Shown here piece by piece: positions 1 to 64,000 of a stretch of DNA of 64,000 nt. A model generated the notes under the pieces. That model saw only the letters and a list, made by a program, of their open reading frames with translations. It searched no databases and was not told the DNA's origin. The stretch comes from Cloeon dipterum (lineage: Eukaryota; Arthropoda; Insecta; Ephemeroptera; Baetidae): positions 9,414,501 to 9,478,500 of the forward strand of contig NC_088787.1 of the NCBI RefSeq assembly GCF_949628265.1, read 5' to 3'. The first letter of the stretch is position 1; each line of letters opens with the position of its first letter. The position numbers and the translations under genes are program-made.

Positions 1-1892
1 ATAAATGGCCTTTGGACTTCATGAATTAATTCCCATTAATCGAATTCAACTAAAGGTTTTGAGTAAAAATGAAACAATTTATTTACAACAATGTAATGTA
101 TATTCTCCGCTGCGCTTTACATTCACATTCATTCAAATTGTACGACATGCACGTGGACAAATGGGCACATTCATCTATCTCCTATACTAATAATGAGTCT
201 TGTAGTTCGCCAGTGGCTCGACAAATTAGCAAATATTCAGGGGGCGTTTCGTATGGATTATTGGATGCGAATATATATGGCTACGTTATTTATGACACGT
301 AATTTCCCTAAATATTCCTAGATCTTAGCTCGTCTTTTTAAAATCTAGAAAGGTACCAAAAGCACGCTGCTCTTTCTTTTTAAAGTTAGTTCTCGTAGTC
401 TAAAGAGGTTTAAGTATAAAAGTTGCGTTTGAAGACGGCAGCACTGGGTTTCCGGGAGGACACGGAACACATTTAAGAAATATTCAATTATGGCATAAAA
501 TCCCGGTCAAACCAGCTGCTGCCACGGTTGACGAGCGACACTTTTAACCTTTAAAAGTTCAACAGTGAATTTAGCGCGTTCATTTAACTCCTGCAACTCG
601 GATTTTTGTTCCCTCTTTAAACCGGTAATCAGGCTCAGAGGAACATTTGTTCTAAACTTAGTAATTTCGGGTTCTTTGGCATCTCGATTTCCGAGCACAG
701 GAGTTCAAAGCACCTGTATTTAGAATACAAGTTGTTCTTCTCGACATTGAAGAGATTTTCTTTACAAATCGAATGTTCGCCAACCTAAAGCTACACATTG
801 AATTACATTGAGGGTCGTCATTGCGTTGAAAAATTATAAAAAAAAAAATCGTCATGCGGTAAAAATATTAGGCACGAAATCATTTTCATAGGCACGGCAC
901 ATGCATACAACCTGGACAGCAATACGTTAATTTTCCTTTTTTACAAATCTGAAAATGTAAGGCTAGTCAGGAACCGTGCAACAAAAAGCGATCCATTCAA
1001 GGTTCGTCGACGACAGCATAATACTTTCAAGTCTAGTTTCAACAAGGCAATCCAATCAGGAAAATAAGGCCAATCTTTTCCGCCGCCTTTGTGCAATCAA
1101 ACTTGTGCGCGCCGCAATTAAGTAATAAAAGAAAAAAATTGTGTGTAAAAATGGCTGCCAAATATAAATAGTTGCCTTCTGTTGAATATTATTGTTTCCG
1201 TATTGCACACACTCTCGACTATGTACATCAGGGTTGAATTAAATAAAAGGTAATCACATTTCATCACAAACGGCCCTGCTCAATCAGGGCTACATAAAAA
1301 AGAGGGCATCCATCTCGGCTCGGCGCGTGAGGTAGATACTCCAGCAATTATTAATACTCGGCAATGATTTTGAGATCCGAAAGCAAACGAACGATGAATA
1401 AATTTGGCCCGGTCAATGCGCTGAGTGAAGACGATAGACGCAGGGTTGAAACAAACTGACAATATACAACATTTTTATTTTTTACTAATTTATTGCAGAT
1501 GAGTTAAAAATAAAAATATGGCCAATTATTAAAAAATAATCTCAGGAATTTAGACTTGTGATTTGTTATTTTTAAATTACGTTCACAAAAAAAGCATTTT
1601 ATTGCACGTGGCAAAAAATTGAACTGCAACTGGCTCATATTAAAATATTCATATTCATTAGAAATCAAAAAAGAAACCACTAACGGGGTAAAAATTAAAC
1701 CCTGCTATCTGATCGTCCAATTTTGATCGACTTCTTACAATTTTCAGCAAAATTAAAACCCGTTTTCCTGGAAATCTTTAGAATCAAGTACAGGAAAAGG
1801 TACTCTTAAAAATTTAAATTATTATCAGAGTGTAACAGTTTGGCAACCCTGCGTCAGAGAAAGAGAGAAATGAAATTAAAAAATTCAGTCAG
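1..1892. other. 3' flank of the LRIG-like gene, no gene seen
   Basis: AT-rich sequence downstream, on the minus strand, of the LRIG-like stop codon. The short open frames here have no recognisable domain, no convincing splice context and no biased composition, so I leave them out. The part nearest the stop codon is probably 3' UTR. I see no RNA gene or mobile element. Confidence 0.6.
1598..1603 (-). terminator. Candidate poly(A) signal of the LRIG-like gene
   Basis: TTTATT on the plus strand reads AATAAA on the minus strand, about 290 nt past the stop codon at 1893. A second one lies at 1474-1479. The region is AT-rich, so chance matches are expected; position is the main support. Confidence 0.35.
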
Positions 1893-4800
1893 TCAGACCA
1901 TCCTGGGAATGCAAGCGGCCATTTCCTCCCTGGAGACGTAGTCAGGGTTGCGCACCACGTTGTACGGTCGGAACGTCAACATGGTCGGCGCCACGGCGGC
2001 TACATTCCCGTAGATGGGCTGCTCCTCCTCCAACTCCTCGGCGGCAATGTCCGAGCCGCTCGAGTAATCGCGCGCCTGCTCGGTCGAGTCGCCGTGACCG
2101 CTGTCCGACGAGTCCGCATCCGGTTGCGACGACACCATCGGCGCTGTGTTCAGCGTCACCATCGGCAGGTCCCGCGGCACCATTGAGTTGTTCTGCCGCC
2201 GCTTGTGTAACGCGTAGATCATGATCACCCAAATCATGGATGTCACAAGGACGCCGACCACCGCTGCGCACACCAAGAACATCTTGGTCTTCTTTTCATT
2301 TGTGTACACGTCTCCTGGAAAATTCATTGAAAAATGGCGTTAGAAAATATTTAAAAAAAAAAAAAATAGATGCATTGTCCTGTCTTTTAAAATTTATAGT
2401 TTTAATTGGTAAATCGAGCTTTCAAGGCAAAGAAAGGGATTTTATAGGGATTTCGTTATTAATGTTTGAAAATTAGGCAATTTACAATTTAGTTCAATAA
2501 TCAACGGGAAATTTGCTATGCAGACTTTTCTCCAGGAGAACAATTAAAAGATTTATTTGTATTTTTTAGTTCTAATATTTTATTTTACGAATTTTTAACA
2601 TGCGTTATATGTTTGCGCAATTATTTGTTGTTAATTATTAAATATTTTTATTTTATCACTGAATAATTATTAAAATTGAACTTAAAAAATATTTTAAGTA
2701 AATATTAAACCAATTCATATAAAAACCATTTGCTAAATCGAAAAAAAGATGAAAAATTCAGATTTCAGGATTATGTATTTATTTTAATGCAATAATTAAT
2801 TTTTACTATACTAAAAGTCTGAATGTATTTAAAAAATTATACAAACCATCAATCAATTTGTCTCGTAAAGGGGATATAAGTACAGAAAATAATTGTGATG
2901 GAATCAATTAACAAAATTATCCATAAGACTTTGTCCAGTCCGTAACTTACTTTGAATGACTGTGAGACGCGACGTGCCGCTCAACTTGCCGGCTGAATTG
3001 GACAGCTCGCACGTGTACAGACCACTGTCTGTGTTTCCTGCATTGACGATGATCAGCAGCTGGTCCTCCCCAGTCAAGAAGTGGCGGTCATCCTTTTCAA
3101 TTTGCTGGCCGTCCCTGGTCCACACCAGTTTTGGTTTTGGGAGGCCTTCGGCCATGCACTCGATAACTGCCGTTTCGCCAAGCATCACGTCTTTGTTTTC
3201 GATCGGCTTTGCGAACCTTGGCGGATCTGAAATTAAATTTAAAATATTGTTAATACACATACGGTATTTTGAATGAATTGTTAACGTACCTAATACTTCA
3301 AGGTAGACCTCGGCGTACACTTTACCAGCTTTATTATCAGCATAGCACTTGTATTTGCCAGAGTCGCCGGGTTTCACGGTTAAAATGAAGAAGGAACTGC
3401 TATCTGGCATCACGTGCATCCTTCTCTCTGCAGCGGCGAGGAACGGGATCCTTTCCTTGACCCATGAGATTTTTGGCTTTGGCTCTCCATGAGCCTCGCA
3501 CTCCAGCTTTGCACTTGTGCCTGTGATTGCAGTCAAGTTTTTGGGCACCTTGGAAAACACCGGCATCGCTGCGGAAAACAGAGAAAACAGTTTGAAAAAA
3601 CGTCGATTTGGACATTTTGAATTTAATTATCCATTTTGGCAATTTTAGTTTCTGCTCCGAATATTTCTCAATAAGTCAATGAATCGCAAAAAATTTACCA
3701 CTAATGATTTCCAGCCATGATATACGCTTTAACTTAAATTAATTCACCAATAATAAAAACGTAGAAATTTTCCTTCTAAAAAATATAACACCAGGAGAAT
3801 CTTTGAACTGATTTTACCCAAAATATCAAATGAATTATTAACTCACAGTAAACGTCCAGTTTGGACTTGGCGGAAAAGTTTGTGCCGAAGCCATTGGAGA
3901 CAATGCACTGGTAGAAGCCGGAGTTGTCAAAGCCAATGTTGCCTAGATGAATGAGTGAGTGCTGCTGCCATTCAGTGGCCGCACTGTCCGTGGAGGTGTC
4001 CAGCTCTCCCTTGTGTGTGGCGATGACGACGTTATTCTTCTTCCAAATGAAGGTCATGAGCTCCTTGACTGGCGAGGAGGCCCTGCAGGCCAGGGTGACG
4101 TTGTCGCCGGTCTTGCTCTCCAATGGGGCGGGCCCCTCGATGATCGTCGGAATGGGGTATCCGACGCACGGCAGACTCTCAGCCGCCAGCTGCCGGATTT
4201 GGCTGCCATTGAGGCTGCGCGGGTGTTCACATATGAGGTCTGGCTTCAGGCCGTAGCGCACTAGGTAGGTTGGCAGCCAGTCCAGGTTGCAGTAGCACAG
4301 CAGGTGGTGCGAGTTCATTTCGAGCGTGCGTAGAACTTTCACGGTGCTCAGCGCCTTCTCGCCCATTGTCTTGATTGGGTTGTCCTTCAGAAGGAGATTC
4401 GTCAGTCGCGTCAGGCCCTCAAACGACTTGTTGGTGAAGGACGTGATGTCGTTCGACGACAGGTCCAGCATCAGCAGGCTTGACAGTTTGCTGAACGTGC
4501 CAGACGGGTCTTCGACCACGTGTGCCAGCATGTTGTGCTTCAGGATGCTGAAGAAATATGAATAGAAAATTATCAACAAAGGAATTTATTGATTAAGTAG
4601 TAAAAAGGTGAATATTTCTCGCTATATTTTTTTAAATAAAAACTAAGTCATTTCCTTTAAGAATTTTGGGTTTTTTCCAAGACAAGTAAACAAATAATAT
4701 ACTGTCGGTTTAGTTTATTTAATCAATGTTAATAATTATTTAGCCAACGCACAGATTTTACATATTTAAAAAAAGCTTCCAAAATGGTAGCTCAGAGAAA

Positions 4801-7732
4801 AATTAATTAATGATCTGTCATCCAGGCCCGTATTTTTTTAAACTCATTTTACCTTTAGATCTATCATTATTCTGCTATTCAGGATAACTTACAGAGATTC
4901 CAGGCTGGAGAGGTCATCAAATGCGGTTGGGTCAACGTCCGACATGTCATTACTTGACAGGTCAAGCCTCTTCAGTTTGGACAGGTGGTTGAAGACGCGC
5001 GGGCCAATCGAGGTGAGTATGTTGCTTGAAAGATCCCTGCAATTTCCAACACACGATTGAGCAAGAGAACTCACTAAATATATGCAAACTCACAAATTAG
5101 TCAACTCTTTGGAGTCCTCAAAAGCATCTTTCTGTATGTGGGAAATGCTGTTGGTCGACAGGTTGAGATGCTTCAGCGATGGAAGGAGGTACATCCAGCC
5201 CCTCTTCAATATTGGGATGTGGTTCTTAAACAATTGCCTGAGAACCGAGCATGTTCTTTAGAAACTGATCAATCACTAGTTTAGAAATTTATTTACAGGT
5301 TTTCGAGGCTCACAAGCTCGTAGAACGCGCCATCAGACAAATTCTGCAGCCGGTTATCCTTCAGTATCAAATGTTTCAAACTTTTCAGCCCTCCAAATGT
5401 GAGGCCGTCGATGCTCACCAGGTTGTTGTTACTCAAGTCACTGATAAAACAACACTAAAAGTCAGACAAGAGTGTAATTCGCAAAATAATTTAATCTTAC
5501 AGATACTCCAGTTGAGTCATGCTGCTGAGGAATCCTTTCTCGAGCTGAGAAATATTGTTGTGCGCAATCGTCAGGTGCAGCAGGTTGGAGCACCCCTCCA
5601 GGTTGTTTCTGTGCAGAGTCTTTATCTTGTTCGAGTTCAGGTTTCTGCGAATTCGATTCAGGTTAAAAGCCGAACGCCCGATAGCAATGAAGCCAACTTA
5701 CAATCTCCGCAACGAATAATTTCCCGGACACATGGCACTCGTATGGGGCATTCTGACTTGGTTGAAACTGAAGTCAGCAGCGTACAGAGATGGGAACATT
5801 TCCAAGTCGTTCTTGAAAATGCGTTTCAGTCTATTGTGACTCCTGTGAAAATAGAAGATAATTTTAAAATCTGATAGATGAGGCGGCAGTTAAGTTATCT
5901 CCGTTTTTTTTCAAGGACTTTGCACCATAAAAACTTTAGTTCCAAGGATAATATGGAACGCACTTGGTTTAATTACCTCTGAATTTGCGTCTTTTTAGAT
6001 CACTCTTATCAGTATTAGGGATATTAAGAACGTCGTCTAAATTTGGCAGTGTTGATGCAGTTATCTTTAATTATATGTACGATAAAAATCACCAGACTCG
6101 CGTCTTCTTAATTTGGGAGATAATTTTGAACAAATTTATAAGCTTATGTTTTATCATTGTAAAAAGCGTACGTCGTACAATTTTTTTTGCTCTGGTGAAA
6201 ATATTAAAAATTGAGACAACAAACTTAATAAAATACATTCATTCGTTCTTAACTAATGATTTATTTTTCATTTTCATGCTTAATTGTGTATTTGATTGTT
6301 TCTATTTACATTAAAATAAAAAAAGAACGTGAAAACAATTGATTAACAGTTTCCAAATTTTCTATTGGCTTGTAAGTGAAATTTAAAAATTGTGTATTAT
6401 AATTTCGGCTAATCCCAAGCTTCTTCAGCGTAAAATCTGGCTTTATAAATAACCATTATTGACTGAATATTTTTAGGGGCGAGCGGGAGAGGGAGCTCAT
6501 TCATACCCCCTACCGAGTGATCCTGCCTTTGTCACCTAAGTCCCCGCAGTGACAAATTCATCTGTGCAACAACTAACTATTAATCCTCTCAACAATGTGA
6601 CTGTGCATTATGTCGAGGTTTTTACGACCCTAGTTGCCAATTCAGTTTGGACCTTATAAAAGGCCAAACACAAAACCTGTTCGCGCTGAATGCCTGCCTG
6701 CCTTTGATGTTTCTTATCCCAAAAAGTGAAGTGAGGTCTTAAATTTAGGTTAACTAACGTTCTGAATATTGTTAGGCGATATGAAAACGCTTTTCAGACT
6801 TTTCAACCGTGGGGAGGTGGAATTATTATTATTTTTTTTTTAATAAAAATAATGGATTTAAAAACATAATTAAATGTAATGTGTGTCGATCCCTGGGATT
6901 TCACCATAAAAATCAGATTTAATTTAACTATTCTCGATCATTCACTTATGCTAATTATTATCAGTCTTTCGGAGAAAAGGAAATAACTAAAACTATTCGT
7001 AAAAATTAATTTGATTCAAATAGGATGAACATAACCTTAACGAACTACTTGCTTGCTCTTTATTGCTAGCCGCAAAGCTTTACTTTAAAAAAAGAAAAAT
7101 TCATTTCTAGATTAAAAAAAATTAGGTGTGTCTGCCGTGACCTGCAGCCCCTTCAAAAACACTAATTCAACGTACGTAATATTATGCTGTGACACCTGCA
7201 ATTTTCAGCTCTTTGACAATTTATGTAAAATTGTAAGAATTTACTTACATGGTGAGGGTTTTCAAATTGGGCAAAGGGAAAAACTCGGACATCTTAGTCA
7301 GCCCATTGCCGTCGAGCCGCCTGCGAAAGTATAAAAGAAGAAATTAGCCAAAGGTAATGTGCAAATGGCAGGGGGTGGCGCCTGTACCCTGTACAGGAGC
7401 CACCACCGTTTGGGGCTTTGAGGGGCGGCGGGCGACACTCACAGGTCATCAGTCTCGTTGGAAAGGTCTTCCGGAAGCATGTTGTCGACGAGCCCGCTGC
7501 ACTGGACGTGGCTGTCCCGCACGCAGACGCATTGTCTCGGACAGGGGACGGGCGGAATGTAGGCGTCGTCGTCGGGAAGCAATCGTTCCAGCAGCGCGGC
7601 CTCGGCCTCGGCGTCACGGATCGGCGCCACCGCGCACTCGGCGCCGATCAACACCAGAGTCAAGGCGAAATGCGCCAACAACCACCGACGCACGGGTGTC
7701 CGACAAACAAAAACATGAGGAGTCGACGCCAT
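1893..7732 (-). CDS. lbk: LRIG/lambik-type leucine-rich repeat and Ig-domain receptor
   Basis: Eleven coding exons: 7443-7732, 7249-7320, 5702-5842, 5501-5644, 5297-5440, 5094-5237, 4893-5036, 3847-4547, 3290-3568, 2951-3226, 1893-2314. All junctions are GT-AG and in phase, giving 918 residues. Order of domains: signal peptide (about 1-34, core LALTLVLIG-like), cysteine-rich LRR N-cap (CPRQCVC), leucine-rich repeats to about residue 440, LRR C-cap (CYCNLDWLPTYL), three C2-type Ig domains (about 492-593, 594-686, 687-778; YQC, YKC and YTC cysteines visible), one membrane span (about 790-813) and a tail of about 105 residues with YGN and NPDYVSREE motifs. This architecture is that of LRIG1-3 and Drosophila lambik, cell-surface proteins that modulate receptor tyrosine kinase and BMP signalling. 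The ATG at 7732 sits in a good context (AAGATGG). It is somewhat shorter than vertebrate LRIGs, which are near 1,100 residues. The gene shares its 5' flank with Wsck. Family call is firm; one-to-one orthology with lambik is inferred. Confidence 0.9.
5843..7248 (-). other. Long intron of the LRIG-like gene
   Basis: The 1.4-kb intron between the first LRR exon and the next. It has a plus-strand TATAAAAG at 6655-6662 but no matching initiator or downstream exon that I can defend. No repeat shared with the rest of the window was seen. Other introns over 300 bp in this gene (2315-2950 and 4548-4892) also look empty. Confidence 0.6.
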
Positions 7733-8129
7733 CTTAGTAGTCCTTTTCAATCAGATGCTCCGCCGTGCTGTCTGTGACATTTTACCGCCTCTCCACCTTG
7801 ATTTCGCATTCAGTCCGCTGGAAAATACCCGGGGCACACGTTTCACTGGATAAACCGGCAAGAGAAATGCCCGTAGAGACCGAAAATCGAACAGATCCTT
7901 TTGAAAGCGCTCGAAAATCGACCTGTGCGAAGGGATGCTGCGAATCAAGGTGTTGTTCCTCTGGGAATCTCGTTTAACATCTTAAGATAACGATGCCAGC
8001 GCCTCTGCCGGACAGCGGACTGCTCTCAAGGTCTTTGTCAGCCATTAAAACGGCGGCTTGTAATTGGTGTAGCTTTACAAATCCGATTTCTCATTGGCTG
8101 ATTGTGATTTGTTTTGGTGCGCTTCGGGT

Positions 8130-8146
8130 AGCTGAATGATTCAGCT
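8130..8146. promoter_or_regulatory. 17-bp palindrome, Maf-element-like
   Basis: AGCTGAATGATTCAGCT is a perfect odd palindrome around a central G. The GCTGA/TCAGC half-sites resemble the Maf recognition element (TGCTGAnTCAGCA) but with wider spacing. It lies in the middle of the divergent promoter. Confidence 0.4.
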
Positions 8147-8169
8147 CAGGCAGGGGCTGCTGAATATCG

Positions 8170-8177
8170 TGACGTCA
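8170..8177. promoter_or_regulatory. CRE palindrome TGACGTCA
   Basis: A perfect consensus site for CREB/ATF bZIP proteins, 25 bases from the palindrome at 8130-8146. It is symmetric and so could serve either of the two divergent genes. Confidence 0.5.
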
Positions 8178-8788
8178 CTCACGGCACAATCCGGTCTTTG
8201 GTGTGGGCAGCGAGCAAGCGTTTGCGTTTCGATGCATTGTTAAAGTTGCTGTCGCTACAGGGGTGCACCCACTGCTTGCTGTTGCTGCAGGTGTTCCTTG
8301 AATAGAGAGGAGAGGAGAAGATCCCTCACCTGGAAACCACCTGTATTTCCAGGTGTGTAAGAAGAATTACTTTTTGTTGTAAAAGGTAGTCATGTGCATT
8401 CAAATTTGAGTGGTCCAATCTTCATTCATGCCGCTTTGACAATGCAGTCGAAGCGAAGTAAAAAATAACTTCCCGTCAAACCCGTGAGCCTTTTGTGTTT
8501 TTATTATTATTTTGCAACTGAAAACGTTTTCCGATTTTGATATATTTCTAGTACTATTTTTTGCATTTGAACATGATGCTTTTTGCACTCGTTGTTTTTT
8601 TTATAATTTTCTGACACGTTTCATCGCCCATTCGATCAAATGCCAATCAGAAGGTCGGGCGTGTCTGCGCTTTACTCACCCTCATTGTAACCTAGCTTTA
8701 AAAGATTGATGATATTCCCACTTAATGCTGCTCTTCTCACAGATTTTTTCTCGTGAAAATGGACTAAAGCCTTAAAATATCGGTGACA

Positions 8789-11700
8789 ATGGCCAGTTTG
8801 GAAGCTCTCGTGGCTGCGCTATTTGTGCTTTGCTTTCCGCATAGTATCAGCTCGACCGAAGGTATAATTTTGTCCGTCAAGATGATCAAAATCACGTACT
8901 GAAAATTTTATTTCAGTAGGTCAATCCTATCCTATCGGATGCTTCAGCTTCAGGATCGAATTGAAGTCAAATTATTTTGAAATTTCGCCTGTTTCGTCAT
9001 CTTCTTCAGTGGACAACTGCGTTATAAACTGTCTGAATCTCTACTACGGGTAATATTCGCTTCATGTTTGATAGAAACCTTAATTTATTTGAATCAAACT
9101 CATTCAGGTATGCGAATTTGAAAAACGGAGACACCTGCTACTGCAGCTCGAAGCACGAAGGCACAAGTGCAGGAGAATGCACCACGCCCTGCGCGAGGAA
9201 TTCGTCTCAGATTTGCGGTGGACCCAATTCCCTCTCTGTTTATGCAACTGGACAATTAGGTTAGACAATTAAAACAATATTTAAATTAAAATTCTTTATA
9301 ATATTATCTTGATTTTTCAGTCCCTGGGCCTCCAGAAATCAAAGTGGACCAGGTGACTGACTCGAGCATCCTTGTGAAATGGAAGCGGCCGAAAGCAGCC
9401 AACAGCCTGATCACGGGTTACACCCTCTCCCTGACATATTTGCGGGGCTTCTCCTCGCCCTTGCCGCCCATGGAGTGGGAGTATGCCGGCAACTCGTCGA
9501 GGGCCAGACTGGCGTCCCTGCATCCAGGCACAGAGTACAACCTGACCGTCAGCGCCATGTCCGAGGCTGGACTGGGCGTTCCCGCCATCACCACAGTCTG
9601 GACACAAATTGGAGGTAAAATGCTAAATGCTATAGAGAGCATAGAGAATAAAATTTTCCTATTTTATTAAAAATTTTAGTTCGTTTATTTTTGCCTTGAC
9701 AAGAAAGTGTGCATATGTAGGGTCCAAATATGTTTCCTGTAATTAAAATATTTTTTTATCTTCAGATCCTGATGAGCCGGAAGTGCCTAAAGTGTTGTCT
9801 CAGGATGCAAATTCTATAACAATAGAAATCACGCCAGCCAGGAACCAGAATGGTCCAATTTCCGCCTACCAGATCATTGTTATGGATGAGAGCGTGCCCA
9901 CGGCCTTCAACGAATCCACGCTCTTTGCTTACGCATTGGCTCAGAAGGAAAGCATTCCCTACTACATCACGGCTGAACTCAATCCAGATGTGAGTGTTGT
10001 GTTTTAAAATTACGCTCTTTAGATTCATCATAATAGATAAGGGAAAGGTTAAACCCGTAAAAATTCAAGGTTTTTGCGGTGAATAATATTTAATTGCTAG
10101 AATTCGGTAGCTTTTTCTTAAAAATTAATAAAATTTTGTCGTTTAAATGAATTAAAACGAAATATCGCTCCATTCCCGCTATTCCCTCCATTCTGTACTC
10201 TAGTTTTCACCTGCCAAAATTTTCTGTTTTAATTTTTAAATAATAATTATAGTTAAATTTGACTCTCACTTTCACTGCTCTAATATTGTATCAGAATAGC
10301 AGAGATTGTAAATCAACCTTAAATTTCAGAGCCTGGACACAAAGTTTGTGGTGGGTGACGGCAAGTTCTACGGTGGCTACTACAACGCTCCCCTCTCCGC
10401 GGAGGGTCACTTCCACATTAGCATGGGTGTTATCAGCTTCAAGGACGGCGTGCGGAAATCCAGCTTTGCTCACGCAACCCACGAGCAGCACGGAGTGATT
10501 GTTCTTGACGTCGGTCCAGGTTTGTCGGTTTTGTTGTATGTATCAAATCATAAATTAATAAATATTATATTTTAGTGACAAGAGACACATCGCCGTCGAC
10601 CATGGTGATCGTTTTGTCCTTTGCAATCGCCTTCTTCAGTGTTCTGCTGGTCTTGTCCATCGTTGTTTACGTGGTCATGAGACACAAGGTTCACCAGCGA
10701 CGCCTCAGGCTGCCCGACAATCAGGAGCTCTCCATACAGGGACCAATTCTTGAAGTGGTGAGAATTTTGACAAAATATAATCCTGTGAGAAGTTCATAAA
10801 TTTTAAAGTACCAAATTATGGTTTTTCCAAGTTTGTGTGGGAAGAATTAAAATAATTTAAAAATTCTCTCAAAGATAATTTTTGATTGAAAATTAAATTT
10901 TGTATTTTATAATTATTTCGTGGGCTGAACATTATAAAAAAATTACATTTAAATTAAATATTCTCATTTCGATTCGGTAAATTTCGTTTCAACAAAATAA
11001 AATTTATAATTTATGCTGGGATGCATCTGTCAATGATGTATTTGTATGTAAAATCACAATTATGGTTCCTGTAAATGTGTAAATATTAAGTTATTGAATT
11101 CAAATTTTCATAAATAATTATCGGACATTAGAATAAAATCTTCTCGCTTTTAATCAATTGAATTTTCAGGAAGGAAATGGTTACGTGCACACCGGATACA
11201 TTCCCGAGGACGAAGATGAAAGAACAAACCATTTAGAAGCCTTAAAAGCTAAAATCTGGAGCATTCCTGTGAACCACCTGGACGTGAAGAACGATCTTCT
11301 CGGAACTGGAAAATACGGATCGGTCCTCAAGGGCAGCGTGAATCAAAAAGGCTTCCCTGTTCCAGTAGCCATCCACTCGATAGCTGGTGCGACTTAACAA
11401 CAAAAAATCCTAGATCCCACATAATACTAATACTTCTTTTTCACAGATGTTTTGATGTCCAAGGCGGAACGGAAAGAAATGCTGAAGGACCTGGACCTTT
11501 TGGTGCGTCCTGGCTCTCACGACAACCTGATCTCTCTCATCGGGACCTGCGAACATCCCGACCTTCTCTACATAGCCATCGAACACCATCCAGCGACCCT
11601 GAAGGACGTTCTGCTCGAGTCCAGGATTCTCGAGCACTCTGCCCCAGACCAGCAAGATAACATTACTCGATTCTGCTCCCTTTCCGAGCACAGCATTTTG

Positions 11701-13257
11701 AACACTCTGCTCGGGGTTGCGGACGGAATGAAATTCCTGGAAGGCAAAAGGGTATTTTTATTACCGCCTTTCTGGGAATGTGCAGGAAGTTAATTTTCCA
11801 TGATCTTAGATTTTCCACAAGAAACTTTGCGCCAGTCACGTTGCCATGGCAGACGGAGTGAATCCAAAAATCAGCGCCATTGGAATCTCAGAGTACTGCA
11901 GAAGTCAGCAGGTGAGGATCAAATTAGCCAATTATAGTCAAGACTATTTTCTTGTTTAATATTTGTTTACTATCAAAAAGTGAATGTCATATTATGTTTA
12001 ATAGACAAAATCAAAAGATATAATGCAGGAAATAGCAAACAGTTAGCAAAAACGATCTATTGCATTGAATAATTTTGCCGGATTTAGCTGGATATTTTTT
12101 GTGGGCTGAATAGCAGGTTAAATTTTTGACGTTAACAGCGCCTTAAATATTTTGATGAATCTTCAACCACTTACAAAAATTAAAGCATTAAGTACAGAAA
12201 GTGCTCTAAAATTTGCTATATCATCACTTTATTGTAATCAGAAGTAAAATTAAAAAAAACATATGTTTTATTGATTTAAATTTATTTATTGAATCTGTTT
12301 GTAATTATTGCCAAAATTTCAACAGTTGAAAATAATTAGATATGAGGACCTTGACTATCAAAATTTGCAACGGTCGACCATATTTTTAGCAGATTTCTAT
12401 TTCCCTGGTTAAAATTGACTCAGGATTGCAAAACCTGCATTTAAAAATATATCAGTGCAGTGGTCAAATTCGTTTTTTTTTTAATTTAACCAGTTTCTTG
12501 CAGGTAATGTTTGCACCTCAGTTTTTAATAATTTTCTCATGACCTCGACTCGAAAAATTGTCAGAGAGTACTTTTTGGAGAAATTGAGACGGCAAATGGC
12601 ATTTTAAAAGAAAAAATCTGCATAGTAGAGGGAATTTTTAGCACTCCCACCGCAAATTTTAGGTTTTCACAGGGGAAATATGGCATAAATTCATTTCTTG
12701 CGCTAGAAATTTTTAACGTTTGTTTTAACAAATTGCAGAGCCCGACCGACCTGACGCGTTGGACCGCGCAGGAGATTTTCCGCAGCGGCCACTTCACGTC
12801 AAAGAGTGACGTGTGGGCGTTCGCGTGCGTGGCCTGGGAGACGCTGGCTCTGGGAGGCACGCCGTACCCTGACGTGCCGACTAGGGAGCTGCCTGCACGG
12901 ATAATGCGCGGCCTCATCCTGCCTCAGCTGCCACACATCGGGGATGAGCTCTTCCAGCTGCTGCTCCAGTGCTGGCAGGTCGACCTCGACGAACGACCGT
13001 CGTTCGAGGAACTTGTTGAAGCTCTACACTGCCTCTTGGATAACCCCGCGGTAAGTAGATTTAATTCAAATTTGACAATTATCTAGTTAAAAATGTAAAG
13101 AAAATTTACTTGTCAAGGACTCGTCTGATAGCAATAATTTTAAATTTAGTTTAATTTTATTTTATTGTGTATATTTCAGCACCACGTTAGCTTTTCCCTT
13201 AGAAGTGGATTCCGGTATGAGCCATATGCGCCTGAAATGGAATCAATCGCCAAATGA
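8789..13257 (+). CDS. Wsck: Wsck, WSC-domain receptor tyrosine pseudokinase
   Basis: Twelve coding exons: 8789-8861, 8917-9049, 9108-9259, 9321-9614, 9766-9989, 10330-10519, 10576-10757, 11170-11386, 11447-11751, 11810-11911, 12739-13050, 13180-13257. Phases agree throughout, giving 753 residues, close to the roughly 790 of Drosophila Wsck. Order: signal peptide (1-22), WSC domain (about 30-118; IGCFS, CVINC, DTCYCSS, CGGPNSLSVY), an FN3 domain (about 121-218), a second FN3-like segment (about 222-350), membrane span (about 365-391) and a kinase-like domain (about 455-725). The glycine loop GTGKYG is intact at 461-466, but VAIK reads VAIH (H485), HRD reads HKK (593-595), the catalytic-loop Asn is H600, and DFG reads AIG (613-615). 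C-lobe structure is kept (SKSDVWAFACVAWE, CW, DERPSFEEL). Catalysis is therefore unlikely; a scaffold or co-receptor role is inferred. ATG context ACAATGG is strong. Confidence 0.93.
12466..12722 (+). repeat. Dispersed repeat in a Wsck intron
   Basis: This stretch of the 827-bp intron 11912-12738 matches, in reverse orientation, the segment 49500-49800. Shared runs include the blocks around GAGAAATTGAG, GGCAAATGGCA, AAAAATCTGCA, AGTAGAGG and the GCAGG-AATGTTTGC-CCTCAGTTTT stretch. By eye about three quarters of bases agree. It is an old interspersed element of unknown class. Confidence 0.65.
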
Positions 13258-14233
13258 CAAAGGGAGGAACGCATTCTCGTCAGATATTAGGTATTTTTTT
13301 CCCACGTGCAATTTATAACCTCAAACCACTGCAATTTTAGCGTGCAGATATCATTCCTTTTAAGTTAAACCAAGCATTCCAATTTTAAAAGAGATCGAAA
13401 CGCAGCTTAAAATGATGACTGATATTAACAAAACAGTGAAATCAAATATTGTATTATTTTGTTAGACTTGTGAATTTTAGTCTCCTGTAAAAGCCACTTT
13501 TTTATTGAATTTTGGGTAAAAAAGCCGGGTTTCCTGGCAAAAATGTAAACGCTTCCGTGGAAAATGGCGATATTGTAACATTTTTGGCTAACTTTAAAAA
13601 CATTTAAAAAAATGGATGGAAAGTTGATTTAACTTGTGCAATATTTTGCAAATTTATTTACATTAATTTACTAGACTCAACTGTTTTTCAAGTTTCTCGA
13701 ACCCTTTTAAGAACAAAAAATATAAAGGGAGGGTTAGAAAAACTTAAATTTAAATTTTTCTTTAGCGGAAATATTGAAAAAAAAAATCGTTAATTTTGTA
13801 CACATATAAATCATAAAAGTGTGCTTAAGTCGATTTTATGACGCCAATTTTCCAAGTAATTAAGGTCCTCTTTGATTACTTGCCGTCTTCAAAGCTTAAG
13901 AAAATTATTAACGTGATTAAACTAAATTTCCAGTCAATGTATTTTCTTGTGTTCTCTATCCAACGACATCTTTTTATGGTTTTTGTACACGCCCAAGAAA
14001 TATTTTGGTTTTTATTCCGTCCAACTTGTGTGATCTTTTGTGAATTCGCTAAATTTTTATTTGCCTATGTATAGTTTTAAGTACCAGTTTAATTCTGAAG
14101 TTGTGCCACATACACACGCATTTTGCTCAAGTCGCAGTAGCAAAATTGTCTCGTCTTTTTGGATCTGCTTCCAAGGGGAACACTGAGATCCCCTTATATT
14201 AGCAAATATTTTTGTAACTACTCGAATGCAGCA

Positions 14234-14247
14234 AATAAATAAATAAA
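14234..14247 (+). terminator. Candidate Wsck poly(A) signal cluster
   Basis: Three overlapping AATAAA hexamers on the plus strand, followed by a TGTGTAA and a T-run that would suit a downstream element. This implies a Wsck 3' UTR of about 1 kb. Confidence 0.45.
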
Positions 14248-14406
14248 AGTCACCTGTGTAACCTATTTTTTGGAAACTTTATTATTTCTCGTAAATACAT
14301 CATACATCTCGACGCAGATTGGATTTCTTTACAAATATATACGCTTGAAAGCTATTTCAAAATACAGCCTCACAAAATGTGTACTTTTTAAATTAAGATC
14401 ATATTT

Positions 14407-14412
14407 TTTATT
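14407..14412 (-). terminator. Candidate poly(A) signal of the membrane-protein gene
   Basis: TTTATT (AATAAA on the minus strand) about 110 nt beyond the stop codon at 14524. Another lies at 14278-14283. If the distal one is used, the 3' ends of this gene and Wsck nearly touch. Confidence 0.35.
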
Positions 14413-14523
14413 TGGTCAGACAAATTCTTTCGGAAGGTTCAATCAAGTACGCAGTAATTAAATTTTGAAAGATAAAAAATAAAAACCGCCCTAACCCTCG
14501 AAAAAACTGGAAACTGCTCGCAT

Positions 14524-17500
14524 TTAGCAGTTGCAGTCACAAGCACAGCGCTTCGCTCTCTTCTGGTTCAGGAAGTCGGGTTGGCTAGGAACAGACCTCG
14601 GCTGCACATCTGTCAAAAGAAAATGAGAAAAATTAAGACTGAAAAAGGAAAATTGAATAGAAATAAAAATTAGAAGAATAAATATGTGTTTTTTGGACTG
14701 AATTTTTAATATTTAAATATAATTAAATTCAGATCAATTAAAAAGAAACTGTCAAAGAGCTTACAGTGAGGTCTCATCGACTCCTGAGGGATGGGTTCGT
14801 CCTGGAACACGGCCATGCGCATCTCCCTCGACTGGGCGGGGTGCATCTGCTGTTGGTGATCCATCACGGGGTGGGCCACGATCATCTCAATGTGCTCCAT
14901 GGGGTGCGAGTCGCCAAGCTCGTTGTGTTGCTGGTTGGGCATGTGGTGGGCGAAGGGCATGGGCATGTGGATCGGGTTGCCGGGCAGAGGGATCATCAGG
15001 GGCACGCTGGCCGCCTGAGGGTGCTGGGGTGGCGCCGGCATGTGCCTGTGGGAGAAACTTGATTAAATAAAGCTTAAAAATTGTAATTTTTAAAGGAACA
15101 TTATTTAAACTCTTTTTATATCGAATCTCAATAGTCAGAAAAGGTAAGTACTAGCACCGGGTTTAATAATTGCCTTGCTAAATTTAAAACGGAATAAGAC
15201 AAAATAAATTTATAAATATTATTTTTCAATAGGAAAAATTAAATTCGGATTCAAAAATTTAAAAATATTCTGAATAGCAAAATAAATATTGATAGTTCGA
15301 TCCGGAAAAATATTGAATTAAAATATATTATAAACAGATGGAAATTCTGTCACGCGCGTGTTATAAAAAGTTTATAGCATAAATTTGACCTTTAAGCCTT
15401 TGGATATAATCTAAAGAATTACAAGACCTTGTAGCTCCTAACTCATTAATCAAATTAAAGACCCTTATAAACAACACATTGATTTCTAGATTTATTTAAA
15501 TTTTAAATTAGTGCAAAAATATAGAATAAAATAAAAAAATAAAATTTTTCAAAACTATTTTCAAGTTAAAAGGTAAATTATAAATAAAAATATGTGCGTT
15601 GAAACGAACTAAGGCCCAAAAAATGTTCTATATTATGCTGTAAAGTGTTTCTTATCAATTCTGCATTAAACGTTAATGGGCCAACATTTCGAATTAAAAA
15701 AAAAACTCGTATAAAATAGCTGCATTGATTTTTTCCCCATTTTTAATCATTTCACGCGCGAGTTCACCTTTCCTGGGCGCGTCCGCTTTCGCAGGAAATG
15801 ACCATCTTCTCGCCAGTGAGGTGCTCCAGCCTGGGCGGGGTGGTCAGGTTCAGTCCAAAGGGCAGGCTGACGGCGCGGGGCGCGTGGTCCACGAGCTCCT
15901 CGGAGCGGCGTTTCTCGACCACGCAGTTCATGTGCGCCCTCTGATTGTTGTCCATCAACGCCTGCGGATTACCTTTGATTAATATCTTCAGGTTTCTTTC
16001 TACCCTGAGGCTCCACTCACGCCAGCCAGCTCGTCAAAGTCCAGCTGCAGCGGCAGTTTGTTCAGCTTGACCATGTTTTGCTCCGGCTCCTCGGCGGCGC
16101 GCTCAGTCGTGGTCGATGACTCCTTGGACTCTTCAGCGGCATTGTCCTGCACCAGGGCCTGGAAGGAAGGCCTGTCTCCGTCCAATTGTTGCTGTTAAAA
16201 AAAATACAATAAATTTTTATGGTTAAAATTCAAAGCTGAGAAGCAAATTATTGAATGGACACCAAAATCATGCAATTAAATATTTTTGCGGTGGGTTTTG
16301 ATTTTTTTTAAGGAAATGCATTACATCATTCAATTTAGAATAGTCAATTTAAATCATAATTCAAGTCCCAGATAAAGAATTTAAGAAAATAGGATTAAAT
16401 TTAAATATTTAAAATTAAATTTAAAAAAAGAAAGCTCAACTCGGCTCCACCTATTAATTGTCATGCAGGAAGCTGTTTTTGTTTTATCAAGAACAGAACT
16501 CCAGAGTTCGAGAGTGCAGTTTAAAATTCTTGTTCGCTCCACTTTTCCTTTTTTTAATTGTCAATTAGCATGCATGCCCCTTTAGAGGCGATTGCGACAC
16601 ACATTTCAGTTATCCGCCGACGATCGGGGAAAGAAACGTAGGTATACTCAGGCCGGGCTGCGTTAAAACTACAGAGTGGTCGCGATAAAAAGTCGGGTTT
16701 GCTTTTATGTATTCTCGAGATGCGCCCTGCAAGTGGGTCAGTCGTGATGGGTGAAAGGCAGTAGTCTCTCGGCTCTTCATGCAGCTCACGATCGAGCAAA
16801 ATCCAAACCTCGCACACGAGAGAGAGCAAAACTCAAAACAAATAAAGCTAACGAAATGCAGGAAACAATGGTTTTTATTGCTGGAAAACGGCTGTCAGTC
16901 AAAGAATTCTCCCACAGAGAAAAATAAATTCTGAGGGAATAGATAAAACCAAGGAGATATTATATCTTGAACCAAATTAGCGTTTCTATATTGCCTTTTG
17001 GTAAATTTAATAATTAAAATAATTAAAATAAATTTTAATTAAATTATAGTCCAGCTCCAAAATTGTAAGCTTGATCATTTTCCTCATTCCGGGTCAAGCA
17101 TTATTCATTTTAACTCCGTGTTCTTTTTAAAAGTTTCACCGCCGTTAGATTTTCCTGACAGGCAAGCTATAAATAGACTCTACTTGCTTCTTATAGCATC
17201 AATTGAGTTCATTATTTTCTCTCGAGCATATTCTTCCCACTAGTTGTCCTTTTGACATTTCGGTACAGACTCGGGGGGAAAAATGGAAATAAAAAAAATC
17301 AGGTTGATGATCACCTGAGCCTGCTGCAGTTGCTGTTCCATGAAAAGAAGTTCGCAGGTGGCACGACTCTGGATCCAGGCCGAGGCGAGGATGCAGCCTC
17401 CGATGATCGCCGAGGCCACAATCACTGTGACCGCAACGATTTTCGCAACCTGCACTGTAGTCGCACGCGGCTGTTTGTACGCCTGCAACATCAAGAAAAC

Positions 17501-20500
17501 GATCGAAACTGTTAATCAGCCTCAAAAAGCAATTTTTCAAACGGTACTCTACAAATGCTGAGAAAAGCTCTACAATTTACAAGATGAGGGAATAATTTAC
17601 AAACTGAATTTCAAATCTCCAAACGGAATGATTTATTTTAATTTGTCTGTATATAAATCTTAAAAATACAAAATCCATTTCAAAGGGGAAACAGTGGGAA
17701 AATAAATTGATTTGTGTGTTTAGTCAGAAGCGGCAAAGGTTTTCTCTCTGATATACCCATAATTGGAAATTAATGCACTTAAAAGATCTTCAAATAATCT
17801 TCCTCTCGTGCAGATTTCTCTTTTTACAGTTGATATCTCTCTTATCCTGTTAAAATCCGTTTTTCGTGTCACTTCCGCGACACTGACAGATGGTTAAAAA
17901 ACGCTGGGGCAAATAAGCAAAGGTGAACGAACTCTGTTATTACACACAAGCCATAAAGTGCATCCTTTCTTTCTGCCGCTCAACACACATTTGAATGAAT
18001 GCATTGTGATTTCAGCAATAGCTGGTGTTAGATGCGCTTTTTTATCATCTGGGTCAACACTTTGAATACAGAGATTTGCAACACGACAGATAGCAATTAA
18101 GTCGATATTTCAATCATCTTTATAAAAAATACAATTTTATTTCTCTTCAAAGAAAGTGCTCCAAAAACCGCAATTTTTATTTCTGTTGCTCACGCAGAAC
18201 TACTTTTACTCGGTCTTTAGGCAATATTCTCACGCTCGCTGGAAATTTTCTCTTGGTGTTAAAATATATATTCACTCTTTACTTGTGTGAGTCATATGGT
18301 TTTAATTAGAAAACACACAGCTTGGGCAACTTGTCGCACCTCGTGTTTCTAAATTAGCAGCAGTGTACTAAAAGTAAAGACCTGAGAAAACCGAACGAGG
18401 ACAACTACGATGTGCAAATTGAGGCAAGGTGGCAAATTTCAGTTCGAGAGGCGTTCAATTGCTTAGAGTACATTGTAGGAGTTTCCAGAACTGTTTTCCA
18501 AAGCTAAATACAAATAAATGATCTTGAAGAACGAGATGGCAATTTCTGGCGTATCAAAAGAATTAACAAAGAGAAATTTAAAACTCAGGTGAAAGGGTTA
18601 CCCTCATATGCAATTTTTAAATTACATTGCAGTAATTTGCAAAAATTTCATACCATTTTTGGCTCTTTTAAATAAAACGGTCAACATAATATGCGGGTTA
18701 CAAAAGTCGCGGTTGCGTCAGACAAAATTGCGCAATGTGAACTGTTTATGCAGTCGTCACGGAGTAATTTAAAAATTCGTCGTTTTTTTAAAGTCACATA
18801 ATTCGTGTGTGAACATGAGCGGGCGTCGCCACTTGAGCTGCATTGTCTTTTCAAGCCAAACGCAATCGGTCTCTTCGGGCCAATTAGCGTAATTTCCCGT
18901 ACGACGTTTGAGCAAAAAGCTCCGCCCGCGAATTGCGGTTATTTTGTCACGGGTCGCGGCTTTCTCTCGCTTCTGGTCGCGTTGATGACTCTTTAATTTA
19001 ATTGACGTGGTTGACACGGATGTTTTTAGGCACGGTTCGAATTACTGTGCTGGCAATGGCAACTTGTGTTTCTGATTTGTAATTTAACAGGACTGTATCA
19101 GAGGCTACGCATGACGAGTTTATCGCTTATCAATAACATGAGACTTGTGTATTAAATAAATTAAAAAGCTATAGAGTTTGCCAAAATTTATTGTTTAAAG
19201 GGACTTTTTTTTAGTTTGTTTGTAAAACTAAATTAAAAAAAATTAATTTAAAACTATGCATTTTAATAAAATAATTTAATTGAAAATAAAATTGGATCAA
19301 AATTAAAATCTGATAATTTTTAAAAACATTTTTAAAAATAAAAGTAGCGCTAGGCAAACATAATTTTTTGTATTGTTATAATTTTAACAATTTAAATATG
19401 TTTCAAATGTATTTTTCAACCGCGTTTAATTTTTGTGTTTTTTTACAATGAATAAACACGACCAGTTGCATTGTACCTATTATTAACCAATGGATTCGAA
19501 ACCAGCAAGTGCAACGAACTCTTTTCTGTTCACCGCTGCGGGACATTGCATTGATAATAATGTGTTTCAGCGCCGGGAGCAAGGAGAAAGTTCCCCTTAT
19601 TACAGTCAAACGATTCCGAATCCTAACACAATAAAATAAAAACACAAATCGATTAAATTCCCAATGATTCTCTACTGTTGATTATTTAGTTTCGAAAAAC
19701 AATCAGTGAGAATAATACAATTAACATTTCGATTGTTGCGGGCAAATTAGCCGAGATGCAACGGTTGGCGAGGCACAGCATGCAATTACCACATGACCAC
19801 AAATTGAAAATGCAGCCGGATGTTGCCGATTTTTAAACAGGTCCGTTTCCTGACTCAAATCGAGACAGATTTTCCTCTAATCTGCTGTCATATAATCATC
19901 GTTAATATGACTTTCTCTCATTCGAAAAGCGCGCATCATTGGCTTTTACACCAAATTTAGATAAACACATGCAAGCGCGACAAATTACACAATAGTCATC
20001 CTTGAGCGGCGAGTGTGACAAGCCGCTTTTTACTAAAGTGCATTATAATGTGTGTTGGTTGTTTGTTCGGGCTCGTTGTGCTTCACGAGATGTGGGATAG
20101 ATGAGCAACACCATACACACTCGCTGACCGACCAAAAGTGAAAGTCACTTCTCTCAGTGGCTTTTGCTGTATACGTGGATGATATCATCGAAAAATCATT
20201 GAAAATCCGCCTCCGTACACGAAACCAGAAGCTGCCAAGAACGTGGCATTTAAGTTGAAAACAGTAAATAATTAATTAAATTAATTCCTTCCATTATTCC
20301 ATCCTTGAAGCACAATCTATTTATAATAATTTTCCTCCCATCCCATTTGAAATTTTTGGGGAAAAGGAAAATAAATTTAATTAAAAATACACAATTACTG
20401 TTTGTGTGTGTAGTAATTTTTTAATTGAAATTTAATTTTTGCCATGTAGTTCATGTAATTACTATTTTTTCACCAATGTGACAAAACAAATCAGGAAGGA

Positions 20501-22635
20501 GTGATGCTCAATGTCAAAAGGTTAGTTGCAATTAATATGAGAGGTCGAGTGGAGGATGCGCTCGCTGTTGCTATGGCACGGAAAAGGCAATGGCTGCTGA
20601 CAATGAGGGCCACCAATGAGCGATGCAAATGAAAATTCGCGTTCTAGATTTTGCGAGAGCGGCCTGCACTTCGTGTTTATTTGCTATGTGTTCGCATTCG
20701 CCTCGGTACAAGGTCAGAAGTAAGCCACTCAAAAGTTAACATGATCGTGCTAAATTGCCTTGAATTTCGTTTTGCGAATGATGAGCTCATTCATTATTGA
20801 AATTTAAAATATAAAAAAATGTATATTTCCTGACTTCTGCAATAATTATTCCTTTTGTAGTCAATTTTTTCGCATTGAAGCTACACGGCAATTAAAATTG
20901 TTTTTCAATCTAACTTCTTTGTTTCAGCCTTTCCAAGCGCGATCGAGATAAGGTTACCTTTTTCTGTGATAAATATCAAAGGTCTCGACTTAAGTTTCAG
21001 CGCTTGAGAGGCGAATGCAGAAATACAAGGCCAAACGGTGCTGCTTTTCTTGTTTTGAAGGCGCTCAGTATTGCAGAAAAATAGGATACATAATATATTT
21101 GCGCTAGATAACAAAGTAATTAAAACCAATTATTTTTTGTGACAATTTTAAAATTTGAAATTTAATGGTTGGACTCAAAAGTCACTGGATTTTGTGTACA
21201 AAACAAACAGAAGACGCTTTTGAGATTTGAACGCGTGAAAATCATGGAAAAAGTGTGATTTTTATCACTTTCCCAACGGCGAGAAAGTTGAGTATGTGAT
21301 TTCTTTCCATTATTTGCGGTATGAAAAGGCGCCGAAATTCACTCTCAACCGCTAGACCGGCGCCGCGCATTTGGTTGAGAAAAAGTCGCAGGCCTGTTTT
21401 TTGCTCTCCAATGTTTATGCAGCGTTGGCGGCGCATTATGGGTTACTGGAGCGCACAAAGAGTCCCTTTTCTTTCTTCTCGCTCTTTTTCAGCCGCATGT
21501 CACAGCGTGACGAAAGGATTCACAGAGCAGTGTACCGCTGCACAACTCGAACTCGTGTAGTCTTATTTTTTTCTAGCCTTTCACCCGTTCTCTAATTGTG
21601 CTGAGCGGCTTCCGTTTTTGACTCGATTGAATTCCCATAGAGGAAACAGGATATTTTAGAACGGGAATTATCAGTTTTCTCTTTCAATCCATAAAAATAT
21701 TATTTTGAGAGGGAAGAGGAAAGCTCGGACGAAGTCTCTGAGAAATTTATAAATTTAAATCATGTAAGAATCTCGGTAAATTCATGCTTCACTTGGGCTG
21801 CTTTTTATTTAGTGGAAAATACTAATTAAATTAACAATAAAAACGTTGTACCGAATATAAACGCAAAGAAAGTACAGTTACAATTCCAAATGGAGCAAAG
21901 GGGTCATTATTTTTGTATTTAATTCAAAATTAATTAAAAGTTATAAATATAGGATGTTTAAATATTCATTTTAAAAAGAATTGCTCCAAAGTTTTAGAGC
22001 ATATTAATATAGCAGCAGTTTTCCTACTTATCTTTTTTCTATTTAATTAAAAAAATATAGAAAAAGTGGCACAAATCGTCGGGTGTTCTATAAAAATACA
22101 GGCAAACACTGGAAGTACCGAATAGAATGTTAAAAATTTAATTTTTCTTTTATATAAAGGCCCTTTTTTGAATTTCCCACATATTTTGGAGCTATTTTTT
22201 AATACAATAAATTTAAATAACTGTATCATGGAGGCCAAAAATTTCTAAATCCTTCTCAACTCTCGTCATTAATAAATCTACTCAAATAAAAATAAATAAA
22301 AGAATATTAACTATTAAAATTGCTTCGTTAAATATAGGAGTGTCGTTCCCTGGAATTTAAGTATTCATAAACTCGAAAATTGTTGCTAAAAAATAAACCT
22401 TACTTGGAAAAAACCTAAAATAATATTGCCTAAACATTAAAAATCAGGAACAGAAAATTGAATACTCCATCACAAGTCTGCTAAACTTTAAAATTATCAT
22501 GTTAGCAAAAGAATACAATAAATTATTGAGCAACTAAAGACAATGATTGCTTACTGGGGGTGCTTCTGTGGTGTAGGAGACATTGTCAGGATACTCCTTG
22601 ATGTTGACCGTGGCCATCGAGTCCGCCTTCTCCAT
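14524..22635 (-). CDS. Predicted single-pass membrane protein, unknown function
   Basis: Six coding exons: 22555-22635, 17315-17482, 16021-16191, 15768-15961, 14765-15045, 14524-14609. Every junction is GT-AG and in phase; the product is 326 residues. I do not recognise the family. Visible: a short N-terminal part with a PPAY motif (PPxY type, WW-domain or Nedd4 ligand), basic residues, then one membrane span (about 42-61, IVAVTVIVASAIIGGCILAS). A glutamine-rich coiled segment follows (MEQQLQQAQQQL), then a likely folded part (DELAGALMDNNQRAHMNC to GEKMVISCESG) with an NLT glycosylation sequon, a Pro/His/Met-rich stretch, and the C-terminus KRAKRCACDCNC. Basic charge before the span suggests cytosolic N-terminus and lumenal or extracellular C-terminus (type II). 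RAKR fits the furin consensus just before seven residues with four Cys. I chose the ATG at 22635 (CACCATGG); an in-frame ATG at 22785 would add 50 Arg/Ser/Pro-rich residues that look like UTR. Confidence 0.82.
15046..15767 (-). other. Intron of the membrane-protein gene
   Basis: AT-rich intron between coding exons 4 and 5. No gene, repeat or regulatory motif stands out. The intron 16192-17314 is similar; it holds an open frame at 16554-16829 without recognisable content. Confidence 0.6.
17483..22554 (-). other. Five-kilobase first intron of the membrane-protein gene
   Basis: It separates the 27-residue first coding exon from the membrane-span exon. No coding exon on either strand was found. 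Less AT-rich patches around 18780-19000, 20540-20720 (with an ATGCAAAT POU octamer near 20624) and 21300-21600 could be enhancers, which is a guess from composition only. Confidence 0.5.
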
Positions 22636-23000
22636 GGTGCTGGGGGATTTGTGTCTGTGCTGTCCGCTGTGTTCTGCACTCGACGGCAGACTGGAGCGCC
22701 GAGCGTGCAGCCACCGCTTTTTCACCGGTCGAGAGAAAGGCGCCGGGATTTCAACTCGCGCAACTGCAACTCCACCGCGCACCATTCGCCGGCTCGCGCG
22801 CGCGTTATTATTATTTTTAGCCGGTGTCGCCTAGCTATAGCTCGCATCCGCAGCTCTCTGTTCTGCACGGCACACTTTTCATCGCACGCGACGCGACGCG
22901 ACGCGATCGCAGTGCAGTTTTGCTATCGGTCCGATCGCCGAATCGCGATCCACTCCACTTGACAAATTGCGAATCAATCAGACTGGATTAAAAGCGCCGT
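22636..23000 (-). promoter_or_regulatory. CpG-rich 5' flank of the membrane-protein gene
   Basis: The sequence upstream of the chosen ATG changes sharply to GC- and CpG-rich, with a tandem CGACG run near 22880-22905 and a CGCGCGCG run near 22795. It probably contains the 5' UTR and promoter. No TATA box in the minus-strand orientation was identified. Confidence 0.5.
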
Positions 23001-23149
23001 GAAAAGCAGACGCGCTGCAGCTCACAATCAGTGAACTGGCAAATCGGCCAAATATAAAAGGCTTTTCAGGGAAAGCCTCACCAATTGAAATAGGATTTTG
23101 TTTTGCTAGATATCAAGTCAACAATATTTTACTGTGAGGTTTTAAAGGG

Positions 23150-23563
23150 GAACGATACTGGGCAACAATTGAAAAATATTTGAATTGTTGGATGCCATAA
23201 ACAAATTGTTCAACAATTTGCAATAATAAAAAAGGACCTTCCTACAATAAAAATTCATATTTTGCCAATTTTCTCCAAAATTTACAGAGCTTGACCACAT
23301 TTTCTTGGCATATTCCGATTCCTCTCGTCGAGATCTGTCCAACGGTGTATGCCACTTATTGGGGAAACTCTTAGTTTTGAAATTAAATCGGATTTCAAGT
23401 AAGGAGACAGCCATTGCCATTTGAAAAGCACGGTAACTTCCCAGCCAATTTTCTCAAAAAATTACAGTGCTTCTTATAGGTCAATTTAGGCTTTAACTGA
23501 ATCCTAAGGGACGAGTTTATGCATTGGCAACAAGCATTTCCCAGGCTTTTGCAGTATCATTCC
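23150..23563 (-). mobile_element. MITE of the GATACTG family, copy 1
   Basis: A roughly 414-bp element bounded by inverted ends: GGGGAACGATACTGGGC on the left and GCAGTATCATTCCTC on the right. It aligns over its whole length, inverted, with copies at 49824-50256 and 51056-51484. It has no coding capacity; the open frame at 23142-23420 is a chance frame inside it. Confidence 0.8.
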
Positions 23564-24100
23564 TCTTTAAATTGAGAAATATTTTTGATTGCGAAAAATG
23601 TTACCACTATTCATGAAATTTTTGTAATTTTAATAGAGCTTTCCAAAACATTTGACCTGAAAATTGACTCAATCGGGAATATGCAGGCTTTACCAGGCTA
23701 AAAATTATGACCTTCCTAAAAAACCGCATTAATATTATATTATTGTGAGGTGGCGACCTGATCCGCAGGTCGGTGCTCCTCTGGCTCCGCGCATAATGGT
23801 CCTAATTTAAGCTTTAACCTTAATAGATTGCTAATTTTCCATGTCCAACTGATAAAATAACCTGCACTCAATCTGTCCCATTCAAAAGCTAATTGTAAGC
23901 CCTATCTGGGGGGAATGCAGTTCAATACAAACAAAAGTTATAGAACAAAATTAACCTTTATTATCCACTTGAACATCACGGGCACACGGGCGGTGGCTGG
24001 ACCTCAAAATCAGTGATGGAGAAAAAGGCAACCCCAGAAACCACGAAGATTCACGCACTGCACAACACATTCCGTCACCCATCTCCGATCCGGAAACGAC

Positions 24101-24127
24101 CGTCCGTCCGACTGTCCGTCCGTCCGT
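24101..24127. repeat. (CCGT)n microsatellite
   Basis: Tandem CCGT/CGTC units interrupted by one GACT. Short and imperfect. Confidence 0.7.
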
Positions 24128-27100
24128 TGATAACTCTTGTTCACCCCTATTTAAGCGTTTTTCTCCCACTGAGACCCCACCACGCCCAAATTCCAATTAC
24201 ATGAGAATATTTCCAAACAAATCAGTCGCTCCGCCTTTCAAGACAATACAATATCAAACTCCATAACATGAAAAGCATTATTTGCTCCAGATTCCGAATG
24301 AAATACAAAACAAATATTGCTAAGTCTTTAATTCCGCGTTGCCCAATTTACATTTTTTTCGTTGACACATTCAATATGTCGCACTCGAGCTTGAGATTAC
24401 TCAGCACTGCTGCTCGTAATATTAACCCAGAAAATTGTGCCTTTAGACTAAACACGCATTCTTTTGTGCTTCGCTTGTATTCAATTAGCAAAACGGTTAG
24501 ACTAATTATGGCGCTTCTTTAATGATTTCTATGCACACTATTAGCTTGCCCAAAATGTGTTGATATTGACCAATCAATTTAATTTCAAAATGTTCTTTTC
24601 TGTAATTTATATATTTGAAAGGGCTGTACTCGTTTTACAGAGCATTAACCTTTTTTTGTAAATTTTCAGTTCAATTTAAATGCTGCTTGCTCGGTGCATA
24701 GCGAGTAATTCATTTTACCGTATTTCTACAGGAATGTGTCCTGCTCAACTAGTTTCAGCTGGTGGCACCCCTTTATTCATGAGCTTCCTGTTCCGCCTTG
24801 GGGCTGAGGAAAAATTATGACAACCTCTCATGCTTCTGCTTTTATTGGCATCTATTAACAATATTTTATAGATCAAATGCTCGTCAAATAACTAAAAATA
24901 ATTAAATGTTTGCGATTTGTTTCTTCTGAGACAGTATGATTTTTCTTAATCAGACGTTTTTCCGGAAAACACTTCAATATGAAAACACAGCTTGCTTTTA
25001 ACACTTGCTAATATTAAATTGATGCAGGAAATTTGTGAAAACTCATGCTCATGAATTTGGGATGCAACCAGTAGCCGCGTAACTAGTAGAGCAGGACCTT
25101 TCTGTATAGAAAGATGGAAAATAAACAGTTCGCTACACACCGTGGAAGCTGCATTGAATTCTTCTGGCAATCTTTTGTCACTTGTCAAATAACAAATAAA
25201 CTTTCTGCAATTCAGTTATGAAAATGTAGGTTAAAATTTGTAAACGATACACATAAAGAGAATAAGTATCTTCAAAATATTTGTTGAGTGCTAAAATATT
25301 TAACATAAATAATCTTAGTTAATTAAAGCTGTGCGGGAATTCTCTGGAGGACATGCAAAAAATTAAAGTCAATACATACTGTTGCCATGGGCGAAACACT
25401 TATTTAAATGCGCAATGATAATTATGTGATGACGCGGAGCGGAGAGAAGTGCAAAAGGTTTGACGACTTAAAGAGGCGCGAAATTTTGTGCACCACAACC
25501 ACACGGAGAGCCACTTAAAAGAACGCGTTTGCATTCAAAGCGACCAAAGCAGCGTTCGCGCGATGATCACTGCTGCTGACCCGCTTTCTTATCTCGCTCC
25601 AAAAAAACAATTTGACCAATTACAATTACTCATCGCCTCGGAGAAATATAATTGCATGCACGCGAGGCACATTATAATATACCTTGGGAACGGGATTGAC
25701 AAAACAATTATATATTTTAGCACTCTAGATTTAAGGGCAGAGAAGAATAGTAAGAAGCACACAAATCGAAGAACTAATATTTATGTACTGTAAAAATCAA
25801 ACATTCAAAAGATTTTCGTTTAAAAAAAATCAATTAGATTTATTTCTGATTCAACACCACGCCAAAATTAGCCTAACCCAATAATTTGCAGTCAAAATAA
25901 TAATTTGTTACGCTTAAAATGAAACTCTTAGAATTTAACGGTTTAGCATTTGGTGAAGTTAATATTGTATTCGTGCTGATAGTTTACATAAAAATTTACG
26001 GAATTATTTCGATATTACGACTCTTGACTTTGAAGAAAATGACCAAGGCTTCAAAATCGATTTTAAAAAGCAGTATTTGCTCAAATTGAGTTAAAATTTT
26101 ATTAAGAGTAAATGTTAAAATAAATGTTAGAATTGTAAAATTTATACTCTGAAAAAATTTATTGACAATCTTGAATCATATATTTATGAAATTCAAAAAT
26201 CATCATTGGTTCACAAGAGATATATTTATATAATTAAAATATTACAGTACATACTAGCAAGCATTAGAGTGATTGGGATCTTCTCGCATTTTAAATTATA
26301 AAATAAACAAAATTTAAATTAAATTGTTTAAATTATTATTAATTAAAAACAACCAAACATTTTCTAAAAGCTATATAATATTCCTATTTTCTATTTTTTT
26401 TTAATTTTAAACAATCAAATTGAACATTAATAAGCTTATATTTTGTTTAAAACTGTTGGAGTCCCACCACGTGTATTCAGTTAGACGTAAAATAATTATT
26501 TGTAATTCATTCATTCCAAATCAATCTAGTGATATATAAATATTTAATAATTATGCTCTAATTAATTATGATAAAATATCTAACTTAAGGTTCCGTATCA
26601 CCAGCACAAGTTGATTATATTTCTTATTCTCCTCACCCGTTACCATCTGGCATGCAACCCTTTGGCCTTTTTGCCCAGTTGCTCATCAAGCAATCAGCCG
26701 CAGCAGTCAATTTTGGTTCGGCCTTTTCGCGCCCTTCTTTTCCTCCCGTAATGAAATCAGTCGGCTGAACTTGGGCGCCCGGATTTACCCTTTCAACCAG
26801 TTTACGCCTATAGACGGTGCGTTGACACGGGACACCCCGACACGCGGAGAGTGTCTAAAGAAAACCTTTTCTAAATGACCTTTTCTAAGATTCGACGTTA
26901 ATATGATTTTTGGCAAATTTAGATTTTCCTGATGCGAGCTACGTAAATTTCGATTTGCGGAGGAAAATATATTTTATAGATCGGATATATTTCTTGAGGA
27001 CTCAAAACCGAAACTTCAAATTTAGTCTCGCCGAGAGCGTGAAGAAATATAAAACATTTAACTTTTCGTTTTTATAATATAATATACTTTTCTCCATTTT

Positions 27101-27389
27101 CTGGCAGACTTGCAAAAAGATGGCTTTGTTAATCCGATTGCGGTTCTGGTGCCAAAAGTGCCACTTTCTTTTCACCACAGCGGCGAGGGAGGGAAAGCGA
27201 TATTTATGTATTTCAGAAAATTTGATCTGGGAAACAAAAGAGGCTCCAAAGGAATTCAGAAAGCAGATTTCAAGACTTCATCAAAACAGAAGAGGATCAA
27301 GTAAGACCAGTATGCTGGAAAATGAAAGGTTCAATTGAGTGCCTGAAGTGGTTCCCGAGCTGGTTGAAACGGACTTCAAGATGAAACCA

Positions 27390-27495
27390 TATATAAGCGT
27401 GTGCGTTGTACAGAGTGGCAGTCAGAGTTCACCTCCAAAGATCTCTTTGGCGCAGTTTATTCCAACATTTTCAAGATTTCAAAAAAAGAAGACAA
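27390..27495 (+). promoter_or_regulatory. Orphan core promoter with following splice donor
   Basis: TATATAAG at 27390-27397 is followed about 30 bases later by GCAGTCAGAGT (near 27418-27428), a fair match to the arthropod initiator. The next 70 bases contain no ATG and end in ACAAG|GTAACA at 27495, a usable splice donor. It looks like the promoter and non-coding first exon of a plus-strand transcript whose later exons I cannot place. Confidence 0.4.
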
Positions 27496-28969
27496 GGTAA
27501 CAAAGAACTGAGGATACAGCGAGGGAGGAGAAACTGACCCCTGAAGACTCTGAATAGAGGCTCTAATAGACGACGAGGGCGTGGAAGACCGGCAGTTGAC
27601 CTTTTCGCTCAGAAAGTGTGAGACGATAAATCCCAGGAAATCGTTTCTCTCTTAGTTGTTTATCTACTACAGTGTTGGGAATTTCGATTCCACAATTCTA
27701 GTGATTTTTTAGATTTTATGAAAATTGCTCACAATCTAAAAAAAGTTTTATGTTAAAATTAGCTGTTCAGTGTGACAAATAAATCAGATTTAATTTTCAA
27801 CGAACCGGGAAAAAAATAGAAATTTCCCACAAGCGTTACTTCCATGCTCTGTAAGTTTTTATCGGTTTTATAATTGTAGGAAGGCAAATGAAATAATATA
27901 ATTAAGGAAGGATTTCCACATGCAGAGCGCCATAGCTCGTAAACCCCGTTGAATTAAAATATTTCTCCTGAGAGGATATTTCTTAATTCGTTAAGGATAG
28001 GGTTTCTTGTCAGACAGTCAGACAAAAATCGTTTTTCAGAAAATCATTTGAAAAATTGCTATTTTTGATGTCGTCTGGACTAATTTTGATATTTTACAGT
28101 TCGTCAAAGTCATCCTCCTTAAACCTCCGAATTAGCAAATTAGACTTAAGCAGTAGATTTCATCTGTTAAAGGAATAAAAATTTCTCTGATTGTTAATCT
28201 TCAATTAAACTAACATTAATAGACGTCATAACGGCAACACGCATATCATCATGCAACAGAGAGAAATTACTCTCTTGACTAAAATTAACGTCGGCTTGAA
28301 AATTAAATTTGGAGCGTAGGCGGCTGGAAGAGACGTGCATGACCTTTCACTCCATTCGGCTGCAGATGGGCGCTCTCTTCGCAAACACGACGACTCACGG
28401 CACGGCGCGGAGAAAGCGCGTGAACCCTACAGCAGAGAGCAATGCACTTCTAACACACAATGCAAATATATTTTTGCCTTGGGAGCGAACCTTTTCTTCA
28501 GATAATGAAAAGTGTGCACACGCTTTTCTCGTAATTTTCGCTATTGTGTGATTATAATGCGTTATATTATTATTTTTTTTTTAAATTTAAAATTATATTG
28601 ACTTCTCACTTTTATTTTTTAGCCACCGAAACGAAATAATTTAAAAATATTTGTATATTTTATTAATCATTTAAGCAGGCATGGAAAATATTTATTTTCA
28701 GATTAAATCTGTAAATCATTTGAAAAATAAAGTGAAAATTTTCTACTATTTAGAGAACAAATAAAATTGCTGTTAAATTAAAAAATATGATTTTTATGCC
28801 TGCTAATGTGCTTGTGTTTAAATTATAATGAAAACTAAATTAAACCATAGTTTTTTAATAATGTTTAAAAATATTTGCTTTTTACTTACAATCGATTAAC
28901 AATAGGAATAATTAGTTGCAGTTGTAAGTTTATAAATATAGAGGCAATGAGCATCTATAAGATATTGAA

Positions 28970-28975
28970 TTTATT
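28970..28975 (-). terminator. Candidate PSMG2 poly(A) signal
   Basis: TTTATT (AATAAA on the minus strand) 32 nt beyond the stop codon at 29007, which would give a very short 3' UTR. Confidence 0.4.
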
Positions 28976-29006
28976 TCACAGACAAAAACCAATTTAAGGG
29001 GAATAA

Positions 29007-30299
29007 TTAAAAAATGCCGGTTGGTGGGCCATTGCCAACAAGGTGGCTCCAGGAAGGAGGTAATCTCCACTTGGAATCAGCAGACAGCTGCATACAGTGA
29101 AATAAAATTAGTAAATATATTTAACCACAACATCCAACCACTCACAATTCTGCTCCAGGCGTTGGCAAAACTAGCAAGTTGGTTGGCGTCCGTGTCGTTG
29201 AAGCCTTCGTCGCAGAATTTCATTAGAACAGTGCTCTCGACGCCAGCAGAAGAACTGCAATAATTCAAAATTTTGATAAGAAAATCACAAAATTAGCTAG
29301 ATATTTTATTTACCAAGATTTATACAGTTGCTTTGCAAATCCTGATCCAATCATCACAAAATCCTCACTTTTCTTGCCGCCAAGCTCAAATTGTTTCTTC
29401 TCCAGGGCTGGACCCCACTTGGAACTGTAGGGATATTAAATTTTTATTGAATCATTGTCCCATTTCCAATTTTAAAAAAATTCAAGCCATTAATCTTATT
29501 TTTTTAACTAATCCATCACCATTTTAGTAAAATATTCAGTCTAAAAATCTAACAAAATCCATACTAGCGATATTTTCATTAGTTTTAGGGCGAGATGCTT
29601 ACATTTCAGGATCAACCTGAGAGCTTGTGGTCAGGTATCGGAAGGGATGTCCTGTCAGTTGCGGTCCGAACCGTTCGTAAGCGGCCAAAGAGGCCAAAAT
29701 GAGAACTTCGCTGAACTTTTTCTCCTCGATCCATTTGGACAGCTTCAGCAGAAAGTCCTTCCCATGCTCCTGAACATTATAAAAAATTATTATGAACGTT
29801 AATTAATTTTAAAAAAACAACTCACCTTGACAAGTGGAGATCTAAGTTGGAGAAAAATCAGTTTTCTCTCTTTCGACAGATACACTGCAAATCAACAACA
29901 ATTCAGATTTATTTTAAGATTTCCAAGTTATTATTTTAGCTTATTATTTACATTCGCAGGCAGTGGCCAAGCTGTTTGAGCTGTAGTCGTAAGGGTCGCC
30001 GCCGACGATGGGCACGAGGGCCGGGTGCCAGGCGATGGCCCATTTCTCAGGCCGGACAGTTGCGATCAGAATGTCCACGGCCAGCTGACCGACATTTCCG
30101 ATCGACACCGACGGCTACAAAGAAAAAACATAAAGCTGGGGTGTTTAATTGGAGTTTGGACAATTCTCAAAAATAAATTTCAAATAAAGATTGATACAAT
30201 GACTTGGAAGAATTGAGTTCGAATAAAAATTTGACTCACGATGATGAATTTGTATCCAGTTACGTCCTCATCGAAGAGAAATTGAAACAGGCTGTTCAT
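29007..30299 (-). CDS. PSMG2: Proteasome assembly chaperone 2 (PAC2)
   Basis: Seven coding exons: 30240-30299, 29952-30114, 29826-29884, 29603-29769, 29314-29424, 29146-29254, 29007-29087. All GT-AG and in phase; 249 residues against about 264 in human PSMG2. Family signatures are plain: PSVSIGNVGQLAVDILIAT near residues 21-39, the VPIVGGDPY segment, RKLIFLQLRSPLVK, HPFRYLTTSS, VLMKFCDEG, and the C-terminus PPSWSHLVGNGPPTGIF, which parallels the human PSSW...GSGLPPALF ending. PSMG2 pairs with PSMG1 and guides assembly of the 20S proteasome alpha ring in the cytosol. Introns are short, most of them under 200 bp, as for a housekeeping gene. No frame break or missing block was seen. The start ATG at 30299 has a purine at -3. 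Confidence 0.94.
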
Positions 30300-30781
30300 T
30301 TCCGCAGAATTCAGCTAAGAATTTCGATCAGGTTGAAGAAGATGATGAGCAAAATTTGGAGTTTTGTTGATTTGTTTTGGTTCGCGACGCAGTTGATGAA
30401 TTATCCGCAGCGCGGCGCAGGGGCAAAGGTTTTGAGCGGTTTGGAGGATGAAAGGAGTGCTCGGCAGGTTGCATAAAAAGAAAGGCGCTAAGTAAAAGAG
30501 ACAAGCAGTCTCTGCAAAAAGAATTGTTCCGCAGTTTCATTATTATTGTAATTTTGCAAAGGAAGAAAAATATGAAAGCTAATGAAAACAAGAGTGCGAA
30601 ATTTTGCCGTGAGAATTTCCCTAAGAATTGAGAGGAAAAAATGTGGCTTATTAAAAATGAGTTTTATTATTATTGTAAACAAATTATCCTGATTAATTAA
30701 ATATATATTGGCAATAATATCAATCAATTTACTAACTTCCAAACGCATAGTACACCAACCAAACCTCTAAAATATATTACA
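30300..30781. other. PSMG2 5' flank
   Basis: A moderately GC-rich first 180 bases upstream of PSMG2 (GCAGCGCGGCGC near 30410) probably holds its promoter. It turns AT-rich towards the transposon at 30782. Confidence 0.45.
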
Positions 30782-31908
30782 TGGAAGGATCTAAATCAAG
30801 TGACACCCCCCTTGGCAAGTGGTCTTCAGATTTTGATGAAATTCGGTGGAGATGTTGCCCTAGGGGACCTAAGTTGAACCCTAAAATATTAGGTGAAAAT
30901 TCCAAAAATTGCCCATTTTACAGGGGTTCAAAATTTGAGATTTTTGAAAAAGGTGATGTTTTTTGCGATTTGTAACTTTGACTCTGTTTGTGGTAAACAC
31001 AAAAATTTTGTATCCAAAATGATCTACGTTTAACGCCAAACAACTTCCCCAAGATAAAAAACTTCGTAGGTCAAAGGTCAAGGTCACTAAATTGGGGTCA
31101 AACTTTTCGAAAAAATCCCACATACCCTAGTACATAAAATTTTGAAAATTCAAAATAGCCAAAATGTGCCTCATATCCATGGTAACAACATATAAAAAAT
31201 TGGCGAGACTTGTTTTTTTCATTTTCGAGATATTTTGAATTGAGTGTTTAAAATCGATGTTTTCCGGGTCTTCTGATCATAAATAAAAACACGTTTTCCG
31301 CTTAATCTCAGCTTCTATGGGTCCGATTTAGAAAAACCGCACACCATTTGATACGTAATGACCTCCCCTAGGTAATGCAAGTGATCATAAGGGTGCCCAT
31401 CCCCTTCGAACCCTTAACCACCCCCTGGAAATCCGAAAAATATTTTTTCATATATTTACTATCTAAATCGATTAATTTAAGCAAAATACTAATCAAATAT
31501 AATCCAAAATAACTAAAATATAAAATATTTCTATTTTCTTTTTAGAAATAACTTTAAAAAAGTAAAATTGCTAAAAAATTGTTTTTAAGTTTATTTTAAA
31601 TATATAATTATTTTGCGTTTTTTTTATTCAAAATTACTGAATTTTTTATTTTTATAATGAATTTTGGAATATATTTTCTATTTTACAGTGTTTCTTTATA
31701 AATATCAACAAATGCAACCAATAGCAACAACGTTTTAAACACACAATTTTCACCAAACGCCAATGGTTAAAAAATTATTAATAGTTGCATTTATTTATAA
31801 TAATAAAATAAACAATAATGTAGAATATGACTTATATTCTAAAATTCATTATAAAAATAAAAAATTCAGTAATTTTAAGGGGGGTGTCACTTGATTTAAA
31901 TCCTTCCA
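30782..31908. mobile_element. Non-autonomous DNA element with 31-bp inverted ends
   Basis: TGGAAGGAT... at 30782 and its near-perfect inverse ...ATCCTTCCA at 31908 enclose 1,127 bp. The ends match over about 31 bases (the CAAGTGACACCCCCCTT part is identical, with two mismatches further out). There is no transposase frame; the longest internal frames are 64 and 80 codons. I could not find an unambiguous target-site duplication, so the superfamily is open. Confidence 0.8.
31627..31877. repeat. Inner inverted repeat within the 1.1-kb element
   Basis: The 45-base stretch at 31627-31672 (TTACTGAATTTTTTATTTTT part) recurs inverted at 31834-31877, directly against the right terminal repeat. Spacer is about 160 bp. 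It is either a nested MITE or a subterminal structural repeat. Confidence 0.65.
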
Positions 31909-33978
31909 CAATATTATATTATGTTTCAAAATTACACTAATTGTAAGAGTTTATTTATAGATTTATTTCTAGTTTCCATCTCAAATTCATTAACCATCCT
32001 TACACTCTTACAGAATTTTTATTTTTAACGTTCATCGCACAAGAATAACTTGGTGACTGAAATGTATAAAAAAAATTAACCAAATAAAATCATCTTATAA
32101 ATTTGTAAAGCTTTCAAATAAATGTAAATTAAATGTAAAAAAACTATTTTCTTAATTAAATTGAAAATAAATATTTTAAAATTTTATATTCTATATTTTG
32201 AAACTTATACAAAATTTACACAATTAGAAATGCTTTTTTGCTGACATAGATGGGCAAAAACACGCTGGTAAAAAACCGTAGCGTTTGAAACGCGTGAACC
32301 CGGCTGTAGAGAAATGTTATGCAAATGAATAGGATGCAGAGTGTGGAATAAATCAGCATTCCTCCAACTGATCCGGGCGAATAAAAAAGCCATAATTCGC
32401 TGACAACTCCATAAAATAAAACTTAACGTGCGTTTTATCTTCGATTTCGTCGAAATGACAACATCATTTGCGCCGCTTTATTGGCTTTGGGGATTTTTTT
32501 GTCTCTTCTGCCTAGAAAATGCAGATTGTTGCAACAAACTTCCCGGATTTTCCTAAAAAAATTTAAAAAGAATTTACATTTATTGTGTCGGTAAGTTTAT
32601 CTTTTAAAGGCTGTTGGGGAATTGTTACGTAATTTTATTGTCATTTTCAATTTTCCTAATTTTAATAGTATGGTTAAAAAGGTTCTTACGAAAATTTCTG
32701 GGGAAACCCTCTGGAGACGACTCTTTTTTGTCCAACTGTCCGCCCTTTTATCAAACCCTGATTCAAATGCAATTCAAGAGGTCTTTGAACGTTTAACGAG
32801 TAGAGATGACGGATCTGAACGTTTCTCCCAAAACGCCTTTTAAAATTAAATAAATTCATGATTATTAAATTAAATGCCATTTTTATTTTCCTACTATCGA
32901 ACGTGCCCAAAAATTAAAGAGGACCCAATTCACGAATTTACTGCGACCCCAAAAACTAAAAATTAATCTTGATAAACGTGTGATGTGTCTTTTTGAAAGC
33001 CAAAAGGCCTTAATTGCATTCGCAATAATTAACAAAATCAGCAGCTTGATCAGAAAGAAAGGAAATTGTGGATTCGAACGCAATTAAAAGCTGATTCCAA
33101 CCGCATTATGCAGGCGGGATTTAATTTAAAAATTCTAAAGATAAGACGCGGCGGGCGCAGACACGCGGACCGGTTGGATCAGCTTGTGTAATTTGCGCTT
33201 TTTGCTAAATTGACGTCTTTCGCGGCCGGTGCAATTTGAAAGAGATACAATGTTGCTTTCGTGTCAGGCCCACATACGCCGCGCGTTAAGTCATATATAT
33301 ATAAATATATATCGTGGCAGTGCAAAAAGCGCGATGAGAGAAGCAAAAGCGCGCTCGCAGCACAAAAGAGCGCAGTTTATGCCTCGTTTGTCACTCGTTT
33401 TTTTCTTGGAAGATCAACAGGATGCATTCGAATAATGAAAAATGATTAATTGACTGTGCATGTTCATTTATGAGCTGCGGAGCGAACACGAGCCGAAAAT
33501 ATAGCCCTGGCCAATGCACTTTCCTGCAAATGAGGCGAGCGCTCAGCGCGTGTCGTGTGCGAAAGATATCTCGGCGCGTTGCTCACTATAGTTCTATTTT
33601 AAATCAGGCCTGCCAATTTTAGACGGTTTTGTATTTAGATTAGGATTATAATAGCAAAATTATTTTAACGAATTATTTTTGTTTTAAATTTTAGAGGCAA
33701 AATTTAATCGAAATTTAAAATTAAAAGATACTTCTGTGGATTGTTTTTGTATTTTTTTCTTTTCATTTTTTTTTTTAAAAAAAAAGAAGAAAGAATCTCG
33801 CTCGCTTTTTTACTATAAAATTTACTATCTAGCGCTATAACAATAAACTTCTCGAGTTTCTATTCTTTATATTTTCTACAGAATAGTAAATATTTATTGC
33901 TAATTTGATATAACCATAGAACAAAGTGTATTTTAAAGATGATATGCAATAAAAATACAGGATTCGATGCGGAATACA
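31909..33978. other. Intergenic spacer
   Basis: AT-rich to about 33100, then a CpG-richer patch at 33120-33590 with TA-rich runs (near 33292-33313). No gene or shared repeat identified. Confidence 0.55.
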
Positions 33979-34404
33979 CCTGTTGCATAAGCCCTTAGTG
34001 TTCGAAGCCGCCAACAGATGGCGCCACCGAATGAATTCGTAATTAAATTTAATTTTAAGGCACTTTCGATGTGATTTCAAACTCAATCCTGCTACCGTGC
34101 ATTCTTCACTTAATATGATTTCTTTTGACGTGCTGAAAACCAAAATCGGTTAAGCCAATCGCCGTAGAATCGTGAAAAACTATTTTTTTTTAAATATAAA
34201 TATTTTCCAACGTTTCTTCGGCGAATGGCTGGACTGATTTTGGTTTTCAGCACTTGAAAAGAAAGAAAATTAAGTGAAGAATGCACAGTGGCAGGATTTT
34301 GTCTGAAAATCGCAGTGGAAGTGCCTTAAAATTAAATTTATTACGAGAGTATACGGTGGTGCCATCTGTTGGTGGCTTCGAACACTAAGAAATTATACAA
34401 CTGG
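33979..34404. mobile_element. Foldback MITE with CTCF-like motifs, copy A
   Basis: A near-complete palindrome of two roughly 190-bp arms. The left arm starts TTAGTGTTCGAAGCCGCC and the right arm ends with the inverse, GGCTTCGAACACTAA; homology extends outwards to CAACTGG at 34404. Each arm contains the block GACGTGCTGAAAACCAAAAT or its inverse. The insulator-like motif sits at 34011-34026 and, inverted, at 34357-34372. No coding capacity. Confidence 0.85.
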
Positions 34405-37025
34405 GGTAACAACAATTTTTACAATGTTCTAAGCGCACGATGAGCTAGAAATTTTTTAAATTTTATTCTTCTGCTAAACAATCTTTTTTTTAATTAATAA
34501 AATTTATTTTACAATGGTTTCTCTCATAGCTTTGGATGAGAATAGTAAAAGGTTGTGATAATTATTATTGTAAAAGCCAGCTGTGTTTTTATTTTGGACC
34601 AGAGAGCAGACAAAAACTTTCTATAACTTTTTGGAGCATTGAAGATGCTATATAAAGATGCTCTAAATTTCAATTATTATCATTTAGAAAAAGCTAAAAA
34701 TTTCATTGATCTATCGATTTTGATGGATGGTCTCATTGTTATATTTTTTCTATTAAATAGCAATCAAAGTGTTTCATCAAATCAAAAGCTCTTTGGGTTT
34801 TCCAGTCAGTTTCCGTGGGTTTTCCCATTGGCCAGGAGCATCTGTGGCGAGAGAGTCGGATCATTAGTTAACGACAACCAGATCAGTACGTTTTATATAA
34901 TGTTAGTTTGCCGAGTCACGCGATTGAAAAAGTTATAGGCAGCAATGATGCGCCATAACAAACGCGAGCGCGCGCGTGTGCGTTATTCCGAGAAAGAAAG
35001 AGAGTTCCCGATTCCCGCAAAGGTCGGCCGTGGCGGATTAAGAAAAAAATAAATAAATAAATAAATACGAGCGTTGCGTGCTGCTTGTAAAAAAGGTCAT
35101 TTGTCAATGCGCGCGGCGTGCGTGGTTAAACATGCAAATCAGGCCATATATTACGTTCGGCGTGTGTGTGTGCTCAGTTTGATCAGCAATAATAATATGT
35201 AATCACGCGGCGAGACCATTAAAAACAACGCAGCTTTCACCGCGATAACCTCTGATTTTTCACTCGGCGCGCCGGCGATCTGAGATTTAATTTTTTTTGG
35301 GGAGTAAAGAGCCGATTTTTTCTTGCAGAAGACGCGTTTCTCGCTCGAGAGCCAATTCATCATTTTAAATGGCCACCTGAGGCGGGATCACCTGAAAATT
35401 ATTACATCAAGAAGTGTTTTTCACACACCACAGGTTGAGAACCCGTCCAATAACGAGGAATAAAAAAGCTCTGGGGGAGGTTTTCGTCCAAAAGCGCGCC
35501 GGCCTTGGCTGCCGTCTCTCGGGAGAGTGTGAGAAGGACCGCTTTTTCTCTTTTCCGACACATTTCCCCTGCAGCCCTGCCGCGACAATCGGGGCTGTGA
35601 TAAATAGTCACCCGTTCTTCTGGATTTTACAGAGAAAAATAAAAAAAAATCATTTTAGTTTGCGCAAAGTTAATAAATAAATAAGTAAGGGAAGAATGCC
35701 TTATTTTGACAAAGAAAAAATGAATCTAATAAAAGCCAAAAGTTTCTTTTTTTGTCCTTTTCCCTGAGAAGAATGAAAAGATAAATAAATTTATGCTTTG
35801 AAAATAACGCTTTATTTACTGTCAAGTTAAAAATTACGTCATTGTTGCCACCATCAATTATAAAGAGGTTTAAAGAGGATTGATACTTAAATTCTTGTTG
35901 CTAAAATACATACATCAACCCCTTACGGATCCGACTAGAGCGAAATTTTAATTTAATTTTATTTCGGCTTCCTTTTCAAATGGTGAGGACTGTCTCCCTA
36001 AATTGAAATGATATTTTATTTCAAAATAAATAGTTTCCTAAAATTTGTTTTACGCCGTTGGATGGATTTCTACGAGAGGAACCAAAATCTGCCAAGAAAA
36101 TTTGGTCAAATGTTATAATTTTTTTTTAATAAATTGTAAAATTTGAAGCAAAGACCTTTTTCTATTGGACATTTAAATTGCTGTTCCCGTATCAATCTAC
36201 TTTAACTGCCAAAATTGGAATTGAGTTAAAATGAAACTATAATAAAAACACCTTCTTTTAACTGCCAAGAGGAAAAATACAAACAATATAAGCATGACGT
36301 CACTCAAGACTTGCCAAACTTCTGCGAATTGTCTAAGTCCCTCTCAGGGACGCAACATCAAACGAAAATTTCTGTTTGGATTTTATTGGGGTAATAAAGT
36401 GATTCTTCGCCGGTCAATGCACTTTAAAATGCAAAAAATATCTACGACAAAATTTAAAACAAAAAATGCCTTTTTCGCAATAGAGACGCGAGAGGATTCT
36501 AAAAATTCTCCGTTTTTCACATCCCTGGCCCGTTGTTGTGAGTCAGGGCGGCAAGGCAAGAGCTGCAGTGGCTGGTGTGGATGGATCAGGTAACCGAACG
36601 AACGAGCAGAACTAAGCGCGCCGATAAAGATCAAAGCAGCTCTTTATTCATGGATGGATCGAGTGGCGGCGGCGGCGGCCGCCGCTCCATTCACAAAATT
36701 AGAGACTGGCTGCGGCGGGCGGCCCCGTGACCACCTCAAACGAGCTTTGCGCTTGCTTGCTTGCTTGCTTTCCTCGCCGACTCACTCGCTGCGCGCTCTT
36801 ACTTTATTCTTCCCAGAAACGCGGACGTGCCAATGCTTTGTCCTCAAGTCCGCAGTCACCAAGCATTTTGCAATGTGTATTACAGCAGTTTTTTTTTAAA
36901 TGATTTCAAATAGGGTCTAAATTTTTGAATTATTAGAAAAACTAGTGCTTCTTTAATTTCTGTACAGCAATTTTTAAAGGATTAAATTTTTCTCATGGAT
37001 AAATTTAATTGCTTACAATATATAT
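34405..37025. other. Intergenic spacer with CpG-rich islands
   Basis: No coding exon found. CpG-rich blocks lie at about 34945-35600 and 36650-36860. The stretch 35985-36150 (GAGAGGAACCAAAATCTGCC, AAATTTGGTCAAA) resembles a decayed piece of the GATACTG MITE family. Confidence 0.5.
36749..36770. repeat. (GCTT)n microsatellite
   Basis: Five tandem GCTT units inside a CpG-rich block that also carries a GGC run at 36665-36685. Confidence 0.75.
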
Positions 37026-37413
37026 AGTGTTCGAAGCCGCCAACAGATGGTGCCAGCGTATGCTTTCGTAATAAATTTAATTTTAAGGCACTTCCTCTGC
37101 GATTTCAGACTTGATCCTACCACGGTACATTTATCACTCAACATACTTTCTTTTGACGTGCTGAAAACTAAAATCGGTTTAGCCAATCACCGTAGATTCG
37201 TGAAAAACTATTGTTTGAAATAAAAAATCTTTTCTGACAATTCTACGGCGATTGGCTGGACAGATTTTGGTTTTTAGAACGTCAAAAAAATTGTTTAAAG
37301 TGAAGAATGCACAGTGACAGGATTGAGTCTGAAATCGCAGCGGGAGTGCCTTAAAACTAAATTTATCACGAAAACATACACTGGCGCCATCTGTTAGTGG
37401 TTTCGAACACTAA
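37026..37413. mobile_element. Foldback MITE with CTCF-like motifs, copy B
   Basis: Starts AGTGTTCGAAGCCGCC and ends GGTTTCGAACACTAA; both arms present, about 388 bp. Motifs at 37040-37055 and, inverted, 37382-37397. The arms align with copies A, C and D across the CTGAAAAC-AAAATCGGTT and GCCGTAGA blocks. Confidence 0.85.
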
Positions 37414-40339
37414 CGGATCATGCATTCAGATCCTTTTTAAATTCAACAAATTTTACAATTTGCTAATCACGAGATGATTTGAATAAATTTTTCTCATGGA
37501 TAATTTTAATTGCTTACAAAAAACTTTTTACTTTTAAAAATTTTAATTGCAGAATATTTCATATTTATTCTAAACATTTGTCATAAAAAAGGGCTTTACT
37601 GTGATGCTGAATCTTGTTGGAATGAGATATCAAAATAGGAAAAAATTAAACGAGAATGATTTTTATATAATTCGCACCTTGAAAATTTAAGCATAGTTGT
37701 GATTACATCCATTTTCCGGTACCTGGTTTTTAAATGTAAAAAATTAATGGATTTTTGATTGATCGCACATTTGAGAGTTTGCCGCATTGACACGATTACT
37801 GAAAAGTAACGGGTATTTGCAGGGTTTCGTGCCGCTCGGGAGATAGTTCCTAGAAAATAGTCAATTTGACTGATGATTACGATACGAATTTGCGGTGTAG
37901 CCCGCAGTTGGGAAGATGCATACGGGTTCGGTTTTGTCCGCAGCACACCGCAGAAGATAAAAAGGAAATAATAATGCTACAGAATTGAGGTTTCCTGAGT
38001 GTTTGAACAAATCAATATTTGATTCCAATATGTAAGATGTTTCTAAAAAGGGGAAAATCAAAATAGCTGACTACTAAAATGCAGGTAGTAATTTTTTAGT
38101 ATAGGGGCTATCGACTTTGGAAATTTATTAAATTCTATATAAGAGAATCCTGAAATTAACATTCACGATTCTAAAAAAAAATACAAATTAATTGAAGTTG
38201 ACCAAAACTATAAACAAAATTGAATTTGTACATTTTAAATTTATAGTTATGTATAAAATATATTTAAATTATAAAAATTGAGCATAAAATGTGTTTTTTT
38301 AAGAATGTTGTTACTTTTTTGTATTTTAAAATATATGTTTTGTCTTGCTATTTAAATTTGCAAGGATATCGGCTACAAGTTTGTATGCCGTTTAAGCATT
38401 CAGTATACTATCTCCGTGTTGAATATCATAATTTATTTCACCAGAGCGAAAATTTACCATACAATTCGCATACGCACCGTTGGATAGATCACGACGAGTG
38501 GAATTAAAATTTATTTATAAAAAATTGGAATAAAAAATGTGTCTAGAAATTGTGCAAAATCTCAAATTTAACTTTAACTCGGCCCTAATTCAAATTAGCA
38601 ATTAATTCAAAAATTAAAATGCGCCCTGTATTTATTTATCTTCATCAAGATCATAAATCAAATTGAGAGGCGTCTGAATACACAAAGAAAATTGTTGGTT
38701 TGCGCGACAAAAATGAATGAAAAAACTCATGGTTGGATTTACGGCGTTCAGGGAGGCTTACATCAGCGATCGGGAGCGTCGAATTCGCCATTGTGTGCGA
38801 CAGACACTACTTCATACATAAGGCATGCGTCCGGTGCCCTTGTCTTTCAATGCATAATTAATTGCATCACACGCGAATCGCGTTCTGCGGCGCCGCGTGA
38901 GTGAGTCCGAAGCCTCAATAAACGTGTTTTCAAAGGCCTGAATGCAAAAGGGCAAACAATTATACACACACACACACATACACATATACTCTCTGGCTCT
39001 TCTTCTTCTTCTTCTTCTTGGTCGTCGTCAGCGGCAGCGGCGGCGGCGGCGGCGGACGGCTTTAATAAGGCTCTCCCCCGATTTATCTACAATACCGATC
39101 GTGCACAGACTCGACGGCCTTCATCGGACATTAATCCTTTTTGCTAACCATTAAACAGACTTTGCTGATATTAACAGAAATAAAAAAAAGAAAGAAACTA
39201 TTATACATAAAAAGTGGCGAGAAAAATAAAACGCCGGCGGGTGCGCGCGGCCGATAATAAAAGCAGCGCAAGACGTGCTAATGGGTACCGTACCAAAAAT
39301 TAATAAATTTATCTCCCGAGACGCGCAAACACGCGCCGGGATTTTGAGTAGCTTTTGATTTTTATGACTGCGATTTGCATTTTATCCGCGTCTCGGCGAT
39401 CACGTCGTCTGCAATACGCCCAACTGTGTCAAAAAGCACATAAATGGAAATCATCAGCAGCGCAGACACGTGTGCATATTAGCAGCAAAATTCGGATTGC
39501 AGGATACAATGTTGCTGTATGTGCTGTGTGCGCATGCCACTGCTGAATGGACGGACCTTCATTGCCTGCGCATTGAATTCATGAATAAATGTCGTTAATT
39601 TTTTTACTGGGCGTTTGACTTTTTTATGGCAACCTAGGATTTTTTTTAAAAAAAAATAGAAGATTGTTTTAAATGTGAAGAGTTGTAAACTTTAAATCCT
39701 CAAGATAATATAATTTCAAGTATGTAGCGAGTGCACCAGGAAAATATTTTATACTGCGAAAGCTTCAAACCCATCATTATGACCTGTTTTGAAAAAGGGT
39801 CCTTCCAAAAAAAATTTACCGCCTTGAAGTAATAATTTATCACGAACCTGCGCAAGCTTCAATTTGTGCAGTACTTCCACGTTGGCTATCAAAATAATAA
39901 CTCAGTGTCTCAAATGTTAAATATCTTCTGCAGAGCTTGATAAAAATACCCTGAATCTTAATTTATTATAATATATGACCCGTTATTTTAGTTAAACGTA
40001 CTTTTCATTAAAAAAATTAATAGAATAAATTATTTCATAATATTATACTTGATAGAGCTATTCTATTTTTTAAGTTATAAATGAGGCACTTATATTTGGT
40101 TATATTTCAGAAAACTAGTATCTGAAAAAACACGTTTTACTTATAAATTTTCCTCACACAGTTAATGAATAAACAAATTGCGAGAGCATTTTAAATAAAG
40201 AAATACACTATTTAACTATCAGGTCTTAAAATCAAATTATGGAAAAATACATCAATGAAAATACATATTTCAAATCATGGAAAACAGATTGACTTGATAT
40301 GAATTTTGTGTTGTTGCAAATAAAATCATAAGTATTTTT
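37414..40339. other. Intergenic spacer
   Basis: AT-rich with no coding exon found. A CpG-richer patch at about 38860-39560 surrounds the microsatellites at 38964-39055. Confidence 0.5.
38964..39055. repeat. Compound microsatellite: (CA)n, (TTC)n, (GGC)n
   Basis: Three adjacent simple tracts: CA repeats at 38964-38983, TTC repeats at about 38999-39019 and GGC repeats at about 39031-39055. Reading frames through them give low-complexity Leu or Arg runs and are not genes. Confidence 0.85.
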
Positions 40340-40565
40340 CCAGTTGTGTAAATCCTCAGTGTTCAAAGCCGTCAACAGATGGCGCCAGCGTATACTTTCG
40401 TAATTAATTTAATTTTAAGGAACTTCCGCTGCGATTTCAGACCCAATTTAGCTACTGTGCATTTTTTACTTAATGTGCTTTCTTTTGACGTGCTGAAAAC
40501 CAAAATCGGTTCAGCCATTCGCAGTAGAAAATGATTTTTTATTTCAAAAAATAGTTTTTCACGAT
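40340..40565. mobile_element. Foldback MITE, copy C (single arm)
   Basis: Begins CCAGTTGTGTAAATCCTCAG, which equals the inverse of the right end of copy D and so fixes the true outer boundary of the family. Only the left arm is present, ending near the GTAGAAAATGA hairpin turn; the right arm is deleted. Motif TCAACAGATGGCGCCA at 40372-40387. Confidence 0.8.
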
Positions 40566-43501
40566 GTCCTGTAAAATTAATGTTGCTCAAAAATAATCAT
40601 ACAAATTTGAGTCGAACTCAAAATTAATTGCAAGAAAATAAGCTAAATGTAGAGCCAGAACTCTTTTAGATTTTTAAAAAAGTCAAAAAATTCTGGCAAA
40701 AATCTAATCAGAGATAGTTTTGCTTCAAGAAAAATATTATTTTTGTATCTGAATTTTATCTTAAATCAATTCAATATCAACTATGTACCAAGAAATTATT
40801 AATTTAAGTATTTATCACCCCGAAATTCCATTAAAAAAAAAGTTCAGAAACTATCCTAATTTTCCCAATATTGCACAATCACGCTTCTGAAACCAGTCGC
40901 ACACATTATCCCTTTTGACAGAAGTTCAATTACGTCAGCAGGGCAGCTGTCGGTGATGACAGCTAGAAAATCTTCCACTTTAAAACGAGCTTCCTTCCGC
41001 TGTTCGCCGCACCGTCGTCGTCATCGGCGGCGAATCCGCGGCGGGCAAAGAGAAGGTATGGCACACACACACACACACACACATGCGATGACTTGACATA
41101 CGTCAGCAGGGATTTGCATTCGCGTCGCGTAATAGACTTTGATGGCTGGATCACACGAGCTGCGCTGTGGCACAAAGAAGACAATGTCGTCGTGCTGCTC
41201 ATATAAGAACAATTTAATGTGGCAGAAGGTTAGTCGACTCGCTCGCGCGTCGTGCAGCCGCCATGCGTGTGGACGTGCGTGCCGCCGCCGCCGCCGCTGC
41301 CGCACCGTCCGCAGTCGCCGCCGCGTCCACGCGAGTCCTCTATTCCGACTGCGTGTCTTGTCCGTATATATATATTGTGATGGACGCGAGGTCACACACA
41401 CACATACACACTCACGAATCAAGGCGAAAAACTGCAGGTCAAAGCAAAAACTGATGCAGGAAAAATACTGATGATGTTTTGTTCAAACAAACTGGCTTCT
41501 TTTTTAAATTAAATCCTACTCTATAGTTAATAAAAAATATTTTTTCTCTCAGAAGCCTTAATCTAATTGTAAACCATTTTAAAATTACGTAGGGAACCGA
41601 TAAAAAATTTTAAAAATGAAATCGAGTTGCTTATTTCGGCTTGATTGATTTAGTTTTAGTAGATTGGCATATCTAAAGTTTTCTAAATGGTAAAAACTCA
41701 AGAATTATTTAGTTACAAATATTAAAATCTGGTCTCATTTTTGCTGTAGCTCCGTATATTAGATATGACCTTTGCAGCACATTAAAGTTGCCTCTTGCTG
41801 AGTTGTGGAACAAGAAAAGGGAAAAAGACAAGCTGATTGTGAGCTACACAAAAACTGGTTGATAGGAAGGAAAGAGGCCACCCGAGAGGAGAAATTGATC
41901 AAATTCAATTGAATTTTCTACAGGAATAAATGCATAAGATTTGATAACTTTTTATCTACCACATTTTAATTTTACAAAATTAATCCATGCAGAAAAAATT
42001 GATGAATTTTTAAATAAACGCTCAGTTACATGTATAAGAAGGTTTAAAAAAGTTTACCTTTGAAATTTCTATATCTCCATTTTTTTTGAAAGAATTAAAC
42101 TACGCAATTTTGAATTAACTACTGCGAACTTTGCCTCGATCTCCGTTGGAATTGCGGGCGTCGAAATCGCGCGCGGCGATCGATTTAATATGCTGGCGCG
42201 ATTGGCCGTGAACCGGCGGCGCAACGAGGTGGGTCGGTGCTCCAATTCGGCAGAAGGTCAACGCGAGGGTGGCACCTGCGAACAGGTCCCGGCGGCTCGG
42301 CAGGGTAGGAAGCGAGAGAGAGCGAAAGAGAGGGAGAGAAGAGAGAGGAGCCATAGTCGCACACTCGAGGCGCACACGGGGCCAGTCCAAGTGCAGCCTC
42401 GCTCAGCGTGGGAGCAGCCGATCGTCCCTGCCCGCCCGACTCGTTCCATCTCCACGACCTTCCCAGGTTCGAGCCATTATCTCTCTTTAATTGATTTCCA
42501 CTGCACCGTTTTTCGCCTGACCTTTTGCTAGCTCGGCGAGTATCTCACTTTTAAACTCAAAAGCTTTTTCATTAAAACATAAAATAACTGGAAATAATTT
42601 TAAATTTTCATTCGAGCCTAAAAAATTGAAAATTTTAAATTAATCCTTGTTTTATTTATTAAAATATCGTCTGTCCAGAGAGAAAATTATTGTTTGAAAG
42701 GTTTCGCGAAAGAATTCATAAATTAAATTTAATTCGGGTTCTGCAAGAAAATTCATCTAAATTTTTAAAATAATTTAATATTAAATTTTAGTCAACCAAC
42801 ACGTCTGCAACTTAATGAACTGACGACGTCAGCCTTGAGTTTTCAAAGCAGCTTGGGAAAACCAAGTACTTTATATCTGAACTATAAAAAGATTTTGCAA
42901 CACTGAAACATAGAAAACTGCAATTTTATTTTGAAATTTAAAACATTACGCATTATTTTATTTTTATTTTTGAGTATGAAGTATGGTTTAAAGGTATTAT
43001 TTTAAATACAATTTTGGTTATTAAATAATTCATTTTAGATCTTAAAAATTGCGCATCCAAAAACAAATTTAAATAATTTTGAAATGCACAGCAAATTTTT
43101 TTTTTAAAACTAACTGATTTCTAACTGTCCTGAAACTTTCGTGATTTTATTTGATCAACAAACAAATCATCAGGGAGGCTGAAAACACGTTTTGTTGAAA
43201 TGCGCAGTAACCATAAACGATCTCTGGAGAGAATTGTGATGTTTTCATCGCAAAGCTCACTCAAGTGCGTGACAAAGGGGCCGCCGCCGGTTTTGTTCGC
43301 TGATTTTCTCTCAAAGGGCGTTTTATTGACCGCCGTTTTTCAGTTCTCTTCTTCTTCTCTTTTTTGTGTGTGCCAGCACTCATTGCCAAAGAAAGAACAA
43401 AAAAGAACAACATGTGGGTGCCGCCGCTTTATTCTCTTCTTCTTCTTCTTCTCTTCTCGGCGCACAGCCTGCTTTTTCTCTCCTCGTCGCTGCTTTGTAT
43501 T

Positions 43502-43502
<1 letters not shown>
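40566..43502. other. Intergenic spacer with two CpG-rich islands
   Basis: CpG-rich blocks at about 41000-41420 (with a CCG run near 41283-41300 and CA tracts) and 42115-42540 (with GAGAG runs at 42311-42350). Either could be a promoter or enhancer. The open frames inside are low-complexity and not supported as genes. Confidence 0.5.
41062..41083. repeat. (CA)n microsatellite
   Basis: Eleven CA units. Another short CA stretch is at 41395-41412. Confidence 0.85.

Positions 43503-43579
<77 letters not shown>
43503..43579. repeat. Long perfect (CT)n tract
   Basis: An uninterrupted run of about 38 CT units, the longest simple repeat in the window, flanked by other pyrimidine-rich sequence to make a polypyrimidine region of about 200 bp (43410-43610). 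The frames reading Ser-Leu or Arg-Glu repeats across it are artefacts. Confidence 0.95.
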
Positions 43580-43582
<3 letters not shown>

Positions 43583-46500
43583 CTCTTCTCTTCTCTCTTT
43601 CTCATCTCCGTTTGTGATGATGTAAAAAAGTAAACTTTTATTGTGTGTTTACCTTTTTGACGCCCCATATTACCGCCTATGCAATTTAAAAGGTTATCCC
43701 AGGCCATTTAACTAGACAACAATAAAAAGAGCATCAGGTTCAGGTAGACAGCGCCTCCCTCCCTCGAGAAAAAGAGCACACACACGACTTGTGTGTTCCC
43801 CGCTCCATATGCACACGCTGTTTAACTTCTCTGGGAATATAAATGGTCGACCTTCTATAATGTGTTGTGGTAAATAGTATAATTTACCAATCAAACGCAG
43901 GCTCACAAAAACCATCATTCAACTCTCCGAGAAACGACTCAATTTTTGTGATTTTCCAGCTGCAAATTTTAAATCATTCAACGTATAAAAATGAATTCAA
44001 ATTTTAAGATTTTGTAAGCTTAAAGGATTCTTTTTTTAAAATCAGTTCTTTAGCTTAGTTGCAATAATTTCTCAGGATTACTAGCTAGCTGCAATTTATT
44101 TTTAGATCTAATGTTTGGCTATATTTAACTTGACCCTGCACAGACCTGTTGAGCCTCTCAACCTCAGAAATTTAATTATATTTTTATGTTCGGTAGATAA
44201 AGTACATGAAAAAAGGAACTCCTGAGTATTTTTTTGCAACTTTTCTTTTAAAATTTTTTTGATTTGGCCAAAAAATAGACGGATTTTTAGGGAAATCTTA
44301 ATTTTTAAAATAATATTTTCCACTTGAGGATGATTCTTCTTTTGTTAATTGAAATTTACTGAATTTATTTCAATTTTCTGACAAGTTTGGTCCTCTATTT
44401 CATGAAAAACGTTGATTTTTTTACAATATTGCTAAATAGCTCTTACACCCAAACACAAGTTTTGAGGTGCTGATAATTTATATCCCTACCAAATTTATAA
44501 GAGGCCAAAATTAGCTCCTAAAACAGCTATTAACAGATAGAATGGGAAATTTTCAGCTACTGACTGGTTGTTTGGATTAGTAGATATTCAATTATTAAGC
44601 AATAGAGATGGAATGCATTTCAATTTACGATAATTTGGCTCATAGAAAAGACTTAATTTGTTTAAATTTGTTGTGGAATTCTTTACGCGACCAATTTTGA
44701 TCAAAATCGGCAAAATTAAATTTTTTTTCGGCAAAGAAAATCACGTTTTTTGCATTTGTTGATAAAAATTAGGAAATGAAATAAATCAGCAAACAATCCA
44801 CTAAATTAATATTTAATTATTAAAATGTTTTTCTTTATTCTTCAGAGCCAAATATATCATTTCAAAACCAGAAAATATTTGAATTTAGAGTTCTTATTGT
44901 AAGGGGAGCGATTAATTATTTCTGCAATTTATCAAGTAAAAGTTCATCGCCCAGCAAGAACCATTTTAGTGGATTTTGGCTTGGAGGATAATTTATTAAA
45001 CCAGATTTTTGTGATATTAGAACCGTACGGAATAAATACTGTCAATTAACTAAAATATGCCGGGATAAACCTATAAATTCTCCATTAGAAAAGTGTTTGA
45101 CATTCCCATAAATTTTCTATTTGATATCCAAACCAATCAGAATTTAACCACAACATTTTTATAGTGCTTCAAAAAGATGATTTGGATTCTTCTCGTGTGA
45201 ATCGTGGTCGTGCGGAAAGCAAGCCTCAGCTAGAACTGTGAAAACTGATCGACGCACATAATAACGAAAGGAAAGCGGCAGGTGTCGGTCGTTCATTCGA
45301 AATTGGCGAGAGCTTCCGACCAGAGCTAGGGGTTTTCATTCATAAAACTGACCAACCTTAAAAAAAGAGAGGCAAACCGGACGACCTCGTCGCTCTTTCT
45401 TTGCTCTCTGCCGCGTATATATGTGTATATGTATGTGCAGAGAGAAAAACACACACACACACACTCTCGCACACATAAAATACACATACTCGAAAAATCG
45501 ACCACCAAAAGAAACGGATTTTGTGTCGTAATTATGTAGGCGGTCGGCTGCTAATTTAATTACCTAGCAACAAGCGCGCGAGGAATGGATGGAGCGCGAG
45601 AGGGTGTTGCACACAAAAAGATGGCTATCGTCCGCCGCTCTCTGCGCTGGCCATCCGCCTCTCTCTGCTCGTCTCTCACTCGGAAAATGAATATAAAACA
45701 CCTGCAGCCTCCGATATTGGCCATAAAAAAGCCATGCGAGTGTGTGTGTGTGTGAGCTATTGCGAGAGAACCAACCAGTCCCGCGAGCGGTGCAAACGTA
45801 TAATACCTGCGCTCGCGTTCGTGCAAAATGCTGCCGCGGCCGGCTCTTTTCTTAAATAACAAAAATAAAAATGATATTGTCTGATTTGCCCGATGTTTTT
45901 ACACATTTACATATAAAAAGGTGGCTCTTAAAACAGTAAAATGTAACTAGTCCTTAAAATTTGCTTAAAATTGTAAGTTTTTGTTTTTAAATTGAAAGAG
46001 ACAAAATGTGAAATAATTTTAATATTTGCTAATTTTCATAATCTTACTAAATTTGTAATTTGACATTGTCATGGATATGGAGCTTCGTAAGAATTAAATA
46101 ATAAAAATCAAATGTTGAAGCAAAATTTGCTTGCCGATGATTTTTCTCATTTGGTAATGTAATCGCGAATAGAATAAACATGAATATCTCGAAATATTTA
46201 ATTATTATTTATAATTAATATTTAATACTTGTGACGAATGTTGTACCAAGATCGTTTTTTTTAATTCGTGACCAATCATCAAAAAATATTAAAAACTGCA
46301 GGTAAATATGGAGAAGTAACGCCATTTAAATATTTCTCACTATCAATTTTTTATAGATTTAGAGAAGAATATAGTTAAGTTCAAAAGTTGAATTTTCAAT
46401 TGTAATTTCATATAAATTGATCAAAACCGCACTTGTTGTCTGTTTGGTTAAGTGTATACTTAGAGCTCGTGAATTTACCAAAATTTTCGAATAAACAATT

Positions 46501-47976
46501 TAAAACCAGTAAAATTTAATGGCATCACGACAATATCTACTCAATAAATTTATCCAACTCGAGATTAAGATTAACTCATCAAATCCTGAAATATTTATAT
46601 TTTACTAGGAAATTAATCACAAATACTGGAAATTTGTTGTATAATTTTTAAGGAGGGGCCTAATTGAGGTAAACTCTACCATCCCATCAAACTTAAAAAA
46701 GCTGATAATAATTTATAATCAGTGCACCAAGCATTTCGGCCGCGCCGTAATGGCTACGATCCGGGTTGTAATATTGAAAATTATCTGAAATGGCTATATA
46801 ATAATTAAGATTCTATAACTATACATTGTTGAAATCCGATGGAAAAAATTGAAAATTTAAGCATTGTAGGAGATATGTAATTGTTTAAAACAATGCTCAT
46901 CCATTGGTTAACCCACATGAGATCAGAACCATCATCGAGGATTATGATTTGGTTGTTAATAACAATTTGCTCTGTTTGTTGATAATTTAAGGCTTAATTC
47001 TAAATGAGTGATGCATTTATTTAAACATTTAAATTAAATATTAAATTTTGTAGCTTCATTTGTTTGTTTTTTGTCAGCTACGGTTCTTTTGGAATGACCA
47101 AAGAACGACTTATTGCATCTTAAATTTTTTATCTAATATTTAAATTTTAAATAAACACACAAAGTTACAATAAGTTTATATTCTATCTTATTTGATAGTG
47201 CAAATTAAAAAGTCATTGATATATTTAATAATTTTTAATTTAATTTAATTTTAGTTTCAAAAGACTGTTTCTTTTACAAGTTAAACATTTTTATTGATTT
47301 AGAGTATAAAAAAACATCTGGTAAAGTGTCTGAATGAATAATTAAAATCACCTCCCTATCAATTCACTTGTGCCTACGTTCATCATTGATTAAAATGAAT
47401 TTCCTTCATTCATTTCTTATGTACATTAAATTTTACAGTCTATATAATCAACCAAATGTTATTCTCTGTGTAAAAACGCTTCCTTGTAAATAACTTTAAA
47501 AAGGGGAAACTCAAATTGAATATTCCAATGCTTATAAATAGCGCAAGATAATCTTTTTGAATGAAAGGTTGTCGCGCAATCAAGGGGTAAAACGACGAAT
47601 AAAAAGCGCTGGTGGGGCGTTGAGGAGTTAGGTGTTGGCGAGTGCGAAATTTTGCACACCTGTTCTAGCTGGTCACAAAGAGAGTGAGGCAGGCGGGCGG
47701 CGGTGGTATTAATGGCTCGCAAAAAATCGCTTTCGGATAAATTGATTCTTAATTTATGCAAAGCAGCGCGGCGACGAATTTACAGTAAATCAGATAGAGC
47801 GAGCGGCGCGGCCCTTCTGAGAAACGGAGCCCGTTTTCAGCAGAATCGCGCTCCAGATTTCGCGAATCCATTACCATTTCAGGGCGCGGTGGCGCTGTGT
47901 GGTCCTTCCAATCAATTACCCACGCCTCTGTAACTCGCACCTGCTTTACTTGCCTCTCTGCTATTCTCGTCCCTCG
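43580..47976. other. Intergenic spacer
   Basis: Mostly AT-rich. A CpG-rich block at about 45555-45850, CA tracts at 45449-45464 and 45736-45754 (as GT), and a CpG patch at 46735-46770. No coding exon or shared repeat identified. Confidence 0.5.
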
Positions 47977-48069
47977 GCTCTCTCTCTCTCTTCTCTCTCT
48001 CTCTCGCCGCCGCGCCGAGAACACATCTGGGAGACGACGGGTGCTTCTCTCTCTCTCTCTCTCTCTCTC
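47977..48069. repeat. Two (CT)n tracts in a CpG-rich block
   Basis: Pyrimidine runs at 47977-48005 and 48045-48069 within the GC-richer segment 47590-48110. On the minus strand these are GAGAG runs, the type of site bound by GAGA factor in flies. Confidence 0.8.
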
Positions 48070-49499
48070 GTTTCCTCCGTGTTCGCAGCAGCAGCTCCTC
48101 GCCGCTTCATTTAAGCCCTCTCTTAATTACTTAATCCTCGTTTCGCCAATATTTCAAAATGATAAATTACAGAACACGAAAAGAAGCCAGCCAGCCAACC
48201 TTTCGTGCGAAGGCCACGTGATGGCTCAATTTTCGCAAAGCTCTCTTTTAACACGAAGATTGGAATTGTATAATTTTATTTTTGGATTTGCTACTCCAGC
48301 TGTCACTAATTTTCTTTGCAAAACAATGGTAAACATGTAAAGATTAATTATTGAATAAACTCAAATAGACATATAGATATACCTAATTTATTGTACGCCT
48401 ATTTATGAAGTTATTTTGTTTCAAGTGATCTTTATTATGGTTCTGCAGGGCTAGTTTTGCCATAAATTGTCGAGACAAATTCATTAAAATGTGAACAAAA
48501 TTGTTACAAGAGAAGAGATGAGAGTTTAATTATTAACACTTAATGCGCAAAATGCTTTTGACAAAAACATTTCATAACTACATATATTTGCAAAAAAACT
48601 AATTAATGTCTTTTGTGTATATTTAATAACTCAAACATAAATTATAATGACATATATAAATCACACAGTTTTACATTAAATTAATTAAAGTTTCATATTA
48701 ATCATTTTACAATTTTTTTCTTGAGCAAAACTAACATTAATTGACTATAAAAATTAAAATAATAATAGTGGCAACGAGATGGCTAATTGAAAAGTAAAAT
48801 AATTATTATTATATAAAAATTTTGGTCTCAACTGTAACAAATTATATAGAAATCTTAAAATTTCATAATGAATATTAAACTTCCTGAACATTGATTAACC
48901 GCATGTATACAAGAACAGACTTAACTAAATATAAATTATTTCATATAAGGTGACACTTAAATTAACTTCAACAAAAATTTCATTGTTGTAGCTTTTAAAC
49001 ACTGATAGCATCTTAAAAATTTATCTTATTAGAATCTGTGTTAACAACTTTCCAGAGCAAAAATGCCATATTAAAGAAAAAATATGTTTTTTCGGATCTC
49101 ACAACCTCATCATTTGGATTTGTTTGTAGTTTGTTTAAACAGCCTCAACAAAAATATTGGTGTGTGCTATATAACATATATCCATTTTTTAATGTATCTC
49201 TATACTATAAATTTATAGATTGATTAAAATTTTTAAATAGTTTCTAATTGTTTAAAAAAAATGGAATGAAGATTCAAATTAAACTTTCTATATTGAGAGG
49301 TTTATTTTAATTTTTGGTTTTTAAATTTCTTTATTTTTAAATACTAACTGCTTGATCAGGAAACCCAGATTTCAGAGCAAAAATAAAAGTTGTACATATA
49401 AAAACGGATAAAATACATTGATATCAATTTATAGAGATTTTTTTTAAAAAAAAAAGGTGCATATCTTGGATCAGCTAAAAACATGAAGACCACCATTAA
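48070..49499. other. Intergenic AT-rich spacer
   Basis: No gene, RNA or repeat shared with elsewhere in the window was seen. Confidence 0.55.
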
Positions 49500-49800
49500 G
49501 GGTTGCATTTTTTGCTTATCACCCAGTTTAATTCACCACTGGTTTGTACCAATTTCTCGCGCGGAAAAATTAATTTATTCCATTTTTCCCATGAGAAATT
49601 TGCAGTCGGAGTGGTCAAAGTTTCCTCTACTGTGCAGATTTTTTCATTTAAATTGCCATTTGCTGGCTCAATTTCTCCAATAATTTTTCAAGCCGAGATC
49701 ATGAGCTAAAAATTAGAAAATTATTGAAAACTGAGGGGCAAACATTGCCTGCAAGAGTTTGATTAAAATTGAAAAAAATCGCTTTTTACCACACTTTTTG
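49500..49800 (-). repeat. Dispersed repeat, second copy
   Basis: The reverse complement of this segment aligns with 12466-12722 in the Wsck intron (see that entry). It abuts the MITE copy at 49824, so it may be part of a composite insertion. Confidence 0.65.
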
Positions 49801-49823
49801 AAACACTGTCGCCATTTAAAAAG

Positions 49824-50256
49824 AGGAATGATACTGCAAAAGCCTGGAAAATGCTTGTTGCCAATGCATAAACTCATCCCTTACGATTCAGTTAAAGTCT
49901 TAATTGACCTAGGAAGCACTGTAATTTTTTCGAGAAAATTGGCTGGAAAGTTAGCGTGCTTTTCAAATGGTAATGGCTGCCTCCTTACTTGAAATCCGAT
50001 TTAATTTCAAAACCAAGAGTTTCCCCAATAAGTGGCACACACCGTTGGACAGATCTCGTCGAGAGGAATCGAAATATGCCAAGAAAATATGTTCGAGCAC
50101 TGTAAATTTTAGAACAAAATTGGCAAAATTTGAATTTTTACTGTAGGAAGGTTCATTTTTTACTATTGCAAATTGTTGAACAAATTGTTAATCGATCAAT
50201 TGTTTATGGCATGCAACAATTTAAATAATTTTCAATTGTTGCCCAGTATCATTCCA
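49824..50256 (+). mobile_element. MITE of the GATACTG family, copy 2
   Basis: Bounded by AGAGGAATGATACTGC and CAGTATCATTCCACT. About 433 bp, highly similar to the copy at 51056-51484 and, inverted, to 23150-23563. It ends about 120 bp before the serpin start codon, inside the presumed 5' region of that gene. Confidence 0.85.
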
Positions 50257-50376
50257 CTTTTAATTGCATTAGCAAAGTTGTTAACGATTGACATCAATTT
50301 AAAACACAAATATATTCGAGTATTAAACGTAGTGGCGACTCGCGTGTGTCCTCAGGTGCACGCAGAGGCTGGCGGG

Positions 50377-53300
50377 ATGGGCTGGTGCCGGTTGGTGAGC
50401 ACTGCCGCGCTGCTGGTGCACGTGGCCAGTCCGCAGAGCAGCTTGGCATACGGCACCAACGTGCAGCGTCTATCCCGGGCGCACTTTGAGTTCACCCTGG
50501 ACCTTTACCGGCACCTGATGGAGGCGCCCGGCGGTCGGGACAACGTCCTCTTCTCGCCTTACTCCATCTACAACGTCTTGTCCATGCTGTTCCTCGGCGC
50601 CGGGGCCAGCTCCGACACGTCCAGGCAGCTCCGCCAGGCGCTGCACTACACCAACATGAGCTACGCCGAGGTCCACAACGCTTTCAAGCTCGTCCTCGAA
50701 AATTTCCAGGTAAATAAATGCGCATGAAATTATAAAAATGAAACTTTTGCTTGGGGCGCAGAAGCTATGCAAATTAATTAAAAATAAATAGGCTGAAATG
50801 TTGGTTAAAAGATATACAGCAGAAAGTGACCATGGATCTGTTGAATCAATTCGACCTGGTCCCGGCAAAATTGCGTACCTTTCAACAACCAAACACGAAT
50901 TTCCTTGTTGCAAGAAAAGTTCAACAATCAATTCGACAATGAAAATTTGGGTGTTTGTTGAACGTTGCGCAATTTTGCCGGGACCTGGACGAATTCCAAC
51001 AATATTAATTGCCAAAATGTAGAAAAATCCTTGTTGCCATTTCCAAGGAGTAAGAGGAATGATACTGGAAAAGCCTGGAAAATGCTTGTTTCCAATGCAT
51101 GAACTCATCCCTTAGGATTCAGTTAAAGCCTAAACTGACCTAAGGAGCGCTGTAATTTTTTGAAAAAATTGGCTGGAAAGTTAGCGTGCTTTTCAAATGG
51201 TAATGGCTGTCTCCTTACTTGAAATCCGATTTAATTTCAAAACCAAGAGTTTGCCCAATAAGTGGCATACACCGTTGAACAGATCTCGACGAGAGGAATC
51301 TAAATATGCCAAGAAAATGTTCAAGCACTGTAAATTTTGGAGAAAATTGGCAAAATTTGAATTTTTACTGTAGGAAGGTCCTTTTTTATTATTGCAAATT
51401 GTTGAACAAATTGTTTATCGGTCAATTGTTTAAGGCATCCAACAATTTAAATAATTTTCAATTGTTGCCCAGTATCATTCCACTTTAAGTCCTTGAGGAT
51501 TTCATTGAAGCTGATTATGGTACGCAGAACACTGTTAAATTTGAGAAATTGACTAGCAAAAGACGATCACTTCCTGCCTACTAGAAACATTTTTAGGTAG
51601 CAGCATTTCTTGACAAAATATATGAATTTTGAACGGTTTTATTCGTTTAGTTTTGAGTAAATTTTCTAATAAATGAAATCACTTCATGAGGGGTTGAAAA
51701 ATTTTAGCATTATTTTCAGTCAAATCTTTCTACCGTCGTTCTTTTAAGAATTCAGTGATTTTTACGAACTTTAAAGCAACATCATTGATAAAAATGTGTA
51801 TTTGTTTTTTCAGGATTTTTTCTTAAACTTTAACATAAATTTTTCTGTAAGAAAATTTAAAACTACCAATTTAAATCCAGATCACTACCCATAGTGTTGT
51901 GGGTGCTTTTCTTAGCTTTTAATCGTCACGTGTACAAAATCATGCTGTTTGAAGTTTGAAGAATCCTCTCAAACCGTCTGAAACTTCCAAAGCCTTCTAC
52001 AGATAATATAAGTATCACCATTATACAAAATTGAAAGCCTTTAGGTTTTGTTGCTAGAATTTTCTACAGGTTTTAAATCGGATTTTTCATTTTCAGTACA
52101 GAAATGTTTTTCGCAGTTAAAAACTAACCATTTCATTAAAAATATTGATGATTATTTTTTATTATTATTTTGGATAAAACCTGTTTGTCATCCTATCCTC
52201 TTCCATTCTTTTCAAGATAAATCATGTTCTTTATATTAGATAAAAACTTTATCTAATCCCTGTAAATATAGACAAACAAAATACATATTTTTACAATTAA
52301 TCTTGAGATTTACTATTTTTTTTAATATTATCCAGTAGAGATACTTATTTTGAGATCATGCTCCATTTGGGAAGCTCTTTCGCTTTTGGTAAATTTTTTT
52401 TTAGAACAAAATGATTTTTCTTAAAAACATTTTAAGTTCTGGTAATTAAGTTTCTTCCTCCTTAAAATATAAAGATGCCCAACAAAAGTTATTGTTTCGC
52501 GTAAATCGCGCTATGAAAACCTTCTAAATCGAACAAAAATCGGGCTCGTCCTTGTAGTCGAGCTTTCTTCAATATGCATTCATCTATAGTGGAGAATTCC
52601 TCATAAATTTAAAATTTTAAATTAACTATAAAACCGTCTTATGATATAAAAAATGAGTCCAAAATTCACAGTGAGCGTCTGTTGGTGACCTCTTCAAATT
52701 CCGTAAATTTTTAATTCAATGTGATGTGGACAAATGATTTTTATCATTTTATTTCATGCACCCATGAGCTGGCAATTAAATCATGGATACCAGGCATAAA
52801 TAATTTTTAGTGATACTTTTAAAATATCAAAAATACCAAAATTAAATGTTAAAATTCTGTCTAACAATTTTTGCTGGTCTCAGGTTTAATTAAATTCAAC
52901 ATAGCACATACTAACGTATACTTAAAATTTCGATTGTTTGCTGAAAAAGGTGCATAAATAAAATTACGACGGCAGACCATCAATCCTTATGATTTTTTTG
53001 AATGATAAGAAATTGCTTGGCTTAATTAATTTTTTTAAGACAAGTTGAATAATAGATATTGAAAAATAACTTAAGCTATGAAAAACAAAATCGTTTTAAG
53101 CTTTTTTTATTGATTAAAAATAAATTATAGTTAAATAGTAATTTAAATGTTTAAATAAATTTTGTTTGTAAAAACTTAATTCTTGATATAATAGTATTTA
53201 AAAATTAAAATTTAATTTAATTTAGTTATAAACTTTTTAAATTACAATACTAAAATTTGGTCAGGACTCGTATTACAACGACACGGTGCAAGTGGCGAAC

Positions 53301-56300
53301 GGCGTGTTCCGGCAGCAGGGTGTCGGCGTGTCGTCCTACTACGAACGGGCCCTCGAGGAGTTTTACAAGACGCGCATGGACGAGCTGGACTTCGCGGGTG
53401 ACCAGGAGTCGACGCGGACGTTCATCAACGACTGGGTGTCGCAGCGCACGGGCCACCGCATCCAGCAGCTGCTGACCAAGCCGCCGGCCGCCGACACGCA
53501 GCTCGTGCTCGTCAACGCGCTCTCCATGCGCGCCCGCTGGCTCTTCAGCTTCGACGAGGCGCACACCTTCGCCAAGGGACTTTTCTACATCAACTCGCAG
53601 AGAAGGTCAGTCCGAATTCGACATTCCTAATAACCATTCAAAAAAGTATTCACCTTTATTTTATTAAAATAATTATTCATTTCATTGAATAATAATTTTG
53701 ATGTGTCAAAAAACCTTTAACTTTATCTCAAGCATTCCGTTATAATAAATAAATTTGTAAGTGACTGTTAGTTGTACACCGATGGTGTCCAATAAAATGA
53801 ATAATAATATTTATTAAAATAATTAGACAATTGTTGATGATTTTTTATATGAATTATAGATTTATAGCAATGCGCAACGCCTACATTGGGTTTTATAAAG
53901 CAAATTTTGATATATCAATAATTCCTTCACAATTCAGATAGTTCAATGAAAGTACAAAAATTATGAAAATAGAGAGCAGATTTTTAGGAGAAGGGTATTT
54001 TCCTGGTCTTATTAAAGGAAAAACAAGACAGAGAGTTTTCATAATTCCATTGAATTTCCAAATGATTATTTTATTTAGATAAATCGGTACCGGTAGAATC
54101 AGGATTCGCCAATTTTGCGCAGAAATGCACCACTAGTTTTTGTGCTAAAAATCACTTGTTTTTCTGAATTTTTCCGAATTGAATCCCGAAAAGGTCATAT
54201 TTTGAGCGAAATAAGTCAGAAATTGTTTGAAAATTACGATGGTGGTGTTCAAATTTTCGTTGAAACCGCAGGGGCTTTTGTAAAAGTCATTATATTTAGT
54301 CATCCGTCTTCAGATCTTCAATAAAAATGCATGTGTTGGAAAAATACGCAATATTGCACATAAAAACGCAAAAACTGTGTTTTTTCCAGAAAAATGCGGG
54401 TTTTTGGAAACCCTTACAAGCATTGATCGTTTGTAATTTGATTAATGGACGTTTAACATTAAATAAATTTCGGTAAGTGTTTCAGAAAATCCTCAAAAAT
54501 GCGGAAAACCCCAGAAAAAGCAGTTTTTTTGCAATTCAGTGTTCCGTAAAGATTTCAGAACATGCCAATTTTCTGGAATCCCTGCAATTTTTATTATTTT
54601 AGACTCAATTTTTACATTTTTACTCTGTTTCGTCCATTTTTTCGTTGTGATTACGAAGCCAAGAATCGCAATGCCGCATATTTTTAAGATCGTTTTTGAA
54701 ACAATTTTTTTCTATCCAGGTATTCCTCTGTCCAAATGTTTTTTTTTTTCAAAAATGAAACAGAATTGCAATTTAGGAAATTTTCAGGGTCTGAAACTTG
54801 TCCAATGTCCACTATTTTACTTCTTAATGTTAGCTTGACGAAATTAAAAATAATTTTTATTTTAAATAAAATATTTTCAGCCAACTCGTCAGCCTTTCCA
54901 CTGTTTCGATCACATAAAAGTTCACTTTCCAAAATCGAGGATATTGATAAATTCGTAATTGAAATCTAAAAATTACTAAAAGGTAAAATTTCTATAGATT
55001 TAATTTATTTTATCAACAAAAGCAATTATTATTATAAATCACTGATGTACAAAAGATAGCCTAGTTCCATTCATTTTATACCCTTTTCAAGCATATCGAA
55101 GTGAATTGAAGTTGAATTCGCGGGCGAGCTATGCAGCGGCGCGGGAGGCGCATTTCGAGAGATGACGCAAAAGTAATCGGCGTGCCTGCTGGTGTCGCAT
55201 TAAAATACTTGTGCACAGAAGAGAGCGAGCGACGTGGAGGAAATTAACGCGCATTAATATGTAGGGAGGCGCGGATGAGGAAACGCGGTGCGCTTCTCGT
55301 TCGCGGAATAAAACCCGAAAGCGAGTCGCTCTCGCGCTGCTCTCTCACGGGGTGCGTGCAGTGAGCGAGAGAGAGAGAAGAGAGAGACAGACGTACGAGA
55401 AACGAATCGCCGAGTATCAAAACGCGCACGCCATTTCTCCCGTCGGCCGCGCGCGGTATTTGCAATTTGGCCTGCGACTCGCTCTGCATGCCTGATGCAG
55501 ATTTCCTCCGGATATCCACGCATTCATCAATCACTCATTTCATTGATCAACAATGCCGATCGCCGCCGACACTCGATTAGGATCTGCCGCATATTTATTT
55601 GCACAGGAATGCGTCTCCTGGAACACGAGACGCAGCACAGCACAGCAGCAGCACAGAAATCTTCGCGTGTCGCCCGCCTCTCCCTTCCTCTTACGCAATA
55701 ACTGATGCAAAATTAATTAACAAACGCACATACTGCAAGTAGCATCACACCGGGAAAAGTAGTATTTGTTTTATTGTTTTACTCAGTCAGCTTTCTTCAT
55801 TGCTACAGTTTCATTTTAAAAATTTTATCATCATAAATTCGTTTCCTGTTGACACACTTTTAATTTTTATGTGTACTTTTTAGGCGCTTTGAACACAATA
55901 ATATAAAATAGGATGCTCATTAAAAAACCCGGCACCTTTTGGAATTGACTTTTTAGTCTATTATGAATTTGATTTAAAACCTTGATTTTCCATAAACACA
56001 TTTTAATTTTTATAGCAAATTTAGACAATAAAAATAAGGAATTTACCTTTATTTATTTTATTTTTCTTTATGAGGTTCAATAAATTAAAAAACTTCAAAT
56101 TTTGAAAGTGAAGAAAAGAAGCGATTTTTGACATAATGCACGCTTCAGCTAAATTTTCTTATGTAGACACAAAAAATTGCTCATTAAACATAAATGTTGT
56201 CCAATCATCTTTGATAACTAGTATTGCAATCCAAATGTTGACTAAAATACGAGGGTTTGTCATAATAAAAAAATTATTCCGTTAGTTTTTCACCCAAAAA

Positions 56301-59300
56301 TTAAGAGTTTTGAACTGCCATAAAATGGATCAAAAAGTAATTTTTAAACCTTCTATCACATTAGTGCAGTTTAAAATCGAACAATAATGCTGCAATCATT
56401 TTTTTTCCAACTTTACTCGCTTTATTAGAGTATATTTAAAATTAGGAAAAGCTCCGTTTTCAGGAAAATTGCTTCATCAATTGCAGTTCCTAGAAATAGC
56501 ATATTCTTCATTATTTTAATGCAATATCGGATGAATGAGCAAACGGAAAAAAAACTAAAATTCCTTTGGCGTACAGTAGATTTCATTGACATTGTTCAGA
56601 ATTTTTTTATTAAGTCCAGAATGGTTTCCAGTAACAGAAAAAAGATACAGAGCAAGAAAATAGAGCAGTCTGAGGGACCGCAATATGAGAACGTGCGAAA
56701 TATATTACGTTTTCTTAGCTCCTCAGTTCAAAACCACATAGAGTATTTAATTTAATCCAAAAAATTGAAAAAATAGCCTACAAGTGAAATTTAAACTTCA
56801 ATTTTCCTCCAATTTATTATAAAGTGCACGAAGGTCAAAATATTGTTATATCAAACAGTATTTTTTTAATTTATTTTTCAGATTTGAAATCCCGATGATG
56901 ATCGGCAAATTCAAGCTTCCGCTAGGCTACAGTCAAGACCTGGAATGCAGAGTGCTGGAGATTCCGTTCAAGGAGCGACGCATCAGTCTCTTCATCCTGC
57001 TTCCGGATGACCTGGACAGAGGGCTGGCCCGCCTCGAGGAGCACATGTCTTCAGACACCATCAAAGCGCTCTTCTCCACGCTCAAAGTCAGTTCATATTT
57101 TTGCTATGTTACAAATTCGCATTGCATATAATTCAATTGCTATTATAAATTTATTTTGAATAACAATTGTTTTTATAAATTAATTTGTTTAAAATAATTT
57201 CCACTTTATTTTCAAACACTAATATAAGCGAATATTTTCAAAACTGTAATTGCGAGAAATTCGTTTGGTTACTGGGCACTATACAAATATTCATTTTCAC
57301 TGAAAAAATCAACTTTTCGAGTATATCTGTGGGGGGAAAAACGTTTCTGCTCGGCACCTGATGACTGAAGAGCCGTTTTTTCCACGTTGGCGCGTGGGAT
57401 CGAAGCGACGACGAGTCGATGAAAAGCGATTCCGGCTTTGAGAAGACCGCTATTTATTAGTAGTAAATTTACAGAGAAACTGTTGTTGTTGGGTGTGTAG
57501 GTGGCAGGCGGCGAGCAGATTTTTTCGACCCGGAATTGAATTATAAAGTCTCTTAATTATTTACACGCGCGCGTTTTGTTTTATGGCGCGGTGGGAGGTC
57601 TGTGCGGTGCGGCCGAGAGAGGGACACAGACGTCCACCCAATCACTGTATAAACGGCCACACAAGGACACACGAGGGGCTCGAGGGGTCAGTGCTCCAGG
57701 TGGCACTGTGCCGTACTCGCCATTCATCATTTCTCGCTCATGATCAGAAAGCAAACCGGTGTCTAACGAGCAGAACATGAACTAAATTTATTTATTCCTT
57801 TAACACCTTATTAAACATGCAAAAAAAAGTGAAAATAGGCACTTGAAAAAGCGATCAGGTCGCTAAAACGTCGGCAGTCAAGAGATGGCCGAGCCATCCA
57901 AGGTGTTAAAATTAAAGGATAATTTATTATAATCTTGTAATGCTGAATCTTTAATTGCATCATCTGTTTCAGCCAATGAATATATATTATGTTCTATTGA
58001 AGGGATTCTAAAACAGTGCAAAGAAATGAATATATAAATTTTTCTTTAAAATATTTAAATATGTGGAAAGAAAATAATTGTATTGTTTATAATTTTTTTT
58101 AATAAAAATTTAAAAAATGTTTAATGTTCAAAAAATAATTATATATCATTATTAAATTAATAAGTTTTAAATAACGTAGCATTTAGCATATTATATTCAA
58201 TCAATTAAATTAAAATAAGATTTATAATAAAATACAATTGGTTGGAAAGTAAATCTAACGCGCCGTATTCGTTTCAGGACGAGATGGTGAACATCCGGCT
58301 TCCTCGCTTCCGGGTGTCCCAGAGCGCCAACTTAGTGGAGGCGTTGGTGCGAATGGGCGTCGCAGACATCTTCTCCGCGTCCAAGGCTGACTTTTCCGGC
58401 ATGTCTGACGACCGCAGCATTCACATCAGCGACATTGCCCACAAGTAATTCTATTCAAACTTTATCGCAGCCGCTGCACTCGATGCTTAGCATGACTGTC
58501 TCTCACCAAGATTGAAAATAACTCGAAATTTTTACACAGCTAATGTGCAATAATTTTAATTAAATTTATGTTCAAAATTTAACAGGCAATTCGCTAACAG
58601 ATGGCACCACCGTATATTTTCGTAATAAATTTATTTTAAGGCACTTCCGCTGCGATTTCAGACTCAATCTAGCTACTTTGCATTCTTCACTTAATTTGTT
58701 TTCTTTTGACGTGCTGAAAACCAAAATCGGTTAAGCCAATTGCCGTAGAATCGAGAAATTAATTTTTTAATAAAAAATATTTTCCAACGTTTCTACGGTG
58801 AATTGCAGGACTGATTTTGGTTTTCAGCACGTCCTAAAAAAGCGTATTAATTGAAGAATGCCCACTAGCAGGATCGAGTCTAAAATCACAGCGGAAGTGC
58901 CTTAAAATTAAATTTATCACTAAAATATACAGTGGTGCCATCTGTTGGCGGCTTTAAACACTAAGGATTTATACAACTGGTGAACTATGCAAAATTTAAA
59001 GCCACTTAAATTAATTAAAACATTAAATTTTTGGTGATGATTGATTTATTTCCTTTCAAAAATTAAATTTAGTACTCAAATTGTTTATTTACTATTTTTA
59101 AATTATTTATTAAATGACCTTGATGGTCCTGGAACACAGAAAAAACAGTCGATTGCCTAGATCTATAGATTTCATTAATCAATTATAAACTTCCTTTAAT
59201 ATTTCCTGTTCACGCCATTAGTTTAAAAATTACTCTATTTTCCAGGACAATTTTGGAAATCCGCGAGAGTGGGGCGGACGCAGCTTCGGCGACAGCGACC

Positions 59301-59438
59301 GGGCTGGAGCGGATAGGCTCGTTCGGTGACAAGTACTTTGAAGTGGACCACCCGTTTCTCTTCTTCATCTGGGACTACCGCAGTGGAATCGTACTCTTCA
59401 TGGGCAGAGTGGCCGACCCCACGCCCATCACCGAGTGA
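50377..59438 (+). CDS. Secreted inhibitory-type serpin
   Basis: Five coding exons: 50377-50709, 53265-53605, 56882-57086, 58278-58444, 59246-59438. Joins are in phase and give 412 residues, the normal serpin length. A signal peptide (about 1-24) leads into helix A (FEFTLDLYRHLM), SPYSIYNVLSMLFLGA, VNALSMRARWLFSF, the FKLPLGYSQDLECRVLEIPF breach region, LPRFRVSQSANLVEALVRMG and ISDIAHKTILEI. The hinge, ESGADAASATAT (356-367), has the small residues needed for loop insertion, so inhibition of a protease is likely. Counting from the hinge, the cleavage site falls at R371-I372 or one residue on, favouring a trypsin-like target; this is inferred. The C-terminal HPFLFFIWD and VLFMGRVADP are typical. 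An acceptor-like CCTCAG just upstream (near 50355) suggests a non-coding 5' exon elsewhere. Introns 1, 2 and 4 are large or carry transposons. I cannot name the orthologue. Confidence 0.93.
50848..50997. mobile_element. 150-bp foldback element in serpin intron 1
   Basis: Two inverted arms of about 54 bp (left TCCCGGCAAAATTGCG near 50860-50875; right CGCAATTTTGCCGGGA inverse) around a spacer of about 43 bp. A few mismatches in each arm. It lies 60 bp from the next MITE. No other copy was seen in the window. Confidence 0.75.
51056..51484 (+). mobile_element. MITE of the GATACTG family, copy 3
   Basis: Bounded by AGAGGAATGATACTGG and CAGTATCATTCCACT, same orientation as copy 2 and nearly identical to it over about 430 bp. 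It lies in serpin intron 1. Confidence 0.85.
51485..53264 (+). other. Remainder of serpin intron 1
   Basis: AT-rich, no exon found. GTCTGTTGGTGACCTC near 52678 recalls the end of the foldback MITE arms and may be a decayed fragment. Confidence 0.5.
53606..56881 (+). other. Serpin intron 2 with a CpG- and GAGA-rich block
   Basis: A 3.3-kb intron. The middle (about 55120-55690) is CpG-rich and carries GAGAG runs at 55363-55388, in sharp contrast to the AT-rich rest. It could be an internal promoter or enhancer. No coding exon found. Confidence 0.5.
57087..58277 (+). other. Serpin intron 3
   Basis: A 1.2-kb intron with a CpG-rich block (about 57350-57770) and the small hairpin element at 57797-57918. 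The two overlapping frames on opposite strands at 57581-57780 have no recognisable content. Confidence 0.5.
57797..57918. repeat. Small hairpin-bearing element
   Basis: CCTTTAACACCTT on the left is answered by AAGGTGTTAAAATTAAAGG on the right. Inside is a stem-loop, GCGATCAGGTCGC, preceded by CTTGAAAAA and followed by TAAAACGTCGG. The layout recalls a degenerate hammerhead-type core, but key bases differ. Confidence 0.4.
58592..58980. mobile_element. Foldback MITE with CTCF-like motifs, copy D
   Basis: Lies in serpin intron 4. The left end is cut back to CGCTAACAGATGGCACCACC; the right end is complete, ...AAACACTAAGGATTTATACAACTGG at 58980 (this run is the outer boundary shared with copies A and C). 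Motifs at 58594-58609 and, inverted, 58933-58948. Confidence 0.85.
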
Positions 59439-59806
59439 TCGTTTCTCAGCAGAAACCAAGAGAATCTTGCATTTGTCCTTTCATGCGGTCGTCGTGGCGG
59501 AGTAAAATTTTTCGGACTCGCGGAGGCATATAAAGCGAAATGGGGGTTTTGGATCTTATTTGTATTAATCACAGTGCCAATGTACATATACAAATTTTCG
59601 AATCAGTGTTTTTGCCGATCGGAGAGGAGCATCATGGAAAATTCACTGTTGGTAAAACACATACACTAATTTAATTTAAAAAAAAAACGTAAATGTTGTT
59701 TTCTTTGAAATTCTTAAAATTATAGATCTCATAGAGTTTATCGTGTGCATGCAATGGTCACATTCCAATTCTGCCGGTTATACTCGTTTGAATAACTTTT
59801 ATAAAA

Positions 59807-59812
59807 AATAAA
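59807..59812 (+). terminator. Candidate serpin poly(A) signal
   Basis: AATAAA about 370 nt beyond the serpin stop codon, in a run of A-rich sequence. Support is positional. Confidence 0.35.
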
Positions 59813-61423
59813 AATACAACAAAATTACATGTTAGTTCACTAACCTTCGTTAATTATTACGGATGATGTTAACTTCTTTTTATGATTAGAATTTTTGGAT
59901 CATTGACCCAATGGGCCCGAGAACTCTTATGTAAATTATTTTTGAATTAAAACTTCTATAGCATTAGAAATCTGTTCTTATTTTTTACCACAGTAAATAT
60001 CACACTTTTTGACACAAGAAAAATTGCAGCAAAATAAAGGAAAATATATCCTGTTACTCAAAGTTAAAATTTGCGGGTATGCCAGCGTATTTGGTGTTTT
60101 CCAATTTTTTTTTTCAAATTCAAAACTCATTAGTGTCACACAAATTGTACTCCTGTTATTTTATTTTTAATTTTCACAAAAATTTTGAGATATCAGATCT
60201 TCTACAAAGGAAAGTTTTTTTACCATATTTTAGCTGCAGCAAAGTTTTGGTCTTTTTACACACATTATGGCACACAAAAAAGATTTATCAAAAATCGTCT
60301 TTATTTGTTTATTATCGGCATGAGCTGGTTTTTTTGCGATCGAAACAGAATCTCCAATTCAATTAAGTGCTAATAAAAGCCATAATTTTTATTAAAAAGA
60401 ATGAAATAAGCACTATTTATGGGCCGCCGCTTTAGGAAGCAGTATTTTAAGGATTTTGTAACAATGTAACTACTAAGGACATTTTGCAATGTGCCCAGGT
60501 ACCAGATTTAATTTATTTTTTTAGCTAAGCAACAATAAAATTGAAGTGTCAGAAGTGAAAAAATGAAATCTGGGAAAGATAAAAATAAAACTCCAGAATT
60601 TTCCCGATATCTCAAGAAATTAAAAGACAGACTATTCTACAAAACAACATCTATGAAAATTTTCCCAATGGAACAAATTTAAAAATCTAGAGAAAACCTC
60701 GTTGCCGCCACCAACTGAAGCCTCCCATCAGTCCGAGTAGGAAAATTGTCCATGTGCTATAAGGTTATTGGAAAACAGAGCTAGTGGTTTATTTACCCGG
60801 ATGGTGTGTTGTGCTTTTTATTTTCTCTCAGTTTGTTAAACCGCAAAAGCGAGTCCCAAGAGACCACTTTGTTGTCGGGTTGCGGAACGTCGCTCAAAGA
60901 GAAAAGCGACTCTATTTCCTTGTTCAGACATCTCATTACCACTGATATGGACTCCGCTTCCAGTTCCAGACGCGAGAGCTGGGCAATTCTTTTTTAATCC
61001 CTCTCAGCTCGGCGCCGCTACTGGCACACACACACAACTATTTGTCCGGGAGCAGCAAGCGAGGTTAAATCCTCTCGTCCTGACGGCAATCGATATATAT
61101 CCACATGGAGACGGTGGCTACACTGATTTTTCTTGCACCATTTGAATTGCAAAAACAATTCGAGATCACTAACAGCCACTCTAAGACAAACTTGTTGCAT
61201 TTCTATTATCCTTAACATTTTTACAAAGTTATTACTGTTCGTAGATTAAAGGAAAATCACTAGCTAATTTTGTCCTGCCATTTTTTTTAATCGCATATCG
61301 CATGACAATAATAAATCGAAAATCTTTCATTTTGTTCAATTTTATTTAAAAATTTTAATTCTTTTTTTAAAGAGATTGGTGCACATCAAACATGAGTGAT
61401 TTTATTTAGTTAGAGGGGACTGA

Positions 61424-61790
61424 TGCTATGCATGAATCGAAAAGAATCCTTGTTGCCGGACTAGAAACAATTTTTTTAAAGGAATGAGTTTTAAAGCCAG
61501 AACTGACCAAGATCAGTTTTTAGGTCGCTGCTTGCAAATACTGTCTCCCTGTTTGAAATCTTTTAATTTAAAAAAAAAGAGTCTTCCAAAAAGTTGCATA
61601 CATCCTGTGTATGTAGGACAGTTATAGATATTGACGAGAGGAATTAAAATCTGCCAAGAAAATTGGGTCAAAAGCTGTAAACTTTGTAGAAAATTGGCAA
61701 AATTTGAAATTTATCTGTTACTAAATTACCTCTTTTTATATTTTTGCAAATTTTGTAGATTTCAATTGTTGACGCAATCAACTTCAGTGA
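61424..61790 (+). repeat. Diverged relative of the GATACTG MITE
   Basis: Shares the order of blocks with copies 2 and 3 (CTTGTTGCC, CTGTCTCCCT-TTTGAAATC, CGAGAGGAAT, ATGCCAAGAAAA-like CTGCCAAGAAAA, GAAAATTGGCAAAATTTGAA, TTTTTGCAAATT) but with many changes and no clean ends. Confidence 0.55.
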
Positions 61791-62967
61791 CTGGTTAGCG
61801 AAAAATAATTGTAATAGTTTTTTCCAGCATAAATCATCTACTTTTAAACCTTAAATAAATTAATCTAGCAATAACGAACAATTCAGAAAACCAAACGATC
61901 GCATAATTCAGATTTTCTTGCTAATTTTTCCTAAAATCGTAACTGCTCTAGGTATTTTTAGCATTCATTTTATTAATTACATTTGAAAGATAATCAACAA
62001 ACAATCAATTATTATATTTTGTCGCGCTCAAATTGACCGAGTCGATTTTTATTGCCTACATTCAAACTACAGGCTCCGCTGGAAAAATCGCTGCTGAACA
62101 ACGCGTGAAACGCGTCCACTTAGCTGCGACGGGAAGTACAACCGTCGATGACGAACCGGCGCAACAACGGAGGAGCACTACACTGTATCACAACAGCAGT
62201 TTTTGTTGCTATGTGTCTTTGATATTATTTTGTGATTACAGCAGAATTTATAAAAAGATTTTGAGACGTCATACTGGTTTTTTCTTGCAGAATAATGAGC
62301 CAATATAACACAAAACGTCACTTATTACTCCTATTCGGCATCGAATTCAACTAACGTAAAAGCTTTAGCTCTAGCAAAAATTAATCTCATAAAATCATGT
62401 ATATCATTGTTGATTATTTCTTTTTCCAACAGAAAATTTGCCTCTCTATTTGGTGCATAATGAGGCCAATAAAACAGGAAAACTCTGACGAGAAGCCAAC
62501 GAAAACGGATGTCAAGAAGCGAGAACGCGCAGTAAAATACAAATCAATTTTTTACTGGAAAAACCGCAGCTTCAAACAGAGTTGGCAACAGCTAGGAGCT
62601 CTAAAATGCGAAATTGTTCAAGATTGAATTATCCTCTAGTCTTTATACTCCACCAATGAATCAGTTCAGTAAAAAATAAAGATGGTTAAGCATTTTTTAC
62701 AGTTGTAATTTAAATTATATGACTCAATATAAAACTCACTGTCGTATTTATTATTTAAAAGAAACAGTTTATTTTTTAAGATGAAAATTGAGGGTTACAG
62801 ATATTGATGTGTACGATTTTTACAGTCAAAAGCTAGATTTTTCAAACTTTTAAACAGGAAACCAGGTAAATGATGTCCATATGACAAAACGTGTGCTCAA
62901 AAACACCACAATATGATTCATTTTTTAGTTCGCTCTGTCCAGCCACATAGTAAGGCGTGAAAACAAC

Positions 62968-63972
62968 ATGAATATCGCATATTGGAGCTTGATTTTCACG
63001 ATTCTCATCAGAATTGGCGTAGGTAAAAATCATGCAAGTCTTTATTATATACTTTACTTGGTGATGAAAACTAAGTTACACTGTTCTTAACAGAATGGCA
63101 AAATTAAGGCGATCAGAATTAAAATTCGCGGAGGAAATTCAGGTAATTAAAAATTATGCTTATTACTAAACTTGATTATAAATTTGAATGTCAAGCAGAT
63201 CCTATCAAAATCAAACTTCCGAAGAAAATTCAGAGGTTAAATATCGTCAAGTGTTGCGGCTTTAAAAGATGCGTAGCGGCCAACGCGACTGCGAACAGAA
63301 GAACGACGTCACCAAAAGGAAAGGTATAGAATGTCCAAGATTAAATTTTATCAGAATACGTTTTAATAATAATCGATAGGAATATAAAAACACGCCAACA
63401 ACGTTGATTGGCTACGTTTCCACCGCAGCAGGGGGCTCTGTCGAGATACAGGATACTCAGAAAAATAATGACGTACGAACAACAACGGAAGTTGTCATCG
63501 GACCAAGTAGGGATGAAAATTGCAAACTGAAATATAATTTTAAAAAAATAATATCATAGCACTAGAAAATCTAGACGGTAATCTACAAAACAGCACTTCT
63601 GGAGTACCTGGAGAGTCTGCAGAACCGGAAACCACGTCTGGAGGCACTTCAATAATAAATCAAAGCAATAATAAAGTCGATGTTGATTATTCAACACCAC
63701 CGAGCGGCACCTCCGCTAATTCCTTTAGTTCAACCTCAACCAACTCAGGCAGTGGCGTCATGACTAACACCCTCGTCACTTTCTTACCCTCGTCGACTGC
63801 TCCAACCCAAGTTTCAACAACCATATTATCCCTCTCGAAACAATCAACAGTCGCAGATAAGACACAAACGACGACAACAATTAATTCTGGCATTCCCTCT
63901 CTAATTGTTGATTCAACCACCCAATCAAAATCTACAACAAGCACAACTACCACAACAACAACTAGTACAACG
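62968..63972 (+). CDS. Secreted Thr/Ser-rich (mucin-like) protein, partial
   Basis: Five exons fit in phase: 62968-63018, 63094-63142, 63199-63323, 63380-63506, 63560-63972, then a donor (ACG|GTAAAT) leading out of the window, so the C-terminus is missing. The visible 255 residues begin with a short hydrophobic signal-like leader (MNIAYWSLIFTILIRIG), then a basic segment (IKAIRIKIRGG, IKIKLPKKIQRL) and a small Cys cluster (VKCCGFKRCVAANAT). A long Thr/Ser/Asn-rich region follows, ending in Thr repeats, which would be heavily O-glycosylated if secreted. Exon 1 uses GGC|GTAGGT; the neighbouring donor four bases on breaks the frame. I do not recognise the family. A Thr-rich stalk carrying a downstream binding domain such as a C-type lectin is one possibility, but nothing in the window shows it. 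Confidence 0.6.
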
Positions 63973-64000
63973 GTAAATATTCTTCGTTTTAGATAAATGT

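Follow-up and report, generated by a model that had tools for sequence, protein, structure and literature searches.

A foldback family with a CTCF-like motif in its arms

When a transposon carries a motif that resembles the binding site of the insulator protein CTCF, is the motif kept for the chromatin of the host or for the needs of the transposon? The question is raised by a window of 64,000 nucleotides of the Cloeon dipterum genome, the whole stretch of DNA analysed here, in which nhmmer finds four copies, one of them truncated, of an element with long inverted arms (Table 1). The initial annotation of this window had proposed a foldback MITE family of four copies, and the nhmmer matches, the inverted arms and the presence of the family throughout the genome bear this out. 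It had also placed the last copy in a serpin intron, in agreement with two earlier exons that match Serpin in Pfam (50.4-50.7 and 53.2-53.6 kb); inspection by eye added serpin-like exons at 56.8-57.1, 58.2-58.4 and 59.2-59.4 kb, and copy D lies between two exons. At the other side of the window, from 1893 to 13086, open reading frames on both strands contain immunoglobulin, leucine-rich repeat, fibronectin III and tyrosine-kinase-like domains; these are perhaps receptor genes, PTK7/off-track-like ones being our guess.

Table 1. MITE copies and CTCF-like motifs in the window.
Feature	Position	Strand	Evidence
MITE copy A, both arms	33978..34404	+	nhmmer 464 bits; 92.7% identity to sample consensus; inverted arms
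MITE copy B, both arms	37023..37424	+	nhmmer 396 bits; 87.3% identity to sample consensus
MITE copy C, truncated to one arm and some of the middle	40340..40565	+	nhmmer 193 bits on +, 210 bits on -
MITE copy D, in serpin intron; outer end of left arm unmatched	58591..58982	+	nhmmer 398 bits, model position 32 onward; serpin exons
Motif, copy A left arm, exact CCAACAGATGGCGCCA	34011..34026	+	
Motif, copy A right arm, 1 mismatch	34357..34372	-	
Motif, copy B left arm, 1 mismatch	37040..37055	+	
Motif, copy B right arm, 1 mismatch	37382..37397	-	
Motif, sole arm of copy C, 1 mismatch	40372..40387	+	
Motif, copy D left arm, 2 mismatches	58594..58609	+	
Motif, copy D right arm, 1 mismatch	58933..58948	-	

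Every arm in the window contains the motif CCAACAGATGGCGCCA, with zero to two mismatches in the seven arms, as had been claimed. Allowing up to three mismatches, the window has 7 matches, while dinucleotide shuffles have a mean of 0.22 and a maximum of 2, none of 100 reaching 7: the observation is well above chance. The heptamer CAGATGG, reported as unchanged in the seven arms, is indeed so and is part of AACAGATGG, the longest invariant run, but it is not uniquely frozen, other invariant runs being TTTTAAGG (8 bp) and AATTT (5 bp). The fit to the vertebrate CTCF core CCASYAGRKGGCRS at all but one position is confirmed for the best copies, which match 13 of 14 positions with an A where S is expected; the consensus motif has the same score and the same A, and is not a full match either. 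The fly core AGATGGCGC is intact, as announced for the best copies, in three of the seven arms, at 34015, 37384 (reverse) and 40376. One claim has to be turned around: the two motifs of a copy had been called divergent, and the strands reject this, since the left-arm motif lies on + and the right-arm motif on -, so that they face each other. The pair is convergent, with starts about 345 bp apart in the three two-arm copies.

Structure and abundance of the element

At about 434 bp, the consensus of the family is an almost perfect palindrome with terminal inverted repeats, and its arms are identical at 149 of the 150 outer positions compared in each; such long inverted arms fill most of the element. 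The arms of single copies are less alike than those of the consensus: those of copy B are 81% complementary. Among 31 copies with both borders readable, selected by AATT-like borders, 25 measure 431-438 bp from border to border. The ends have the form AATT-[C/G]ACCAGTTG...CAACTGGT[G/C]-AATT, read as AATT-[C/G]ACCAG...CTGGT[G/C]-AATT, and each AATT position has the consensus base in 39-45 of the 47 copies that have both CCAG and CTGG ends.

A scan for a duplication outside AATT gave no convincing signal, for lengths 2-10 (best z 2.4) or 2-12 (best z 3.6); the best setting in the same 31 copies, a 2-bp match found in 16% against 4% expected, had this z of 3.6 among hundreds of settings. Consequently, AATT may be a strict target duplication, or else it forms the terminal bases of the element. 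A search with joined flanks, within the fetched loci, returned nothing that we recognised as an empty site among the matches listed.

Each arm has a conserved block, TTCGAAGCCGCCAACAGATGG(CGCC), about 25-50 bp inward of ACCAG. MITEs and Foldback elements are short, have long inverted arms and reach high copy numbers, and the Drosophila FB element has tandem repeats inside its arms. The present family is likewise short, with long inverted arms and a high copy number; it differs from MITEs and Foldback elements in general in that no duplication longer than AATT is demonstrated and that a search by block pattern revealed no autonomous partner. Judged by these sequence features, a non-autonomous DNA element, a MITE of foldback type, is the best reading.

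The genome that was searched comprises 190,111,064 bases in 10 contigs, the window being on contig C2. The exact motif CCAACAGATGGCGCCA occurs in 1,165 places (591 + 574), and its reversed control in none; with up to 2 mismatches, the figures are 3,943 (1,988 + 1,955) and 27. A 34-bp pattern of the inner arm, with up to 3 mismatches, has 2,259 matches, of which a full copy has two, and this suggests a family of about a thousand copies or more. That a MITE family carries a paired CTCF-like motif thus stands as an observation.

Conservation of the motif

The initial annotation set the unchanged CAGATGG against flanking arm bases that have drifted. The sample used to examine this claim was drawn blind to the motif. 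A total of 113 loci were fetched, five of which came from the search for a CTCF gene and were without any copy, and nhmmer applied to the loci and the window gave 256 hits, 127 of them non-overlapping and 117 left after removal of duplicates. We kept 83 copies and dropped 34, namely the copies in 18 motif-chosen loci (L001-L008 and L049-L058), the window copies and hits shorter than 330 columns. The 83 copies have a median identity to the consensus of 0.908, lean to contig C1, and include near-identical ones (highest pairwise identity 0.997), some from the tandem array of loci L078-L080. The columns tested belong to the outer arm, outside the search queries, and CpG columns were excluded. The copies being related, the p-values computed on columns are guides and not counts of independent events.

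With 76.4% of 161 arms keeping it intact, the core CAGATGG ranks first of 55 outer-arm heptamers in columns 21-81. Further inward, TTTTAAG is nearly as intact (74.1% of 158 arms), a fact that counts against a role of the core block in transposition. A variant present in more than 6% of copies probably goes back to source elements. Such shared variants affect one of the 14 core columns and 49 of the 120 remaining outer-arm columns (Fisher p 0.010); for variants above 10%, the counts are 0 of 14 and 27 of 120 (p 0.036), and none of 5,000 composition-matched permutations has a shared-variant frequency as low as that of the core. Taken over all its 16 bases, the motif stands out at the 10% cut (2 of 28 against 25 of 106 columns, p 0.04); at the 6% cut the difference is not significant (8 of 28 against 42 of 106, p 0.20), and this also counts against a transposition site.

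Private changes give a different picture. Singletons, read here as changes that postdate insertion, have about double the frequency in the core (19 of 1,133 cells) that they have elsewhere (78 of 8,925), and composition-matched permutation detects no depletion. They are an imperfect measure of private mutation, since their excess in the core perhaps arises because fewer core variants are shared. Rare variants up to 6% reach 0.0327 per cell in the core and 0.0401 elsewhere (p 0.13). The claim of a more conserved motif thus holds for the heptamer, the most intact in the outer arms of the 83 copies and one with fewer shared variants, but not for private changes; put as a comparison of rates with neighbouring arm positions, a check that the annotation had proposed, the motif evolved more slowly in the lineages that amplified and not more slowly in single copies. 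Since shared variants are scarce and private mutations undepleted, it seems that the elements which multiplied were under constraint and that inserted copies were not. Purifying selection by the host on single copies, as a cause of the conservation, was rejected on the same undepleted private mutations.

The conserved region is wider than the core. Columns 25-49, TTCGAAGCCGCCAACAGATGGCGCC, are constrained overall, with variants above 10% in 2 of 38 columns against 25 of 96 (p 0.004), and the block reaches outward over TTCGAAGCC, past the CTCF core. The run TTTTAAGG has fewer rare variants, but it adjoins a query and may be biased. Over the whole genome, 628 outer-arm anchors TTAGTGTTYRAAGCC were found, and 387 of them have an exact CAGATGG five bases on; four have lost all five tested core bases, by deletion of the motif in two of these, judging by eye. 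Some inserted copies are without the motif in one arm, for example at L088, which counts against the transposition-site reading.

A block probably required for transposition

What kept the block intact in source elements? We think it rather probable, on the pattern of sequence variation, that the subterminal block, which resembles a CTCF site, is required in cis for transposition, probably as a transposase site. Transposases often bind blocks near the ends of an element, in both arms, and the presence of the motif in both arms is as expected of such a site. A requirement in cis for transposition also predicts what the variants display, selection on multiplying elements with no later protection. 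The block would be a subterminal recognition site, most simply bound by the transposase of a putative autonomous partner, and the site would include CCAACAGATGG; only elements with an intact block would have multiplied. That the block resembles a CTCF site would be incidental, and host CTCF could still bind some copies. A pattern for other families having the same block gave two places (L114 and L115), which by eye are indel-shifted copies of the MITE.

A comparable arrangement is described for Herves, a hAT element of Anopheles gambiae, in which each end bears a short subterminal motif that the transposase binds, as established by biochemistry (PMC3143072). The position of the motif at both ends is common to Herves and the MITE; the sequence is different, and binding was demonstrated for Herves while the transposase site of the MITE is putative.

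It is also conceivable, and in our opinion very improbable, that the motif is conserved by pure coincidence and descent, copies that share few sources having inherited it without any function. The similarly intact TTTTAAG fits this idea, as does the relatedness of the copies, because of which the tests on columns are no tally of independent events; the uneven distribution of shared variants, of which the core and columns 25-49 have few, goes against it.

Could host CTCF bind the arms?

If the motif were a real CTCF site, bound in the arms by the protein of the host, each full insertion would bring two convergent sites, separated by about 345 bp, and the pair could act as insulator or loop anchor. 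We rate this as possible but unlikely. The match of 13 of 14 positions to the vertebrate core speaks for it; the A of the typical copy at the S position, and private mutations that are not depleted, speak against it. The similarity described between fly CTCF motifs and that of human (PMC3491045) also favours it. CTCF transcripts were found in almost all the arthropod assemblies examined in one study (PMC5094011).

A likely CTCF ortholog, another point in favour, is encoded on contig C3; its best PDB match is human CTCF, residues 268-380 and 381-480, orthology being judged from PDB matches only. At helix positions -1, 2, 3 and 6, which we take to be those that contact bases, fingers 3 and 4 are identical to the human ones and finger 5 has one change (Y to F). 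Finger 6 differs at three of the four positions and finger 7 at two of the four, and these differences weigh against a real site. Under our assumed assignment of fingers to bases, the ortholog may well read AG(A/G)TGGCGC-like DNA, and would do so less certainly on the side where the MITE has its one mismatch. With a likely ortholog present, binding to the motif would be possible.

Scanning the genome for longer cores yields CCASYAGRKGGCGC at 81 places, against 9 in the control, and CCANTAGRKGGCGCD at 22, against 4. Between them, the two patterns give 41 different sites in which Y is T, of which 40 were fetched; the other, C1:37296827, abuts a TTAGTGTTYRAAGCC anchor. The MITE profile matches 34 of the 40 (weakest E 0.0008), and the excess of CCASYAGRKGGCGC was rejected as a set of native CTCF sites because these 34 T-type sites are in the MITE; the 59 places among the 81 where Y is C lie outside the fetched set. 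Among the sites examined, long-core CTCF-like sequence is therefore carried mainly by MITE arms, and the T-type sites give no independent sign of a native population. This share of the long-core sites is neutral, neither for nor against CTCF binding. The full 14-base core is present in 16 of the 40, in arms of the family, which agrees with a real site; the small number of long-core sites outside the family, 6 of the 40 fetched CCANTAGRKGGCGC sites, two of which are a duplicate pair, does not.

The proposal that the MITE spreads insulators must be split. The paired, oppositely oriented CTCF-like motifs are confirmed, but conservation has lost force as a sign of insulator function, private changes being undepleted and the block wider than the core: it indicates instead a need of the element itself, and the spreading of insulators is a possibility to which we give a low rating. 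Lower still stands the larger scenario of a MITE that has put thousands of CTCF-like sites into the genome, a convergent pair with each full copy, and that would have CTCF to thank for its success, bound arms aiding its mobilisation or its landing in open chromatin; such a DNA transposon would exploit an architectural protein and at the same time alter domain boundaries, or titrate CTCF by number. This appears improbable. Finally, the element might use CTCF for itself, in mobilisation, in synapsis of its ends or in gaining access to open chromatin, and selection for the motif would then be confined to source elements. This would account for the split between shared and private variants together with the likeness to CTCF; the conserved block, however, extends past the CTCF core, and CAGATGG is more fixed than a degenerate core demands, so that we hold this idea for very doubtful.

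Known systems

Some insect transposons reportedly distribute sites for a chromatin protein: ISX Helitrons of Drosophila miranda are said to have spread dosage-compensation (MSL) sites. They offer a model for the present case, with the difference that their function was tested, while here it is conjecture. In mouse, the B2-B4 transposable elements spread CTCF sites, with measured binding (PMC7520972); like the Cloeon family, they are repeats that carry and multiply a CTCF-like site, but they are mammalian elements, whereas in Cloeon a DNA element carries a convergent pair of putative sites. Among the matches listed in literature searches, none was recognised as this family or as an insect MITE-borne CTCF site, and none of those listed for the motif strings was related by its title.

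If bound, the family would be a DNA-transposon counterpart of the CTCF sites borne by mammalian transposons, with thousands of near-identical sites in a compact genome, and a natural test of how convergent CTCF pairs act. If not bound, it would show that the recognition block of a transposon can mimic a CTCF site and dominate a scan for long-core motifs.

Relatives and rearranged copies

The 18 loci chosen by the exact motif all hold a match to the family profile, weakly so in L055 and L056. In these two, at about 518-736 and 436-711 respectively, lie diverged relatives with a different middle that have kept the motif block; as they were selected by the motif, they give no evidence of its conservation. 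Six other loci (L136, L138, L141, L142, L145 and L146) appear by eye to form a subfamily, in which CCAGTAGATGGCGCCAG is followed by a different inner arm. With CCAGTAGATGGCGCCAG, the subfamily matches the vertebrate CTCF core in full, in loci that were selected by motif; its pattern TTTCGATTTTAAGGCACTTCC has 667 places in the genome at up to 1 mismatch.

In L021, L026, L032, L034, L043 and L088, a deletion fuses the terminal ACCAG/CTGGT stub to the inner arm, and the AATT-like border is kept. These deletions are perhaps the product of aborted repair, and they hint that the last ten bases matter. Loci L078, L079 and L080, on contig C2 at about 6.83-6.84 Mb, contain MITE copies inside an apparent tandem array of units of about 1.2 kb: the copies are 1.2 kb apart, and a comparison of the three loci gives 82-100% identity for their flanks.
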